DNA from: Labilibaculum euxinicum
GTDB lineage: Bacteria; Bacteroidota; Bacteroidia; Bacteroidales; Marinifilaceae
Assembly: GCF_009795715.1 (NCBI RefSeq)
Contig: NZ_WTCR01000010.1
Location: 62,001-126,000 of the forward strand
Direction of reading: 5' to 3'
Length of the DNA stretch: 64,000 nt
Shown here: piece after piece, positions 1 to 64,000 of the stretch
How the letters are laid out: each line of letters opens with the position of its first letter
Position numbering within the stretch: position 1 is the stretch's first letter
Notes under the pieces: model-generated
Told to the model about the DNA's origin: nothing
The model's input: only the letters and a program-made list of their open reading frames with translations
Database searches by the model: none
Program-made: the position numbers and the translations under genes

Positions 1-284
1 ATGTTGAATGTCATATTTCCGGATCGGGAGATATTAATCTAAAAGGTGATGGGTTACAAGAACTTGAAATTCACATTAGTGGTTCGGGTGATGTTGATGC
101 AGGCTATTTGAAATCTGAAAATGTTGATGTGCATGTATCAGGATCGGGAGATTGTAAGGTATATGCCACAAAAAAACTGACGGCAAGAGTAGCTGGCAGC
201 GGTGACATTTACTACCGCGGAAAACCGGATTACGTGGATTCAAAATCTGCAGGTTCGGGTCACATAAAGTCAATTGGAATGTAA
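1..284 (+). CDS. C-terminal part of a DUF2807 (GIN-domain) adhesin-like protein
   Basis: The frame that starts at base 3 is open from the window edge to a TAA at 282-284. The translation repeats a short beta-helix motif, (I/V)SGSGD, five times in about 90 residues (HISGSGDINLKGDG, HISGSGDVDAGY, HVSGSGDCKVY, RVAGSGDIYYRG, KSAGSGHIKSIGM). This is the typical C-terminal ladder of the DUF2807 'putative auto-transporter adhesin, head GIN domain' family, which is usually exported and cell-surface or periplasmic. The start and signal peptide lie outside the window. The function of the family is not settled. Confidence 0.85.
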   Translation, partial: VECHISGSGDINLKGDGLQELEIHISGSGDVDAGYLKSENVDVHVSGSGDCKVYATKKLTARVAGSGDIYYRGKPDYVDSKSAGSGHIKSIGM

Positions 285-292
285 AAAATAAT

Positions 293-324
293 CCGTAGGG
301 AAACAGAACACTGTATCCCTACGG
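293..324. terminator. Bidirectional hairpin between convergent genes
   Basis: A 9-bp perfect stem (CCGTAGGGA / TCCCTACGG) sits between the stop of the DUF2807 gene and the stop of the convergent Sua5-like gene, overlapping the latter's last codons. It has no strong T-run on either side. Confidence 0.5.
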
Positions 325-882
325 TCTTATAATTTGAATCTCGCCTCCCAATCCAATTTTAATGATACTGGAAGCTTTGCATTTTTCCATATCCTCTTGC
401 CGGTATTCCACAATATAATCTACCGCTTCTTTTATTTCATCACCAATCTCGTAAAAGTTGGCAGGTGAAACGTCTCCACTTCTATTTGCTGAAGTAGAAA
501 CAATGGGTTTCTTAAATCGTTGAATCAAATTTTGCGTAAACTCTTCATTGGTAATTCGAATACCAATGGTTCCATCTGAATTAATCAGATTTGGCGCCAG
601 ATTTTTAGCCCCGGGATAAATCAGAGTCATCGGCTGATCATTCGTATCAATTAAATCCCAGGCAATTTCCGGAACCTCATCAACATATGAATTCAGGCGA
701 TTAGGATTCTCCATTAAAACCAGCATGGCTTTGGAATCTTCCCTATTCTTAATTTCATAAACTCTTTTTACCGCTTCAGGATTTGTTGCATCGCAGCCTA
801 TTCCCCAGATAGTATCGGTAGGATATAGAATAACTCCACCAGCGTGAAGTACTTCCAAAGCTTTTTTAATGTCGTTGTGCAT
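319..882 (-). CDS. L-threonylcarbamoyladenylate synthase (Sua5/YrdC/TsaC family)
   Basis: The 187-residue protein matches the YrdC-like fold. It has an N-terminal GGVILYPTDTIWGIGCDA signature (residues about 15-32), KNREDSKAMLVLM, and the ATP/threonine-binding segment PIVSTSANRSGDVSP near residue 130. These enzymes make threonylcarbamoyl-AMP from threonine, bicarbonate and ATP for the t6A37 modification of ANN-decoding tRNAs. The length fits the short TsaC-like form without the extra Sua5 domain. The ATG at 882 directly precedes conserved sequence. The partners TsaB, TsaD and TsaE are not in the window. The gene is convergent with the upstream gene and appears monocistronic. Confidence 0.9.
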   Translation of the reverse strand: MHNDIKKALEVLHAGGVILYPTDTIWGIGCDATNPEAVKRVYEIKNREDSKAMLVLMENPNRLNSYVDEVPEIAWDLIDTNDQPMTLIYPGAKNLAPNLINSDGTIGIRITNEEFTQNLIQRFKKPIVSTSANRSGDVSPANFYEIGDEIKEAVDYIVEYRQEDMEKCKASSIIKIGLGGEIQIIRP

Positions 883-920
883 TTCTAATTTGTTAGTATT
901 CTTTCAAATCATTAGAAACA

Positions 921-952
921 AATGAGTAATCAATTTTCATTGATTACTCATT
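921..952. terminator. Long perfect hairpin downstream of dapD
   Basis: AATGAGTAATCAAT and its reverse complement flank a 4-base loop, giving a 14-bp perfect stem between the dapD stop and the start of the Sua5-like gene. It probably terminates dapD. The T-run on the minus side is weak, so a processing or regulatory role is not excluded. Confidence 0.55.
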
Positions 953-974
953 ATTACTTTAATTATTACCCAAA

Positions 975-1793
975 CTATACCGCTACATTGTATTCACGCA
1001 ATGCATCGTTCAGCGAAGTCTTTAAATCTGTTGATGGTTTTCTTTTTCCGATGATTAAAGCACAAGGAACCTGATAATCCCCTGCAGGAAACTTCTTGGT
1101 TCTTGTTCCTGGAATCACTACCGAACGAGCCGGGATGAATCCGCTGTACTCAACTGGTTCTTCGCCTGTTACATCTATAATTCTTGTTGATCCGGTAAGC
1201 ACTACATTAGCTCCCAAAACAACTTCTTTTTCTAAATGGACTCCTTCAACAACAATGCAGCGGGAGCCAATAAAACAATTGTCTTCGATGATTACCGGAG
1301 CGGCTTGAATCGGCTCTAAAACACCGCCAATACCAACACCGCCGCTAAGGTGAACATGTTTTCCAATCTGAGCACAAGATCCTACTGTTGCCCATGTGTC
1401 GACCATGGTTCCTTCGCCCACATATGCACCAATATTCACGTATGATGGCATCATTACCACATCTCTGGCGATAAAGGCTCCGTATCGTGCCACTGCATGA
1501 GGTACAACCCTAACTCCCAATTCAGCATAGTTGGTTTTCAATGCCATTTTATCATGGAATTCAAATGGACCGACTTCAATAGTTTCCATTTTACGAATCG
1601 GAAAATAAAGAATTACGGCTTTTTTCACCCATTCATTTACTTGCCATCCATCTGCCAGTGGTTCTGCAGTGCGAAGAACTCCTTTGTCCAACAATTCAAT
1701 TACTTCTTCTATGTTTTTTTGTACTGCAGGAGTACTCAAAAGTGACCGGTCATCCCATGCAGCTTCAATGCTTTCTCTCAATTTCTGGTACAT
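975..1793 (-). CDS. dapD: 2,3,4,5-tetrahydropyridine-2,6-dicarboxylate N-succinyltransferase
   Basis: This is the fourth step of the succinylase branch of lysine/meso-diaminopimelate synthesis, using succinyl-CoA. The protein has an N-terminal helical domain followed by a left-handed beta-helix of hexapeptide repeats (VGEGTMVDTWATVGSCAQIG, GGVLEPIQAAPVIIEDN, FIGSRCIVVEGV). I chose the ATG at 1793 (MYQKLRESIEAAWDDR), which gives 272 residues, matching the usual length of about 270-275. The frame continues upstream to 1835, but the extra 14 residues do not resemble the family N terminus. asd, another gene of the pathway, lies at 43.8 kb and is not linked. Confidence 0.95.
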   Translation of the reverse strand: MYQKLRESIEAAWDDRSLLSTPAVQKNIEEVIELLDKGVLRTAEPLADGWQVNEWVKKAVILYFPIRKMETIEVGPFEFHDKMALKTNYAELGVRVVPHAVARYGAFIARDVVMMPSYVNIGAYVGEGTMVDTWATVGSCAQIGKHVHLSGGVGIGGVLEPIQAAPVIIEDNCFIGSRCIVVEGVHLEKEVVLGANVVLTGSTRIIDVTGEEPVEYSGFIPARSVVIPGTRTKKFPAGDYQVPCALIIGKRKPSTDLKTSLNDALREYNVAV

Positions 1794-2037
1794 AATCAGT
1801 TGTATCTTATCTATTTTGGTTAATGTAGGTAACAAAACTAGTCAAAAAGAACAAAAGTAGAAAGGTCTGCAAGTGTCTAAAAAGTCGAAAAGTAAAACAG
1901 TCTAACCAATTGTAAAATTGACTGTTCCAAAAATGAATCAAAATAAGATCTAAATTTACGCAGGTACCTGAAAAACAGCCAATATTCCTGTTGATACAAT
2001 TCTTAACTTATTATTATTAATTAATAATTGCATTTAC

Positions 2038-2045
2038 TATTTTTG
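2038..2045 (+). promoter_or_regulatory. Bacteroidota -7 box (TATTTTTG) upstream of the uracil-DNA glycosylase
   Basis: TATTTTTG matches the TAnnTTTG consensus and lies 24 bases before the ATG at 2069. No clear TTTG -33 box is seen at the usual spacing. Confidence 0.4.
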
Positions 2046-2068
2046 AGACTACAAAAACAATTGTCAAA

Positions 2069-2812
2069 ATGCATAAATCTACTTTCCTTTCTCAACTGTC
2101 AATACACCAAAGCTGGACTACTTTTCTATCAGAAGAAATTATTTGCTTGATTAAGGACATCGAAAAATCAATTCACATTGAAAAATCCACTCCAAAGTCA
2201 AATCTAACGCTGCGATTTTTAGAAATGGATTTGAATAAAATACCGGTTGTAATTTTAGGACAGGATCCTTATCCTCAAGCAGGAGTTGCTACCGGAAGAG
2301 CTTTTGAAGTGAATGGATTAAACTCGTGGCATGATAAATTTCGTAATGTATCGTTAAAAAATATTCTGCGCTGCATTTACAAGGCTGCAACAAATGAGGA
2401 ACGTAAATATTCCGAAATTAAGAGTCTGCTTAACGAAGGTGACCAATTGGTGATGGATAGTGATTTTAAGATACTCCCCCCCAATCAACTGTTTAAATAT
2501 TGGTCGGAACACGAAAATGTACTCTTGCTAAATACTGCCTTTACCTGCGAAATAGGCAAACCAAATTCGCACACCAAACTTTGGGCTCCGTTTACTCAAA
2601 AATTACTGCAATTTATTGCCGCAGCAAATCCTGAGATGGTTTGGTTCTTATGGGGTAACAACGCTCACCAAGTGGTAAAAAACATTGAAATTTCCAACAA
2701 AATAGAGACCACTCATCCAATGATGTGTTATCAACGTGAAAATGATATTCTTTATGGTCATATAAATCCGTTTCAAAAAACCAGCCAACTCGTCAACTGG
2801 ACAGGCAGATAG
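2069..2812 (+). CDS. Uracil-DNA glycosylase, divergent family 1 type
   Basis: The protein (247 residues) should remove uracil from DNA in base-excision repair. The water-activating motif is GQDPYP at residues 64-69 (Asp66), followed by QAGVATGRAFEV; the classical family 1 motif is GQDPYH. The LLLNTAFT strand is present. The leucine-loop motif, normally HPSPLS, reads HPMMCYQR beginning at His216. Catalytic Asp and His are therefore kept, but the flanking residues differ and there are insertions. It could be a separate UDG branch with altered specificity. The ATG follows a -7-like box by 24 bases, and the gene stands alone. Confidence 0.8.
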   Translation: MHKSTFLSQLSIHQSWTTFLSEEIICLIKDIEKSIHIEKSTPKSNLTLRFLEMDLNKIPVVILGQDPYPQAGVATGRAFEVNGLNSWHDKFRNVSLKNILRCIYKAATNEERKYSEIKSLLNEGDQLVMDSDFKILPPNQLFKYWSEHENVLLLNTAFTCEIGKPNSHTKLWAPFTQKLLQFIAAANPEMVWFLWGNNAHQVVKNIEISNKIETTHPMMCYQRENDILYGHINPFQKTSQLVNWTGR

Positions 2813-2922
2813 ATCGTTATCACAATATTAATTTGGGTTAAAGTCTGTTAAAAAATGTAACAATTACAGTATTCATTAAGATTGAAACCTATCTTTAGCG
2901 TTAAATAAAAAAACCGACCCAA

Positions 2923-3765
2923 TTGAAAACAAGTTTACTGACCTTATTTCTCACATTATTTTTTGCCTTTGGAGTCTTTGCTCAGGAAGAAATGAATGAT
3001 GATAGTTTTATTGTATCCGGAAAGGTAATAAATACTGAAAATCTGGAAGGAGTTTCCTTTGCTAACGTAAATCTTCAAGGAACCAATTGGGGAATTGTAT
3101 GTGACAGCGCCGGTTTTTTCCGCTTACGAATTCATCCCGATCAAAATTTAAGAATATCTGCTCTCGGATTTAAAGAACAATCTGTGAGTATTACACCTCC
3201 GCAAGCTGAAGAAGAGGAAGTTTTTCAAGAAATATTCATGGAACAGGGAAGTATTCTGCTTAACGAAGTAAGCATTTATTCATTGGGAACCTGGAACCAG
3301 TTTAAAGAAAATTTTATTAAGACCGATGCCCCCGAAGAAGAAAATATAGCTGCATCCTTTGATTTTGGAAACTTGAAACTTGCACAGGCGGAAGCCAATG
3401 CATTGAGCAGAAAGGGTCTTGGATTCAATCTACTCGATGGAATTAGTGCAATAAAATCTATTGGACAGAAAAGAAGAGCTCGAAAAGGAATTGTAGAAAT
3501 GACTGATTGGCAACTTCGGATTCTTCAGCAAAAATACAACAAAGAGGTAATTGCTGAATTAACTCACGAATCCGGTTTTAGATTAGATCAGTTAATGCAG
3601 TATATTAATTCGAAGCAGAATTTCACATATCAAACCAGTGAAATGTATATAGGAGTAAGAATTCAACAACTTTACACAGATTTTTTACAGGAAAAACCAC
3701 AGTTTGAGAACGATCTGAGCTTTACTGATTCTTTAGGTACCATAAGAAACCATCTGCGCCCTTAA
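2923..3765 (+). CDS. Exported carboxypeptidase-regulatory-like domain protein, paralogue A
   Basis: The gene appears to start at TTG 2923: MKTSLLTLFLTLFFAFGVFAQ is a clear signal peptide cut after FAQ, and no ATG fits. Residues about 28-100 form a CarboxypepD_reg-like (CNA-B/transthyretin-like) domain: SGKVINTENLEGVSFANVNLQGT, GIVCDSAGFFRLRI, ISALGFKEQSV. It is followed by NEVSIYSLGTWNQFKENFIKT and a helical C-terminal region of unknown function. This small protein is not a SusC receptor because it lacks plug and barrel. The next gene is a paralogue in the same orientation 21 bases downstream, so they probably share a transcript. Envelope function is an inference. Confidence 0.75.
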   Translation: MKTSLLTLFLTLFFAFGVFAQEEMNDDSFIVSGKVINTENLEGVSFANVNLQGTNWGIVCDSAGFFRLRIHPDQNLRISALGFKEQSVSITPPQAEEEEVFQEIFMEQGSILLNEVSIYSLGTWNQFKENFIKTDAPEEENIAASFDFGNLKLAQAEANALSRKGLGFNLLDGISAIKSIGQKRRARKGIVEMTDWQLRILQQKYNKEVIAELTHESGFRLDQLMQYINSKQNFTYQTSEMYIGVRIQQLYTDFLQEKPQFENDLSFTDSLGTIRNHLRP

Positions 3766-3786
3766 ACAATGAATTAAACTCTTCTC

Positions 3787-4620
3787 ATGAAATTAAAAAG
3801 GGTATTGTACATTTCATTAATTCTAGTTCTTAGCTCCCGTTACTGCTCTTTTTCGGAAAACTCTAAAAGAGATTCCATTATCAGTATTTCCGGACAAATT
3901 CTCCATTCGGAAAGTTTAACTCCGATTCCATTGGCAACGGTTAGTATAAAAAGAACACGCAAAGGAATTATTTGCGATAGTCTTGGCGTTTTTCATCTGC
4001 AAATTCAGCAGTACGATACACTTCGAATTAGTGCTTTAGGGTACAAAGCAATTGATTGGGCGGTTCCATTCATTTTTAATGCCGATTTTCCTCCATTTTT
4101 TCAAATTAAATTGGAAGACATTTCCTACTTATTAGATGAAGTGGATATTTATGCATTGGGAACCTGGGATGAGTTTAAGGAAGATTTCATCAAAACCAAA
4201 CTGGAAGAAAAGGATCCAATTAATAAAAGCATTATGAAACAATTGGCTCCCTACAATACGAAAAAACCAAACATTGTGCCTGCTCAATACCGCCCTAAAA
4301 GAGATGGTAAAATGGGCGTTTTAGGTGCAATTTTTGCGCCCACAGATTTTTTGTACAGCAAATTGAGCAAATCAGAAAAATCAAAAAAGCAATTATCCAA
4401 AATAATAAGAAACGAGGGCAAGACAAAAAAGATCAGTTCGAAATACAATGCTAAGATAGTGGCCGATGCAACAGGTTTAGAGGGGGAAGAATTACTGAAA
4501 TTTATGGAATATGCAGGTTCGGAAATTAAAGTAACTCCAAATTCTTCAGAGTACTACGTGATGAAACAAATCCTGTTTTTATTTAAAAGATATCAGGAAG
4601 AAACTACAAAAGAGGAGTAA
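3787..4620 (+). CDS. Exported carboxypeptidase-regulatory-like domain protein, paralogue B
   Basis: The 277-residue protein has a signal peptide (MKLKRVLYISLILVLSSRYCSFS) and the same layout as the gene before it. It has a beta-sandwich domain (ISGQILHSESLTPIPLATV, GIICDSLGVFHLQI, RISALGYKAI), then DEVDIYALGTWDEFKEDFIKT, then a lysine-rich helical tail. The motif YxLGTWxxFKExFIKT is almost unchanged between the two paralogues, whereas the C-terminal parts are diverged. A cysteine at position 20 could suggest a lipoprotein, but no proper lipobox precedes it. The 3' end overlaps the convergent cardiolipin synthase gene by 17 bases. Function unknown. Confidence 0.75.
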   Translation: MKLKRVLYISLILVLSSRYCSFSENSKRDSIISISGQILHSESLTPIPLATVSIKRTRKGIICDSLGVFHLQIQQYDTLRISALGYKAIDWAVPFIFNADFPPFFQIKLEDISYLLDEVDIYALGTWDEFKEDFIKTKLEEKDPINKSIMKQLAPYNTKKPNIVPAQYRPKRDGKMGVLGAIFAPTDFLYSKLSKSEKSKKQLSKIIRNEGKTKKISSKYNAKIVADATGLEGEELLKFMEYAGSEIKVTPNSSEYYVMKQILFLFKRYQEETTKEE

Positions 4621-6076
4621 ATAACCGGGCCATTGATTCTTTCACTCTTTGACCTTTGGATCGATTCTGCCATTCCTGTAAATGCAATTCTTCGCTGTCT
4701 TCCAAATCAGCTAAAAAACGTGTTCTGAGTTCCAAAGTTATGTCCTCATCGTAAATCAAGGCATTTACTTCAAAATTTTGTTCAAAGCTCCTTACATCCA
4801 TATTTGCTGTTCCTACCGTTGCCATAATTCCATCCACCATCATTATTTTGCTGTGATTAAATCCTCCTTTGTAAAAATAGATTCGCACACCTGCTTCCAA
4901 TAATTCTTCAATATAGGAAAGTGTTCCCCAATAGGTCATGAATGAATCTGATTTTTTGGGAAGTAAAACACGCACATCAACCCCACTCATGGCCGATGTT
5001 TTAAGTGCCATTAAAATACTGCTGTTAGGCATAAAATATGGCGATGAAATGTACACATTTCTTCTTGCCGAAGTAATGGCCGAGAAATACGCCTGCATGA
5101 TACTTGCCCAGTCAGAATCAGCTCCGGACGCGGTAATTTGTAACAAACACTTTTGCTTCACTTTCTTGTAAGGAAGATATTTTTCGTCGAGCAAAACTTC
5201 CTGCCGAACAAAATACCAATCGATTAAAAATACAATTTGCAAACTGCTGGCTGCCTCGCCCGTAATTTTTAAGTGAGTATCGCGCCATGAGCCAATTTCA
5301 GGCAGACCATGAAGATAACGATCAGCAAAATTCAATCCTCCTACAAAGGCGGCTTTGCCATCAATCACAATAATTTTTCGGTGGTTTCGGTAATTCACCC
5401 GACTGGTTAAAATAGGGAAACGAACAGGCAGAAAAGCGTGTATCTTCACACCTGCATCTTGTAATAATTTCACATATTCCTTACTTAATTTCCAACTTCC
5501 AACATCATCGTAAATCACACGAACCTCAACCCCTTCTCTTGCTTTTTGCATCAATATTTCGAGTAATTCCGATGCCAACTCTCCATCTTCGATAATATAA
5601 TACTCCAAATGAATGTGATCTTTTGCTTTCCGTAGAGCTTTGAAAATAGATGGAAATGTTTCCTCACCATCGTTCAGAATTTTTACCCTGTTGTAACCGG
5701 TAAGCAATGCCTTTGAGTTGTTCAAAAGCAAGGTCATCAAATTCTTTTTTTCATGAATCCGCTCATCCTTCAACCAACGGCTTTTATCCAAATGAAGTTT
5801 TTGATCCTGACTCATTACCTGCAGCCACTTCATATCGCCCAACTCTTTCATGTTGAACATTTTTCGCTTCCGAAAACTTTGTCCAAAAACCAAATAGGAA
5901 ATCAAACCAAAAACTGGCAAAGAAACTAAAACGAGAATCCAGGAAATGGTTTTTAGAGGACTTCTGTTTTCAAGAATTACAATAATTACCGTAGAGATAA
6001 TGGTGATGACATATAAAACAGCCAACACTTCGAAAAAATGCATCCAGAATTCAGACCAATTAATTGTTAACAGCAT
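4604..6076 (-). CDS. cls: Cardiolipin synthase (phospholipase D family)
   Basis: The 490-residue membrane enzyme condenses two phosphatidylglycerols to cardiolipin. Two N-terminal membrane segments (residues about 10-35 and 40-62, ending LVFGQSFRKRKMF) are followed by two PLD catalytic repeats. HKD1 has His232, Lys234 and Asp239 (HRKIIVIDG), and HKD2 has His408, Lys410 and Asp415 (HSKIMMVDG). Length and order fit bacterial ClsA-type enzymes (about 480-500). The start ATG at 6076 precedes the first membrane helix. The 3' end overlaps the paralogue-B gene tail to tail. Confidence 0.93.
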   Translation of the reverse strand: MLLTINWSEFWMHFFEVLAVLYVITIISTVIIVILENRSPLKTISWILVLVSLPVFGLISYLVFGQSFRKRKMFNMKELGDMKWLQVMSQDQKLHLDKSRWLKDERIHEKKNLMTLLLNNSKALLTGYNRVKILNDGEETFPSIFKALRKAKDHIHLEYYIIEDGELASELLEILMQKAREGVEVRVIYDDVGSWKLSKEYVKLLQDAGVKIHAFLPVRFPILTSRVNYRNHRKIIVIDGKAAFVGGLNFADRYLHGLPEIGSWRDTHLKITGEAASSLQIVFLIDWYFVRQEVLLDEKYLPYKKVKQKCLLQITASGADSDWASIMQAYFSAITSARRNVYISSPYFMPNSSILMALKTSAMSGVDVRVLLPKKSDSFMTYWGTLSYIEELLEAGVRIYFYKGGFNHSKIMMVDGIMATVGTANMDVRSFEQNFEVNALIYDEDITLELRTRFLADLEDSEELHLQEWQNRSKGQRVKESMARLFTPLL

Positions 6077-6101
6077 ATATCCGACTACTTCAGAAGATTT
6101 G

Positions 6102-6109
6102 TATCTTTG
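6102..6109 (+). promoter_or_regulatory. Candidate -7 box TATCTTTG in the cls-prmC divergent gap
   Basis: This exact TAnnTTTG match on the plus strand is 132 bases before prmC, and no good -33 box is seen. It could drive prmC-recX with a leader that includes the partial repeat at 6117. Confidence 0.3.
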
Positions 6110-6116
6110 TTAATTT

Positions 6117-6143
6117 AATAGTTTTGAGATATTAGATGTGAGA
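6117..6143 (+). repeat. Partial copy of the intergenic repeat seen at 9081 and 19095
   Basis: The 27 bases closely match the left end of the element at 19095: both begin AATAG-TTTGAGATAT and end GTGAGA. The matching right end (CTAAAATCTAAA) is not found before prmC, so this would be a truncated or decayed copy. Confidence 0.4.
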
Positions 6144-6240
6144 AATAAGACAGTGATTTACTATTTTAAGTAATCAATTACTAATTTTCAATTCCTCTAC
6201 ATTTAAATGATTCTATTTTGAACCAATATTCTTACGTCAG

Positions 6241-7104
6241 ATGACTCCATCAAACACAATACAATCTACAATAAATTACATAAAAAAAGAACTCGCGGAG
6301 TTATATCATGCCCGAGAAACAGAAAGTATGGCATACATTCTTCTAGAGTACGTTCTAAACAATTCAAAATCTCAAATTCAGTTGAATAGATCGGAAAATA
6401 TTAGCGATGATGATTTTAAACAAATTGCTGCCTATACACACGAACTTAAAACCAATAAACCAATTCAGTATATTTTAGGTGAAACTGAATTTTACGATCT
6501 TACTTTTAAAGTAAATAAGCACACCCTAATTCCCAGACCAGAAACTGAGGAGCTGGTTCATGCAATTATCAATGAAAACAGGCAAGAAGGCTTACACATT
6601 TTAGATATTGGAACCGGCAGTGGCTGCATTCCCATTTCACTGGCAAAAAATTTAAAAAATGCTCACGTTTCATCTGCTGATATTTCGGCAGAGGCAATTG
6701 AGAAGGCCAAAGAAAATGCCAAACTCAACCAGGTTGATGTTCATTTTTTTCATCGCGACATTCTAAACTGGAAGAATGTTGATTGGGACAATTTTGATAT
6801 CATCGTGAGCAATCCTCCCTACGTTACCGAAGCAGAAAAAAGTAAAATGGAGAAAAATGTTCTGGATTATGAGCCTCATACAGCACTATTTGTAACAGAT
6901 CACGATCCTTTAATTTTTTACAGAACCATCTCTGAAATGGCTCTTCTGCATTTAAAAAAAGGCGGGAAACTTTATTTTGAAATCAACGAAAGTTTGGGAA
7001 ACGAAATGGTGGAACTTTTGGAACAAAAAGGATTCAACAGCATACGTCTAAGATCAGACATCAACGGAAAAAACAGAATGATATCAGCTATAAAACCGCA
7101 ATGA
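6241..7104 (+). CDS. prmC: Peptide chain release factor N5-glutamine methyltransferase
   Basis: PrmC/HemK methylates the GGQ glutamine of RF1 and RF2 using S-adenosylmethionine. The 287-residue protein has the N-terminal helical substrate domain, the SAM-binding strand ILDIGTGSGCIPISLA (residues about 120-135) and the NPPY catalytic motif at residues 191-194. Its substrate RF2 (prfB) is encoded 3.7 kb downstream on the same strand. The stop overlaps the recX start in an ATGA arrangement, so the two are translationally coupled. Confidence 0.95.
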   Translation: MTPSNTIQSTINYIKKELAELYHARETESMAYILLEYVLNNSKSQIQLNRSENISDDDFKQIAAYTHELKTNKPIQYILGETEFYDLTFKVNKHTLIPRPETEELVHAIINENRQEGLHILDIGTGSGCIPISLAKNLKNAHVSSADISAEAIEKAKENAKLNQVDVHFFHRDILNWKNVDWDNFDIIVSNPPYVTEAEKSKMEKNVLDYEPHTALFVTDHDPLIFYRTISEMALLHLKKGGKLYFEINESLGNEMVELLEQKGFNSIRLRSDINGKNRMISAIKPQ

Positions 7105-7595
7105 TGGATTACAAAAGGAAGAAAAGGGAAGTCAGTGCCGAATCTGCTTTATCAAAAGTCATGTTTATTTGCAGCAGACAAGAAAAATGCTGCTTTGATA
7201 TTCGTAAAAAGCTTTGCGAATGGGAAATTTCATCTGCCGATCAGGATCAGATTATTCAAACATTAATTGACGAGAAATTCCTTAATGATGAACGTTACAC
7301 CAATTTTTACGTTCGCGATAAATTCCGTTTTAACCGATGGGGACGAATCAAGATCACTCATCATCTGAAACAAAAACAAATTCCGGAATACATTATCTCT
7401 GATGCAATAGATCAATTGGATGAAAGAGAATACACTCAAAATCTTCAAGACATATTATCCGGTAAAATAAAATCCATCCGGGAAGAAGATCCCTATCAAC
7501 TAAAAGCCAAATTATTCCGATTTGCACAAGGAAGAGGTTTTGAATCTCAGCTTTCTCTTCAGATAATTGATAAATTAATTTCGAAAAAGGACTAA
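7101..7595 (+). CDS. recX: Regulatory protein RecX
   Basis: The 164-residue basic helical protein fits the RecX three-helix-repeat family, whose members cap RecA filaments and block recombinase activity. Recognisable parts are CSRQEKCCFDIRKKL, LIDEKFLNDERYTNFYVRDKFRFNRWG and IKITHHLKQKQIPEYIISDAI. ATG 7101 overlaps the prmC stop, and a second ATG lies at 7104. recA is not in the window. Association with prmC rather than recA is an observation of position only. Confidence 0.88.
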   Translation: MMDYKRKKREVSAESALSKVMFICSRQEKCCFDIRKKLCEWEISSADQDQIIQTLIDEKFLNDERYTNFYVRDKFRFNRWGRIKITHHLKQKQIPEYIISDAIDQLDEREYTQNLQDILSGKIKSIREEDPYQLKAKLFRFAQGRGFESQLSLQIIDKLISKKD

Positions 7596-7604
7596 ATTTT
7601 AAAT

Positions 7605-7612
7605 TAACTTTG
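7605..7612 (+). promoter_or_regulatory. -7 box TAACTTTG upstream of the first LPP20-like gene
   Basis: An exact TAnnTTTG match just after recX, 58 bases before the chosen ATG at 7670. It supports a separate transcript and the downstream start choice. Confidence 0.5.
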
Positions 7613-7669
7613 GCATCCTTATTGTTTACAATTATTATCTTTAAACCACAAAAATTCAAAATCATAAAA

Positions 7670-9079
7670 ATGATTAAATCTTTACGCACCTTATTGCACT
7701 TTTCCATTATTCTTACATTTATAGTGAGCTGTTCGCCAAATACGACAGCAGCTAAACGCAGACCTCCGGAATGGGTAAAAGAGCGTCCAATTTCATCAGA
7801 ATATTATATCGGCATAGCTGTGGTTAAAAAAAATGCCAATGAAACAAGCTATATGCAATTGGCCAGAAATCAGGCTTTACAGGATTTATGTTCCGAAATT
7901 TCCATCTCTATTTCCTCCAATTCTGTTCTGCATCAATTCGAAAACAACACGAGTTTTAAAGAAGAGTTTGAAGCAGATATCAAAACATCTCTTGTTCAGG
8001 ATTTGGAAGGATACGAAATGGTTGCTTCCTGGGATAATAAAAAAGAAGGAGAATATTGGGTTTACTATCAATTGTCAAAAAATCAGTATGCTCTGCTAAA
8101 AAGAGTGAAACTGAACAAAGCAAAAAAGCTGTCGCAAAGCTATTTTGAAGAAGGAAAACAATACGAGAACCAACTCGACCTTTTTCAAGCATTAAATTAC
8201 TATGCCAAATCTCTGGATGCAATAAAAAATCATCTGGATGAAGATCTTAGCGTAATGACATTGGATGGAACTATCAATTTAGGAACAGATATTTACAATT
8301 CCATCCAAAACATTTTTACCAGAACACAACTCACTCCGGCAAAAAAGGCCATTCAACTCGAAATATCAACTTCACAAAAGGAACCAATTCTGGTAAAAGC
8401 TGTTTGGCTGGCCGATGAAGGTGAAAAATTGATTTCTCAATTGCCCCTGAAACTTAAATTCACAAAAGGAGAAGGCATTTTGAATGGAAACGTATCGACA
8501 GACCAGTTTGGTTATGCATCTTCTGTATTATCAAAAGTTACGTCGCGCCAAAAACTACAGGAAATTACTGTTTCTCTTGATCTTTCATCAATTTTGGATG
8601 AAAGCAACGAAAATTACGAATTAAACAAACTCTTCTTCACTGAAGAATCAGCACCAAAAAGTAAAATCATTTTAAATGTAGAGCGACTAAAGGCTTACCT
8701 AAATTTTAGCGAAAAAATATTTGGAGAAGATTCTAAACGAGGAATTTTAGAGAACAATTTAAAGAAAGAATTATCTGAAAATTTCTTCTCATTTACAAAT
8801 AATAAAGATCAGGCCAAAGTTATTCTTGATATCAATACCAATGTAACAAAAGGTGAAATTAAAGAAGGCCGCAACTACAAAGTTTACATCGTATATCTGG
8901 ATTGTTTTTTCTCGCTTACCGATGTTAAAACAGGCATGGAAATTTTTAACGATGCCATATACGAAGTAAAAGGCATGAAACCCATTAGCTACGATTACGC
9001 AGTGAAAGAAGCTTACGAACAAGCTGTTGATGAAATAAACAACACGATTGTTCCTAAACTAAATCAACTTGATTTATAA
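7670..9079 (+). CDS. LPP20-family-like lipoprotein
   Basis: I start the gene at ATG 7670 (MIKSLRTLLHFSIILTFIVSC), which gives a lipoprotein signal with lipobox IVSC. The frame extends back to 7610, but that would bury the promoter box. The mature protein begins with a polar linker and RPPEWVKERP, then an LPP20-like domain (YYIGIAVVKK, QLARNQALQDLCSEISISISS, EGEYWVYYQLSK), a coiled region that may be TPR-like, and a C-terminal beta-rich region. It is probably anchored on the inner face of the outer membrane. Role unknown. A smaller lipoprotein of the same type follows after a 155-base gap that holds a repeat element. Confidence 0.75.
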   Translation: MIKSLRTLLHFSIILTFIVSCSPNTTAAKRRPPEWVKERPISSEYYIGIAVVKKNANETSYMQLARNQALQDLCSEISISISSNSVLHQFENNTSFKEEFEADIKTSLVQDLEGYEMVASWDNKKEGEYWVYYQLSKNQYALLKRVKLNKAKKLSQSYFEEGKQYENQLDLFQALNYYAKSLDAIKNHLDEDLSVMTLDGTINLGTDIYNSIQNIFTRTQLTPAKKAIQLEISTSQKEPILVKAVWLADEGEKLISQLPLKLKFTKGEGILNGNVSTDQFGYASSVLSKVTSRQKLQEITVSLDLSSILDESNENYELNKLFFTEESAPKSKIILNVERLKAYLNFSEKIFGEDSKRGILENNLKKELSENFFSFTNNKDQAKVILDINTNVTKGEIKEGRNYKVYIVYLDCFFSLTDVKTGMEIFNDAIYEVKGMKPISYDYAVKEAYEQAVDEINNTIVPKLNQLDL

Positions 9080-9080
9080 G

Positions 9081-9224
9081 AATAGATTTGAGAGATCACA
9101 TCTCCATTGAAATAAATTAAATAGTAAAATAATTTAAAAGATAGATATTGAGATTTTCAAAAGAGAAGCATTTTTCAACAATAAAAATCATCTCGCTTCT
9201 CCCATCTCATTTCTAAAATCTAAA
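9081..9224. repeat. Intergenic dyad element, copy 1 (144 bases)
   Basis: The element starts AATAGATTTGAGA and ends CTAAAATCTAAA, the same ends and nearly the same length as the element at 19095-19236 between mutA and mutB. The ends are imperfect inverted repeats of one another (GATTTGAGA versus TCTCATTTCTAAAATC). The interior is only weakly similar. It fills the whole gap between the two LPP20-like genes. It might be a miniature mobile element or a repeated untranslated-region structure. Confidence 0.55.
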
Positions 9225-9234
9225 GCAGGAAAAT

Positions 9235-9834
9235 ATGAAAACAAGAAAATTACACAAAAGCTTGTTCCTTGGATTAGGAATTTTACTGATTGCAGGAATG
9301 AGTTCTTGCGGATCGGCTGAAAAAGCAGTTAGTACTAAAGCACAAGGCGAAGAATTGATTGAAGTTTATTGCACCGGACCAGATTACCAAAGTGATAAAA
9401 ACAATTTTAGAGCTTCTGCTATTGGCGAAAGTTTAGATCAGATGGTGTCTAAAAAGAAAGCCGGCACCAATGCACGTGCCGAACTGGCGACACTAATTCA
9501 GTCTACAATTAAAGGAACTATTGACAACTACGTGAACTCAACTGAATTAAATAATGTTGAACAAGTTGAAGAACGTTTTGAAGGTTTAACCCGCGAGGTG
9601 ATTAACCAACAATTGAACAACATCAAAGTAATTTGCGAGAAGCAAACTAAAACCGGTGAAAACAAATACAAAACATACATTGCCCTGGAGATGAGCTCAA
9701 AAGATTTGGAGGAAGCAATCAACCAAAAATTATCGCAGGATGACAAGTTAAAAGTTGATTACGATTACGAAAAATTCAAAGAAACTTTTAATACCGAGAT
9801 GCAAAAACTGGAAGCTCAGCAAAGAGGATTCTAA
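9235..9834 (+). CDS. LPP20-like small lipoprotein
   Basis: The 199-residue protein has a lipoprotein signal (MKTRKLHKSLFLGLGILLIAG, then MSSC as lipobox). The mature part contains FRASAIGESLDQMVSKKKAGTNARAELATLI, YVNSTEL, and KYKTYIALEMSSKDLEEAI, the arrangement of the LPP20 fold. It resembles the N-terminal half of the preceding gene (QLARNQALQDLCSEI versus KKAGTNARAELATLI). The two probably form a duplicated pair acting in the same envelope process. Exact function unknown. Confidence 0.75.
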   Translation: MKTRKLHKSLFLGLGILLIAGMSSCGSAEKAVSTKAQGEELIEVYCTGPDYQSDKNNFRASAIGESLDQMVSKKKAGTNARAELATLIQSTIKGTIDNYVNSTELNNVEQVEERFEGLTREVINQQLNNIKVICEKQTKTGENKYKTYIALEMSSKDLEEAINQKLSQDDKLKVDYDYEKFKETFNTEMQKLEAQQRGF

Positions 9835-9868
9835 GCAAAAAAAAAACAATATTCTAATATAAGCTGAA

Positions 9869-9910
9869 AAAATGGCCATTCCTTTCATAAGAAATGGCCA
9901 TTTTAAAATC
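9869..9910. terminator. Bidirectional terminator hairpin
   Basis: AAAATGGCCATTTC-type arms (9869-9882 and 9891-9904), each containing the palindrome AATGGCCATT, are followed by TTTT on the plus side and preceded by AAAA. The hairpin serves both the lipoprotein gene and the convergent barrel gene. Confidence 0.75.
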
Positions 9911-9926
9911 AAAAAAATACTATAAT

Positions 9927-10445
9927 CTAAATATTAAAAAGTACACCAACAGCCAGGTTAACATTCTCATAAGCTGTGTTGTATTTAAAATCACCAAAAA
10001 ACTGAACATCACCACCCGTTCTAGCTCCGATACCTAAATTCAAACCAACTTTTGAATCGGAACCTGAAAAAGTTCCGAACTCGCCAAAATTTACCGACGC
10101 ATCGATATAAGAATAATTTAAACCTCCTATGGCATATACTTTTAAAGTCTCTTCCTTTACAAAATTATAATGTGCATCCACATCCAACACATATTCAGTA
10201 AGATCTATACCAGAGGGAGAACTTGGGAAGAAATAAGTAAATCCTGGAGCAATTGAAAATGATTCATTCAACTCATACAATCCTTTAACTCCAATACCAA
10301 ATGCCGCAGCCTCACTTCCGTCATCATCAATAGAAAGTTTAGTTCCAAGAACCAAATTTCCGCCCAATTTCATCTGTGCACTTGCTTCAAGGCCTGCAAA
10401 AATCATAACGGCAACAGCAATTAGAAATAAAATTTTCTTTTCCAT
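9927..10445 (-). CDS. Small outer-membrane beta-barrel protein
   Basis: The ATG at 10445 gives 172 residues starting MEKKILFLIAVAVMIFAGLEASAQ, a clean signal peptide ending in ASAQ; the frame extends upstream to 10523 without family sense. The mature part is alternating beta strands (LGGNLVLGTKLSI, AAFGIGVKGLYELNESFSIAPGFTYFF, KVYAIGGLNYSYI, VGLNLGIGARTG) and ends VNLAVGVLFNI, typical of eight-stranded OmpA/OmpW-like barrels that end in an aromatic or hydrophobic residue. It probably sits in the outer membrane; the ligand is unknown. Confidence 0.8.
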   Translation of the reverse strand: MEKKILFLIAVAVMIFAGLEASAQMKLGGNLVLGTKLSIDDDGSEAAAFGIGVKGLYELNESFSIAPGFTYFFPSSPSGIDLTEYVLDVDAHYNFVKEETLKVYAIGGLNYSYIDASVNFGEFGTFSGSDSKVGLNLGIGARTGGDVQFFGDFKYNTAYENVNLAVGVLFNI

Positions 10446-10613
10446 AATTTTAGTTTTAGGTTTAAAATTACTTACTCCGAATATCGAAGACAATATGAAA
10501 TTTAATTGTTTCACAATAAACAAACAAATTTAAATCAACACCTATTACCTGTATACTAAACCTATATCTACACAAACGAAACAAGCTCATATTCAAACCC
10601 ATTTCTTTTCCGC

Positions 10614-10703
10614 GATCATATTCAGACTAACCGGAACACAGCACAGAAGTGCAAAAAAAGTGATCTGAGGTATCTTTGATGTTGATGCCAAAACAATTCT
10701 GAT
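10614..10703 (+). pseudogene. Decayed duplicate of the prfB 5' end including its frameshift site
   Basis: Bases 10667-10703 match prfB bases 10895-10931 at 34 of 37 positions by eye: GAGGTATCTTTGA, one change, GTTGATGCCAAAA, one change, AATTC, one change, GAT. Upstream similarity continues in pieces (GATCA-AT-CAGAC and GCAC-GAAG) back to about 10614, matching the prfB start codon region. The copy has no usable start or open frame: its TGA is followed by T, not C, and there are indels. It looks like a remnant of a local tandem duplication with an offset of about 228 bases. Confidence 0.75.
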
Positions 10704-10787
10704 TTCCTTTTGCAAAGCTGAATCTTAAAATATTCATCGAAGTGTTATTTCTTTTTTCTGAAAACAACATTACACCTTCTTTTCAAA

Positions 10788-10817
10788 TTGTTCCTTCCTC
10801 TTTGTTTATTACCTTTA
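10788..10817 (+). promoter_or_regulatory. prfB promoter (TTG-N19-TACCTTTA)
   Basis: The -33 TTG (10788-10790) and the -7 box TACCTTTA (10810-10817) are 19 bases apart, the spacing used by the Bacteroidota housekeeping sigma factor. The last base of the -7 box departs from consensus. The box ends 24 bases before the prfB ATG. Confidence 0.5.
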
Positions 10818-10841
10818 CACTTCAATTAATAATTTACAAAA

Positions 10842-11940
10842 ATGATCACATCAGACCAGCTAAAAAGTTTAGCGGAGCGCACGGAAGCGTTAAGGAGGTA
10901 TCTTTGACGTTGATGCCAAAATAATTCAGATACAGGAAGAAGAATTGAGAACTCAGGCTCCCGGATTTTGGGACAATGCAAAAGAGGCTGAAATTCAAAT
11001 GCGAAAAGTAAGAGGGCTTAAATCCTGGGTAGATTCTTACAATGAAGCAAAAGAAGCAATTGACGACCTTCAGATATTATTCGATTTCGCCAAGGAAGAT
11101 GAAGCATCACCGGAGGAGGTAGACGAGCAATTTGCAGCTGCACAAAGCTTAATTGAAGCTCTTGAGTTAAGAAATATGCTCCGAAAAGAAGAAGATAAAC
11201 TGGGAGCCATTCTAAAAATAAATTCGGGCGCCGGTGGAACTGAAAGTTGTGATTGGTGCGAAATGCTCTACCGAATGTATTTACGGTACGGCGAAGCTCA
11301 TGGCTATAAGGTAAGTTCATTGGAATATCAGGAAGGTGACGAAGCCGGAATTAAATCGGCAACTCTCGAATTTGAAGGTGATTTTGCTTACGGATTTTTA
11401 AAATCCGAAAATGGCGTGCACCGCTTGGTTCGTCTTTCTCCATTTAATGCAGCCAACAAACGAATGACTACTTTTGCATCGGTCTATGTTTATCCTGCCA
11501 TTGACGATACCATCGAAATTGAAATCAATCCTGCTGATATCAGTTGGGATACTTTCCGTTCGGGTGGTGCCGGCGGACAAAATGTAAATAAAGTGGAAAC
11601 AGGTGTTCGGTTACGACATGCTCCAACCGGAATCATCATTGAAAATACCGAAACCCGCTCCCAATTTGGGAACCGCGAAAATGCACTTCGATTGCTGAAA
11701 TCGCAGCTATACGAATTGGAACTAAGAAAACGTCAGGAGGAAACGGACAAAATTGAAGGTTCGAAAAAGAAAATTGAATGGGGTTCACAAATTCGTTCCT
11801 ATGTAATGCAACCTTACAAACTGGTTAAGGATGTAAGAACAGGCCACGAAACTTCCAATGTTCAAGCCGTTTTAGATGGCGGTTTGGATGGATTCATCAA
11901 AGCATTCCTAATGGAATTCAGCGAGGAAGATAAAAAATAA
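10842..11940 (+). CDS. prfB: Peptide chain release factor 2 with programmed +1 frameshift
   Basis: The gene is split into two frames. The zero frame from ATG 10842 reads [21 protein letters not shown] and stops at TGA 10905-10907. A +1 shift gives [23 protein letters not shown] and continues to TAA 11940, about 365 residues in all. The shift site AGGAGG-TAT-CTT-TGA-C is the standard autoregulatory site of bacterial RF2: low RF2 slows TGA recognition and favours the shift. The stop-recognition motif SPF is at residues 199-201 and the peptidyl-hydrolysis GGQ at 244-246. Annotation software will usually miss the first 21 codons. RF2 reads UGA and UAA. Its methylase PrmC is encoded nearby. Confidence 0.96.
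10893..10908 (+). promoter_or_regulatory. prfB +1 recoding site
   Basis: An internal Shine-Dalgarno-like AGGAGG (10893-10898), three bases, then CTT TGA C (10902-10908). The spacing matches that of the well-studied E. coli prfB site. It is notable that this AGGAGG is kept although genes in this window otherwise show almost no Shine-Dalgarno sequences. Confidence 0.93.
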
Positions 11941-11952
11941 AAGATATCCTGT

Positions 11953-11989
11953 AGTAGGGATCTTGCATGCAAGATCCCTACTCTTTTTT
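11953..11989 (+). terminator. prfB terminator, 30-base perfect palindrome
   Basis: AGTAGGGATCTTGCA and its reverse complement form a perfect 30-base palindrome, followed by TTTTTT. It also overlaps the stop codon of the convergent small membrane gene. Confidence 0.85.
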
Positions 11990-12193
11990 ATTTTTTGGTT
12001 TAAACATCCCTCCTATCAGCACACCAAAAAGTAAACCATAAGGCACCATTGTGTACCAATTGGCCTGAATGGGGCAAGTACCTGAAACACAACCAACATA
12101 TTTCCAGTAAAGGAATCCACCCAGCAGACCAAGCAGCCCTCCTATAATTTCAAATTTTCTATTTTTAATTAGCTTTTTCACCATCTCAAACAT
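11978..12193 (-). CDS. DUF6132-like small membrane protein
   Basis: The 71-residue protein has two predicted membrane helices (IIGGLLGLLGGFLYWKYVGC and MVPYGLLFGVLIGGMF) separated by a VGCVSGTCPIQANW loop with two cysteines (CxxxxC). Such short proteins with GC-SGTCPI loops are common in Bacteroidota and are annotated DUF6132. Function unknown; a link with thiol or sulfur chemistry is possible from the cysteine pair but unproven. ATG 12193 or 12184 could start it. Confidence 0.75.
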   Translation of the reverse strand: MFEMVKKLIKNRKFEIIGGLLGLLGGFLYWKYVGCVSGTCPIQANWYTMVPYGLLFGVLIGGMFKPKNKKE

Positions 12194-12238
12194 ATGTATC
12201 TATTTATATAATTTAAACTTAGTAAAGAATATTCCATA

Positions 12239-12901
12239 ATGAAATCATTTATCACTTTTTTATTGGCATTTTTTTTATGCTCACAAGCAAATCTCTTTGC
12301 ACAGAAAAACAGACTGAACAAAGAGAGAGAAAAGGAAGGCAGATGGGAAGAATATTTCAAGGATGGAAAACTAGCTGGAACTGGGGCATATAAAAATGGA
12401 AAAAAAGTAGGGAAGTGGGAAGAATACACGAATAGGAATATTAGCTTTCGGATAATAAGGTATAAAAATGGAAAAAAACAGGGAAAAGAAATTTGGTACA
12501 GAAACCAGAAATTCTTTAAAACCCGTTTAAAACTTAAAAAAGTTGGTAAAATAGCAGGTAAAATAAGATTTAAAAATGGAAAGGAAGAGGGGAGATATAG
12601 AGCTTACCATTATAATGGAAAATTATCAACCACAGGAGTATATGAAAACGGAGAAAAACAAGGAGAATGGATCTCGTATTGGGCAAACAGAAATTTAAAG
12701 AAAAAGTGTACTTATAAAAATGATGTGAGAGAAGGTGAATGGATTTTCTACTTCGAAAATGGAGATTTAGAAGAAAAAGGGAATTATAAAAATGGTGTGA
12801 GAGAAGGTGAATGGACTACCTACAATAAAGATGGAAGTGTGGACCAAAAAGCAATCTTTAAAAATGGCCGTACAAAAGATAAATATCCTGTATTGGATTG
12901 A
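12239..12901 (+). CDS. Exported YwqK/MORN-like repeat protein
   Basis: The 220-residue protein has a signal peptide (MKSFITFLLAFFLCSQANLFAQ) and then seven or eight repeats of about 20-23 residues with the pattern Y-K-N-G-K-xx-G-x-W-x-x-Y-x-x-x-G-x-L, as in the MORN-variant repeats of YwqK-like proteins. YwqK of Bacillus is described as an antitoxin, but secreted Bacteroidota relatives are generally uncharacterised, so no toxin role is claimed. A near-identical but frameshifted copy follows 50 bases downstream. Confidence 0.8.
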   Translation: MKSFITFLLAFFLCSQANLFAQKNRLNKEREKEGRWEEYFKDGKLAGTGAYKNGKKVGKWEEYTNRNISFRIIRYKNGKKQGKEIWYRNQKFFKTRLKLKKVGKIAGKIRFKNGKEEGRYRAYHYNGKLSTTGVYENGEKQGEWISYWANRNLKKKCTYKNDVREGEWIFYFENGDLEEKGNYKNGVREGEWTTYNKDGSVDQKAIFKNGRTKDKYPVLD

Positions 12902-12951
12902 TTTTATTGCATAAAAAAGGAAACATCAACAAACACTTTTTAAGAAAAAAA

Positions 12952-13637
12952 ATGAAAACATATATCACTTTTTTATTGGCATTTTTTTTATTCTCACAAG
13001 CAAATCTCTTTGCTCAGAAAAACAGGCTTAATAAAGAGGGAGAAAAGGAAGGCAGATGGGAAGAATATTTCAAAGATGGAAAGCTAGCTGCCACTGGAGC
13101 ATATAAAAATGGAAAAAAAAAGGAAAGTGGACAGAATACACGAATTGGGATAGAAGCTTCTGCAAGCTAAAGTATAAAGACGGAAAAAAACAAGGAGAGC
13201 AAATTTGGTACAGGAACCGGGAATTGTATAAAACCCGTTTAAAACTTAAAAAAGTCGGTAAAAGAGCAAGTAAAGTAAGATTTGAAAATGGAAGGAAAGA
13301 GGGGAAATGGAAAGATTATTTTATAAGCGGAAAGTTATGGGGCAAAGGGAAGTATAAAAACGGAAAAAAAGAAGGACAAGAGAGCTGGTATTGGGAGAAT
13401 GGAAACACAAATAGAAAGGGAACATATAAGGATGGCAAACAAGAAGGTGAATGGCACTGGTACTCCAAAAACGGAAAGCTAGAGGAAAAGGGGACTTACA
13501 AAAATGGTGTGAGAGAAGGAGAATGGACTACCTATAATGAAGATGGAAGTGTGAATCAAAAAGCCATGTTTAAAAATGGTCGTACAAAAGATGAATATCC
13601 TATAGAGGTCATTAATACAGATAACACAAACCCCTAA
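12952..13637 (+). pseudogene. Second YwqK/MORN-like gene, split by a -1 frame break at an A9 tract
   Basis: The start MKTYITFLLAFFLFSQANLFAQKNRLNKE is nearly identical to the previous gene. The zero frame reads into EASAS and stops at 13168-13170. The -1 frame from the A-run at 13113-13121 reads GKWTEYTNWDRSFCKLKYKDGKK and continues as normal repeats to TAA 13637. Comparison with copy 1 suggests an ancestral A10 run that lost one A. The zero frame contains A AAA AAG (13116-13122), so slippage would restore the full product. It may be a pseudogene, a phase-variable gene, a slippage-expressed gene or a sequencing error. Confidence 0.75.
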
Positions 13638-13661
13638 AATGTAAAATGGGAGAGTGTTCAC

Positions 13662-14042
13662 GAAATAGTTTGATGTTTTTTTAGTAGAATGGCCTTCCCT
13701 TGCTGCAGAAAAGTGCATCCGGTTTGTCAAACGGACATTTCCAGTACAAGAAAAGCCCGTACTGTTGATCGAAGGGGGTTTTCTACAATTGGAAAATAAC
13801 ATTTGAATGGTCGTACGCTGTTTTTTACCAAATGAAAAGCTCACCGGATGAGTGGAACGGCATTTTACTGCACCCGAAAAGCCTTCTTTTTAGTCGAACG
13901 GCATTTCCCGGATTCTGGAAGTACGAACCGATCAGACGAGTATAATTTTTCAGACTACGAAAAGGGGGTTTGTGTGCCCTTACAAATAATCTGACAACAG
14001 GAAGTAAGCCGGTTTCAAATTTTCAGTCATCTAAAGCCAGGG
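13662..14042. repeat. Degenerate tandem array with a 42-base period
   Basis: The anchor GAAAAG (or a close variant) occurs at 13708, 13750, 13792, 13834, 13876, 13918, 13959 and 14001: spacings 42, 42, 42, 42, 42, 41, 42. Each unit carries a second core near GTCGAACGGCATTTTCC at a constant offset. A diverged unit precedes at 13662. The period equals 14 codons, but no frame on either strand stays open through the array. It fills the gap between the broken YwqK-like gene and arsC. It is not a CRISPR array: repeats are degenerate throughout and there are no spacers. Confidence 0.7.
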
Positions 14043-14098
14043 ATTGCAATAAATAGGTGAATATCTTCAAATCTGTCTTTCCATTATCTGTAAAGCCG

Positions 14099-14106
14099 TA
14101 TATTTG
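14099..14106 (+). promoter_or_regulatory. -7 box TATATTTG for the arsC-like gene
   Basis: An exact TAnnTTTG match, 33 bases before the ATG at 14140; the -33 box is not clear. Confidence 0.5.
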
Positions 14107-14139
14107 TATCACTTATTAAATAGTAAATCAGAAATAAAA

Positions 14140-14481
14140 ATGTTGAAAATCTATCACAATCCGCGTTGTTCCAAAAGTAGAGCAGGTTTAAAATATTTAC
14201 AAGACAAAGGCTTGGAACCTGAAATTCGTTTGTATCTAAAAGATGAGTTTACCGAAGCCGAACTTGCTGATGTATTGATGAGAATGGCTAAACAACCTTG
14301 GGAAATTATCCGCACTCACGAAAAATTATACAAAACCGATTTTAAAGGGAAAAATTTTAATGCCGATGAGTGGATCAAAATCTTAATTGAATATCCAAAC
14401 CTGATTCAACGCCCTATTGTTGTAAAAGACCACAAAGCAATATTCGCTGTGCCTGCTGAAAATGTAGAAGAGATTTTGTAG
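14140..14481 (+). CDS. Arsenate reductase (glutaredoxin-type, ArsC/Spx family)
   Basis: From ATG 14140 the protein is 113 residues and begins MLKIYHNPRCSKSR, with the ArsC active-site Cys10 in NPRCSKSR. Further family marks are LKYLQDKG, IIRTHEKLYK, NLIQRPIVVKDHKAIFAVPAENV. Members reduce arsenate with glutaredoxin; many chromosomal copies have no arsenic operon around them, as here, and physiological substrates may differ. The upstream extension to 14104 would overlap the promoter box. It is followed 42 bases later by fumC, possibly co-transcribed. Confidence 0.88.
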   Translation: MLKIYHNPRCSKSRAGLKYLQDKGLEPEIRLYLKDEFTEAELADVLMRMAKQPWEIIRTHEKLYKTDFKGKNFNADEWIKILIEYPNLIQRPIVVKDHKAIFAVPAENVEEIL

Positions 14482-14523
14482 TTGCTTTCTTATGATTTCT
14501 GATTCATTAGTCAAATTTAGATC

Positions 14524-15924
14524 ATGAAATACCGGATAGAGTCCGACACAATGGGAGAAGTTAAAGTTCCTGCCGACAAATACTGGGGAGCGCAAACGCA
14601 GCGTTCTCTTGAGAATTTTCAGATAGGCCCCATAGCTTCTATGCCTATTGAGCTGATCAGAGCCTATGCTTATCTGAAAAAAGCGGCAGCCTTTACAAAT
14701 CACCAGTTGGGAGTGTTAAATGCTGATAAGAAGGAAATTATTTCAAGAGTATGTGATGAAATCTGCAGGGGCGAACTCGATGAACATTTTCCTTTGGTTA
14801 TTTGGCAAACCGGATCCGGCACACAAACCAACATGAATGTGAACGAAGTAATTTCCAATAGGGCTCAGGTACTTATGGACTTACAAATAGGAACAGAAAG
14901 TGCATTCGTTCACCCCAATGATGATGTCAACAAATCACAATCATCCAATGATACATTTCCAACGGCAATGAATATTGCCGGTCTTAAAAAACTTCAGGAG
15001 CACACCATTCCTTCCATTGAAAATCTTAGAAATGCTTTGGCCCGCCATTCCCATGCAATGAAAGATGTTGTGAAAATAGGAAGAACTCACTTAATGGATG
15101 CAACGCCATTAAGTCTTGGACAAGAGTTTTCCGGATATGTTTCACAATTAGATCATGCAGCAAAGGCAATCCGAAACAGTCTGGAGCATTTAAGCGAAAT
15201 TGCTCTTGGAGGTTCTGCGGTGGGCACAGGCATCAATACCCCGCACATGTATGCTGAAGTAGTGGCTGATTATATTTCTGAATTTACCAATTTACCTTTT
15301 ACATCAGCAAAAAATAAATTTGAGGCCATAGCCTCTCACGATGCAATTGTTGAATCGCATGGTGCATTAAAACAAGCTGCTGTTTCGCTGCTGAAAATTG
15401 CCAACGATATTCGCTTGATGGCATCAGGACCGCGTTCGGGAATTGGTGAACTCATTCTCCCTGCCAACGAACCCGGATCTTCAATCATGCCGGGAAAAGT
15501 AAATCCCACACAGGTGGAAGCACTAAGCATGGTTTGTGCACAGGTAATGGGTAACGATACAACAATTACCATTGCTGGATCAAGCGGTCATTTCGAGCTA
15601 AATGTTTTTAAACCGGTAATCATTTACAACTTTTTACAATCGGCTCAATTGCTGGGCGATGCCTGTAATTCCTTTGCCAAAAACTGCGTGGAAGGAATTC
15701 TCCCCAACAAGGAACGAATCAGACAACATTTAGACAATTCGCTAATGTTGGTAACCGCTCTAAACACTCATATAGGATATAAAAAATCAGCCGAAATTGC
15801 TAAAAAAGCCTATTCTGAAAACAAAAGTCTGCGCCAGGCTGCTCTTGAACTTGGCTATGTAAGCAATGAGGAATTTGACAAGTGGGTGGATCCAAACAAA
15901 ATGATTCACCCTGATAAAGAATAA
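14524..15924 (+). CDS. fumC: Class II fumarate hydratase
   Basis: The 466-residue enzyme interconverts fumarate and malate without an iron-sulfur cluster. Family marks are the [14 protein letters not shown] region, the [19 protein letters not shown] region, [16 protein letters not shown], and the superfamily signature [11 protein letters not shown] around residues 318-328, which carries the catalytic loop serine. Length is standard. It fits a reductive branch from malate to fumarate and succinate together with mutAB downstream. Confidence 0.96.
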
Positions 15925-15975
15925 TTAACAAAAGAAATTTTTCACCCCATGCTAATTTCAACAATCACTAATAAG

Positions 15976-17025
15976 ATGAAGTTTTTAGGAAAAATATATT
16001 TGATCGTAGTATCCCTGATATCCAGTGCCTGCGATCCTTTTCAAACCGAAATCGGAACCGAAGTATCCTTATACGAAAGCTTGGAAAAACAAGAATTCGC
16101 CTTTCCGGATACCTTAAAAGTAATGACCTGGAACATTAAATTTGGTGGTGGAAGAATCGATTTCTTTTTCGATTGTCATGGCGACCGGGTCATCATGGAA
16201 AAGTCAGAAGTGCTGGATAACATGAACGTGCTTTCTGAAAAAATCCGTGAAGTAAACCCCGATATCCTGTTTATTCAGGAAGCCGATGTGAATGCAAAAC
16301 GAAGTGCTTTTGTTGATCAGGTTCAATATCTGCTTGACAATACCGATTTTAATTATGCCGCTTACGCCTCACAATGGAAAGCCAAGTACATCCCCAGCGA
16401 CGGCATCGGAAAAATGGATTCGGGCAATGCCATTTTATCCAAATGGAAATTTACCAACGCAAAACGAACTCCTCTGCCTCTTATTCAATCACAAAATTTC
16501 ATTGTTCGTTATTTTTATCTCAAACGAAATATTCTGGAAATAAATCTGGAACACAAGGGTGAAGAAATTAAACTTTTAACAACTCATCTGTCGGCCTATG
16601 CTAAAGATGACACCAAGAAAATACAATTGAAAGTTTTGAAGACTTACGTCGATTCTATTAACCTGAAAGGACAAACATTCATTTTAGGCGGCGATTTTAA
16701 CTCTCTTCCTCCGTTTAGTAAGCAAACCAGCAATTTCGACGATTCTGCATGCACCGACGGCGATTTTGAAGCGGATAATTACAGCTCCGAAACAGAATGG
16801 ATGATGCCTTTTTACGAAAGTTATAAAGCGGCAATTCCTTTGGAAGAATTTAAACAGAACAATTCGAAACATTTTTCGCACACGACAGATAAAAACGGGT
16901 ACTGGAACCGAAAGGTAGATTACTTGTTTACCAATGGTCACTTTGTTCAAAATAGCGGAAATACACATCAACAATGGATGCAAGTATCTGATCATGCCCC
17001 TATTGTTGTGAATTATAAATTATGA
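15976..17025 (+). CDS. Endonuclease/exonuclease/phosphatase-family lipoprotein
   Basis: I choose ATG 15976 because MKFLGKIYLIVVSLISSAC is a lipoprotein signal with lipobox SSAC; the frame begins at 15949. The mature domain is DNase I-like: VMTWNIKFGGGRID, DILFIQEADVN (metal-binding Glu), LTTHLSAYAK, GGDFNSLPP (Asp-Asn pair) and a C-terminal SDHAPIVV (Asp-His). All catalytic residues are present. Substrates of exported members include nucleic acids, phosphoinositides or sphingomyelin; none can be singled out here. It is 24 bases after fumC at the ORF start (51 at the chosen start). Confidence 0.85.
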   Translation: MKFLGKIYLIVVSLISSACDPFQTEIGTEVSLYESLEKQEFAFPDTLKVMTWNIKFGGGRIDFFFDCHGDRVIMEKSEVLDNMNVLSEKIREVNPDILFIQEADVNAKRSAFVDQVQYLLDNTDFNYAAYASQWKAKYIPSDGIGKMDSGNAILSKWKFTNAKRTPLPLIQSQNFIVRYFYLKRNILEINLEHKGEEIKLLTTHLSAYAKDDTKKIQLKVLKTYVDSINLKGQTFILGGDFNSLPPFSKQTSNFDDSACTDGDFEADNYSSETEWMMPFYESYKAAIPLEEFKQNNSKHFSHTTDKNGYWNRKVDYLFTNGHFVQNSGNTHQQWMQVSDHAPIVVNYKL

Positions 17026-17233
17026 GTCAGAAATTATTAATGGGTAAGTCATAAGATCTTAACTCATTATTTACTTCCAGCTTTTTCCATTTTTACTTGA
17101 CCGGAAATCCTATTTTATTAATAATTCCTAATTCGAACGTGTTTTAAAAGTATGATTAAGAACATTTTTAAAACCTTCCTTAAATGATAAAAAGGCCTTA
17201 TTTTTAGGCTCTAATTTTTAAACAGTTACAGTT

Positions 17234-19099
17234 ATGGCAGATAATAAACTTTTTAGTGACTTTGCTCCTCAATCTACACAAGAGTGGATTGACAAAATCA
17301 CTAAAGATCTTAAAGGTGCTGACTTTGATAGAAAGTTGGTTTGGAGAACTAATGAAGGATTCAATGTGCAGCCTTTCTACAGACTGGAGAACATGGAAGA
17401 CAAAGCCTTCATGAATACCTATCCTGGAGATTTTCCTTATGTTCGTGGTAATAAAAAAGACAATAACGACTGGTTGGTTCGTCAGGATATTATTGTAGAA
17501 GATGTAAAAGCAGCTAACGAAAAAGCTCTTGATGTTCTGAACAAAGGTATCGACTCAATTGGATTCGTATTGAATTGGAAAGACCTAAGCAAAGATGAAT
17601 TAGCAACTTTGTTGGATGGTATTTTTCTGGATTGTGTTGAAATCAACTTCGAAAAATCTCACGGTTCTGTTGAATTAATTAAAAACCTACAGGCAATTGC
17701 AACTGAAAAAGGTATCGCTCTTGATAAATTAAATGGCGGGGTTTCTATCGATATTCTTTCAGGATTCAGTACTGTTGGTAACTTCTGTCAGTCAGAAGAA
17801 AGTTCTTTTAATTATTTAAAAGAAGCTATCGAAGCAGCAAAAGCTCTTCCTAACTATAAAGTTGTTGCAGTAGGCGGAAGCCTTTTCAACAACTCAGGAT
17901 CTTCAATTGTTGAAGAATTAGGTTTCTCTTTAGCTGCTGGTGCTGAATATCTAGGCAAAATGATTGATGCAGGTCTTTCAGTTGATGAGGTAGCTCCAAA
18001 AATCCGTTTCAACTTTGCAACCAGCTCTAAATATTTTATGGAGATTGCCAAATTGAGAGCCGGACGTATGGTATGGGCAAACATCGTGAAAGCATTTGGT
18101 GCTTCAAACGAAGAAGTTTGCAAAATGAATGTTCATGGTGAAACTTCAGAATGGAACAAAACTGTTTACGATCCTTATGTGAACATGCTGCGTACTCAAA
18201 CAGAATCAATGTCGGCTGTTTTGGGTGGTCTTGATTCATTTACAGTAAAACCTTTCGATTCTGCATTTGCTGAATCTTCTGTTTTCTCTGAGAGAATTGC
18301 CCGCAACCAACAATTATTATTAAAAGAAGAATCGCACCTGGCTAAGATTGCTGATCCGGCTGCAGGTTCATACTATATTGAATCATTAACTGAATCAATT
18401 GCTGACGAAGCCTGGAAACTATTCCTGACTGTTGAAGACAAAGGTGGATACCTGGAAGCCTTCAAAGCAGGATTCGTTCAATCTACGATCAAAGCAACTG
18501 CACAGAAACGTGATTTCCAAATCGCTACACGCCAGGAGAATTTCTTAGGAACCAACCAATTCCCAAATTTTGGAGAAGTATTGGACGCTCTTCCTGAAGC
18601 TGTTCTTGCTCCTGCAGATAAAACTGCAGCGAATGCTGTTTGCGAAACTCTTAAACCATATCGTGGTGCTCAGGCTTTCGAAACTCTTCGTAACAAAACA
18701 GATATTTACAGCAAAACAAATGGTCGTCCTAAAGTGATGATGTTCCCTATCGGAAACTTAAACATGCGTAAAGCCCGTGCTCAGTTTGCTTGTAACTTCT
18801 TTGCTTGTGCCGGATTTGATGTTGAAGATCACAACGGTTTTAAATCAGTAGAAGAAGGTGTAAAATTCGTAACAGAAAAAGGCGCGAAGATTGTTGTTGT
18901 TTGCAGCTCTGATGATGAGTATGCAACTATCGTTCCTGAAGTTTACGAAGCTCTTAAAGGAAAAGCTGTTACCGTTGTTGCAGGTGCTCCGGCATGTGCT
19001 GATGAACTAAAAGCTAAGGGTGTTGAGAACTTTATTAACGTGAAGTCGAACGTTCTTGAAACTTTGAAACAATACCAAGCCAAGTTAGGAATTAAATAG
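17234..19099 (+). CDS. mutA: Methylmalonyl-CoA mutase small (non-catalytic) subunit
   Basis: The 621-residue protein is the alpha-type subunit that pairs with MutB. It has the TIM-barrel region (LVWRTNEGFNVQPFYR, AAGAEYLGKMIDAGLSVDE, RIRFN-like core, FGASNEEVCKMNVHGETSEWN) and a C-terminal Rossmann domain (RPKVMMFPIGNLNMRKARAQFACN). That domain lacks the cobalamin-binding DxHxxG motif, as expected for this subunit. The gene begins at ATG 17234 and is followed by mutB after a gap that holds a repeat element. Acts with mutB to convert succinyl-CoA to methylmalonyl-CoA. Confidence 0.95.
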   Translation: MADNKLFSDFAPQSTQEWIDKITKDLKGADFDRKLVWRTNEGFNVQPFYRLENMEDKAFMNTYPGDFPYVRGNKKDNNDWLVRQDIIVEDVKAANEKALDVLNKGIDSIGFVLNWKDLSKDELATLLDGIFLDCVEINFEKSHGSVELIKNLQAIATEKGIALDKLNGGVSIDILSGFSTVGNFCQSEESSFNYLKEAIEAAKALPNYKVVAVGGSLFNNSGSSIVEELGFSLAAGAEYLGKMIDAGLSVDEVAPKIRFNFATSSKYFMEIAKLRAGRMVWANIVKAFGASNEEVCKMNVHGETSEWNKTVYDPYVNMLRTQTESMSAVLGGLDSFTVKPFDSAFAESSVFSERIARNQQLLLKEESHLAKIADPAAGSYYIESLTESIADEAWKLFLTVEDKGGYLEAFKAGFVQSTIKATAQKRDFQIATRQENFLGTNQFPNFGEVLDALPEAVLAPADKTAANAVCETLKPYRGAQAFETLRNKTDIYSKTNGRPKVMMFPIGNLNMRKARAQFACNFFACAGFDVEDHNGFKSVEEGVKFVTEKGAKIVVVCSSDDEYATIVPEVYEALKGKAVTVVAGAPACADELKAKGVENFINVKSNVLETLKQYQAKLGIK

Positions 19100-19236
19100 A
19101 TTTGAGATATGAGACGTGAGATCTTAGATCTCACAAAATATTAAAAATCAATATTAGATTACTAAAAATTGATTCAGGATTCTAAATCTAAGGTGTAAAT
19201 CATCTCATATATAAAATCTTGTATCTAAAATCTAAA
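19095..19236. repeat. Intergenic dyad element, copy 2 (142 bases)
   Basis: Starts AATAGATTTGAGATATGAGA and ends TCTCATATATAAAATCT...CTAAAATCTAAA, an imperfect terminal inversion. The ends and length match the element at 9081-9224. It also contains the internal hairpin GTGAGATC-TTA-GATCTCAC (19117-19135). The mutA stop codon lies within the left end. It separates mutA from mutB, which elsewhere are usually tightly linked. Confidence 0.6.
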
Positions 19237-19241
19237 AAGAA

Positions 19242-21398
19242 ATGAAGCCAAATTTTAAAGATATAAATATCAAGTCATCTTCAAGATCAACTGCTACTTC
19301 TCAGGAGTGGGAAAAAGAAAACGGCATTGAAAAATCGTGGATGACACCAGAACAAATTCCTGTTAAAACAGCTTTTAACAAGGAAGATTTAGAAGGTATG
19401 GAGCACCTTAACTATGTTTCAGGTTTACCTCCATTCCTACGTGGACCTTATTCAGCGATGTATCCTTTGCGTCCATGGACAGTTCGTCAGTACGCAGGTT
19501 TCTCTACTGCTGAAGAATCAAATGCATTCTACCGTCGTAACCTTGCTGCTGGTCAGAAAGGTCTTTCTGTAGCATTCGATTTAGCTACTCACCGTGGTTA
19601 TGATTCAGATCATCCACGTGTGATTGGTGATGTGGGTAAAGCAGGGGTTGCTATCGACTCTATTTTGGATATGGAGATCCTTTTCGATCAAATTCCATTG
19701 GATCAGATGTCAGTATCTATGACAATGAACGGAGCAGTACTTCCAGTATTGGCTTTTTACATTGTTGCAGGTTTAGAGCAAGGTGCTAAACTGGAAGAAC
19801 TTTCAGGTACTATCCAAAACGATATCCTAAAAGAATTCATGGTGCGTAACACATACATTTACCCACCAGATTTCTCAATGAAAATTATTGCTGATATTTT
19901 CGAATTTACCTCGAATTTCATGCCTAAGTTCAACTCCATTTCTATCTCTGGATACCACATGCAGGAAGCAGGTGCTACCGCTGATATCGAGTTGGCTTAT
20001 ACTCTTGCTGATGGTTTGGAGTACTTGAAAAAAGGTGTTGCTGCAGGTATGGATGTTGATACATTCGCTCCTCGCTTGTCTTTCTTCTGGGCGATCGGAA
20101 TGAATCACTTCATGGAGATTGCTAAAATGAGAGCTGGTCGTTTACTATGGTCTAAGATTGTAAAACAATTCAATCCTAAGAATCCTAAGTCGATGGCATT
20201 GCGTACTCACTCGCAAACTTCAGGTTGGTCGTTAACCGAACAAGATCCATTCAACAATGTTGGACGTACTTGTATCGAAGCAATGGCTGCTGCATTAGGT
20301 CACACTCAATCTCTTCATACCAATGCATTGGATGAGGCAATCGCATTGCCAACAGATTTCTCTGCACGTATTGCCCGTAATACTCAGATCTTTATTCAGG
20401 ATGAAACTACAATCTGTAAAGCTGTTGATCCTTGGGCTGGTTCTTACTACGTTGAGTCATTAACTCAAGAGTTAGTAAATAAGGCTTGGTCTCACATCGA
20501 AGAAGTTGAGAAATTAGGTGGAATGGCGAAAGCGATCGAATCCGGTATTCCAAAACTTCGTATCGAAGAAGCTGCTGCACGTACTCAAGCTAAAATTGAT
20601 GCGAACACTCAAACTATTGTAGGTACCAACAAATATCGTTTGGAGAAAGAAGATCCATTGGATATTTTGGAAGTAGATAACACTGCTGTACGTATTGCTC
20701 AAATTGAACGTTTGGCTAAGCTTCGTGCTAACCGTGACGATAAAGCTGTTCAAGCTGCTCTTGAAGCCATCACCGCTTGTGCAAACGGAGGTGAAGGTAA
20801 CTTATTGGATCTTGCTGTTAAAGCGGCACAATTACGTGCTTCTCTTGGTGAGATTTCAGATGCATGTGAAAAAGTTTGTGGTAGGTATAAAGCTGTAATT
20901 AGAACCGTGTCAGGAGTATATTCATCAGAATCAGGACAAGATGCTGATTTCGCTATAGCGAAAGAAAAAGCAAATCAATTTGCAGAAATGACAGGACGCC
21001 GTCCTCGTATCATGATTGCAAAAATGGGACAAGATGGTCATGACCGTGGTGGTAAAGTTGTTGCTACCGGTTTTGCAGATATAGGATTCGACGTTGATAT
21101 GGGACCTTTGTTCCAGACTCCGGAAGAATCTGCGAAGCAAGCTGTAGAAAATGATGTACACATCGTTGGTGTTTCTTCATTAGCTGCTGGTCACAAAACT
21201 TTAGTTCCTGCAGTTATCGCGGAATTGAAAAAATTGGGCCGCGAAGATATCATGGTTACTGCAGGTGGTGTTATTCCAGCTCAGGATTACGATTTCTTAT
21301 ACGAAGCTGGTGTGGTTGGTGTATTTGGTCCTGGTACCAAAGTATCAAAATGTGCTATCCAAATGTTGGATATCCTAATTGAGCAATACAAAGACTAG
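19242..21398 (+). CDS. mutB: Methylmalonyl-CoA mutase large (catalytic) subunit
   Basis: The 718-residue adenosylcobalamin enzyme has the N-terminal interface arm, the TIM barrel with [42 protein letters not shown]-type active-site sequence in several pieces, and a C-terminal B12 domain with DGHDRGG at about residues 597-604 (the axial His motif DxHxxG) plus [12 protein letters not shown] and VTAGGVIP. With MutA, epimerase, decarboxylase and a CoA-transferase it makes propionate from succinate. High-quality codon use and strong conservation suggest high expression. Confidence 0.97.
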
Positions 21399-21420
21399 TT
21401 CTTTTATTATCATTATATTT

Positions 21421-21451
21421 AAAGACAGGAATCATATTCCTGTCTTTTTTT
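21421..21451 (+). terminator. mutB terminator
   Basis: AAAGACAGGAAT, short loop, ATTCCTGTCTTT, then a run of T. A classic intrinsic terminator 22 bases after the mutB stop. Confidence 0.9.
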
Positions 21452-21488
21452 GTGCTAAATTTTAGCTTAAATTAAAACTTCAAACTTT

Positions 21489-21998
21489 ATGAAAAGACCA
21501 GCCATTCTTCTTTTTCTCTCATTAATAATTTTGAATATTTCTGCACAAAACCAAACCAAAGAAGATTCCCGAATCAAGATGAAGATTCTTTTCGGACAAC
21601 TGACTTTAGATGCATTTAACATGGATATTTGTTCCCCTTGGTACACTCCGGAGCACGATTCTTATCTGCCGGACACAACGATTCTAAAAGAGCTTCGGGA
21701 ACAAAATCTAACGGATATTTCAATTCACCTGATTATCGGTTCATGGTGTCACGACAGTCATAGAGAAGTGCCTCGTTTCATCAAAATACTGGAAGAAATA
21801 AATTTTCCGTTCGATCAATTAAATATGAATGCTTTAGACTCCGGCAAATCTTCACCGGATTTTGATGCAAAAGCCAATAAGGTTACCAATGTTCCAACGG
21901 CTATCATCTACCGAAATAGCAAGGAAATTGGTAGGATTATCGAAAGTCCGAAAAAATCTTTGGAAAAAGATCTTTTACTAATAATCTCAAAAAATTAG
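21489..21998 (+). CDS. Exported thioredoxin-family protein
   Basis: A signal peptide (MKRPAILLFLSLIILNISAQ) precedes a thioredoxin-like domain. The active-site position reads GSWCHDSHREVPRF: one cysteine, with Asp-Ser in place of the second, so it is not a standard CxxC thioredoxin. The cis-proline segment NVPTAIIY is present, followed by RNSKEIGRIIESP. The 169-residue length suits a single-domain protein. It may be a reductase with one cysteine or a binding protein. Confidence 0.8.
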   Translation: MKRPAILLFLSLIILNISAQNQTKEDSRIKMKILFGQLTLDAFNMDICSPWYTPEHDSYLPDTTILKELREQNLTDISIHLIIGSWCHDSHREVPRFIKILEEINFPFDQLNMNALDSGKSSPDFDAKANKVTNVPTAIIYRNSKEIGRIIESPKKSLEKDLLLIISKN

Positions 21999-22030
21999 TA
22001 CCTTTATGCTTTAGACTAATCAACTCAATC

Positions 22031-22489
22031 ATGGAACAAGAGCGCACAAATGCAGGACAAACGCTAGGAATAATTGGATTAATACTTGGTATTATAACTT
22101 TCATGATAGGATTTATTCCCTGTGTAGGAATTATTGCAATTGTACCTGGAATTATTGCGATCGTCTTAAGTGCAGTCGGACTAAGTCAGGCAAACAAAGA
22201 TAATGGTGCTCGTGGAATTAATATTGCGGCTTTAATCGTTTCTATTATCGGGGTTTTAGTTGCATCGCTTTGGCTGATATTTGTTGTTGGTATTGCTAAC
22301 CTAAGCGAAGATCAAATAGAAGGTTTTGTAGAAGACGCAATCGAAGAAGTGATTGACGAGTCTACTCAAAATGCTGACTTACAAGATGCCCTGCAAGAGC
22401 TGGAAGAACAACTTGATGAAGTTTGTGTGGATTCAATTCATATTAAAACAGACAGCATCAACATCGAAATAAAAATTGATAATGAGTAA
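22031..22489 (+). CDS. DUF4190 membrane protein
   Basis: The 152-residue protein begins with a polar stretch and QTLGIIGLILGIITFMIGFIPCVG, IIAIVPGIIAIVLSAVGLSQA, then GINIAALIVSIIGVLVASLWLIFVV: three membrane helices in the DUF4190 pattern. A strongly acidic soluble tail follows (LSEDQIEGFVEDAIEEVIDES, LQELEEQLDEVC). Function unknown. Its last 8 bases overlap the next gene, so the two are probably one operon. Confidence 0.78.
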   Translation: MEQERTNAGQTLGIIGLILGIITFMIGFIPCVGIIAIVPGIIAIVLSAVGLSQANKDNGARGINIAALIVSIIGVLVASLWLIFVVGIANLSEDQIEGFVEDAIEEVIDESTQNADLQDALQELEEQLDEVCVDSIHIKTDSINIEIKIDNE

Positions 22490-22925
22490 TTCTCAATATT
22501 CGGCTAAACAGAATTACAAAATAATTAACCTCTCTTTAGCCGGAATTATTCTTTGCATTTTTATTTATTCTGCTCTGTTTTCTCCTAAAGAATGCAATCA
22601 TCCCATACCTTCTTTTTACACCCAAATTACAAACGAAATAAGTCCGTCTACCGGTCTGTCACGAAGCTTCTCTGCAATTGTGCGAGGTGATCTTCCACTG
22701 GCTAAGACATTCAACCCTTACGGCTTACATATTTTTCTTTTTTTTGCCTTTCAGTTTATTTTTAGAGTCTTATCATTTTCTTTGATTAACGATAAATTTC
22801 AGTTGATAAAACCTACTATTTTAATGGATATCACACTGTCCCTAATAGGCTTTTATCTGGCCTTCAGACCATTAATCCTTTTCACTTTAAAACTTTTTCA
22901 AAAGTCCATCGTAAACTACGGGTGA
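22482..22925 (+). CDS. DUF2752 membrane protein
   Basis: ATG 22482 (MSNSQYSAKQNYKI) lies inside the end of the DUF4190 gene. The family signature is seen at residues about 55-85: STGLSRSFSAIVRGDLPLAKTFNPYG, equivalent to the TGLTRA-x-x-x-L-x-x-GD-x-x-x-A-x-x-x-NP-x-x pattern. Three membrane helices. The usual cysteine before TGL(T/S)R is replaced by Ser. Function unknown. It commonly sits beside small DUF4190/TM2-like membrane genes, as here. Confidence 0.75.
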   Translation: MSNSQYSAKQNYKIINLSLAGIILCIFIYSALFSPKECNHPIPSFYTQITNEISPSTGLSRSFSAIVRGDLPLAKTFNPYGLHIFLFFAFQFIFRVLSFSLINDKFQLIKPTILMDITLSLIGFYLAFRPLILFTLKLFQKSIVNYG

Positions 22926-22955
22926 GTTAATCTTTATTAAACAAATCCTTACACT

Positions 22956-23291
22956 ATGTCAGCACTACTTGTGATTGTATTCCTCGCACTTCTGACCAGT
23001 ATTATGGTTTTACATATCCACAATGAACTCAATCTTTCCAAAAGGATTAATCGAGCCGGATATTTTGTGCAGGAATTAATGGATCAACATGGCATTAAGC
23101 ATCTTGATCTGGAAAAGAAATTTGAAACTTCGACTCTTACCACACAGCTTCGTGTACTGGAGTATTATTTGCACTCACTCAATTCATCCTACAAGGATTT
23201 TGGAACCAAAAAAACGATCTTTCAAAGGATAATAACTATCGAGCAGACTTTGGCAAATTACGGATACCAAAGCGAATTCAGTGTTATATAA
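22956..23291 (+). CDS. Small membrane-anchored protein of unknown function
   Basis: The 111-residue protein has one N-terminal membrane segment (MSALLVIVFLALLTSIMVLHI) and a charged helical remainder (LDLEKKFETSTLTTQLRVLEYYLHSL). I do not recognise a family. It follows the DUF2752 gene by 30 bases in the same direction, suggesting one transcript. Its end overlaps the convergent MBL hydrolase gene by 8 bases. Confidence 0.6.
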   Translation: MSALLVIVFLALLTSIMVLHIHNELNLSKRINRAGYFVQELMDQHGIKHLDLEKKFETSTLTTQLRVLEYYLHSLNSSYKDFGTKKTIFQRIITIEQTLANYGYQSEFSVI

Positions 23292-24126
23292 TATCAGTAA
23301 GCGAAAAACATTTGTCAACTTTTACACCTTTTGGAGTTTGCACCAAACTGCAGCACTCGTTTATTATATCGTGCTGAAAAAATAAGATATAATTATTCTC
23401 CACTGCCTCCTTCAGAAAAACCTCCTTCTCATGCAAAGATGCCTTTGGATTTAAATCGTAGCTGGCCAACCATTTTACAGGAACATTAGCCGTTGTAGGA
23501 ATAAAATCTCCAGCAAATACAATGGTAAAGTTTTCATTTTTAATAATAGAAACCATCAGACCTGGGGTATGACCATTAACCAACCTCACTTCGAAATTAG
23601 GAAACAACTCTCCTTCTTTCTCTACAAACTTCAATTTTCCAGCCTCCTTTATTGGAACAATATTTTCCTGAAAATAGGCATCTGCTTCACGAATATTTGG
23701 ATTTCTGAGATTGTCCCATTGCAATTTACTCACCCAATGTGTGGCATTCGGAAAAACCAGTTCGAAACCATCTCCCTTTTCATTATGCTTTACGGCACCA
23801 CCACAATGATCGAAATGCAAATGAGTAAAAACCACATCTGTAATATCTGTTGGCTGAAAACCAATATTCGCAAGAGAAGACAATAAATCAGCCTCTCCAT
23901 TCAAATGATGATGTTTAAAAAATTCAGCACTTTGCTTATCTCCGGTACCATTATCGATTAGTATTTTTCGCTCCCCGTCAACAACAAGCATGCTTCTCAT
24001 TGCGCAATTGCACAAATTATCTTCATCGCTTGGGTATTTTCGACTCCAAAGAAGTTTTGGAACCACACTGAACATAGCACCTCCATCGCACTTAAAATTG
24101 CCTGTTTCTATATTATATATTTCCAT
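23284..24126 (-). CDS. MBL-fold metallo-hydrolase
   Basis: The 280-residue soluble protein has the metallo-beta-lactamase motif THLHFDHCGG (residues about 100-109), DNGTGDK, VNGHTPGLM (metal His), FAGDFIPT (metal Asp) and a terminal FQHD. All zinc ligands are present. Relatives include lactonases, aryl sulfatase-like and RNase-like hydrolases; the substrate cannot be told here. It is divergent from the Mpl-like ligase, with 111 bases between the starts. Confidence 0.85.
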   Translation of the reverse strand: MEIYNIETGNFKCDGGAMFSVVPKLLWSRKYPSDEDNLCNCAMRSMLVVDGERKILIDNGTGDKQSAEFFKHHHLNGEADLLSSLANIGFQPTDITDVVFTHLHFDHCGGAVKHNEKGDGFELVFPNATHWVSKLQWDNLRNPNIREADAYFQENIVPIKEAGKLKFVEKEGELFPNFEVRLVNGHTPGLMVSIIKNENFTIVFAGDFIPTTANVPVKWLASYDLNPKASLHEKEVFLKEAVENNYILFFQHDIINECCSLVQTPKGVKVDKCFSLTDII

Positions 24127-24237
24127 TATTTTTAAGTAAATATGTTATCTTTAATCTTGAATCGCACTGTAAATACAGCTTTACAGACCTATTCATTCAA
24201 TACAGATCAAAAATACAATTTTTAAAAACGAATACCA

Positions 24238-25605
24238 ATGAGAGTACATTTTATAGCAATTGGCGGCAGCGCCATGCACAATCTCGCAATAGCATTGCAT
24301 TTAAAAGGTTTTACTGTTTCAGGTTCTGATGACGAAATTTTTAACCCCTCAAAATCACGTTTGGAAAAACACAATATACTGCCAAAAGAATGGGGCTGGT
24401 TTCCTGAAAAAATAAATACTGATCTCGACGCTATTATTCTTGGAATGCACGCCCGTATTGATAATCCGGAACTTTTAAAAGCTCAGGAATTAGGCTTAAA
24501 AATCTTCTCTTATCCTGAATACATTTACGAACAAACAAAAGACAAAACCAGAATTGTAATTGGTGGCAGCCATGGAAAAACAACTACAACATCAATGGTT
24601 ATGCATGTTCTTAAAGAAAATGATATTGATTTTGATTATATGGTAGGTGCCCAAATTGAAGGTTTCGAAACCATGGTTAAGTTGACCAAAGAAGCTAAAA
24701 TCGCAATCTTCGAAGGTGATGAATATTTGTCTTCTCCAATTGACCGAAGACCAAAATTTCATCTGTACCATCCGCATATCGCATTAATTACCGGTGTAGC
24801 CTGGGATCACATCAATGTTTTTCCAACTTTTGAAAACTATGTTGAGCAGTTCGAGACATTCACAAATCTTATTCAGCCCAATGGGAGTCTAATCTATTTT
24901 GAAGAGGACGAGCACATTCAAAAAATTCTCACTAAAAGAAGAGATGATGTAAACTACATTCCATACAATACGCATCCATTCAGACTGGAAAACAACCAAA
25001 CCATTTTAACTACAGATGATAACGAATTTGCTCTTGAAATATTTGGGGAGCATAATTTACAAAACCTTATGGGTGCTTATCATATCTGTAAAAGTATTGG
25101 AATAAAAGACCTTGATTTTTACCAATCGATTCAAAATTTTTCCGGAGCCGCCCGTCGCCTGCAAAAGTTGGCTGAAAGCGATAACTGCAGTGTGTTTCAG
25201 GATTTTGCTCATTCTCCTTCTAAATTAAAGGCAACAACCGAAGCTGTAAAAAAGCAATATCAGAATAGAAAATTGATTGCCTGTATGGAACTTCATACTT
25301 TCAGCAGCCTGAAGAAAGAATTTCTACCTCATTATAAAAATACAATGAGTATGGCTGATCAGGCTTTTGTGTATTTTGATCCGAAAACAATTGAACACAA
25401 AAAACTGGAACCAATAACCAGCAAACAGGTAGAAGAAGCGTTTGGAGGAACTAATCTTAAAGTATATATTAATTCCGATCAACTAATCTCAGATTTACTT
25501 TCAATAGATTTTAAGAATACAAATGTTTTATTGATGAGTTCGGGAAACTTTACAGGTGTAAACCTCCCTCATCTTGCCGAAAACATTATAGTAAATACAA
25601 AATAA
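24238..25605 (+). CDS. mpl: Mur ligase-family protein, probable murein tripeptide ligase
   Basis: The 455-residue protein matches Mpl, which re-attaches the recycled tripeptide L-Ala-gamma-D-Glu-meso-DAP to UDP-MurNAc. Evidence: an N-terminal Rossmann segment HFIAIGGSAMHNLAIALHLKGFTVSGSDDEIF, the ATP-binding GGSHGKTTTTSM (residues 109-120), FEGDEYLSSPIDRRPKF and a C-terminal domain with FQDFAHSPSKLKATTEAV. The variant SAMHNLA instead of the MurC GMSGLA is usual in Bacteroidota Mpl-like proteins. MurC itself is the main alternative, but GDEY-SP and the overall size favour Mpl. Confidence 0.85.
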   Translation: MRVHFIAIGGSAMHNLAIALHLKGFTVSGSDDEIFNPSKSRLEKHNILPKEWGWFPEKINTDLDAIILGMHARIDNPELLKAQELGLKIFSYPEYIYEQTKDKTRIVIGGSHGKTTTTSMVMHVLKENDIDFDYMVGAQIEGFETMVKLTKEAKIAIFEGDEYLSSPIDRRPKFHLYHPHIALITGVAWDHINVFPTFENYVEQFETFTNLIQPNGSLIYFEEDEHIQKILTKRRDDVNYIPYNTHPFRLENNQTILTTDDNEFALEIFGEHNLQNLMGAYHICKSIGIKDLDFYQSIQNFSGAARRLQKLAESDNCSVFQDFAHSPSKLKATTEAVKKQYQNRKLIACMELHTFSSLKKEFLPHYKNTMSMADQAFVYFDPKTIEHKKLEPITSKQVEEAFGGTNLKVYINSDQLISDLLSIDFKNTNVLLMSSGNFTGVNLPHLAENIIVNTK

Positions 25606-25670
25606 GCTAAAGTGCACTATTTCAAATCTCTTTATGTTGCCGAAAGATAAATTAATACTATTTTTACGGT

Positions 25671-28007
25671 ATGATGAACCCCAAAGTCAGGACTGTTATG
25701 CTTTGTAAGCTTAAATATTTTTTTTTAATTCTTCTGATTTTCCCAACAACTGCTGTGTTGGGCGAAACTCAGGTTCAAATTCAGAAGGCCGAAGAGTTAT
25801 TAAAAAGTACTGAAGGTGGTAAAAGAATTGGTTTACTTAAAGAACTATCGCGTTTATATATTGATATAGATCCTGACAAAAGTATCGACTACGCAAAAGA
25901 AGTTGTCATTCTCAACTCTGCAGATCCTGCTGAAAAATCAGCTTCATTATACGATCTGGGAAATTTATATCGTCGGGTTAACAATCTTAGACTGGCGCTC
26001 GATTGCCACAAACAGGCTCTGGAAATCCGAAAAACGATTAATGACCTGAAAGGAACTGCCAGTTCGTTGAATAACATAGGAGAAATATATAAAATACTCA
26101 ATAAATACGACGAAGCCCTGATTCATCTTAACCGGTCGCTTGAAATAAGGGAGAAAAATGGAACTCAAAAAGAAGTTGCTTACACCTTAAATAATATCGG
26201 AAGTGTTTTTTGGCTAAAAAAGGATTACGCCAACTCCTTAGAATTTTATCTTAAATCTCTGGAAATAAGATCTGATTTAGGAGACAAATCGGACATCTCA
26301 TCCTCTCTCAACAATCTCGGGAATGTGTATAAGAATCTTAATAAACCAAACAAAGCACTCGATTATTACACCAAAGCTCTTGAAATTAGAGAAGAAATAG
26401 GCGACAAAACCCTTATTGCATTTTCGCTAAATGATATTGGAGGAATATATTGGAGATTAAGCAATTTCAATGAATCTTTGGCCTACTACAACAGATCTCT
26501 TGAAATAAGAAAAGAAATAGGAAATAAAATATTTATTGCCGCTACTCTCAAAAATATAGGAACGGTATACAAGGATCTAAATGAACTGGATTTTTCTTTA
26601 AAGAACTACAATGAAGCCTTAAAAATTTACGATGAGATTAATGATCAAAAGGAACAGGCAAATGTCTTTTCGTTAATTGGGAATCTATACGAAAGCTATA
26701 ATAATTTCGATAAGAGTCTGGAATATCATAAAATATCACTTAGTCTTCACCGCAGAATAGGAAATAACAAAGGAATAGCATATTCCTCGAACAGCATTGG
26801 AGAAATATTAATGAAATATTACCAAAGCGAGGAAGCCAAAGACTATTTGCTTTCAGCATTTGATCATGCTAATTTGTGCAAAGACAGAAGCCTGCAAAAA
26901 ATTGCATCGGAGAATTTGTTCGAGTATTTCTCGAACCAAGGAGATTATAAGAAAGCATTGGAATACTTCCGTGAATACTCGAGTACCCAATACGACAGTA
27001 TTATAGATCAGATTGATAAAGATAAAATATCTGAATTTGAGGCTAATTATCAGATTTCGAAAAATAAAGATGAAATCAAGAGCTTAAAAGCTTACAATCG
27101 TCAGCAAACCATCGTAATCTATCTTTTTATAGCCTTAATAATACTTGCAGGAATAATAGGTTATGTCGCAAACAAGAACATCAAAATTAGAAAGGAAGCT
27201 ACGCAAGCCTTAACAGAAAAGAATGATGAACTGGAAGAAATGAACTCCAGATTAAAAGAGACTGAAGTGACACTTAAAGATTTGAATCTTACTAAGGACA
27301 AAATATTCAATATTATTTCTAACGATTTACGAACCCCTTTTATTGATATGAAGCTTATGAGTTCAAAACTTCTTGATAGTTTTGATCAGGCTAAAATTGA
27401 AGAACAAAAGCATTTATCGAAAAATATCAGAGACTTGTCTTTCCAAACTTATGATCTTGTTGAAAATATTTTACTGTGGTCAGCCTCTCAGTCCGGAAAA
27501 ACAAAATTTTCACCTCGCCTTTTTAATGTGAAAGAACTTTTAGATTATAGTTTAACAAAGCTTTCAGAACAACTTGTTGAGAAAAATGTTAAGATTATTT
27601 TTAATTTAGACAGTACCTCCAAAGCATACGCAGACACAGCAGCTATCTGCGAAGTATTTAAAAATCTGCTCTCCAATGCAATAAAATTCTCCTATCGTGA
27701 AGGGAAAATTACGATTTCGGCCCGGGAAAAGAAATACTGGGTAGAATTGGATATTTCTGATGAAGGAGTTGGAATGAGTAAAACCAATCTTCACAAAATA
27801 TTCCGTTTGGATAATAATTACCTTGCATTAGGAACTGCCCAGGAAAAAGGTGCTGGAATTGGCTTGTTGCTTTGTAAAGAATACGTTGAGAAAAATGGCG
27901 GAAAGATATGGGCAGATAGTGAAGAAGGAAAAGGAAGTAGTTTTTACATTACCATTCCTAAATCAGATAAATTAATGGGCTCCGTTCCTAAAATAGAAGA
28001 TCAATAA
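25671..28007 (+). CDS. TPR-containing histidine kinase-like protein lacking the phosphoacceptor His
   Basis: The 778-residue protein has a signal or anchor segment, then about eight TPR repeats (residues about 60-430, e.g. LGNLYRRVNNLRLALDCHKQALEIR). One membrane helix follows (TIVIYLFIALIILAGIIGYV, about 480-500), then a coiled coil, a dimerisation region and an HATPase domain with N box (NLLSNAIKFS), G1 (DEGVGMS) and G2 (GAGIGLLLCKEYVEKNGG). In the H box the expected IIAHDLR reads IISNDLR: residue 551 is AAC Asn, not His. It therefore cannot autophosphorylate in the usual way. No response regulator gene is adjacent. Confidence 0.88.
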   Translation: MMNPKVRTVMLCKLKYFFLILLIFPTTAVLGETQVQIQKAEELLKSTEGGKRIGLLKELSRLYIDIDPDKSIDYAKEVVILNSADPAEKSASLYDLGNLYRRVNNLRLALDCHKQALEIRKTINDLKGTASSLNNIGEIYKILNKYDEALIHLNRSLEIREKNGTQKEVAYTLNNIGSVFWLKKDYANSLEFYLKSLEIRSDLGDKSDISSSLNNLGNVYKNLNKPNKALDYYTKALEIREEIGDKTLIAFSLNDIGGIYWRLSNFNESLAYYNRSLEIRKEIGNKIFIAATLKNIGTVYKDLNELDFSLKNYNEALKIYDEINDQKEQANVFSLIGNLYESYNNFDKSLEYHKISLSLHRRIGNNKGIAYSSNSIGEILMKYYQSEEAKDYLLSAFDHANLCKDRSLQKIASENLFEYFSNQGDYKKALEYFREYSSTQYDSIIDQIDKDKISEFEANYQISKNKDEIKSLKAYNRQQTIVIYLFIALIILAGIIGYVANKNIKIRKEATQALTEKNDELEEMNSRLKETEVTLKDLNLTKDKIFNIISNDLRTPFIDMKLMSSKLLDSFDQAKIEEQKHLSKNIRDLSFQTYDLVENILLWSASQSGKTKFSPRLFNVKELLDYSLTKLSEQLVEKNVKIIFNLDSTSKAYADTAAICEVFKNLLSNAIKFSYREGKITISAREKKYWVELDISDEGVGMSKTNLHKIFRLDNNYLALGTAQEKGAGIGLLLCKEYVEKNGGKIWADSEEGKGSSFYITIPKSDKLMGSVPKIEDQ

Positions 28008-28130
28008 GCGAAGTACAACTCCACCAATACAAACCTGTATTTCTTAAATCCCTATGGTCTAATTTGTAATTTACCGACCGAACTTCAATTAATTAAATGT
28101 TGATTTATTTTTTAAGAACGAACAAAATGC

Positions 28131-28160
28131 AAAACGAGACCTCATGTGAAGCCTCGTTTA
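28131..28160 (-). terminator. Terminator of the CoA-transferase gene
   Basis: On the minus strand AAACGAGGC-TTCACATGAG-GTCTCGTTTT forms a stem with a short mismatch, 26 bases after the stop. Confidence 0.65.
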
Positions 28161-28185
28161 TTTTGATCAGAATATCTGAACTATA

Positions 28186-29499
28186 TTAGTATTTTTTAGC
28201 AACAAAATGGTAGTGACTACCAAATCTTTCGAAAGCTGCCTGATCCAATTCTTCTCTAAAATTAGGATGTGCAACAGAAATAATAGCTTTAGCTCTTTGT
28301 TGTAATGTTTTTCCAAACAAATTAACTGCTCCATGCTCAGTTACAAACCATCTCATGTTGTTACGGGTAGTTACAACACCAGATCCCTGAAGTAGAGTTG
28401 GAGTGATTTTTGAAACTCCTTTTCCAGTAACAGAAGGCATTGCAATAATTGGCACACCACCTTCTGAAGCAGAAGCACCACGTGTAAAGTCAATCTGTCC
28501 GCCAACACCAGAGTAGTGTCTTGTTCCAATTGAATCGGCACAAACCTGACCTGTAATATCAATAGATAATGCAGAATTAATTGCACATACTTTAGGATTT
28601 TGCTTGATGATACCAACACCATTAGTATAAGCAACATCCATCATTAAAACTCCGGGATTATCATCAACAAAATCGTAAAGCTCCTTTGTTCCCATTAAGA
28701 AACCAGCAACAATCTTACCCTTATCTAATTTCTTGTTCATTCCGTTAACAACACCGCTGTAAACCAAAGGAAGAAGACCGTCAGCAAACATTTCAGTGTG
28801 CACACCAAGATTCTTGTGATTGCCTAATTGAGCTAAAACCGCATTTGGAATACCACCAATACCCATCTGAAGACAAGCTCCATCAGGAATTAAACCTGCA
28901 ACATTTTTACCAATCTGAATATCCATATCACATAATGGTGCATTATGGTGCTCTATTAGCGGAGTATTATCCTCACAAAACACATCAAAATACCTCAAAG
29001 GCATCAAGGCATCACCGAATGCACGAGGCACATTAGGATTGATTACCGCAACAACAGTATCTGCTGTTTCAACAGCTGCTTTTGTAGCATCAACAGAGGT
29101 ACCCAATGATACATATCCATGCTTATCCGGCACACTTACCTGAACCACGGCTACGTTCACTTTCAAAATTCCTTCACGAATCAACTGCTGCGTTTCGCTC
29201 AAAAACACAGGAATATAATCGGCATAACCTGCCTGTGTTTGCTTCCGTACGTTGGCACCAACAAACAATGACTCCAAATTAAAGATACCTTCAAATTCTG
29301 CGTCTGCATAAGGAGCCGGACCTTCTGTATGGAGGTGCTGTATTGCCACATCGTAAATTTCGCCATTACGACCCCTTTCACACATTGCATTTATAAACTT
29401 CTGCGGAGCCAAAGCCACGGAATGTAAATGTACTCTATCCCCAGATTTAATCACCTTCGCTGCTTCCTCAAAAGAAACTATTTTGATCTCTTTGTGCAT
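28186..29499 (-). CDS. Acetyl-CoA hydrolase/transferase family protein (acyl-CoA:carboxylate CoA-transferase)
   Basis: The 437-residue protein belongs to the family of 4-hydroxybutyrate, acetyl- and succinyl-CoA transferases. Visible marks are VHLHSVALAP, MGIGGIPNAVLAQLG, GVHTEMFADG (carrying the candidate catalytic Glu) and FTRGASASEGGVPIIAMPS. Together with mutAB it could release propionate from propionyl-CoA or activate succinate or acetate, but substrates cannot be told from sequence. Start ATG 29499. It has its own terminator and is likely monocistronic. Confidence 0.88.
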   Translation of the reverse strand: MHKEIKIVSFEEAAKVIKSGDRVHLHSVALAPQKFINAMCERGRNGEIYDVAIQHLHTEGPAPYADAEFEGIFNLESLFVGANVRKQTQAGYADYIPVFLSETQQLIREGILKVNVAVVQVSVPDKHGYVSLGTSVDATKAAVETADTVVAVINPNVPRAFGDALMPLRYFDVFCEDNTPLIEHHNAPLCDMDIQIGKNVAGLIPDGACLQMGIGGIPNAVLAQLGNHKNLGVHTEMFADGLLPLVYSGVVNGMNKKLDKGKIVAGFLMGTKELYDFVDDNPGVLMMDVAYTNGVGIIKQNPKVCAINSALSIDITGQVCADSIGTRHYSGVGGQIDFTRGASASEGGVPIIAMPSVTGKGVSKITPTLLQGSGVVTTRNNMRWFVTEHGAVNLFGKTLQQRAKAIISVAHPNFREELDQAAFERFGSHYHFVAKKY

Positions 29500-29751
29500 C
29501 TTTTAATCGATTTTATGATGTTTTTTAATAATTCCTAAATCGCCGACTAAAGTAGTATATTTTTTGAGTCCAATTTCTGCTATTCAGCATTAATGCTACA
29601 AAACATATCTGCATTATCGGTTCATAACTAAGCTTTTGCGATTCAATTTCCAGAAATAATTGAGAATAAAATCAGTACCACTTAAATGGAATTTAAAAAT
29701 GTATCTTGGAACAGGTGACAAATTCTTACAGGAGTAGTTAAAACGCAGAAT

Positions 29752-29930
29752 CACATAAAAAATGAAGCCGGAAATAAATTTCCGGCTGCAAAACCCAAAC
29801 ATCTAATAAAACTTAAATAACAAAAACTATCAAACTATTATTTTTGTAACCCTATTATTTCGCAAAGTATGCTACTTTAGCTCTTTATAACTTTCTGCCG
29901 AAATAAAAAATAATTGTTGTTTTATATTAG
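29752..29930 (-). ncRNA. Candidate small RNA divergent from oxyR
   Basis: A minus-strand promoter (29937-29968) and an intrinsic terminator (29766-29787 plus a T-rich tail to about 29752) bound a transcript of about 180 bases. It has no ATG-started frame that closes before the terminator. It lies in the 500-base gap between oxyR and the CoA-transferase, transcribed divergently from oxyR. No Rfam family is recognised by eye. Confidence 0.35.
29766..29787 (-). terminator. Intrinsic terminator, minus strand
   Basis: AGCCGGAAA-loop-TTTCCGGCT, a 9-bp GC-containing stem, followed on the minus strand by a T-rich tail (TTCATTTTTTA). No protein gene on the minus strand lies upstream of it. Confidence 0.6.
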
Positions 29931-29936
29931 TACTAC

Positions 29937-29968
29937 CAAATGTAGTGTACTTTTCATCATCTATCAAA
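29937..29968 (-). promoter_or_regulatory. Minus-strand promoter TTTG-N20-TACATTTG
   Basis: Read on the minus strand, TTTG (29968-29965), 20 bases and TACATTTG (29944-29937) fit the Bacteroidota consensus fully. It would start a transcript near 29930 running away from oxyR. Confidence 0.55.
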
Positions 29969-30000
29969 TCAATAATGCTTATAATCCGATAGATAATCTT

Positions 30001-30008
30001 TATATTTG
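30001..30008 (+). promoter_or_regulatory. -7 box TATATTTG of oxyR
   Basis: An exact TAnnTTTG match 24 bases before the oxyR ATG at 30033. The weak -33 would be consistent with regulated expression. Confidence 0.55.
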
Positions 30009-30032
30009 AGCTTAAATCCAAATTCAATAAAC

Positions 30033-30974
30033 ATGATTACAATTACCCAGTTGGAATATATCGTTGCAGTTGATACATACCGTCATTTTGCCACTGCTGC
30101 TGATAAGTGCTTTATTACACAGCCTACGCTTAGTATGCAAATTAAAAAATTAGAAGAATTTCTGGATATTAATATATTTGATCGCAGCAAACAGCCAATT
30201 ATCCCAACGGATGTTGGTAAATCTATAATAGAACAAGCCAGGATAATCTTAGGAGACACAAAAAAAATCAACGACATTATACATGATCATAAAAATACAA
30301 TTGTAGGAAGTCTTAAAATAGGTATCATTCCAACCCTTGCTCCATTCCTCCTACCCATGTTTATTGGAGACTATATCCGAAATTACCCTGCTCTTAAAGT
30401 GGAAGTGGAAGAAATGGTATCTGAAGATATAATAATGAGTTTAAAAAAAGACAAAATAGATGTCGGCATATTTGTGACACCAGCCAAGGAAGATAAAATA
30501 AATGAAAAGCCACTATTTTACGAAGAGATGATGATTTATGCACACAAAGATCATGAGCTTCTTAAAAAATCAGTTATTGAGGTAAAAGATATTGCCACTC
30601 CGGAAATATGGATGCTTGGTGATGGTCACTGTTTTCGAAATCAGGTCATCAATCTTTGTGAAATGCACGATTTGCAACATCAGGAATTGCCTTTCGAGTT
30701 TGAGAGTAATTCTTTAGAAACTTTAATGAAAATTGTGGATAAAGAAGGTGGTTTTACGTTGATTCCCGAATTAGCCACTCAATATTTACCCAAAGACAAG
30801 TTAAATCAAGTTAAGAGATTCACAAATCTACACCCTTTACGAGAAGTTAGTTTGGTGTATTCCCGTCATTACTCAAAGAATAAATTACTCGATCTTTTGG
30901 CCGTAAGTATCCAAAACATCATCCCTAAAGACCTTTTAAATAGTACAAGAGGAACAATTGTTGAATGGCGCTGA
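30033..30974 (+). CDS. oxyR: LysR-type hydrogen peroxide regulator OxyR
   Basis: From ATG 30033 (MITITQLEYIVAVDTYRHFATAA) the protein is 313 residues. It has the N-terminal LysR winged helix (CFITQPTLSMQIKKLEEFL) and the substrate domain. The redox pair is Cys200 in GDGHCFRNQ and Cys209 in INLCEMHD; the 9-residue spacing and GHC-R-Q context match E. coli Cys199/Cys208. It should sense peroxide through a disulfide and activate catalase, Dps and peroxiredoxin genes, none of which is in the window. The ORF extends back to TTG 30006, which overlaps the promoter. Confidence 0.93.
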   Translation: MITITQLEYIVAVDTYRHFATAADKCFITQPTLSMQIKKLEEFLDINIFDRSKQPIIPTDVGKSIIEQARIILGDTKKINDIIHDHKNTIVGSLKIGIIPTLAPFLLPMFIGDYIRNYPALKVEVEEMVSEDIIMSLKKDKIDVGIFVTPAKEDKINEKPLFYEEMMIYAHKDHELLKKSVIEVKDIATPEIWMLGDGHCFRNQVINLCEMHDLQHQELPFEFESNSLETLMKIVDKEGGFTLIPELATQYLPKDKLNQVKRFTNLHPLREVSLVYSRHYSKNKLLDLLAVSIQNIIPKDLLNSTRGTIVEWR

Positions 30975-31159
30975 TTACTCTTTATTCTAAGAAAGAAGCA
31001 GTTAGGAATTTTAGATAAAAAAAGTCTTGTTTTTTTTCAAATAAAGTATTGCCAATTCAAAGAATTATCTCTTTCTTTGCATCGCTAAAGAAAAAAATAG
31101 TGATCACGATTGCTCCTTTTAGTTCTTCAGCTTTTAAAAAGAAAAAACACAAAAATGTA

Positions 31160-31190
31160 TTTGCAAAATTAAATTTTTGATTTACCTTTG
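31160..31190 (+). promoter_or_regulatory. Promoter of the first tRNA-Glu (TTTG-N19-TACCTTTG)
   Basis: A full consensus match: TTTG 31160-31163, 19 bases, TACCTTTG 31183-31190, ending 18 bases before the tRNA. Confidence 0.8.
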
Positions 31191-31208
31191 CATCTCTTTA
31201 AAATAAAT

Positions 31209-31280
31209 GGTCCGTTCGTCTAGGGGTTAGGACGCCAGGTTTTCATCCTGGTAACAGGGGTTCGATTCCCCTACGGACTA
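31209..31280 (+). tRNA. tRNA-Glu (anticodon TTC), copy 1
   Basis: A 72-base cloverleaf: acceptor GGTCCGT/ACGGACT with discriminator A, D arm TCGTCTAGGGGTTAGGACG, anticodon stem CCAGG/CCTGG with loop TTTTCAT (anticodon TTC), T arm CAGGGGTTCGATTCCCCTA-type. CCA is not encoded. Confidence 0.95.
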
Positions 31281-31287
31281 CGAAAAG

Positions 31288-31319
31288 TTTGTAGCAAGTT
31301 ATTTTTTAACTTACCTTTG
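31288..31319 (+). promoter_or_regulatory. Promoter of the second tRNA-Glu (TTTG-N20-TACCTTTG)
   Basis: TTTG 31288-31291, 20 bases, TACCTTTG 31312-31319, located between the two tRNA copies, so copy 2 can be transcribed on its own, probably together with rpsT. Confidence 0.75.
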
Positions 31320-31340
31320 CTACGCAAAAATAAAGATAAT

Positions 31341-31412
31341 GGTCCGTTCGTCTAGGGGTTAGGACGCCAGGTTTTCATCCTGGTAACAGGGGTTCGATTC
31401 CCCTACGGACTA
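31341..31412 (+). tRNA. tRNA-Glu (anticodon TTC), copy 2
   Basis: Identical in all 72 bases to the copy at 31209-31280, 60 bases downstream. rpsT begins 32 bases after it. Confidence 0.95.
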
Positions 31413-31444
31413 CCAAGATAAATAAATTTAGATAACTTTAAGAG

Positions 31445-31696
31445 ATGGCAAATCATCAATCTGCAATTAAAAGAATAAGACAGTCTGAAGCAAAACGAGT
31501 ACACAACAAGTTTTACGCTAAGACTACTAGAAATGCTGTAAGAAAGTTACGTGCTACTACTGATAAAGAAGCTGCTAACGAATTATTACCAACGGTTACT
31601 GCAATGTTAGATAAACTTGCAAAAATCAATGTAATTCATAAAAACAAAGCGGCTAACTTAAAATCTAAATTAGCTTTACACGTTAACAAACTGTAG
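31445..31696 (+). CDS. rpsT: 30S ribosomal protein S20
   Basis: The 83-residue basic helical protein is S20: [59 protein letters not shown]. It binds 16S rRNA early in 30S assembly. Length and ends are standard. It sits directly after two tRNA-Glu genes and before a strong terminator, probably in the same transcript as the second tRNA. Confidence 0.97.
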
Positions 31697-31721
31697 GTAA
31701 GAAATTACTACTCTATAATAG

Positions 31722-31747
31722 AGGGTTCTCACTGAGAACCCTTTTTG
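31722..31747 (+). terminator. rpsT terminator
   Basis: AGGGTTCTC-ACT-GAGAACCCT followed by TTTTT, 26 bases after the rpsT stop. Confidence 0.9.
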
Positions 31748-31819
31748 TCATGCAATAAATTTTCATTTGATTATTTCGCATATTTTCATAACTTTAATTA
31801 AGTTATAACATATCGCGAA

Positions 31820-32515
31820 ATGGACGAATATAAGAAATTAAGCATTAAGGACTGGGCTATTGAAGATCGCCCCAGAGAAAAATTAATGTATAAAGGCGTT
31901 AAAAGTTTATCTTCTGCCGAGCTTCTGGCAATTATTATTGGAAGTGGTAACCGAAAGCAATCTGCGGTTGAATTATCCAAATCAATTCTATCTGATTGTG
32001 ACAATGATCTTAATCTGCTCGCAAAAAAAAACATTCATGATTTAGTGAAAATCCCAGGTATTGGGGAAGCAAAAGCTATAAGTATCATCTCAGCTTTAGA
32101 ATTAGGCCGAAGACAAAAAGCTTTTCCCTCCAAACAAAAACAAAAAATAACCTGCAGTCAGGATGCTTTTGAACTCATATCTCCCTATGTTGAAGATTTA
32201 GGCCATGAGGAGTTTTGGGTCATTTTTCTTAATCAAGCAAATAAAATAGTCGAAATTAAAAACGTTTCATCAGGAGGTATCACCGGAACTGTTTTTGATG
32301 TAAGATTAGTATTTAAAGATGCCCTGCTTTTAGGTGCAACCAACTTAATTCTTTGCCACAATCATCCGTCAGGCAATCTTCAACCTTCCAATGCAGACAA
32401 GGATGTAACCTCAAAAGCCAGTGAGGCAGGTAAACTAATGAATATTTCGGTATTGGATCATTTAATAATTGCAGACAATCAATTCTTTAGCTTTGCAGAT
32501 GAAGGACTAATTTAG
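31820..32515 (+). CDS. radC: RadC-family JAB-domain protein
   Basis: The 231-residue protein has an N-terminal helix-hairpin-helix (LVKIPGIGEAKAISIISALELGRR) and a C-terminal JAMM/MPN+ metalloprotease-like domain with His180, His182 and Asp193 in HNHPSG-x-x-x-P-S-x-x-D. The family is historically named DNA repair protein RadC, but that role is not supported experimentally in E. coli. It stands between rpsT and upp without tight coupling. Confidence 0.93.
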   Translation: MDEYKKLSIKDWAIEDRPREKLMYKGVKSLSSAELLAIIIGSGNRKQSAVELSKSILSDCDNDLNLLAKKNIHDLVKIPGIGEAKAISIISALELGRRQKAFPSKQKQKITCSQDAFELISPYVEDLGHEEFWVIFLNQANKIVEIKNVSSGGITGTVFDVRLVFKDALLLGATNLILCHNHPSGNLQPSNADKDVTSKASEAGKLMNISVLDHLIIADNQFFSFADEGLI

Positions 32516-32575
32516 AATGAATTAGTCTTATCAATTTTTTAAGGAATTCCTTGTTTAATATTTTTGAAATATGGC

Positions 32576-32583
32576 TATATTTG
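32576..32583 (+). promoter_or_regulatory. -7 box TATATTTG of upp
   Basis: An exact TAnnTTTG match 28 bases before the upp ATG; a possible TTG lies 22 bases upstream, slightly long. Confidence 0.5.
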
Positions 32584-32611
32584 CGCTCAGCTAAATTTTA
32601 AATAAATAATC

Positions 32612-33268
32612 ATGGTGGTCAATACTTTAGGAGAAAAAAACTCTCTTTTTAATCAATTCATAGCTGAAATCAGAGATATAAATATTCAAAAAGATCCTCT
32701 TCGCTTTAGAAGAAATCTGGAAAGAGTGGGCGAGATTTTTGCGTACGAAATCAGTAAGGAATTGGATTTCACTGAAAGCTCAATACAAACTCCTCTTGGA
32801 GAATCACTTACAAGCCTTCCATCCTGCGAAGTTGTAGTAGCTTCCATTCTTAGGGCAGGCTTACCTTTACACACTGGTCTTTTAAATTACTTCGACAGAT
32901 CGGAAAATGCCTTTATTTCTGCTTACAGAAAATATTCTGATGATGGCGAGTTCAAAATCAATTTTGAATACATTTCATCTCCATCGATAGATGGCAAAGT
33001 TGTTATTCTTGCCGATCCGATGCTGGCTACAGGTTCTTCAATGGAATTAGCGTATAAAGCAATGCTAACAAAAGGAACACCTAAACACGTTCACATTGTT
33101 GCGGTTATTGGTAGTGAAGAAGGTGTTGAGTTTATAAAAAGTAAACTTTCTAATGAAAATATCACTATTTGGATGGGTGCTGTTGATAAAGATTTAAATT
33201 CGAAATCATATATTGTTCCGGGATGCGGCGATGCAGGCGATCTTGCATTTGGTGCTAAACTGGGATAA
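32612..33268 (+). CDS. upp: Uracil phosphoribosyltransferase
   Basis: The 218-residue salvage enzyme makes UMP from uracil and PRPP. The PRPP loop VVILADPMLATGSSMELAYKA and the uracil-binding C terminus YIVPGCGDAGDLAFGAKLG are clear, as is CEVVVASILRAGLPLHTGLLNYF. Length matches the family. Own promoter and own terminator. Confidence 0.96.
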   Translation: MVVNTLGEKNSLFNQFIAEIRDINIQKDPLRFRRNLERVGEIFAYEISKELDFTESSIQTPLGESLTSLPSCEVVVASILRAGLPLHTGLLNYFDRSENAFISAYRKYSDDGEFKINFEYISSPSIDGKVVILADPMLATGSSMELAYKAMLTKGTPKHVHIVAVIGSEEGVEFIKSKLSNENITIWMGAVDKDLNSKSYIVPGCGDAGDLAFGAKLG

Positions 33269-33287
33269 ATAAAATATTTATCAGAAG

Positions 33288-33317
33288 AGGGTTGTTTTTT
33301 GAAACAACCCTTTTTTT
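33288..33317. terminator. upp terminator, shared with convergent folK
   Basis: AGGGTTGTTT-loop-AAACAACCCT followed by TTTTTT on the plus strand. folK ends inside the T-run. Confidence 0.85.
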
Positions 33318-33804
33318 AGTGCTTGAATTTTTTCACTTCCATTTTATCCGGACAGACCGCGTGCAATTCTCTTATGCTTTTCATTTCGATCGGATGAATT
33401 AATTCGGGTGCAACATCTAGCATTGGAATCAGTGCAAATAATCGTTCCTGAACTCTGGGATGCGGAACAACCAAACGGTCGGTAGAAATAATCTGATCCC
33501 CGTAAAAAAGAATATCAATATCGATTGTTCTTTCACTGTACTGATCTTTCTTACGAACCCGTCCTAAATCTTTCTCAATTTGCTGGGTTACATCCAATAT
33601 TTCTTTCGCCTCAAGCTCGGTTTCAATTACGACAACCTGATTTAAAAAATTCAATTCATGTTCAAAACCCCATGGTTCAGTTTCGTAAATAGAAGAACAA
33701 TCCACCAACTCCCCTATTTCCAATTTCATTTTTGAAATTGCTTCAGAAAGGATTCTTTCTCGGTCATCTAAGTTACCTCCCAATAAAAAATATACTCTCT
33801 CCAT
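33316..33804 (-). CDS. folK: 2-amino-4-hydroxy-6-hydroxymethyldihydropteridine diphosphokinase
   Basis: From ATG 33804 (MERVYFLLGGNLDDRERIL) the protein has 162 residues, the HPPK length. Marks: FLLGGNLDDR, SSIYETEPWG, FLNQVVVIETEL, RSE-equivalent KDQYSERTIDIDILFYG and VPHPRVQERLFALIPMLDV. It transfers pyrophosphate from ATP to the pterin in folate synthesis. The longer frame to 33897 adds a hydrophobic stretch unlike the family. It is divergent from sppA. Confidence 0.95.
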   Translation of the reverse strand: MERVYFLLGGNLDDRERILSEAISKMKLEIGELVDCSSIYETEPWGFEHELNFLNQVVVIETELEAKEILDVTQQIEKDLGRVRKKDQYSERTIDIDILFYGDQIISTDRLVVPHPRVQERLFALIPMLDVAPELIHPIEMKSIRELHAVCPDKMEVKKFKH

Positions 33805-33984
33805 GTAAAATTCTCTTTTTATCGGTAAAAGAAACAAAGAAAACCCCGATATCAAAATGTATATCGAAAATAAGGCATTACACCAAGCCCATCTCAACTA
33901 AATTAAATATATTTGTTTGTGTCTAAATTTACCATAATTTACAATTATTAGTTATTAATTGATTATCAACAAAACATATATAGT

Positions 33985-35778
33985 ATGAAGAGTTTTTTCA
34001 AATTTACTTTCGCCTCAATTCTTGGAGTTATTATAGGAGGTTTTATATTACTATTTCTCGGAATAATGATCATTGCTGCAATTGCATCAAGTAGTGATAA
34101 ACCCGTCGACATAAAAGACAAAAGTATTCTGGAAATAAAATTAAATAAACAATTAGTAGATCGAGGTTCAGACAACCCAATGTCTAACTTCAATTTTTTC
34201 ACCATGAGTGCTGATGCCAACATCGGACTAAACACCGTTCTTGAAAATATTGAGAAAGCCAAAACAGATGAAAAAATAAAAGGAATTTACCTTAATGTAA
34301 CTGATATCCCTGCCAATTTTGGAGGCATGGCATCTATCGAAGAAATCAGAAATAAATTAAAGGAATTTAAAACAACAGGTAAGTTCATAGTTAGCTATAA
34401 TAATTTTGGTCATTCCCAGAAAGCATATTATCTAACTTCTATTGCTGATAGTGTTTTCCTTAACCCTGAAGCTGGTTTATTTCTATTAGGTATGGGAGGT
34501 GAAAGAACCTTTTACAGGAAATTTCTTGAGAAAATCGGCGTTGAAGCTCAAGTAATTAGAGTTGGGAAATACAAATCGGCAACCGAACAATATTTCCGAG
34601 ACGATATGAGTGATGAAAGTCGAGAACAAACCATGGCTTATGTTGGAGCTATGTGGAATCAACTTCTTGAAGGAATATCGGAAGAGAGAAATATTACTGT
34701 TGAAAAACTGAATCAACTGATTGATGAAGTAGCCGTTAGAAAAGCTGCCGATGCTGAAAAATATGGCTTAATCGACGGAGTTATCTACGAAGATGAAATG
34801 GAGGATAAGCTAAGAAAACTATCTGATATTAAAGAAAATAAAAAACTAAGATTGGTTAGCACTTCTGATTATGCAAATGCGCCAGATGCAAACTATAAAT
34901 TTTCGAAAAATAAAATCGCTGTTATTTATGCCAGTGGTGCAATAGGTTTAAAACAAAACGAAAGCTCAATTGGACCCGGATTAGCTAAAACCATTCGTGA
35001 GGCTCGTCTTGATTCTACAATTAAAGCAATTGTATTAAGAGTTAACTCTCCGGGAGGATATGCAAATGTATCTGATTTTATATGGAGAGAAGTTAAATTA
35101 GCTTCGGATGCAAAACCTGTAATTGCATCAATGGGAAATGTTGCGGCTTCTGGTGGGTATTATATTGCATGTACTGCTGATACAATCGTTGCTGATAAAA
35201 ATACGATTACCGGTTCGATTGGAATTTATGGTTTGTTCTTTTCGGGAGAAGAGCTAATAAAGGAGAAATTTGGCTTGACAACCGATTCTTACGGAACCAA
35301 TGAACATGCTGCTTTTGGTGGCAGCTATCCATTGATGCTTCCTATTTCATCCAGAAAATTTACTCCAACAGAGAAAGAAATTGTTCAGAGTATCATTAAT
35401 AACGGTTACGATATATTCGTAAGTAGAGTTGCTGAAGGACGTAACATGACTGTTGAACAGGTGCACGAAGTTGCTCAGGGCAGAGTTTGGAATGCAATGG
35501 ATGCACAGAAAAATGGTTTGGTTGATGTTTTGGGAGGATTGGAAACAGCCATTCAAATAGCCAAAGAAAAAGCCGGAATCGAAGATTATCGAATCGTTTC
35601 TCTTCCAAAATTAAAAGATCCTTTCGAAGCAATCATAGAAGAATTAACTGGCAAGGCAAAAATCAAAATTCTTAAAAACGAATTGGGAAGCTTTTACAAC
35701 ACCTATGAAAAAACTCAAGACCTTATACAACTTGGTGGAATTCAAGCCCGTATTCCCTATGAAATTGACCTGCACTAG
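33985..35778 (+). CDS. sppA: Signal peptide peptidase SppA, 67-kDa type
   Basis: The 597-residue protein has one N-terminal membrane helix (SILGVIIGGFILLFLGIMIIAAIA) and two tandem S49 domains. The catalytic lysine is expected to be Lys197 in VGKYKSATEQYF and the serine Ser389 in NVAASGGYY, the same split between domains as in E. coli SppA. It degrades cleaved signal peptides and some membrane fragments from the periplasmic side. Followed by its own terminator. Confidence 0.95.
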   Translation: MKSFFKFTFASILGVIIGGFILLFLGIMIIAAIASSSDKPVDIKDKSILEIKLNKQLVDRGSDNPMSNFNFFTMSADANIGLNTVLENIEKAKTDEKIKGIYLNVTDIPANFGGMASIEEIRNKLKEFKTTGKFIVSYNNFGHSQKAYYLTSIADSVFLNPEAGLFLLGMGGERTFYRKFLEKIGVEAQVIRVGKYKSATEQYFRDDMSDESREQTMAYVGAMWNQLLEGISEERNITVEKLNQLIDEVAVRKAADAEKYGLIDGVIYEDEMEDKLRKLSDIKENKKLRLVSTSDYANAPDANYKFSKNKIAVIYASGAIGLKQNESSIGPGLAKTIREARLDSTIKAIVLRVNSPGGYANVSDFIWREVKLASDAKPVIASMGNVAASGGYYIACTADTIVADKNTITGSIGIYGLFFSGEELIKEKFGLTTDSYGTNEHAAFGGSYPLMLPISSRKFTPTEKEIVQSIINNGYDIFVSRVAEGRNMTVEQVHEVAQGRVWNAMDAQKNGLVDVLGGLETAIQIAKEKAGIEDYRIVSLPKLKDPFEAIIEELTGKAKIKILKNELGSFYNTYEKTQDLIQLGGIQARIPYEIDLH

Positions 35779-35802
35779 GAAAAATTAACTGTAAATAATT
35801 AA

Positions 35803-35835
35803 GATCCTCATGAATAACATGAGGATTTTTTTTTC
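35803..35835 (+). terminator. sppA terminator
   Basis: GATCCTCATG-loop-CATGAGGATT followed by a run of eight T, 25 bases after the sppA stop. Confidence 0.88.
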
Positions 35836-36047
35836 TCATGAATCAATATATTTCTGAAAAACACATTATTTAATTATCAATTCAATTACTGATTCCTTAT
35901 CTTAAGGATTTAGCAGAAATGACTTTTATTGGCTGAAGCAAGAAAATTATTATCATTTGAATTATTTCAGTAATTTTAGCAAAATAATCTGCTAACCAAA
36001 AAACATGTCTGGGAAAGGTTCATTTCCTTTTTCAAATCTAACATCCA

Positions 36048-37175
36048 ATGAAGAAACTATCTCCCATCCTGAAAAGTCTGCTTTTTCCTTTTAGTTTACT
36101 ATATGGGCTGATTGTATCTGTACGGAATCTACTTTTCGATTTTAATATATTACCAAGTACCGAGTTTAAAATTCCCATTATATCTGTTGGCAATATTACT
36201 GTAGGTGGAACCGGTAAAACTCCTCATATCGAATACCTGATCACCTTACTAAAAGATGATTATAAAATAGCCACATTAAGTCGGGGTTATAAACGAAAAT
36301 CAAAAGGATATATCCTTGCTGATGGAGCATCAACATCATATCAGATTGGTGATGAACCAATGCAGATTAAAAGAAAATTCCCAGATATTTTAGTCTCAGT
36401 TGATAAAAAAAGAGTGAACGGCGTAAAGAATCTGCTTCAATCTGAACATGGTACCGATTTAGCTGCAGTACTGCTTGATGATGCTTTTCAACACCGATCT
36501 ATAAAAGCCGGTTTATCGATTTTATTAATAGACTACAACCGGCCAATTACTCAGGATTATATTATGCCATATGGCAGACTGCGCGAAAGTGCAGGCGAAA
36601 AAGACCGGGCCAACATTATCATTGTAAGTAAATCGCCGGAAAATATGACTCCTATCGATAGAAGAATAATTGTTAAAGAACTTGATCTTCTTCCCTTTCA
36701 GTCCTTATATTTCACAAGCCTTGATTACGGAAATTTAGAACCCGTTTTTAGAGATAACGCTATCAATATTATTAACGAAGATTGGGATAAAGATAATTTT
36801 TCTATTCTTTTGGTAACTGGAATTGCCAATCCTAAACCTTTAAGAGAATACCTTGAGAATTTCTCTGATTTGGTAGAAGAATTGAAGTTTCCGGATCATT
36901 ATTCATTTGGAACAAAAGATATTGATTTAATTCATTCGAAATTTGAACACCTGAAGGGTGAAAATAAAATAATTGTTACAACGGAAAAAGATGCGACTCG
37001 ATTTTACGATATGGATATCAATCATGAATCGATAAAAAAGCATTTATTCTATATTCCCTTACGGATAAAATTTTTGAATGAAGACAAGTCAAAATTCGAT
37101 GTGCAGATTATGAACTATGTGCAGAAAAATAAGCGTTCAAGCAATCTGCATAACATCAAGACCGACTCAATATAA
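36048..37175 (+). CDS. lpxK: Tetraacyldisaccharide 4'-kinase
   Basis: LpxK phosphorylates the 4' position of the lipid A disaccharide at the inner membrane. The 375-residue protein has an N-terminal membrane-associated helix (LKSLLFPFSLLYGLIVSVRNL), the P-loop VGNITVGGTGKTPHIEYL (about residues 46-63), LSRGYKRKSKGY, DEPMQIKRKFP, VLLDDAFQHRSIKAG (catalytic Asp/Asp-Ala-Phe-Gln-His) and a C-terminal VTGIANPKPL and TTEKDATRF. Length slightly above the usual 320-350. Monocistronic with its own terminator. Confidence 0.96.
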   Translation: MKKLSPILKSLLFPFSLLYGLIVSVRNLLFDFNILPSTEFKIPIISVGNITVGGTGKTPHIEYLITLLKDDYKIATLSRGYKRKSKGYILADGASTSYQIGDEPMQIKRKFPDILVSVDKKRVNGVKNLLQSEHGTDLAAVLLDDAFQHRSIKAGLSILLIDYNRPITQDYIMPYGRLRESAGEKDRANIIIVSKSPENMTPIDRRIIVKELDLLPFQSLYFTSLDYGNLEPVFRDNAINIINEDWDKDNFSILLVTGIANPKPLREYLENFSDLVEELKFPDHYSFGTKDIDLIHSKFEHLKGENKIIVTTEKDATRFYDMDINHESIKKHLFYIPLRIKFLNEDKSKFDVQIMNYVQKNKRSSNLHNIKTDSI

Positions 37176-37179
37176 AATA

Positions 37180-37210
37180 AAAGAGGAATCAAATTGATTC
37201 CTCTTTACTT
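37180..37210 (+). terminator. lpxK terminator
   Basis: AAAGAGGAATCAA-loop-TTGATTCCTCTTT shortly after the stop at 37175. Confidence 0.8.
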
Positions 37211-37391
37211 TACCATTAAATTAACCACTACATTAATTAACAGCTATCACTAAAAGCAGTTTGAGATACATTTAATTTCAAAAGCATTCAAACACCCTAT
37301 GCATCATTAAGTTACAAAAACAAACATAAATAATCAACAGTTAATTTCTTTTTTTTGGAAAAACTCTATTGCCGTTCAATTAAATGCTGTC

Positions 37392-40300
37392 TTAATTGAA
37401 TTTTCCACCCAAAACACAGGACTCTTTAAAAATTTTACGTTTTCCATCCGGACTAAATAATTCGATATACACCAAATAGATTCCTATTGAAGCTCTCTCT
37501 TTTTGTGAAGTTAGTCCATCCCAAAATAAAGAATCCTCATTGGCTAAATTCAAATTGTTCGCTAATTTCCTAATTTCAATCCCCATCGAATTATAAATTC
37601 TTACCGAAGCGAGGTAACCATCCATTTCCAGATTAAAAGTAATCAGCAGGCGATCATCAAAACCATCATTGTCCGGAGTGAATATTTTAGGAGACAGACT
37701 TATTTCTGAATTTGAACTGCTGAGATCATTGTAAACTGAATTTTGAATTCCCGGAGTACCAAATCCGATATTTTGAGCCGCCGATTGCCAATTTGATTTA
37801 CTATTCGTTTCACCTTTTGGATTTATCCTTTCCAAAGATACACCTTCAACCGAAGCCAATAATTCGAAATGCATATTTTCATTGTATGCAAAATCATCAA
37901 TAAGTTCATTATTGGAAATAAGAACGACTCTTCCTGCATCATCTGAAAAAGATGGTAGAGATTTAACTTGACAAAAAACATCAGGATTGGATGTAAAATA
38001 GTTTTGTTGAACATTGAGAGTATCTTCTGTCACTAATATATATTCATTGGGAAGCAGGTATTTGTCTGAAATTGAAACTTCATTGTCTAATTCAAAATTA
38101 TCTGTTCGCGCAGCCAATTTTATGCTTGACAAATCAATTACTTTTTCCGATACATTTACAATTTCCACATAATCCGATCCATCGGGATAAGGATTGAACA
38201 ATACTTCATTTATCACCAGATCACCTTTCGTGACAATTCCCGGTACCCAGAACTCAAATTCTTTGGTTATCATGGAATTGCCTGCTAAATCTTTAATTTC
38301 ATCAGATAAGATGAGTTGACATTGACTGTTCCTAACAAAATCCTCATTGAAAATCAATTGAAACTCTTTACCTGCTAAATCAGACTGAATCACTTCCTTA
38401 GGATAAACTAAATCAGGAGAAAGTTGAAAATTTGATAAAACAAGACCTCTATTTTCAATTGGCTCGCTAAAAACAAGCTTTAAACAGTTAGATGAAATAC
38501 ATCTACAGGATTCAATACCTGGAGCAATCAGATCCTGATTTACTGAGTAAATTGAATTCACTTTACCCGGAGTTCCTCCCAATTCGTTTTCAGAAGCCTT
38601 CCAGTTATTTGCCTGCCAAGATGTATTTGCCGGATCAATTCGTTCCAATGACCAACCTCCGTTCGATTTTTCATCAGATTTGTACCATGAATCAGAATAA
38701 AAAACCTGATCAATAACAATCTTCTCTGCAGATTGTATTTCAATTGCTCCGCCTGAATTGGTTAATCGGGGAAAGCTACTTACTCCAAGCACATCACCAA
38801 ACGAAGTAAATTCTTCTACTGCAGAATTTGAACACAAAATTAAATATGCTTTGGCGGGAATTGTGTCCGTTGCTAAAACAGTCTCCTTCTCTCCTGCTTT
38901 TAAAATCCAATTCTCAATGGATATCGGATATTCACTGGAATTGTACAATTCAATAAATTCATATTCCGGCAACCCAACAGAAGGTGTTTCGTCCACCATG
39001 ATTTCATTTATCACAACATCGTTGGAATGAACCTCATACCAAATAAAACTCACAACTGTATCCAACACATTGCCGCACTCATCCAGCAAGCTCGTAATAT
39101 TTAGTTGCTGTTCATGACCATCTTCAAAAGAATTGGCAAACTCAAGGTGAACAATCATTGGCGTTTCCACCGTAATTGTAGAAACAGGATTATCAGCCAA
39201 CGAATAATTCTGGAAACTAAGCAAGGAGAATGTGTCAATTTGCTCACTCAACTCTATTGACAAGTGATTTTTGGACAAAACTCTTAAATGAGAAACAGCC
39301 GGAGCTAAATTGTCAATATTATTTCCATGAATGGAATTTTCTTTCCCCGGTGTTCCTCCTGTTTCACTCTTCGACGCTGACCAATTGCCATTGGTACTGC
39401 AGGCATTCAAAGGATCAATTCTTTCAAAAGACCAACCTCCGTTCGATTTTTCATCAGATTTGTACCATGAATCAGAATAAAAAACCTGATCAATAACGAT
39501 CTTCTCTGCAGATTGTATTTCAATTGTTCCTCCTGAATTTGTTAATCCAGGGAAGCTACTAACTCCAAGCACATCACCAAACGAAGTAAATTCTTCTACT
39601 GCAGAATTTGAACACAAAATTAAATATGCTTTGGCGGGAATTGTGTCCGCAGCTAAAACAGTCTCCTTCTCTCCTGCTTTTAAAATCCAATTTTCAATGG
39701 ATATCGGATATTCACTGGAATTGTACAATTCAATAAATTCATATTCCGGCAACCCAACCGAAGGTGTTTCGTCGACCATGATTTCGTTAATGACCAAATC
39801 ATTACTTTTTGCAGGAGCAAAATATCCGAAATTAATTGACTCCTTTTCCTGCACTGCCCCCTTAGCATCAGTAATATTATACAGATCTAATAAATAACTC
39901 CCTGTTTTTAATTCATCATCCAAAACAAGAAGTAAGCAATTATCTTCAACTCCAGGCAAAACTTTCATTCCCAAATATTCACCATTGGTTCTTGTCAGTT
40001 TAAAATTTTCGATTTCAGCTGATTTTGAAAAATCAAGCTTCTCCGAATATTCCAAAAGCAAAGAATCCGTTGCTAAAATCTCGTAAGATTTAAAAAATGG
40101 CGGTGTATTAATGGATTTTATTTCCAAATCATCAAACCAAAGATTTCCTGCTCGGGAGGCTGTTTCATAGGTAAAATCCAAACCCGCAAACCATTCCTTT
40201 GCGTCTGGCATAATTTCAGATTGAATTTCTCCTGCAACGATCCAATTTTCTTTTTTTCCCAATCGGTTGTATTCCATTTTCCATAGACCATTTGGGTAAT

Positions 40301-43300
40301 AAGTGATCTGAATTGCAACGGCCTCATTTTCATTCCAGTTAAATTCTGATTCTAATAAAACTTTCAATTTCTGATCTTTATTCAAAGTACACAAACTCAA
40401 AATATCATTTGATCCACTTTGATTTACACCAACAGAATATTTAGTAGTGGCTGCACTCGGATCAGAATTATCCATGAGCAAATGAAAGACAAATTTATTT
40501 CCCGAGGATGGATCCCAATCACCATTTTGAATAATAAAACGCCAATTAATTGCACCCGCTTTGGGGTTAAATCCTTTCAAAGGAGTACAAATACAGCTTG
40601 AACCTAATTCTTCTGACAAATTGTGTTTCAATGAATATTCCCCAGCTATTGGCCGATAAGACGAAACACACCAATCCTTCGTATTTATCCAATTTTCAAT
40701 ACTTTTTGATTCAAAATTTTCATCAATAGCTAATTCATCTTCTCCCAAAAGAATTTGAATTGAATCAGATGCTAAACTGGATTCAATCTTCAGACTAAAA
40801 TCATCAGTTCCATTGTATTGAATAGAATCGCAATCAACAATCCCATTTACTAATTCCAGATTCTCATCCATAACAATTAACTCTCCATTCCCATCCAACA
40901 AACTGAGATTCACAGCTCCAATTGCATCTTTATCTATACTCTTAAAATAATCACAGGCTGCAATTTTTAAAGAAAATTTCTCATCAGAATTATTAATCCC
41001 GAAAGGGTACGAAGAAAAAGAGAGTTGACTAGCTTCAACGTTAATAAAATGGATTTCAGATATAATGTCGTCCGGTAAGATCGGCTGTATCTTCGAGCCA
41101 CTTTCCAAACACTTCCATTCATGAAACTTTGGTATTTCAACCTGAAAAGTCGCATTATCAGGAAGCTGTCCCTTGCGAAAAAAAATCGCCAAAGATAAGT
41201 TCATCTCCGAATTGTTTGGCAGTTCCAATACGCCTTTCGATGAATTAAACTCAATCCGATTGTCACTAATGTTTGATGTTGCAGCAATCATCTCTCCTTT
41301 TGATAATAGAACCGCTCCGGAAATATGTTTTGCCCAGGAAAAGGAATGCTCAGGATATTTGTTGTAAAACTTCAAATTTGAAATTATTGTTGGCAGCTGA
41401 TCGTGAGTTGCGAAATCTGATATTTTAAAATTGAGAACAGATATGGCATCATCTTGAGTGATTGCCAATGAGCTGAGTGGTTTTGCTAAAATTGGATCTG
41501 CAGAGCCGATTACGGAGGTTTTGTCAACACCTGATATATTATCACTCAATATTGTTGGGAAGTTGTCGCATTCTGCCTGAAGAGTAAATTTTTCCGCTTC
41601 ACTATAAATTAAATCCTCCCATCGAAAATCTCCATCCTCACTTGTAAGCTTTAGATTTTCGGATGAAAGCCCTCCATTCCCGGAAGCCAGGGAAAGTTCT
41701 ATTTCAAACTCAGAGTTCGTATCAATGTTTCCCAAACTATCAACAAGCTGAACAACGACAGTAAATTGTTCCTGATAATTTACTGATTCAGGAACTGTTT
41801 GAAACAACATTTCTTTGGCCTCTACTTCAAGGGTAAACTCTGTCCCTACCAAATTACCGCCAAAATTAGGACTAAGTCCACTGCTTCTATCAGAAATAAT
41901 CCAACCCGCATGCAAAGAATCTATTTTCATTTGAAATAATTCTTCATCAATGGTTTTTCCTTCTTTTAAAAAGCAAAAAACAGAATATTCGACACTTTCT
42001 TCACTTAATATCTCCTTATTTAGTTCAGACTCTATAAAATGAATATCTACCTGTTTATCTTTTATAGTACATTCAACATCCAATACCTCCCCTTCCACTT
42101 TTACAAAGAACTTTTCAATTGATTTCTTCCAATTCACTTGGTTTTTCTCCGATCCGATCAATCTTATCTGCTCAAGAATAGTTGAAGCATTATCATTCCC
42201 CGAATCCGTCACCGAAAATCGAAAAACTTCAAACGCATCCTCTTCCCGAATACGACGCGAAGAGATGATAGAGTCTGAAGAATACGAATCATTCACATTT
42301 ACAAATGATTCATATGTATTCTCAACCCTTATATTTTCTGAAATTGTCTTAGGCAGCACATCATTGCTTACAGCCAATTTTATGAATTCAGGATGGGAAT
42401 ATTTTAATGATTCAAAACTCACCTCACCTTTAACAAATGAATTCTGAAATCCATTCAGCGATTCCAAATTGCCGATTCCTGTTTCCAAGGATAATATAAC
42501 CATCTGATTTGCATCAAAATCCTTATTATTAAAATCATCTACAGCATTTACTAAAATGGAAAAATCACTATTGCGAATAAGAGTATCAGGACAGTCAGAG
42601 AAGATCATTCTTGTGGCCTCAACCTCGACACTATGAATTGCAGAGAGAAGCTCTTCATTAGCTGGATTAAAACCAGAACCCGACACAAAAGTTTCGAAGC
42701 CTTTCGCTGAATCTTTACAATACAATTGAAATGTTTCACCATCTGTTAAAGGATGATCTGAGTTTAAATAACAGCGCAATTCAAATTCCATTTTTTCTGC
42801 ATCGGGAATACTTATTTGATTTTCTTCAAAATCCATTAAAATAGAATCTGATTCGATGATGAAATTTTGAGGAATAATCTCCTCATTATTTACAAACAGA
42901 CAAAGGCCACCCAGGCAATCTTTCCAATTCATCCCATTATCCGGCTTTGAATTGTAAAAGATCATTCTTGATATTTTAGTTGGAAGGCCATCTGCAGCTT
43001 CTGCCGTTTCGTCAATAACAAATCGAAAGCAGGTTAATGCCTTTTCTTTTTCATTACAATTTGTGCTGAGAAGTTTCGACTCAACAGGATTGTCAGAAGC
43101 CTTAATTTGAGTCAGGTCTTCAGTCTCGGGAACAACAGGACTTCCCTCAACCACCAAATTATCAAAACAAACCAAATCACCCGAATTAGGATTATTCATC
43201 CTAACAACGATTTCTAAACTCGATCCGTTTAAATTAGCTTGTGTTGCATTTACACTACCCCAATTGCCACTATTCTCACCATTCAATTCAAATTGAACCT

Positions 43301-43694
43301 CATCAGCACCGTCCAATTTATAGAAGACTTTCGCATATTTACTTGAACTTGTTGAACTTCCGGTTTCTGCTAATAAAACGGAAATGGCAACATCGGTAAA
43401 ACCGGAAATATCAACCGACCTACTCTTCCACACGGCCTCTCCTTCACAATCCCTGGCTTCAAACCTTCCCCCCTTTGTTCCCACCACCATTGCATAATCC
43501 TCATCGTCAGAAAGAGAACAGTTGGAAACATCCAAAGACCAATCCGTAATTCCGGTTAAATCTGAGTTACTACCCCAATAACCTTTGCCTATGTCACTGG
43601 TAAAATCAATTTTCCAAATATCATCGGCATATAAACAATTACTATTCAGTAGAAACAGCAATAAAAACAATTTAATAGAAAGAGTTTTTTTCAT
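37392..43694 (-). CDS. Giant secreted multidomain protein with lamin-tail domains and a type IX-like sorting domain
   Basis: 2100 residues with a signal peptide (1-24). The order is: an N-terminal beta domain (25-190); three tandem copies of a module of about 265 residues (195-465, 470-730, 735-985), each ending with a filamin/Ig-like part (motif VEA-x-x-(M/L)-x-F); a jelly-roll-like region (990-1200). Then come Ig-like domains alternating with three lamin-tail (LTD) domains: LTD1 1300-1428, LTD2 1560-1688, LTD3 about 1822-1985. The C terminus (2005-2100) has FTPDNDGFDD and a FlgD-like beta domain, as in gliding-motility-associated sorting domains. Likely cell-surface or released; role unknown. 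Upstream gap is shared with divergent asd. Confidence 0.88.
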   Translation of the reverse strand: MKKTLSIKLFLLLFLLNSNCLYADDIWKIDFTSDIGKGYWGSNSDLTGITDWSLDVSNCSLSDDEDYAMVVGTKGGRFEARDCEGEAVWKSRSVDISGFTDVAISVLLAETGSSTSSSKYAKVFYKLDGADEVQFELNGENSGNWGSVNATQANLNGSSLEIVVRMNNPNSGDLVCFDNLVVEGSPVVPETEDLTQIKASDNPVESKLLSTNCNEKEKALTCFRFVIDETAEAADGLPTKISRMIFYNSKPDNGMNWKDCLGGLCLFVNNEEIIPQNFIIESDSILMDFEENQISIPDAEKMEFELRCYLNSDHPLTDGETFQLYCKDSAKGFETFVSGSGFNPANEELLSAIHSVEVEATRMIFSDCPDTLIRNSDFSILVNAVDDFNNKDFDANQMVILSLETGIGNLESLNGFQNSFVKGEVSFESLKYSHPEFIKLAVSNDVLPKTISENIRVENTYESFVNVNDSYSSDSIISSRRIREEDAFEVFRFSVTDSGNDNASTILEQIRLIGSEKNQVNWKKSIEKFFVKVEGEVLDVECTIKDKQVDIHFIESELNKEILSEESVEYSVFCFLKEGKTIDEELFQMKIDSLHAGWIISDRSSGLSPNFGGNLVGTEFTLEVEAKEMLFQTVPESVNYQEQFTVVVQLVDSLGNIDTNSEFEIELSLASGNGGLSSENLKLTSEDGDFRWEDLIYSEAEKFTLQAECDNFPTILSDNISGVDKTSVIGSADPILAKPLSSLAITQDDAISVLNFKISDFATHDQLPTIISNLKFYNKYPEHSFSWAKHISGAVLLSKGEMIAATSNISDNRIEFNSSKGVLELPNNSEMNLSLAIFFRKGQLPDNATFQVEIPKFHEWKCLESGSKIQPILPDDIISEIHFINVEASQLSFSSYPFGINNSDEKFSLKIAACDYFKSIDKDAIGAVNLSLLDGNGELIVMDENLELVNGIVDCDSIQYNGTDDFSLKIESSLASDSIQILLGEDELAIDENFESKSIENWINTKDWCVSSYRPIAGEYSLKHNLSEELGSSCICTPLKGFNPKAGAINWRFIIQNGDWDPSSGNKFVFHLLMDNSDPSAATTKYSVGVNQSGSNDILSLCTLNKDQKLKVLLESEFNWNENEAVAIQITYYPNGLWKMEYNRLGKKENWIVAGEIQSEIMPDAKEWFAGLDFTYETASRAGNLWFDDLEIKSINTPPFFKSYEILATDSLLLEYSEKLDFSKSAEIENFKLTRTNGEYLGMKVLPGVEDNCLLLVLDDELKTGSYLLDLYNITDAKGAVQEKESINFGYFAPAKSNDLVINEIMVDETPSVGLPEYEFIELYNSSEYPISIENWILKAGEKETVLAADTIPAKAYLILCSNSAVEEFTSFGDVLGVSSFPGLTNSGGTIEIQSAEKIVIDQVFYSDSWYKSDEKSNGGWSFERIDPLNACSTNGNWSASKSETGGTPGKENSIHGNNIDNLAPAVSHLRVLSKNHLSIELSEQIDTFSLLSFQNYSLADNPVSTITVETPMIVHLEFANSFEDGHEQQLNITSLLDECGNVLDTVVSFIWYEVHSNDVVINEIMVDETPSVGLPEYEFIELYNSSEYPISIENWILKAGEKETVLATDTIPAKAYLILCSNSAVEEFTSFGDVLGVSSFPRLTNSGGAIEIQSAEKIVIDQVFYSDSWYKSDEKSNGGWSLERIDPANTSWQANNWKASENELGGTPGKVNSIYSVNQDLIAPGIESCRCISSNCLKLVFSEPIENRGLVLSNFQLSPDLVYPKEVIQSDLAGKEFQLIFNEDFVRNSQCQLILSDEIKDLAGNSMITKEFEFWVPGIVTKGDLVINEVLFNPYPDGSDYVEIVNVSEKVIDLSSIKLAARTDNFELDNEVSISDKYLLPNEYILVTEDTLNVQQNYFTSNPDVFCQVKSLPSFSDDAGRVVLISNNELIDDFAYNENMHFELLASVEGVSLERINPKGETNSKSNWQSAAQNIGFGTPGIQNSVYNDLSSSNSEISLSPKIFTPDNDGFDDRLLITFNLEMDGYLASVRIYNSMGIEIRKLANNLNLANEDSLFWDGLTSQKERASIGIYLVYIELFSPDGKRKIFKESCVLGGKFN
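38633..39015. repeat. Direct repeat copy in the giant gene (LTD2 coding)
   Basis: Nearly identical to 39413-39795 at an exact offset of 780 bases, with about a dozen differences in the best 350 bases by eye, including at synonymous sites. Such similarity indicates recent duplication or gene conversion. Confidence 0.85.
39413..39795. repeat. Direct repeat copy in the giant gene (LTD1 coding)
   Basis: Partner of 38633-39015. The 780-base offset equals 260 codons, one LTD plus one Ig-like domain, so recombination between copies would keep the frame. Confidence 0.85.
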
Positions 43695-43788
43695 GGAAAA
43701 ATCCTTTTAAATTTGACTTGGCTTTTGAATAAAAAGCTAATTTAACTATAATCTAATTTATAATCAACAATTTAAACCACATTATGTT

Positions 43789-44778
43789 ATGAGAATTGCA
43801 GTTGTTGGCGCCACTGGTTTGGTTGGTCAGAAAATACTGGAGGTTCTGGAAGAAAGAAATTTTCAGATTAGTGAGTTGTATCCTGTAGCCAGTGAAAAAT
43901 CTATAGGAAAAGAAGTTGTATTTAATGGAAAAAAATACAAGGTTATCAGTATGACAGATGCAATTGAATTAAAACCACAAATTGCAATCTTTTCTGCTGG
44001 AGGAGACACCTCTTTAAAATGGGCTCCTGAATTCGCAAAAGCAGGTACCACAGTTGTCGATAACTCATCGGCTTGGCGAATGGATAAAAACAAAAAATTG
44101 GTTGTTCCGGAAATAAATGCTGTCGATTTAACCACTGAAGACAAAATTATAGCGAATCCGAATTGCTCAACCATACAATTAGTTGTAGCCCTTGCTCCTT
44201 TGCATAAGCGATACAAAATGGAACGTTTGGTAATTTCAACCTATCAATCAATCACAGGAACAGGTGTTAAAGCAGTTTCACAATTGGAAAATGAGAGAAA
44301 TGGGATTGATGGAGAAATGGCTTACCCATACGAAATTGATAAAAACTGTCTGCCTCATTGCGATGTATTTACCGAAAATGGCTACACCAAAGAAGAAATG
44401 AAATTGTCCAACGAGACTAAGAAGATCTTGAAAGATGACAGCATTAGGGTAACTGCTACTGCTGTTCGAGTACCTGTAGTTGGGGGGCATTCAGAATCTA
44501 TAAATATCGAATTTGCCAATGATTTTGATCTTGACGAAGTAAGAAAAATTCTTTCGGAAGCGGAAGGCGTAATTGTTCAGGACAATTTGGATACAAACGA
44601 ATATCCAATGCCAAAATATGCTCATGGCAAAGATGAAGTATTTGTTGGAAGAATACGTAGAGATTTTTCAAATCCGAATACTTTGAATCTTTGGATTGTT
44701 TCAGACAACCTGCGAAAAGGTGCAGCTACAAACGCAGTTCAAATTGCAGAGTACCTTACAAAAAATAATCTTGTATAA
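43789..44778 (+). CDS. asd: Aspartate-semialdehyde dehydrogenase
   Basis: The 329-residue NADPH enzyme reduces aspartyl phosphate to the semialdehyde for lysine, threonine and methionine. Marks are the nucleotide-binding VVGATGLVGQKILEVLEER, FSAGGDTSLKWAPEFAKAG, the catalytic cysteine in NPNCSTIQLVVAL, and VVGGHSES with the acid-base His. Length standard. Own terminator. Confidence 0.96.
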   Translation: MRIAVVGATGLVGQKILEVLEERNFQISELYPVASEKSIGKEVVFNGKKYKVISMTDAIELKPQIAIFSAGGDTSLKWAPEFAKAGTTVVDNSSAWRMDKNKKLVVPEINAVDLTTEDKIIANPNCSTIQLVVALAPLHKRYKMERLVISTYQSITGTGVKAVSQLENERNGIDGEMAYPYEIDKNCLPHCDVFTENGYTKEEMKLSNETKKILKDDSIRVTATAVRVPVVGGHSESINIEFANDFDLDEVRKILSEAEGVIVQDNLDTNEYPMPKYAHGKDEVFVGRIRRDFSNPNTLNLWIVSDNLRKGAATNAVQIAEYLTKNNLV

Positions 44779-44788
44779 GACTATAAAT

Positions 44789-44824
44789 AAGGCCAATGAA
44801 AATAATTTCATTGGCCTTCATTTT
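44789..44824. terminator. Terminator between convergent asd and hflX
   Basis: AAGGCCAATGAAA-loop-TTTCATTGGCCTT then TTTTA-type tail, starting 10 bases after the asd stop. Confidence 0.85.
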
Positions 44825-44900
44825 ATTTGCGAACAGCAATCATTTAAATTACATAAGAACAATTCGCATGTTAGCTAAGTATCAATTGCATCTTTATAGA

Positions 44901-46127
44901 TTAATCCATTAAATTAGAATAATCCTGATATAAAAAGTTATTATAAGGGAAACGTGCCGAATGTATTTCCTTTACTGCATTGTAAACCACCTCACGAAAC
45001 TCCTCAACATTTTGCTTATGCACTGCGGAAATAAACAAACAAGGGGTATCTCCTTTTGCAATCCACATTTGTTTTAATTCCTCCAAACTGTAATTCTCTC
45101 TTGTTTTTGGTAAAAGATCGTCCTCATCTTTTTTCACATAAGTAAAAGCATCAATCTTATTAAAAACCAAGAAGGTTGGTTTTTCACGTTTGTCAATTTC
45201 AAGCATTGTTTCATTCACAACCTTAATTTGATCCTCAAAATTAGGGTGAGATATATCAACCACATGCAAAATTATATCTGCCTCACGTACCTCATCCAAA
45301 GTTGATTTAAATGATTCGACTAAATTATGAGGCAATTTCCGAATGAATCCAACAGTATCGGCCAATAAAAATGGCACATTTTGAATAACCACTTTGCGAA
45401 CAGTAGTATCTAATGTTGCAAAGAGCTTATTCTCAGCAAATACTTCAGATTTACTAATCATGTTCATCAAAGTTGATTTACCAACATTGGTATATCCAAC
45501 CAGAGCAACTCGAACCATTTTTCCCCGGTTTTTACGCTGGGTTGCTTTTTGCTTATCAATCTTAAGCAAATCTTCTTTAAGCTTAGATATTTTATCAAGT
45601 ATTATTCTACGGTCGGTCTCAATCTGACTTTCACCCGGACCACGCATACCGATACCACCACGCTGACGTTCAAGGTGAGTCCACATTCTTGTTAATCGAG
45701 GAAGAAGATATTGATATTGAGCCAACTCAACCTGGGTTTTTGCATTAGCCGTTTGAGCACGACTGGCAAATATGTCCAAAATTAAATTTGTTCGATCCAA
45801 AATCTTACGCTGCAATGCCCGCTCAATATTTCTAAGCTGTGATGGTGAAAGTTCATCATCGAAAATCACCAATTTAATATCATCATTCCTTTCCAGGTAA
45901 TCAAGAATCTCCTCAAGCTTTCCCGTCCCAATAAACGTTTTTGGATGAGGATAGTCCATCTTCTGAGTGAAACGCTTAACCGTTTCTGCTCCAGCAGTTA
46001 AAGCAAGAAAGTCCAGTTCGTCAAGATACTCCTTAACTAAGCTTTCAGTCATATTTTTTGATTTATCGATAACACCAATCAAAATTGCTTTTTCTACTTC
46101 TCTATCTAATATCAGGTTCTCTCCCAT
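44901..46127 (-). CDS. hflX: Ribosome-associated GTPase HflX
   Basis: The 408-residue protein has the HflX N-terminal domain (LILDREVEKAILIGVI, ETVKRFTQKMDYPHPKTFIGTGKLEEI), the glycine-rich linker ERQRGGIGMRGPGESQIETDRR, and the G domain: G1 GYTNVGKSTLM, G3 DTVGFIRKLPHNLVESF, G4 NKID. HflX splits stalled or heat-damaged ribosomes. Length normal. Start ATG 46127. Confidence 0.96.
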   Translation of the reverse strand: MGENLILDREVEKAILIGVIDKSKNMTESLVKEYLDELDFLALTAGAETVKRFTQKMDYPHPKTFIGTGKLEEILDYLERNDDIKLVIFDDELSPSQLRNIERALQRKILDRTNLILDIFASRAQTANAKTQVELAQYQYLLPRLTRMWTHLERQRGGIGMRGPGESQIETDRRIILDKISKLKEDLLKIDKQKATQRKNRGKMVRVALVGYTNVGKSTLMNMISKSEVFAENKLFATLDTTVRKVVIQNVPFLLADTVGFIRKLPHNLVESFKSTLDEVREADIILHVVDISHPNFEDQIKVVNETMLEIDKREKPTFLVFNKIDAFTYVKKDEDDLLPKTRENYSLEELKQMWIAKGDTPCLFISAVHKQNVEEFREVVYNAVKEIHSARFPYNNFLYQDYSNLMD

Positions 46128-46293
46128 TTAATCAATTTGCAAAAAAACAAAGGCTTAGTTGCCTTTATCAATAATATTTCCTTTTTAGAGGTAGATGGTA
46201 AGAAGACTACCTTAAAACAAATACCAATAACAAGATACGTAAACTACGGGGCAAAAATAAACAATATTCGAGAAAGCAACAGTGCTTAAGTCA

Positions 46294-46325
46294 TAAAAAA
46301 AAGGCTCTGAAAAATCAGAGCCTTT
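46294..46325 (-). terminator. tonB terminator
   Basis: On the minus strand AAAGGCTCTGA-loop-TCAGAGCCTTT is followed by TTTTTT, 28 bases after the stop at 46353. Confidence 0.85.
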
Positions 46326-46352
46326 ACTATCTAAAAAAATTATAGATTTGTT

Positions 46353-47036
46353 TTATTGTAATTGGAAGTTAATTGGTACAGTATAAGATACTTTAACAGC
46401 TTTACCCCGCTGCTTACCAGGCTTCCATTTAGGCATTTGACTAATTACGCGAACAGCTTCCTTATCCAAAGATGGATCTACTCCACGTACTACACGAATT
46501 TGCTCAACCGCTCCAACTTTGTTCACAACGAAAGTTACAAAAACACGACCAGTAATACCATTTTCCTGTGCTATCACAGGATATTTAACAGATTTTGCAA
46601 TCCATTTTTGTAATTCTAAAGCTCCTCCTGGAAATTCAGGCATATCTTCTACAATTACAAAAACTTGTGCTTCATCTTCTTCTTCCTCTTCCGCTACAAC
46701 CTGAATTTCAACTTCAGCATCCATGTCAGCATCTGAATCTTCAATCTCTAGTTCATCCTCAATCTCTTCTTCGTTGTCTACGATGTTCAAGACATCAGCA
46801 ACTTTAGGAGCTGGTGGTGGTGGTGGTGGTGGCTTAATTGGTTCTTGTCTGGTAACAGGAATCATTTCTTCCTCTGCCTCCATTTCTTGTTGATCTTGCA
46901 GGCCGGTAGCTTCGCTAGAATCTACACTCCATTCAAATGCAAGAAGTACAAAGGCAAGAGTAAGAGCCAGACCAATCTCAAGAAAAAGACCTCTCTTATT
47001 TTCAAGATCTGCTTTTGGTGACTTCTTAACTTCCAT
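46353..47036 (-). CDS. Energy transducer TonB
   Basis: The 227-residue protein has a short cytoplasmic N terminus, one membrane helix (GLFLEIGLALTLAFVLLAFEW), a proline stretch (PPPPPPPAPK) and a C-terminal TonB domain: MPEFPGGALELQKWIAKSVKYP, ITGRVFVTFVVNK, QMPKWKPGKQRGKAVKVSYTVPINFQL. Between them the periplasmic linker is extremely acidic (residues about 85-125, mostly Glu and Asp) rather than Pro/Lys-rich. It couples the proton-motive force to outer-membrane receptors. ExbB/ExbD are not adjacent. Confidence 0.9.
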   Translation of the reverse strand: MEVKKSPKADLENKRGLFLEIGLALTLAFVLLAFEWSVDSSEATGLQDQQEMEAEEEMIPVTRQEPIKPPPPPPPAPKVADVLNIVDNEEEIEDELEIEDSDADMDAEVEIQVVAEEEEEDEAQVFVIVEDMPEFPGGALELQKWIAKSVKYPVIAQENGITGRVFVTFVVNKVGAVEQIRVVRGVDPSLDKEAVRVISQMPKWKPGKQRGKAVKVSYTVPINFQLQ

Positions 47037-47510
47037 AATCTTCTTTTAATTTTCTTTTAATTTCAGCGCTTAAAACTAAGTAATTCAATTTTATAATCAA
47101 AATCCTTTTCGATTAGAAAATTAATTCGAGGCATAAAGATATAAAAATTAAAAGCAAACTGATTTTCCTAAGCAATAAATTTGATTCTCAGCCGATAAAC
47201 GATTGAAAATTCACATTTCAGATAGGAAGTTTGCAGTGATTTAAATTAGGATAAAACCTCTGTGTATAAATGAACTATAAACTTAGTCGATTTTTTCTTT
47301 ATAGCCAATCTAAATTATAATTTACACATAATAAGAGTGAAGAATCTATTAAGCTCGTACTCATCCTACCTAATACACACACTATACATTGCTACCAATC
47401 AATTGTCTATTGACAAACAATTTTCGAACTAAAATAGATTCTCCACCCTATTATCCTTACGTATAAAATTAAAAAATGTTTTAATTTCAAAAAAATCATC
47501 CTACTTATAT

Positions 47511-47540
47511 TTTGAGATGTGTAATTTTCATCTATATTTG
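47511..47540 (+). promoter_or_regulatory. Promoter of tRNA-Ala (TTTG-N18-TATATTTG)
   Basis: TTTG 47511-47514 and TATATTTG 47533-47540; the spacer is 18 bases. It ends 52 bases before the tRNA. The preceding 47037-47510 shows no gene and nothing else recognisable. Confidence 0.6.
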
Positions 47541-47592
47541 CACTCCAATTGAGGGGATCAAGTATTTTTCTTTTACTCCTCATAAAAATGAT

Positions 47593-47666
47593 GGGGGATT
47601 AGCTCAGTTGGCTAGAGCGTTTGACTGGCAGTCAAAAGGTCACCGGTTCGATTCCGGTATTCTCCA
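47593..47666 (+). tRNA. tRNA-Ala (anticodon GGC)
   Basis: A 74-base cloverleaf: acceptor GGGGGAT/ATTCTCC with the G3:T70 wobble that identifies alanine tRNAs, D arm GCTCAGTTGGCTAGAGC, anticodon stem TTTGA/TCAAA with loop CTGGCAG, T arm CCGGTTCGATTCCGG. Anticodon GGC reads GCC/GCU. CCA is not encoded. Confidence 0.92.
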
Positions 47667-48500
47667 CACTAAAGATAAGGCGTTTACGGGCTTCCACCGT
47701 GGGCGCTTTTTTTATGCTTCGCTAACATTCTGGTTCCAATTTATAGATGATCTATTAATAAATTAGTACTCAGGAAGTTTAAATACATGAGAAAATAGCT
47801 CATCCCATCTATAAAAGCTTCAATTATACCGTGAACTTTTCAATGATTTTGGATGATGTTATTCCTTACATGATTTCTACACTATGCAAGTATTGCGAAA
47901 TTCCGTATAAACCTGCAAATCAACTACGCAAAAGCTACATATCAACACCTTACGGTTTGCATTCAAGATTTACAAGGTTCACACCATTTTAAATTATTTG
48001 ATCTAAAATTCTTGCACTTCTCCCTTTATAGTAACAATTTTAAGATATCTGAAACTATTTAAGATTAGTATGTACCAAATACATTTAATAAGAAGATAAT
48101 TTGCATCGTTCATATAACTTAAAAAGGGTTCCTTACCATAGGAAATACTCTTTCTCACGAGGTGCAATTAACTGATATTGTTGATGAAATTTTCATTTCC
48201 GTTTTGAAACCAAAGGCAAATATCATATAAAAAACATCTTGGACAAAATGTATATAATGAATTATTGAGAATATTGTTTTATACCCAAAATTCCAATCTT
48301 GCTTTCATTTAGAAAAGAATAAATTAATCCTATGCCACAAATACTTTAGTAACCAGAACGATACATTATTTCATTTTCTCCATAACACCATAACAAAAAA
48401 GACATAACACACAATAGTTAAGTATGTTATATACATACGTAAAAATTTTCAGCTTAAAAATACCGGTTAAGTTGTTTAACCTTAATTAACATCTTTTAGC
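47667..48500. other. Gene-poor stretch without recognisable features
   Basis: About 830 bases after tRNA-Ala with stops in all frames and no convincing coding, hairpin array or transposon end. It may be decayed sequence. A small-RNA candidate follows at its end. Confidence 0.5.
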
Positions 48501-48523
48501 ATTTTCAATCCAGATAGTTTTCA

Positions 48524-48531
48524 TAAGTTTG
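48524..48531 (+). promoter_or_regulatory. -7 box TAAGTTTG of the small-RNA candidate
   Basis: An exact TAnnTTTG match with a TTTT -33-like box 18 bases upstream (48502-48505). Confidence 0.45.
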
Positions 48532-48537
48532 TACTAT

Positions 48538-48614
48538 CCTTTCCGAGAGGATTAGGTTTTCATAGATTAAAATGGGTTAGATTAAAGTCCGGGGTGGTTC
48601 CCGGACTTTTTATT
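48538..48614 (+). ncRNA. Candidate small RNA with strong terminator
   Basis: A -7 box at 48524 is followed by a region of about 75 bases with a short hairpin (ATCCT...AGGAT, 48535-48552) and a 10-bp GC-rich terminator stem (AAAGTCCGGG / CCCGGACTTT) with a T-rich tail. No open frame of useful size lies within it, and no upstream gene on the plus strand needs the terminator. No known RNA family is recognised by eye. Confidence 0.45.
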
Positions 48615-48615
48615 T
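48584..48615 (+). terminator. Intrinsic terminator of the small-RNA candidate
   Basis: 10-bp stem 48584-48593 / 48600-48609, six-base loop, then TTTTATTTTA. Confidence 0.8.
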
Positions 48616-48646
48616 TATATGATTTGATTATAAATTATACTTGATA

Positions 48647-48889
48647 CTATTTTCTTTTATTTCTGGCATATTTTGCAATTACCTCGTTTAATTCGATATT
48701 AATTTCCAATGCTTTTTCTTTTGTGGCTTTAACTTTATCCAAGGCAGCAATAAGTTGATCTTGTAAAACAAGACCTGCAACATCGATTAAAGAAGCTTCG
48801 ATTAAGCTGATATCACCTTTGATTGCTTCCAATGCTGCAACACCTTCTTTTCCTTTTGGTGCTTGAGTTGCTAATTCTTTGTTTTGCAT
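48647..48889 (-). CDS. Small helical protein of unknown function
   Basis: 80 residues from ATG 48889 (MQNKELATQAPKGKEGVAALEAIKGD). No signal peptide or membrane segment; the sequence looks entirely helical with a basic tail (KYARNKRK). I do not recognise the family. The regular codon pattern and hydrophobic heptads (LIEASLIDVAGLVLQDQLIAAL) support a real gene. It is divergent from the gene remnant that starts just beyond it. Confidence 0.6.
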   Translation of the reverse strand: MQNKELATQAPKGKEGVAALEAIKGDISLIEASLIDVAGLVLQDQLIAALDKVKATKEKALEINIELNEVIAKYARNKRK

Positions 48890-48898
48890 TACAATTGA

Positions 48899-49093
48899 AT
48901 CAATCTTCAGCTGGAGTCGATTCCTAATACCATTTATCAGGCAATTAAATCACACGGCGAGGTTATGAATGCAATTAAAATTAATTATTCGGACTTGCAA
49001 AATTTTGAAATTATTGTTCGTGATCAAAACCTTATCCGTTACTCTTTACTGCTGGATGCTCAGGGAAAAATCATGGATAAAAAAATTGTTTAG
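48899..49093 (+). pseudogene. Remnant resembling the C-terminal part of a PepSY-like (DUF2874) protein
   Basis: The frame from 48899 (just after a TGA) to TAG 49091-49093 encodes 64 residues without a usable start near the front: LESIPNTIYQAIKSHG, LQNFEIIVRDQN, YSLLLDAQGKIMDKKI. The pattern IP-x-x-I-x-x-A-I-K...YSLLLDA-GK resembles small exported PepSY-like/BLIP-like proteins of Bacteroidota. With no signal peptide or first repeat, it looks like the 3' end of a broken gene. Confidence 0.45.
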
Positions 49094-49164
49094 CCCCAAA
49101 CAACCTGGTCTTAATTACTCTAAGTAAAAATATTTTCCAATATCATTGGTTGTTTGTTTTCTTG

Positions 49165-51387
49165 CTACTCGATAAGCTTTCGACTATTTGCATTGATAAA
49201 AAGAATATTCCCAAGTTTGTCGTATCCCTTAAAAAGTTCAGCTTTCTCGTGCTTAAGCGATTCACCTCTAAATCCAATTATTGTTATGCCTGCATCGGCC
49301 GAACGCTGATTGATAACTTCTTTCGATGATACATTTTCCTGCTCATGGATGATTTCAATATTAGAGGTTATAATCGGTAGTCGGCCCGAAACTACCAAAT
49401 CATCCAATTGCTTTCTGGTTTCATCGGCCTGTTCCTTTTTACAGATGTTGAATATCTTAATATCCGCCTTTTTCCAATCAGAATGACCTGCAATAATGAA
49501 ACTAAGCAGAATCATTAAATTCGCATTATAAGTATCCGAAGATTTAATCCATACATGGATATTGCTCTTGAAATCTAACGTCCGTGAAGAACTTCCCAAA
49601 ATACAGAAATCAAAATTACCCGCACGCGCCAACGAATAATTATCAATGATCAAATTCAAACGATCAGGGTTTCCCTTATCATACTCAAATATCACCATAT
49701 TATTTTCCATTCCTGCAACACCAGGCAACTGAATTGCTTGTGCAATAGCCGAAGTATAGGATGGAGAGATGATGGTATCAACGTAAACGTGATTCTCTAT
49801 TTTATCAAAACTTTTAATTAATCGATCCAATTCTTCTTTTGATTGCTGATAAGTAGCTTTTGAATAATATCCCTCAATTCTATGTAAATACGTTCCAAAC
49901 CCATATTTGTAGGATATCCAGTTTAAAAGTTTAAAAGCAGTATCTCTCTCAAAAGATTCTTTTGAGATACAAATAGCACTTGGTCTCCATTCGCGGGCTT
50001 TTCCTTTTCCTGTTTTCTGCAAAAACACTTGCATGTTCCTATTTAGCTGATAAAGAGCATTTAGAAAGATTGACTCTATTCCATTCCTATTTTTATGATA
50101 TCGGTTAATGAACAAATAAATTAGTGACATAACAGCTACGGCAGCAAAAGCGTATAGAAAGCTAATCTTGAACATCACCCAAACTGATGTTACAAATCCT
50201 ATCAGAGATAATACCCACTTTGATTTAAAAGAAGGGCGATAACTTGGCGATGATCCAAAATGATTTAGAAAAGATATCAGGCACAAAGATCCATAAGTTA
50301 CCATAAAAAACATAGAAATAATTTGTGCTACCGCATTCACATCACCTAAAACAACAAACACCATTGCGATTATGCATGTAATCAATGACGCATTTATGGG
50401 TTCATTATCAGATTTCCGGCCTTTTGCCAACCATCTGTTTACTTTTTTTGACGGAAAAGAACGATCGGCCGATAGTGCCTGAAGAGTTCGTGGAGCCACC
50501 ATTACTGAACCCAGCGCTGATGAAATTGTTGAAGCCGCAAGTCCTAAAGGAATCACCAGACTTCCGCCTATCGCAATTTTTGCCATTATCAGCTGATTTT
50601 CCATCAAATCGGCACTACTGACCGAAAATGCCAGCTTGTAAACTACAAAAAAGTAAACAATCATTCCCAATAACGTTGCAGTGCTGGTACCTAAAGGAAT
50701 TGATTTAGATGGATTTTTAAGATCTCCCGACAGACCAACACCAGCGGTCATTCCAGTAAAGGCAGGAAATATAATTGCAAATACAATAAAGAACTGATCT
50801 GCATTTCTAAATTCTGCATTCATTAGACCAAAATCTGAAACAGATGCATGATCGGTTGAACCTAAGAAAAACAGTACGAGTGAAACCATTAAAACAGCAA
50901 CTACAAAATACAAAGCCTTTACCCCCAAATTGGCTCCTTTTTTCAGAATCAATATCGATAAAAAGAGCATTGCAGGAACACTAACTATCTGACGCGGAAA
51001 CTCATACCCATAGGTACTAAAAGCCAAATTAAATAAGGGTTCAAAGGCCTCAGTAAAAGCAATTACGTAAAATGCAACACTTATTGCCTGTGAAAAAAAT
51101 AAGGCAATACCTATAGTCGCACCAATATTTAAACCAAACGAGCGTGAAATAATAAAATACTCTCCACCACCTTCAACACGTTTATTTGTCGCCAACTCAG
51201 AAATAGCCATAGCCGTTGGTATCGTAACCAAATGCCCTAAGAGAATAATTAAAATTACTCCCCAAAAACCCAAACTCCCAACCGCAAAACCAAAGCGGAG
51301 AAATAAAATTGCGCCTAAAATGGTAGAAATTGCTGTGAAAAAGACAGGAGCTGTCCCAAATTTTTTAGTAGAAGTAGTTGTAGGCAT
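49165..51387 (-). CDS. Cation-chloride-cotransporter-like amino acid permease superfamily protein
   Basis: The 740-residue protein has about 12 membrane helices (residues 10-430) of the APC superfamily. TISTILGAILFLRFGFAVG and VEGGGEYFIISRSFGLNIGATIGIALFFSQA match the first helices of SLC12-type Na-K-Cl cotransporters, as does the TAGVGLSGDLKNPSKSIP segment. The C-terminal 300 residues are soluble and include a universal-stress-like alpha/beta part (VYVDTIISPSYTSAIAQAIQL, DFCILGSSSRTLDF, IFNICKKEQADETRKQLDDL). The transported ion is not certain. Confidence 0.82.
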   Translation of the reverse strand: MPTTTSTKKFGTAPVFFTAISTILGAILFLRFGFAVGSLGFWGVILIILLGHLVTIPTAMAISELATNKRVEGGGEYFIISRSFGLNIGATIGIALFFSQAISVAFYVIAFTEAFEPLFNLAFSTYGYEFPRQIVSVPAMLFLSILILKKGANLGVKALYFVVAVLMVSLVLFFLGSTDHASVSDFGLMNAEFRNADQFFIVFAIIFPAFTGMTAGVGLSGDLKNPSKSIPLGTSTATLLGMIVYFFVVYKLAFSVSSADLMENQLIMAKIAIGGSLVIPLGLAASTISSALGSVMVAPRTLQALSADRSFPSKKVNRWLAKGRKSDNEPINASLITCIIAMVFVVLGDVNAVAQIISMFFMVTYGSLCLISFLNHFGSSPSYRPSFKSKWVLSLIGFVTSVWVMFKISFLYAFAAVAVMSLIYLFINRYHKNRNGIESIFLNALYQLNRNMQVFLQKTGKGKAREWRPSAICISKESFERDTAFKLLNWISYKYGFGTYLHRIEGYYSKATYQQSKEELDRLIKSFDKIENHVYVDTIISPSYTSAIAQAIQLPGVAGMENNMVIFEYDKGNPDRLNLIIDNYSLARAGNFDFCILGSSSRTLDFKSNIHVWIKSSDTYNANLMILLSFIIAGHSDWKKADIKIFNICKKEQADETRKQLDDLVVSGRLPIITSNIEIIHEQENVSSKEVINQRSADAGITIIGFRGESLKHEKAELFKGYDKLGNILFINANSRKLIE

Positions 51388-51587
51388 AGATTCGGTTGTA
51401 AAAGTTTGCGTACTAAAAATAGCAAAAAACTACCACTATAAATGTGTATAGTAAGCTGATAAAAGAAATAAAGTTAAGATCTTAGCAGGTATCGACCCTA
51501 TCCCATTGAAATAAACTCAAATTCTATGTATCTTCTGATATTTGCAATGATACATTATAAACATTAACAGGCATACGATTCATTTTA

Positions 51588-52412
51588 ATGAAAGAAAAAA
51601 TTGTTTTAATCACCGGAGCTTCTTCGGGAATAGGTAAAGCTTCCGCCTTACTTTTTCTTAAAAAAGGATACACCGTATATGCAACAGCTCCTTCAACCAT
51701 TGCTATGATAGATTTGGAGGAAAAAGGGGCACAAATTTTACAGCTTGACGTCACTAATTCTGAAAATTGCCGGCAAGTTGTAAATCACATCTATAAAGAA
51801 TCCAAACGCATTGACATTTTAGTGAATAATGCAGGTTTTGGTCTTTATGGTGCAATTGAAGATGTTTCGCCGGAGGATGCCCGCCAACAATTCGAGGTTA
51901 ATCTTTTTGGTTTGGTACAATTAACTCAGATGGTTCTGCCCATAATGAGAGCAAATTGTAAAGGGAAAATTATTAATACTAGCTCCATTCTTGGCAGAAT
52001 GACACTTCCTATGGGCGGATGGTATCACGCTTCAAAATATGCATTGGAAGGAATTTCTGATTGCCTGCGCCAAGAAGTAAAACCATTTGGAATAAAAGTA
52101 ATCCTAATTAATCCCGGTGTTATTGAATCAGATTGGGCAAATACCGCCTTATCTAAAGCGAAAGAAAATTCAAAGAACTCAGTTTATAGCAAAATGACTA
52201 TCCAACTTGAAAATCTTCTTATAAAATCGAAGAAAATTCAAGTAAAAGCAGAAAAAGTTGCAGAAGTAATTGTGAAAGCGAGCCTTTCAAACAATCCAAA
52301 AATAAGATATATTGTACCAAGGCATGCAAAACTAATTTGGTTCCTCAGGAAGCTAATCAGTGAAAAAAGTTTTGATTATTTTAAGGAAAAGCTATTTAAA
52401 TTTCAGTCTTAA
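51588..52412 (+). CDS. Short-chain dehydrogenase/reductase
   Basis: A classical SDR of 274 residues: cofactor motif TGASSGIGKA (residues 8-17), NNAGFG, the catalytic serine in NTSSILGRM and the YxxxK pair Tyr146/Lys150 in YHASKYALEG. It probably uses NADP(H) or NAD(H) on a carbonyl substrate that cannot be deduced. The C-terminal extension with IRYIVPRHAKLIWFLRKLI resembles SDRs acting on lipids or steroids. It stands before the flippase-like gene by 130 bases. Confidence 0.9.
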   Translation: MKEKIVLITGASSGIGKASALLFLKKGYTVYATAPSTIAMIDLEEKGAQILQLDVTNSENCRQVVNHIYKESKRIDILVNNAGFGLYGAIEDVSPEDARQQFEVNLFGLVQLTQMVLPIMRANCKGKIINTSSILGRMTLPMGGWYHASKYALEGISDCLRQEVKPFGIKVILINPGVIESDWANTALSKAKENSKNSVYSKMTIQLENLLIKSKKIQVKAEKVAEVIVKASLSNNPKIRYIVPRHAKLIWFLRKLISEKSFDYFKEKLFKFQS

Positions 52413-52542
52413 GATGGAATATAAATGATCCTAATTTGAAATTTCTTCATCTCAATTTTAGAGTATTTTAACAAAATCTTCATTAAAACGTGATCAAATA
52501 AACTCTTTAAATCCGTAAGTTTAACATCCTTAAGTGTTAAAA

Positions 52543-53613
52543 ATGAACAAAAACCAACCTGACAGTCAAAAAAAATTACTTAACGGGGTTCGCCCTGGTA
52601 GAATTGTATATCCAATTCTGATTGGCGTTGCTGTTGTTGTTTACATGTTGATGAATGAAGTTGATGGCCAAACTCTTTCCTTAATTGAATTTTCGTGGTA
52701 TTCACTTTTTTGGCTTTGTTTTGCGTTAATCATGATGATTATTCGCGATTTAGGTTATATGGCTCGTTTGCGGATACTTACAGATAATACATTTTCATGG
52801 AGCAAGGCATTTCGTATTATCATGCTGTGGGAATTTACTTCGGCAATAACTCCTTCTGCAATAGGAGGAACATCTGTTGCAATTCTGTATCTTAACAAGG
52901 AAGGCTTAAAAGTTGGAAAAAGTTCAGCAGTAGTTATGTCTACTTCTTTTCTCGACGAGCTGTATTTTATTCTCATGTTCCCAATCCTGATCTTGTTTTT
53001 GGATATCAACCAATTATTCATGATAGATATTCAGGAACATTCTATCTGGCTGGATTCTCTTTTATATTTTGCTTTAGTTGGTTACCTTGTAAAAACGGCT
53101 TATTTTATTGTTTTAACTTATGGATTGTTTTGGAACCCAAGAGGATTAAAGTGGTTGCTGCTTTGGATATTCAAACTTCCGGTTCTTAGAAAATGGAAAC
53201 AAGGAGCAAATCAGGCTGGCACCGACATAATTGAAAGTTCCAAGGAACTGCAAAGAAAACCGTTCTGGTTTTGGTTTAAAGCATTCATGGCAACTTTTTG
53301 TTCCTGGACAGCCAGATATTGGGTTGTAAATGTGATTCTTCTTGCATTCATGTTTCAAGGATACAGCATTACAGAGCATATCATGATATTTGCAAGGCAA
53401 TTAGTCATGTGGATCATGATGCTTGTCAGTCCGACTCCTGGCGGAAGTGGATTTTCGGAATGGGTATTCACAAAATATCTAGGTGAATTTCTTCCATCAG
53501 TAGGAATCGCAGCAGCCATGGCATTAATTTGGCGACTAATTTCATACTACCCCTATCTCCTAATTGGAGTCTTTATTCTTCCTAAATGGATCAAAAAGCA
53601 TTTTAAAAAATAG
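52543..53613 (+). CDS. Lysylphosphatidylglycerol synthase TM-region-like (UPF0104) flippase family protein
   Basis: ATG 52543 gives 356 residues with about eight membrane helices. Family marks: RILTDNTFSWSKAFRIIMLWEFTSAITPSAIGGTSVAILYL, VVMSTSFLDELYF, and LVSPTPGGSGFSEWVF near the C terminus. The family holds the N-terminal flippase part of MprF and uncharacterised lipid-related proteins; here the synthase domain is absent. Probably moves or modifies a lipid. Confidence 0.82.
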   Translation: MNKNQPDSQKKLLNGVRPGRIVYPILIGVAVVVYMLMNEVDGQTLSLIEFSWYSLFWLCFALIMMIIRDLGYMARLRILTDNTFSWSKAFRIIMLWEFTSAITPSAIGGTSVAILYLNKEGLKVGKSSAVVMSTSFLDELYFILMFPILILFLDINQLFMIDIQEHSIWLDSLLYFALVGYLVKTAYFIVLTYGLFWNPRGLKWLLLWIFKLPVLRKWKQGANQAGTDIIESSKELQRKPFWFWFKAFMATFCSWTARYWVVNVILLAFMFQGYSITEHIMIFARQLVMWIMMLVSPTPGGSGFSEWVFTKYLGEFLPSVGIAAAMALIWRLISYYPYLLIGVFILPKWIKKHFKK

Positions 53614-53944
53614 ATACCACACATATTTCAACATGTTTTTGCATTCGAAATAACTTCGGAGAATATCAAATCAAACAGATAACAATAAACCGCAAACTAT
53701 CGTACAACCCGTATTAATTAACGCGAAAAACAAGAATTACCCAACATTTAAAAGGGATTCAGACAGTATTCACCTACTTATCGAACACAGATAGAATCGT
53801 GATTATCAATAGATAGAACATCATCCTGAACAAGTTTTTATAATTATTCACCAATAAAAAGAAGCGATTCATCAAATCTTTAGGTCGCTTAACAATAATT
53901 AAACTTATCATTTAAAACAAACAACGTAACTTGCAACAGTAAAC
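53614..53944. other. Intergenic stretch, nothing convincing
   Basis: About 330 bases with no open frame. A weak 6-bp stem (AAGCGA/TCGCTT, 53862-53890) is the only structure noted; it lacks a T-run. Confidence 0.5.
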
Positions 53945-53952
53945 TAAATTTG
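53945..53952 (+). promoter_or_regulatory. -7 box TAAATTTG of the DUF4114 lipoprotein gene
   Basis: An exact TAnnTTTG match 26 bases before the ATG; no clear -33 box. Confidence 0.5.
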
Positions 53953-53978
53953 CAATTCAGTAAAAATAAAAAATACTT

Positions 53979-55853
53979 ATGAGAAAATATCTACTATTAA
54001 TGATTGGGCTTTTCATAATTGTTTCTTCTTGCTCGGACAATAATGATGACAATCAGCAAACCGATCAAAAGAAAACAATTCAAGAAGGCATTTCTATCAA
54101 TAATAACCCTGCGGATCTTTCCAGTAGGGTTAAAACAATGAATGATTTAGTTATTATCAACAATCTTCCAGCTGGAACTACAAAAGAAGGAACGACGGAA
54201 ATTGAAATTGATTTGACTAAAAATTATGCTTTTAAACTAAAAGCTGAAGTTGAAGCACCTAAAGTAAAAGGTGAAGCAGTTCAAGCTACTCACGTCAAAA
54301 TTATCGATAACATGGCATTTGTTTCCTACAATACAAAGGGAAGTAAATATAGTGGTGGTGTTGAATTGTTTGACATCTCAGATCAAGACAATCCAGTATT
54401 ACAAGCTCAGGCGTTATTTCCTGATGTTGACGTTAGTGCTGTTGATTATTATGATGGAGTAATTTATCTGGTAGGTGCAGTAGATCCGGAAAGTGCTGGT
54501 TATGTTCTTGCATCTCCTGCTGTTTTAATTAGTTTGGAGTTAAGTAATTCTAAAAAAATCATGTCTGTTTCAGGACTGGTTGATCTTCCTTCTTATGTTG
54601 CTACAGATGTTGAAATTGATGAAAATTACATTTATGCAACTAGTGGATCTGATGGAAAATTAAGCATTCTTAAACGCAGCGACTACTCTTTAGTAACTGG
54701 AATTGATATTAATGATGCCAGATCTTTAAGTAGTAATGATGAAAATATTTATGTGCTTAATGCAACCAATGAAAAAATACAGTCTTTCAAAAAAGCTGAT
54801 TTTACAGAATTAGAGGCAATTGAAGTTCAAGGTCCGATTACTGATGAATCAAAAACTGAAATTGATGTTACCGACAACTATATTCTTGCAGCATTAAACG
54901 TATCTGGATTAGATATTCGTAATTTGGACGGAACTTTAAAAGAGCGCTTTAACCGTCCTGAAACTCCTGCTGGTGGCCTTGATGAGGATTACGTAACCAA
55001 CTCGGTATGCTTAAATGAAGAACTATTGCTGATTGGTAATGGTGGTGCTGGTGTATACGTTGGCGCTATGATTCCTGAAAATGATAATAATGTTACTCTG
55101 TTAGGAAGTATGGATTTTGGTTCATCGGTGAATTTTGTTGAATCGAGAGGAAACTACATTTTTGTTGCTGCCGGAACCGGCGGACTTAAAATTATTACCA
55201 TTGAAATGGACGAAGGAGTGCCGGATGATATCATTCCAACAAAACCTTGCGAAACTTTGGTAGATAACATTATTGCCATGTTCCATGAAAATAAGGATAA
55301 CCGCGCAGCGAATTCTGAATTATTCTCAGATGAGAACAACTTGATTCTAAAATTAACTAAAGAATCTCCTGTTTATCTAACTTTCGTTGATGAAGGCGCT
55401 GGATGGAAAAATTCATTGGCATACTACACTTATGATGCTGAAAATCCTCCTGCAAGTGCTGACGAAATAGAACTTCACATGCTTTTCCCTAATGCTTCAA
55501 AAGAAGGATCAGGAGGAGGATTAAAGACTGGTGATCGTGTTCAGCTAGGTGATGCTCCATTTGCGCAAAATACAGTAATTGGATTTTGCTTAATTGCTCA
55601 AGGCTGGAAAAACGGTACTACCGTTGATGGTGTTTATCGTCATTATACCAATATTGAATGGAACAAAGACGCAACGCAACAACATGTATTGTTCAAAGAG
55701 AAAAATTGTAAAGATATTGTATTGTGTTTCGAAGATACTCAGCTACCCGCTGGAGACAAAGATTTTAACGACATTATTTTCACAGTTAATGATAACGAGG
55801 AAGATGCTAATATAGCAACAGCCTTCGACATGACTAATATTGTAGAAAAATAA
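53979..55853 (+). CDS. LVIVD-repeat and DUF4114 lipoprotein
   Basis: The 624-residue protein has a lipoprotein signal (MRKYLLLMIGLFIIVSSC). Residues about 90-420 form a beta-propeller-like set of LVIVD repeats (VELFDISDQDNPVLQAQ, DYYDGVIYLVGA, GLDIRNLDGT, NYIFVAAGTGGLKI). The C-terminal 170 residues are DUF4114: LTFVDEGAGWKNSL-like start, YYTYDAEN, LKTGDRVQLGDAPFAQNTVIGFCLIAQGW, and a terminal CFEDTQLPAGDKDFNDIIFTV with acidic calcium-type residues. Probably surface-exposed; function unknown. Own terminator. Confidence 0.88.
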   Translation: MRKYLLLMIGLFIIVSSCSDNNDDNQQTDQKKTIQEGISINNNPADLSSRVKTMNDLVIINNLPAGTTKEGTTEIEIDLTKNYAFKLKAEVEAPKVKGEAVQATHVKIIDNMAFVSYNTKGSKYSGGVELFDISDQDNPVLQAQALFPDVDVSAVDYYDGVIYLVGAVDPESAGYVLASPAVLISLELSNSKKIMSVSGLVDLPSYVATDVEIDENYIYATSGSDGKLSILKRSDYSLVTGIDINDARSLSSNDENIYVLNATNEKIQSFKKADFTELEAIEVQGPITDESKTEIDVTDNYILAALNVSGLDIRNLDGTLKERFNRPETPAGGLDEDYVTNSVCLNEELLLIGNGGAGVYVGAMIPENDNNVTLLGSMDFGSSVNFVESRGNYIFVAAGTGGLKIITIEMDEGVPDDIIPTKPCETLVDNIIAMFHENKDNRAANSELFSDENNLILKLTKESPVYLTFVDEGAGWKNSLAYYTYDAENPPASADEIELHMLFPNASKEGSGGGLKTGDRVQLGDAPFAQNTVIGFCLIAQGWKNGTTVDGVYRHYTNIEWNKDATQQHVLFKEKNCKDIVLCFEDTQLPAGDKDFNDIIFTVNDNEEDANIATAFDMTNIVEK

Positions 55854-55873
55854 AATCGAACTTAATTATATGG

Positions 55874-55905
55874 AGTGCCATTTCTTTGGAGATGGCACTT
55901 TTTTT
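55874..55905 (+). terminator. Terminator between convergent genes
   Basis: AGTGCCAT-loop-ATGGCACT followed by TTTTTTT, 20 bases after the DUF4114 gene. Confidence 0.85.
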
Positions 55906-56881
55906 ATCCAATAAAGTGGATAAGAATACTTGAGATCACAAGAATATAAAACAAAAACTCTCCAATCCAAGAGTGTTTTTGAAATACAAAATAGTGGCTT
56001 GCAATGTAGGTTACCGGAATAATACTGATAAAGTACTGTTCAACACCTGCCCCTTTAAAAAACACAAAACTAAGAGCCGAAACAAGAAAGAAACTCAACA
56101 AAATAATAAAATATTTACGCGAGCTAATTTTTTTCTCCTCATAAACATTCAGCATATACAAAGAAGAGAGAATAACCAAAAAGCCAAGTATTCCCCAGTA
56201 TGAATATTGGAAAACTGATACAACCCCTAAACTATTTTTAGATGAAAAGAGATTCCTAATTGTATTTAAGAGTTCAGTCAAATTATCGTTCCAAATGTAC
56301 CAGGCAACAACAAAAAAAACAGGGACAATAAAGCCTGTTAATCCCGCCAGAATTTCTTTACCCCGCAAATATCCTAAAACCGCAAGAGCCATCCAAAACC
56401 AAAAGATATATACTCCTGCAAACAAATAGAACAAACTTGCCAGGCCTACTAAAAACCCGGCATCAAAAGAGTTGGAAAGAGTTGCTGTTCCCTGATAAAT
56501 TTTAAATACCCGATCTACAGAAAGAAATAGTAAAAATGCGGCAAATAATGAAGGATGCATACCTCCTAATGAGACAGTTCCCGTGGCAATAAGAGCAAAT
56601 ACGAATGCAGGCAAATCTGTTCGTTGCCGGATAAAAATATACTGCTCATTTAAGCGCACCATTCCGTAAGCGATCAATATTAAAAGCAGGCAGGCAATTA
56701 GATTTAGAACGAAATTATTACCTCCCGTAAGAAATAACAACAATTCATACAATGGCATTTGGTTCTGTCCAGCCGTTAAGGATTCCGAATGCAGTAACGT
56801 ACCCATCCAAAGCAATACGATAACAACCGGCATTAGTATCAGTAAAATAGAATGGCGTCCTTTAATTGTCTTTAAGAGCAT
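55904..56881 (-). CDS. DUF6427-like polytopic membrane protein
   Basis: The 325-residue protein has about ten hydrophobic helices, with VRLNEQYIFIRQRTDLPAFVFALIA and GTVSLGGMHPSLFAAFLLFLSVDRVFKIYQ as its most family-like stretch. Proteins of this kind, annotated DUF6427, often neighbour purD in Bacteroidota, as here. The role is unknown; an envelope-related function is a guess. Confidence 0.65.
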   Translation of the reverse strand: MLLKTIKGRHSILLILMPVVIVLLWMGTLLHSESLTAGQNQMPLYELLLFLTGGNNFVLNLIACLLLILIAYGMVRLNEQYIFIRQRTDLPAFVFALIATGTVSLGGMHPSLFAAFLLFLSVDRVFKIYQGTATLSNSFDAGFLVGLASLFYLFAGVYIFWFWMALAVLGYLRGKEILAGLTGFIVPVFFVVAWYIWNDNLTELLNTIRNLFSSKNSLGVVSVFQYSYWGILGFLVILSSLYMLNVYEEKKISSRKYFIILLSFFLVSALSFVFFKGAGVEQYFISIIPVTYIASHYFVFQKHSWIGEFLFYILVISSILIHFIG

Positions 56882-56973
56882 GAATTTAAGCTTTTAGCGA
56901 ACCAGAAGTGCAAAATAACAACTACCACTCAATTTTCAAATAAAAAAAAAGAGCAGTAGTTTTTATAAATCAA

Positions 56974-58245
56974 TTACTTTAAATCGAAACCAATATCTTT
57001 TCTGTAATATTTCCCTTCAAAATTAATCAGTTCAGCATTTCTAAAGGATTTATCCAAGGCCGACTGCATCGTATCACCGTATGAGCTTACCGAAATAACA
57101 CGCCCCCCGTTAGTTACAACATCATTACCCAAAAAAGTTGTTCCCGCATGAAATACAATGCTTCCTTCTACCTCATCTAATTTAGTAATAGTTTTGCCTT
57201 TTTCATACGCTTCCGGGTAACCTCCCGCAACTAACATTACAGTAGTTACTGTTCTGTCATCCATCTCAAAAGGAGCTTTATCCAATTCCTGCTTCGAAAC
57301 GGCTTCCATCAATTCCAGTAAATCTGATTTGATTCTCGGAATGATTACCTCTGTTTCCGGATCGCCCATTCGAACATTGTATTCAATTACATATGGATCT
57401 CCGCCAATGTTCATCAATCCAATGAAAATAAAACCTTTGTAAGGAATATTATCTTTCTGAAGGCCTTCAATTGTTGGTACAATCACGCGATCTTCTACTT
57501 TTTGCATGAAATCTGCAGTTGCAAAAGGAACCGGAGAAATTGCGCCCATACCACCTGTATTTAAACCGGTATCTCCTACTCCAATTCGCTTATAATCCTT
57601 TGCCTCGGCAAGTGTTTTATAGTTTTTGCCATCGGTTAAAACAAAAACCGACAACTCGATACCTGCCAAAAACTCTTCAATAACAACAGTACTGCTTGCG
57701 TCGCCAAACATTCCATCGATCATCTCTTTTAGAGATTGTTTTGCCTCCTCTAAATCAGAAATAATTAGAACACCTTTTCCTGCAGCAAGACCGTCTGCTT
57801 TTAATACGTATGGAGCTTTTAAGCTTTCCAGAAAAGTTAATCCTTCTTCTAAATTTTCAGAAGTGATACTTTTATATTTTGCGGTAGGAATATTATGTCG
57901 GAACATAAATTCCTTTGAAAAATCTTTGCTTCCTTCTAATTGAGCACCTAATTTTTCCGGACCAATAACTGGAACACTCTTGATAGCCTCATCGGCAAGA
58001 AAGAAATCGTGAATTCCATTTACCAACGGGTCTTCCGGACCAACAACAACCATGTTAATTCCTTTTTCAAGAACAAAATCTTTTATTTTTGCAAAATCGT
58101 TAGGATTAATATCTATGTTTTCTGCAATTGCAGCAGTTCCGGCATTTCCCGGAGCAACATACAATTTTTCCAATTTTTCACTTTGAACAAATTTCCATGC
58201 AAATGCATGTTCACGGCCTCCTGAACCCAAAAGAAGTACTTTCAT
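56974..58245 (-). CDS. purD: Phosphoribosylamine-glycine ligase
   Basis: The 423-residue ATP-grasp enzyme catalyses the second step of purine synthesis. Visible: VLLLGSGGREHAFAWKFVQS (N domain), PGNAGTAAIAEN, GPEDPLVNGIHDFF, the ATP-grasp lid YVLKADGLAAGKGVLI, and NTGGMGAISPVPF. Length standard for GARS. Monocistronic. Confidence 0.97.
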   Translation of the reverse strand: MKVLLLGSGGREHAFAWKFVQSEKLEKLYVAPGNAGTAAIAENIDINPNDFAKIKDFVLEKGINMVVVGPEDPLVNGIHDFFLADEAIKSVPVIGPEKLGAQLEGSKDFSKEFMFRHNIPTAKYKSITSENLEEGLTFLESLKAPYVLKADGLAAGKGVLIISDLEEAKQSLKEMIDGMFGDASSTVVIEEFLAGIELSVFVLTDGKNYKTLAEAKDYKRIGVGDTGLNTGGMGAISPVPFATADFMQKVEDRVIVPTIEGLQKDNIPYKGFIFIGLMNIGGDPYVIEYNVRMGDPETEVIIPRIKSDLLELMEAVSKQELDKAPFEMDDRTVTTVMLVAGGYPEAYEKGKTITKLDEVEGSIVFHAGTTFLGNDVVTNGGRVISVSSYGDTMQSALDKSFRNAELINFEGKYYRKDIGFDLK

Positions 58246-58403
58246 CTAATAGTATTAATTAGCAACCAATCCCAATTTGCTGTCTGCAAACGGGAATTAT
58301 CAAATGGTTTTGGTTATAAAATGGTATTAATAGTTTGATCGAGAGCAAATTTACGTATTCAATTGCAGTTTACCTGATGGAAAAGAAATGTTTTTTTGAT
58401 TTC

Positions 58404-59024
58404 TTATTGGCAAACATCAAACTCGTAACCCTGAAGCTTTAATTCATCGATCAGCCGGGGTACTGTAAAACGCATATTCGCCTCCGATTTCTGATGATTG
58501 TGGAACGATATTATGGAGCCTGGACGAACCGTTTTAAGAACATCTTTCAAACACTCTTCGGGAGTTATATCCTTCCGGTAATCCCCACTCAAAACATCCC
58601 ACATAACAATCTTATACCCTGGCAGTAAATGTTTTGCCTGAGATCTTTTTATTTGGCCGTAAGGAGGCCGAAATAATTTTGAATTAATTAAATCGGAAGC
58701 CATTATTACATTCTCAAGATATAGTTGTGTATCAACAGACCAACCTTTTAAGTGATTGTAAGTATGATTTCCAACGGCGTGACCTGAAGACAGAATTTTC
58801 TGAAATAGCTCAGGATATTTATGCACATTCTCGCCTACGCAAAAAAAAGTAGCTTTTACATTCTTCTCCTTCAACATATTCAATGTCCACAAAGTAGATT
58901 CCGGAACAGGTCCGTCATCAAATGTCAGATAAACTTTTTTTGCTCCCGAATTATATCGCCAAATAAAGTCCGGAAATAAGATTTTAAATATCCCCGGCGC
59001 TCTCATCCATCTCAACTTCATCAT
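58404..59024 (-). CDS. Polysaccharide deacetylase family protein (NodB domain)
   Basis: 206 residues with the carbohydrate esterase 4 motifs: TFDDGPVPEST (motif 1, Asp-Asp), GNHTYNHLKGWS (motif 2, metal His pair), FRPPYGQ (motif 3), MWDVLSGDY (motif 4) and ISFHNH (motif 5). No signal peptide is evident, so it may act in the cytoplasm or at the membrane. The start overlaps the stop of the DUF2723 gene by 4 bases, so the two are co-translated. Confidence 0.9.
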   Translation of the reverse strand: MMKLRWMRAPGIFKILFPDFIWRYNSGAKKVYLTFDDGPVPESTLWTLNMLKEKNVKATFFCVGENVHKYPELFQKILSSGHAVGNHTYNHLKGWSVDTQLYLENVIMASDLINSKLFRPPYGQIKRSQAKHLLPGYKIVMWDVLSGDYRKDITPEECLKDVLKTVRPGSIISFHNHQKSEANMRFTVPRLIDELKLQGYEFDVCQ

Positions 59025-62000
59025 CCCTTTTTATAGCTTTCTAATAATCTTTTAAATTCCAATTCAATTTTCCGACTCAATTCCTTCTGATTGTACTGAT
59101 TTGTAATGCGGTACAATTCCTGCAATAAAGCCAGATCCCTACTCTTTAACCGATGAAATTCCGAAGTAGAAACCGGAGTTAGAGTCATATAATAATCTAA
59201 TTCCTGTACCAATCGATCTGATATGGTTTGAATCATCTGATTGCCTTTTTCATCCTCCGCTGCACGATAGTAGGACTGAGCCATAAGAATAGCTAAATAA
59301 TCGAAGGGTACCTTCTCATTAGGCACCAATTCAACACATTTATCCAGTACCTGAACTGCAGAATCTCTTTTTCCCTCATCCAGTAAACTTTCTGACAACC
59401 GCAGAAAATTATTTCTCATGTTGGTGCACAAACGCGAAGTTGTTTCATCGATATAAACATCCGGATGGTTCATATTTCCCCATTTGAACTTATTCATCAG
59501 ATTGGTATACATTACATCCGTATTTACACCCCCTATCTGCATTTCCTCATTTTCAAATTTGATCGGTACCAATCGATAAGCAAAACCTTCCAAACGAAAA
59601 TAGTCTTCTAAGCCATAATATCCGCTCGACGGAACTGTTATGGAAAAATAAACAGGTCGTTTCCAATTGTTTTGCACCAGCATATCGTAAAGAATTAAAC
59701 CACCTTTATCCACGTAGTTTGTTTTCACTTCCCATTCCATTTGATTCACAATTTTTGCAGAATCTTTTTCGGAAAGAGTATTGGTCTTTACGACTTGCTC
59801 CTTATCAATTACAAGGCGAAATTTATTTGCCGGAAAATGATCAATCCGCTCATCGTATCCGTATATTTTTTTGGTACTTTCCTTTTCACTCGCAACATAT
59901 TCTATCGCGTCTTTCAGATCCAATCCTCCATTCTTCTCAACGTAAGCCTTCAAACGCGGATCATCAAGAACATAAACAACATCGCGCTTACCCGCCAGAT
60001 ATTTTTCTTTAGTAAGAGAAATTGGTAAAGGATCGGAATCATAGTTCTTTTGTTTCATCTGATCGATGTACCAATCGGCGGTTAAATACATCAAATTACA
60101 AACGCGAACATCAGTTCTTACGCCTTCTACCTCCTGCAAATACCATAATGGAAAAGTATCGTTATCGCCCATTGTGAATAGTATCGCATTTGGGGCACAC
60201 GAATTCAGATAATCGTAAGCCAAATCTCTTGCCACATATCGATCCGACCGATCATGATCGTCCCAATTTTGTTGCGCCAACAAAGCAGGAACTGCCAAAA
60301 GGCAAAGAGTGAATGCTGCAGGAATAGCGATCTTATCTTTTCGAAGCACTTTTTTAGAAACCTGCAGTACTGCAAGAAATCCTAAACCGATCCAAACAGC
60401 AAAGGCATAAAATGATCCCACATAGGCATAATCCCTTTCGCGGGGCTGCAATGGAGGCTGATTCAGATACACAACAATGGCTAATCCGGTTAATAAAAAC
60501 AGCAAGAAAACGACAAAAAAGTCTTTCTTCCCGTTGGTACTTTTTTTGTACTGATAAAGTAATCCTGCCAAGCCCAACAAAAGCGGCAGAAAGTAATATT
60601 TATTATTCCCTTTATTATTGGTCATATGGTCTGGCCTCAGACTCTGATCTCCCAAACGATAATTATCTACGAATGGTATTCCGGAAATCCAGTTTCCATC
60701 AACAACACCACTATAGGATTGCCGGTCGGATTGACGACCGGAAAAATTCCACATAAAGTAGCGGATGTACATGTAATTAATCTGGTAACTAAAAAAGAAG
60801 TCCAGATTCTGCACAAAGCTCGGTTTTGTTTTCTGATCAGCCTTGAGTCCTGTCCATTTGGCATATTCTTCGGGGTTCCTACCTGTCATTCCCTTGGTAT
60901 ACATTCTAGGGAACACTGTTTTATAAGAACTGCTATAGTTTGGTTTCTTTGGCGTGTATGAAACTACATATTTCCCGTCTTTTTTAATGTAAACATCTTT
61001 GCCATCTACATAACTCTCCTTTTCATCATACGGAGCATTAAAATATTCGCCATACACCAAAGGATTATCGCCATACTGCTCTCTGTTTAAATAATAAAGT
61101 AAAGAAAACAGATCCTCAGGATTATTCTGATCCAAACCAGGATTTGCCGCCGAACGAATCATGATAAGCGAATAGGACGAATATCCAATTAGAACAACTG
61201 TTAGTGCAGTAAGCAATGTATTCAAGACCACTTTGCCATGAGAAATTGTATATCGAATACCGAATACAAGACCTGAAATCAGCAGAATAATAAATACATA
61301 AGCGCCTGAATTAAAAGGCAAACCAATTACATTTACAAAGAACAAATCAAAAACAAAAGCAAGTTTTACAACGCCTGGAATGATTACATACATTGCACCA
61401 CCCAAAAGAAGCAAAGCAACACCCAAAGCTTTTAAAACTCCATTTCTGCTTGGTTCATACTTCTTAAAATAGTAAACCATTACAATGGCCGGAATTGCCA
61501 ATAAATTCAGAAGATGAACTCCAATCGACAAACCCATAAGATAAGCAATCAAAATTAACCACCTGTTTGCATAAGCCTTGCCTTCTTCGTTTTCCCATTT
61601 TAAAACGCACCAGAAAACAACTGCAGTAAACAGTGAAGATGTAGCATAAACTTCTCCCTCAACAGCTGAAAACCAAAATGTATCGGTAAAAGCATAAGCC
61701 ATGGCTCCAATAAATCCGCTGCCAATAATTGTCCATATCTGAGATTCTGATATTTTATCTCCTGCAACAACCAACTTTTTAGCCAAATGGGTGATTGTCC
61801 AGAATAAAAACAGAATGGTAAAAGCACTTGCCAAACCAGACATGGAATTTATCATGAGAGCAACATTCTCGGTACCCGAAGCAAACATAGAGAAAAAACG
61901 AGCCAACAGCAGAAAAAACGGAGCTCCCGGAGCGTGTCCAATTTCTAATTTATAAGCAGAAGTTATAAATTCTCCGCAATCCCAAAAACTAACTGTAGGT

Positions 62001-62083
62001 TCAAGGGTTAAAAAATAGACAACTGCAGCTATTGCAAATGATATCCATCCGACAATAATATTTGTTTTTTGGTACTTACTCAT
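59021..62083 (-). CDS. DUF2723 polytopic membrane protein (GT-C-like), full length
   Basis: 1020 residues: about twelve membrane helices in the first 620 residues, beginning YFLTLEPTVSFWDCGEFITSAYKLEIGHAPGAPFFLLLARF in pieces. This is the DUF2723 signature, with the acidic Asp-x-x-Glu typical of GT-C fold mannosyltransferases (GT117 group). A large periplasmic domain follows (FTMGDNDTFPLWYLQEVEGVRTDVRVCNL) and a helical TPR-like C terminus. The family is proposed to glycosylate exported proteins. A paralogue lies directly upstream on the same strand. Confidence 0.9.
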   Translation of the reverse strand: MSKYQKTNIIVGWISFAIAAVVYFLTLEPTVSFWDCGEFITSAYKLEIGHAPGAPFFLLLARFFSMFASGTENVALMINSMSGLASAFTILFLFWTITHLAKKLVVAGDKISESQIWTIIGSGFIGAMAYAFTDTFWFSAVEGEVYATSSLFTAVVFWCVLKWENEEGKAYANRWLILIAYLMGLSIGVHLLNLLAIPAIVMVYYFKKYEPSRNGVLKALGVALLLLGGAMYVIIPGVVKLAFVFDLFFVNVIGLPFNSGAYVFIILLISGLVFGIRYTISHGKVVLNTLLTALTVVLIGYSSYSLIMIRSAANPGLDQNNPEDLFSLLYYLNREQYGDNPLVYGEYFNAPYDEKESYVDGKDVYIKKDGKYVVSYTPKKPNYSSSYKTVFPRMYTKGMTGRNPEEYAKWTGLKADQKTKPSFVQNLDFFFSYQINYMYIRYFMWNFSGRQSDRQSYSGVVDGNWISGIPFVDNYRLGDQSLRPDHMTNNKGNNKYYFLPLLLGLAGLLYQYKKSTNGKKDFFVVFLLFLLTGLAIVVYLNQPPLQPRERDYAYVGSFYAFAVWIGLGFLAVLQVSKKVLRKDKIAIPAAFTLCLLAVPALLAQQNWDDHDRSDRYVARDLAYDYLNSCAPNAILFTMGDNDTFPLWYLQEVEGVRTDVRVCNLMYLTADWYIDQMKQKNYDSDPLPISLTKEKYLAGKRDVVYVLDDPRLKAYVEKNGGLDLKDAIEYVASEKESTKKIYGYDERIDHFPANKFRLVIDKEQVVKTNTLSEKDSAKIVNQMEWEVKTNYVDKGGLILYDMLVQNNWKRPVYFSITVPSSGYYGLEDYFRLEGFAYRLVPIKFENEEMQIGGVNTDVMYTNLMNKFKWGNMNHPDVYIDETTSRLCTNMRNNFLRLSESLLDEGKRDSAVQVLDKCVELVPNEKVPFDYLAILMAQSYYRAAEDEKGNQMIQTISDRLVQELDYYMTLTPVSTSEFHRLKSRDLALLQELYRITNQYNQKELSRKIELEFKRLLESYKKG

Positions 62084-62297
62084 ATATTATCAAAATAAAG
62101 GTTAGATTTTATGGTACAGACAGCGAAGTTACCACTTTTGACAAAAAGAATTGATTTGTATTATGTGAAAAAATCTTAACAGACTTTCGATATTTCAAGA
62201 TCAACATAGTCGTCAATATTCTTTTTTACAAATGAACGCTTTGCATTAGTTTGTAGAAAGAAGAATTACTTTGATTTAAGAAATCAAAAAAACGACA

Positions 62298-62334
62298 TAA
62301 AAAAATGGCTGTCTTTACATGAAGACAGCCATTT
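62298..62334 (-). terminator. Terminator after the upstream DUF2723 gene
   Basis: AAATGGCTGTCTT-loop-AAGACAGCCATTT, with a T-run on the minus side, 20 bases after the stop. It separates the two DUF2723 genes into distinct transcripts. Confidence 0.85.
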
Positions 62335-62353
62335 AAAGTTTATTATAAATCTT

Positions 62354-64000
62354 TTACTCCCCTGCAGCAGACTTAAAAAGCAGTTCGAATTTTAATTGTA
62401 AATCTTCCCTCAACTTAGTTTGCTCACCCATATCAGCTAAACCTAAAAGCATCTGCACAACCCGCACTTCACGCTCCTGTTCTGATCTAAAAGCATTGGC
62501 ATGCTGAGGATCCAAACTTAAGAAGTAATTCATTTTATCGTATGATTGTTGTGCCACTTTCAACAGTAAAGCATTTGCTTTATCTACTGCATTTGCTCTG
62601 TAATACTCCTGAATGAATCCAATCAGTGTATTATCAACCGGTATTTTATTGGTTGGCAGTTCTTCCATACATCTATCCAAAATATCAATGGCTTTTTCTT
62701 TCTTTCCCTCGTCATTTAAAGCACTGGCCAATCGGCTGTAATTTGCTCTGAACGACATGATATTCACTGTCAAAATATGAAATTGATCAACGTATACATC
62801 CGGATCTTTTATCCCGCCAAAAGTGAATTTATTCATGTAATTATCATACAACAATTCTGTATTTACATGGCCAATACCATTTCGTTCCGGTTTTGTTTCA
62901 ATTGGAACCAAACGATAAGCAGCACCTTCCAACTGAAAATATTTCTCTAAGCCAAGAAAGCTTTCAGTCCCCATTCCTACAGAAAAATAAACAGGGCGTT
63001 CCCAATTGTTATTTGCAATGATATCATAAACCATAATGTCATTTTTATACAAATAACTTCTCTTGATCTTCCACTCTAACTTGTCTACAATTAAATGAGC
63101 ATCTTCGGGCTGAACAGTACCATTTGCAAGCACCTTAGCCGAATCAACAGGAATATAAACGTTTCTTCCAGGGAAATAATTAAGCTTTTTACCCGATTGG
63201 GTTTCTACTTTTGCGGCATCATTATCGCTTCCTACGAATTTTATCATTTCACTCAAAAGCTCTTGTCCTTTCAATCGCTCTACAACAGGAACCTGATCGC
63301 GAATACCTGGTTCAACTTTATCCGCAGTAAGCGACATAGGAATCAGATCTGAATCGTAGGCTTTTCGTCTCATCTGATTGATGTACCAATCGCCGGCAAG
63401 TAAACTCAAATTTACAATCCGGATGTCTCTTCGAATCCCTTCCACTTCCTGCGCATACCAAAGCGGAAAGGTATCGTTATCGCCATAGGTAAATAAAATA
63501 GCATCAGGTGCACAAGAATTTAGATAATCTTTTGCATAGGCCAAAGTAGCATGTCTTCCCGAACGATCATGATCATCGAAATTCTGCTGAGCCAATAATC
63601 CGGGAACGGCAATTAAACAAACTGCAGTAACTGCTCCTGCGGTAACAACAGATGGTCCTTTTTTACTCAACCATTGATACAAACCCATTACCCCAAAACC
63701 TATCCAAATGGCAAACGCGTAGAATGAACCGGCATATGCATAATCACGTTCACGTGGTTGATAAGGTGATTGATTCAGGTAAACAACAATTGCCAAACCT
63801 GTAAAAATAAAAAGCAACATCACCACAAAGAAATCCTGTTTGCCTTTTTTGCTCGATTTATAATGATAGAACAAACCTATTAAACCAAGTATAAACGGTA
63901 AAAAGAAGTAAGTATTTCTTGACTTTTTATTTGCCATTTCAGGATATAACTTATCCTGATTTCCAATTTTCATTTCATCGATAAAAGGAATCCCCGAAAT
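62354..64000 (-). CDS. DUF2723 membrane protein, partial at the window end
   Basis: The frame is open past the window edge: the codons before the internal ATG at 63973 read ISGIPFIDE, matching WISGIPFVDN of the full-length neighbour, so translation begins outside the window. The visible 548 residues contain the last membrane helices, FTYGDNDTFPLWYAQEVEGIRRDIRIVNLSLLAGDWYINQMRRK in pieces, and a helical C terminus of about 180 residues. The two paralogues align end to end through this part with strong similarity around the DNDTFPLWY motif. Confidence 0.9.
   Translation of the reverse strand: MSGIPFIDEMKIGNQDKLYPEMANKKSRNTYFFLPFILGLIGLFYHYKSSKKGKQDFFVVMLLFIFTGLAIVVYLNQSPYQPRERDYAYAGSFYAFAIWIGFGVMGLYQWLSKKGPSVVTAGAVTAVCLIAVPGLLAQQNFDDHDRSGRHATLAYAKDYLNSCAPDAILFTYGDNDTFPLWYAQEVEGIRRDIRIVNLSLLAGDWYINQMRRKAYDSDLIPMSLTADKVEPGIRDQVPVVERLKGQELLSEMIKFVGSDNDAAKVETQSGKKLNYFPGRNVYIPVDSAKVLANGTVQPEDAHLIVDKLEWKIKRSYLYKNDIMVYDIIANNNWERPVYFSVGMGTESFLGLEKYFQLEGAAYRLVPIETKPERNGIGHVNTELLYDNYMNKFTFGGIKDPDVYVDQFHILTVNIMSFRANYSRLASALNDEGKKEKAIDILDRCMEELPTNKIPVDNTLIGFIQEYYRANAVDKANALLLKVAQQSYDKMNYFLSLDPQHANAFRSEQEREVRVVQMLLGLADMGEQTKLREDLQLKFELLFKSAAGE

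Follow-up and report, generated by a model that had tools for sequence, protein, structure and literature searches.

A decayed second prfB start-to-shift-site region in Labilibaculum euxinicum, and putatively structured tandem units ahead of prfB in its relatives

The 64,000 nucleotide stretch of Labilibaculum euxinicum DNA analysed here (the window) carries a decayed second copy of the prfB start-to-shift-site region upstream of the functional prfB (RF2) gene. The copy is of tandem origin, and extra units of this kind have persisted in a clade of Marinifilaceae, with stem arms that co-vary and, in most start-bearing units, a reading frame cut off ahead of the shift site. That a duplication of the prfB 5' region in an ancestor within the family gave rise to a non-coding structured leader element, now a decaying relic in the window genome, is a proposition whose chances we judge to be evenly balanced. 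The copy in the window is decaying and has neither promoter boxes nor a start codon; most probably, therefore, it is a relic, a duplication scar. Relatives, we infer, keep a structured tandem array that may function as a non-coding leader or as a decoy in RF2 control; such a decoy role is likelier in relatives whose units are intact than in the window genome, because neither promoter boxes nor a start codon can be recognised in the copy of the latter. The features of the region are collected in Table 1.

Table 1. Features of the prfB 5' region in the window
Feature	Position	Strand	Basis
Decayed second prfB start-to-shift-site region	10612..10701	+	Match to covariance model R1; orthologous copies at the same place in G007 and G008
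Outer stem P1, arm 1, GATCAT	10614..10619	+	Full pairing possible with 10660-10665; covariation across lineages
Hairpin P3, GCAC(AGAA)GTGC	10641..10652	+	Present in single-strand fold; sequence reading
Outer stem P1, arm 2, GTGATC, within the insertion missing from real prfB	10660..10665	+	Pairing; covariation
37-nt core with GAGGTATCTTTGA, 34/37 identical to 10895-10931	10667..10703	+	Comparison and shuffles
Hairpin P4, GGTATC(TTTGATGTT)GATGCC, around CTTTGA	10669..10689	+	Fold
Spacer between copy and prfB promoter	10702..10787	+	Diverged between lineages
Putative prfB promoter-like site, TTG-N19-TACCTTTA	10788..10817	+	Script scan
Functional prfB (RF2)	10842..11940	+	Sequence; ORF; Pfam PCRF and RF-1

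The autoregulation of RF2 is a textbook example of recoding. In the functional gene of the window AGGAGG (10893-10898) is followed by TAT and by CTT TGA C (CTTTGA at 10902-10907), where a +1 shift is expected by analogy with the known prfB signal. The initial annotation had placed a 34 of 37 match to this region 228 bases upstream, a figure which direct comparison reproduced; the local alignment against shuffled controls that it had proposed gave an ungapped score of 59, compared with 30 for the best of 1000 dinucleotide-preserving shuffles, none of which reached the score of the 37-nt match. Head-to-tail homologous units, the hallmark of a tandem duplication of the prfB 5' region, are thus present at a spacing of 228. 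The repeat is one of five direct-repeat families (at least 28 nt, copies not more than 600 nt apart) in the 64 kb window. The remaining four are unrelated to it, and one of them is a tRNA pair also matched by Rfam. Two neighbouring, nearly identical tRNA genes, 132 bases apart, lie at 31209-31412, and six copies of short repeats of about 30 nt were noticed at 12454-13375, inside adjacent repeat-protein reading frames. The neighbours of the copy are prfB and, on the left, a divergently oriented gene for an outer-membrane beta-barrel protein (PF13505, minus strand, about 9927-10445). No further match with E <0.25 was found in the own genome beyond the known sites.

It had also been suggested that scattered matches extend from the core back to the start codon. 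Comparison of the window with itself gave no significant support (560/2000 and 1050/2000 shuffles did equally well); a profile of the relatives' copies, in contrast, aligned over the whole prfB start-to-shift-site region of the copy, as covariance model R1 matched 10612-10701 at full length (model positions 1-99) with 56.7 bits and an E value of 2.6e-11. Similarly, the copy had been described as having no open frame. The CTT TGA frame is in fact open for 38 codons back to 10560 (10560-10679), and this stretch contains no ATG, GTG or TTG. The T reported to follow the stop is there in the window copy, and the corresponding base is C in its two nearest relatives, G007 and G008 (genomes are given by G numbers, G000 being that of the window).

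The window copy descends from the programmed +1 frameshift site of prfB and keeps GAGG-TAT-CTT-TGA. It differs from a functional shift site in having no start codon in an open CTT TGA frame, TCTGAGG in place of AGGAGG as SD-like site and no C after the UGA. P2, the start codon and any upstream promoter-like box have been lost. Its P1 arms can form 6/6 pairs, and P3 (mostly GCGC...GCGC in intact copies) and P4 are kept in the R1 alignment; in the minimum-energy fold P3 and P4 form and P1 is absent, which counts against reading the copy as a structured element. No Rfam 15 family matched the copy at gathering score, the three tRNAs being the only hits in the 64 kb window. In origin, and in the window genome also in present state, the copy resembles the pseudogene fragments left by tandem duplications; the difference lies in the relatives, where an insertion specific to the copies is found repeatedly and shows covariation with the start region.

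The prfB gene was sought in 40 genomes (the own genome and 39 relatives), 30 loci were taken and the upstream regions were read in part of these. Comparison of the same gap between genomes, a check recommended at the outset, revealed further copies of the prfB 5' region upstream of prfB. When 56 genomes of the family (Labilibaculum and neighbours) were searched with R1, at least two matches were obtained in 12, one in 11 and none in 33. Each of the 12 has between one and three additional units ahead of prfB, and Marinifilum caeruleilacunae also carries one. The assembly of the latter breaks inside the extra unit (L052 4694-4882, L055 1-150) and both contig ends share the unit, which suggests that two or more units are present there. 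In 11 of the 23 matching family genomes the real prfB was the sole match, and one of these is G069, in which a degraded copy is present. When the start region was compared with the kilobase upstream of it, the similarity exceeded all 100 shuffles at 13/36 testable loci (of the 39 prfB loci, three had no placed site), namely in the 12 genomes and in G069. Among 246 other genomes of the order sample (247 with the own), for which 16 candidates per genome were scored, 26 had one match, 220 none and 0 two; the absence of extra units beyond the clade is therefore weakly supported.

A full unit consists of a promoter box, the leader, the start codon, about 20 codons, the shift site and 25-30 nt more, followed by a spacer. 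Units are spaced 206-241 nt apart where CTTTGA is kept, 182 in G014 and 168 in G069. In Labilibaculum filiforme (G003) CTTTGA occurs at 748, 988 and 1228 in addition to the real site at 1458, and G004 and G006 have three sites each including the real one; the second extra copy of G004 is truncated, and another G006 copy lies at the end of a different contig. The description as a tandem-duplication scar therefore holds for the window genome and falls short for the relatives, in which the whole leader/start/shift-site unit was duplicated, often together with promoter boxes. In G003 adjacent units show near-identity across some 240 nt and agree with the true prfB start as far as the shift-site region. 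The parts concerned differ from species to species, which together with the likeness within G003 suggests concerted evolution. In an RF2 gene tree of 22 rows (10/18 inner branches well supported) the carriers fell within one clade which also contained several non-carriers. A single old gain followed by several losses would produce such a pattern, and repeated gains may also explain it. The duplication is an old one, found in several genera of the family and re-amplified in some. The degraded copy of G069 is without the insertion, which points to a separate or a reverted duplication. Decayed copies were found in G000, G002, G007, G008, G014 and G069, and they count against a functional reading.

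Start-bearing units contain 9-11 nt (e.g. GCGCCAAAAAAGTAATCTGAGGTATCTTTGAC where true prfB has GCGTTAAGGAGGTATCTTTGAC) that were found in 0/19 real prfB starts. The reading frame ends before CTTTGA in 10/11 start-bearing copies: in nine the insertion puts TAA, TAG or TGA ahead of the shift site, and in G002 the frame stops at codon 4. G016 is the only one with CTT TGA in an open frame, a case that counts against the shift sites being disarmed. ATG is missing from the start position in the window copy, G007, G008, G014, G058 and G061, and in most copies the SD-like AGGAGG is reduced to TGAGG or TAAGG. The possibility that the short frame serves as an RF2-specific stop sensor was rejected, because the frame ends in TGA in some species and in TAA or TAG in others.

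The insertion is complementary to the stretch directly behind the start codon of the copy, and the two can form stem P1. The arms read GATTAC/GTAATC in Marinifilum and G016, GACTAC/GTAGTC in G004 and two G006 copies, GATCAC/GTGATC in G005 (and, with one G-U, in G002), GATCAT/GTGATC in the window copy and GGCCAT/ATGGTC in G058 and G061. Against this, a C.A mismatch is found in G003 (3 copies), G007, G008 and the third G006 copy, and an end mismatch in G014. With one entry per lineage, hand-placed arms, G006 represented by its two pairing copies and the truncated G004 copy and G069 left out, 63/66 cells were paired over 11 lineages, and 7/20,000 random re-pairings of the arms, which ignore relatedness, were as good. 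Without G058 and G061 the corresponding values were 57/60 and 94/20,000.

In alignment A2, comprising 10 intact copies, the four-helix structure paired 95.0% of cells compared with 26.8-37.1% when slid, and all P4 cells were paired. Shuffles reached the paired percentage in 2/500 cases and the covariation score likewise in 2/500. Three pairs had changed on both sides, a number equalled by 48/500 shuffles, and the pair types were equalled by 481/500; the covariation count leaves out G000, G002, G007, G008, G014, G058, G061 and the truncated second G004 copy, and these tests cover few lineages and ignore kinship. Compensatory helix changes, by which a conserved RNA is recognised, were thus observed in the relatives' copies, in few lineages. 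Minimum-energy folds contained P1 in 6/11 start-bearing copies, which counts against a structured element. For silencing of the start codon by P1 the results were mixed: start-codon accessibility in the copies (0.38-0.77) overlapped that in real leaders (0.46-0.83). Relative to the real leader of the respective genome, accessibility of the wider start region was reduced in G002, G004, G016 and the three G006 copies (in one slightly) and not reduced in G003, G005 and Marinifilum.

The main rival explanation is a neutral tandem duplication, functionless in every species and homogenised with the adjacent prfB by gene conversion and unequal crossing-over. We regard it as a serious candidate, somewhat short of even chances. 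It would account for the near-identity of promoter and start regions within a genome, for the decay in several lineages and for the 11/23 matching family genomes in which the real prfB is the sole match (G069 with its degraded copy among them). It also agrees with the copy changing faster than its flanks: between G000 and G007 5/90 positions differ in the copy, and 1/165 and 2/141 in the flanks. As prfB lacks the insertion, however, conversion from prfB explains the core and not the insertion, the arm of which co-varies. Over 36 pairs of 9 copies (one per lineage; G007, G008, G014, G061 and G069 left out) mean identity was 0.90 in the core, 0.71 in the insertion (shuffled baseline 0.43) and 0.59 in the spacer (baseline 0.52); between Marinifilum and G003 the insertion and the spacer had identities of 0.88 and 0.49, respectively. 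Among G000, G002 and G005 the insertion (0.75-0.88) was no better kept than the spacer (0.81-0.84), and that of G016 was near baseline against the others (0.40-0.62); both observations count against constraint, as does the short length of the insertion in this comparison (14-16 nt). Between distant lineages the insertion is mostly better conserved than the spacer.

Matching arms could also arise at the DNA level, if strand switching on an inverted repeat created the insertion and still maintains the complementarity of the arms, with no selection acting on RNA. This would fit the matching arm changes and the G016 copy, in which GTTGTAATC is the exact reverse complement of the GATTACAAC that follows the start codon, with 9-nt perfect arms. 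Given that most copies have the A-rich part of the insertion in common, and that the copies with a C.A mismatch show correction not to be automatic, we find templated mutation improbable. By far the least probable explanation is that a mobile element integrated here, supplied prfB with a new 5' end and left an attachment-site scar: the upstream genes differ between species and an IS-like insertion apparently lies in one G006 spacer, but the distance between units leaves no room for such an element, one G003 unit (130 nt) had no match in 50,697 phage and 72,556 plasmid records, a 21-nt pattern had no exact match in viral contigs, and the own-genome search was likewise negative. The IS-like insertion seems to be located in the first spacer of the G006 array (L017 ~1-430 and L039 5950-6051, its interior at an assembly break), with the ends CAGGGCAAACT / AGTTTGCTCTG flanked by repeated GATCACCCTT.

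If the duplicated unit did become a structured leader element, the following course can be envisaged. In an ancestor within the family the prfB promoter, leader, start and frameshift region would have been duplicated in tandem, and the unit would have turned into a non-coding structured leader element. It may be transcribed from its own promoter, ahead of or besides the prfB mRNA, as a folded RNA with a disarmed shift site. RF2 output could then be tuned by the added promoters and the structured 5' leader or, alternatively, the unit could titrate any factor acting on the prfB leader. The unit of the window genome would have lost its promoter boxes and start codon and be in decay. Of the 15 extra units scanned, five had TTG-N19-TACCTTTA, presumably the promoter consensus (three G003 units, one of G005 and one of Marinifilum), four had the TACCTTTA box alone (G002, two of G006, G016) and six had neither box (G000, G007, G004, one of G006, G058, G014). 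The full match was thus missing in 10/15, which counts against transcription from an own promoter. The more far-reaching proposal, that the gene's recoding leader, once duplicated, was reshaped into an array of structured non-coding self-mimics which regulate RF2 in Labilibaculum and Marinifilum, with copy number as the dial, appears rather unlikely to us.

Repeated structured leader units ahead of one gene are known from tandem riboswitches. The prfB units are likewise repeated, structured and located ahead of one gene; they differ in that some have promoter boxes of their own, and in that the window copy has no counterpart in Rfam. Under the more far-reaching proposal of a regulatory array, an RNA element would have been born from an mRNA frameshift leader. 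The array of disarmed shift sites would provide a natural system for studying leader structure, promoter number and RF2 level, and may reveal the transition from a coding leader to a non-coding element. The ribosomes of Bacteroidia occlude the anti-Shine-Dalgarno sequence. As regards the timing of the shift, the authors of one article (PMC8710568) hypothesise other cis-acting elements or trans-acting factors. None of the open-access papers listed in full-text literature searches describes such prfB leader copies.

A search of 393 genomes of the order with the spaced pattern TATCTTTGA-N{195,225}-TATCTTTGA matched 63 genomes and was dropped as a count; among the matches listed, the places were mostly regular, CRISPR-like arrays of about 77 nt. 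Arrays of this type, with a repeat containing GTATCTTTGA, occur in many genomes of the order (L059-L078; G047:C2:184527-186222), and their likeness to the prfB shift site is probably due to chance.
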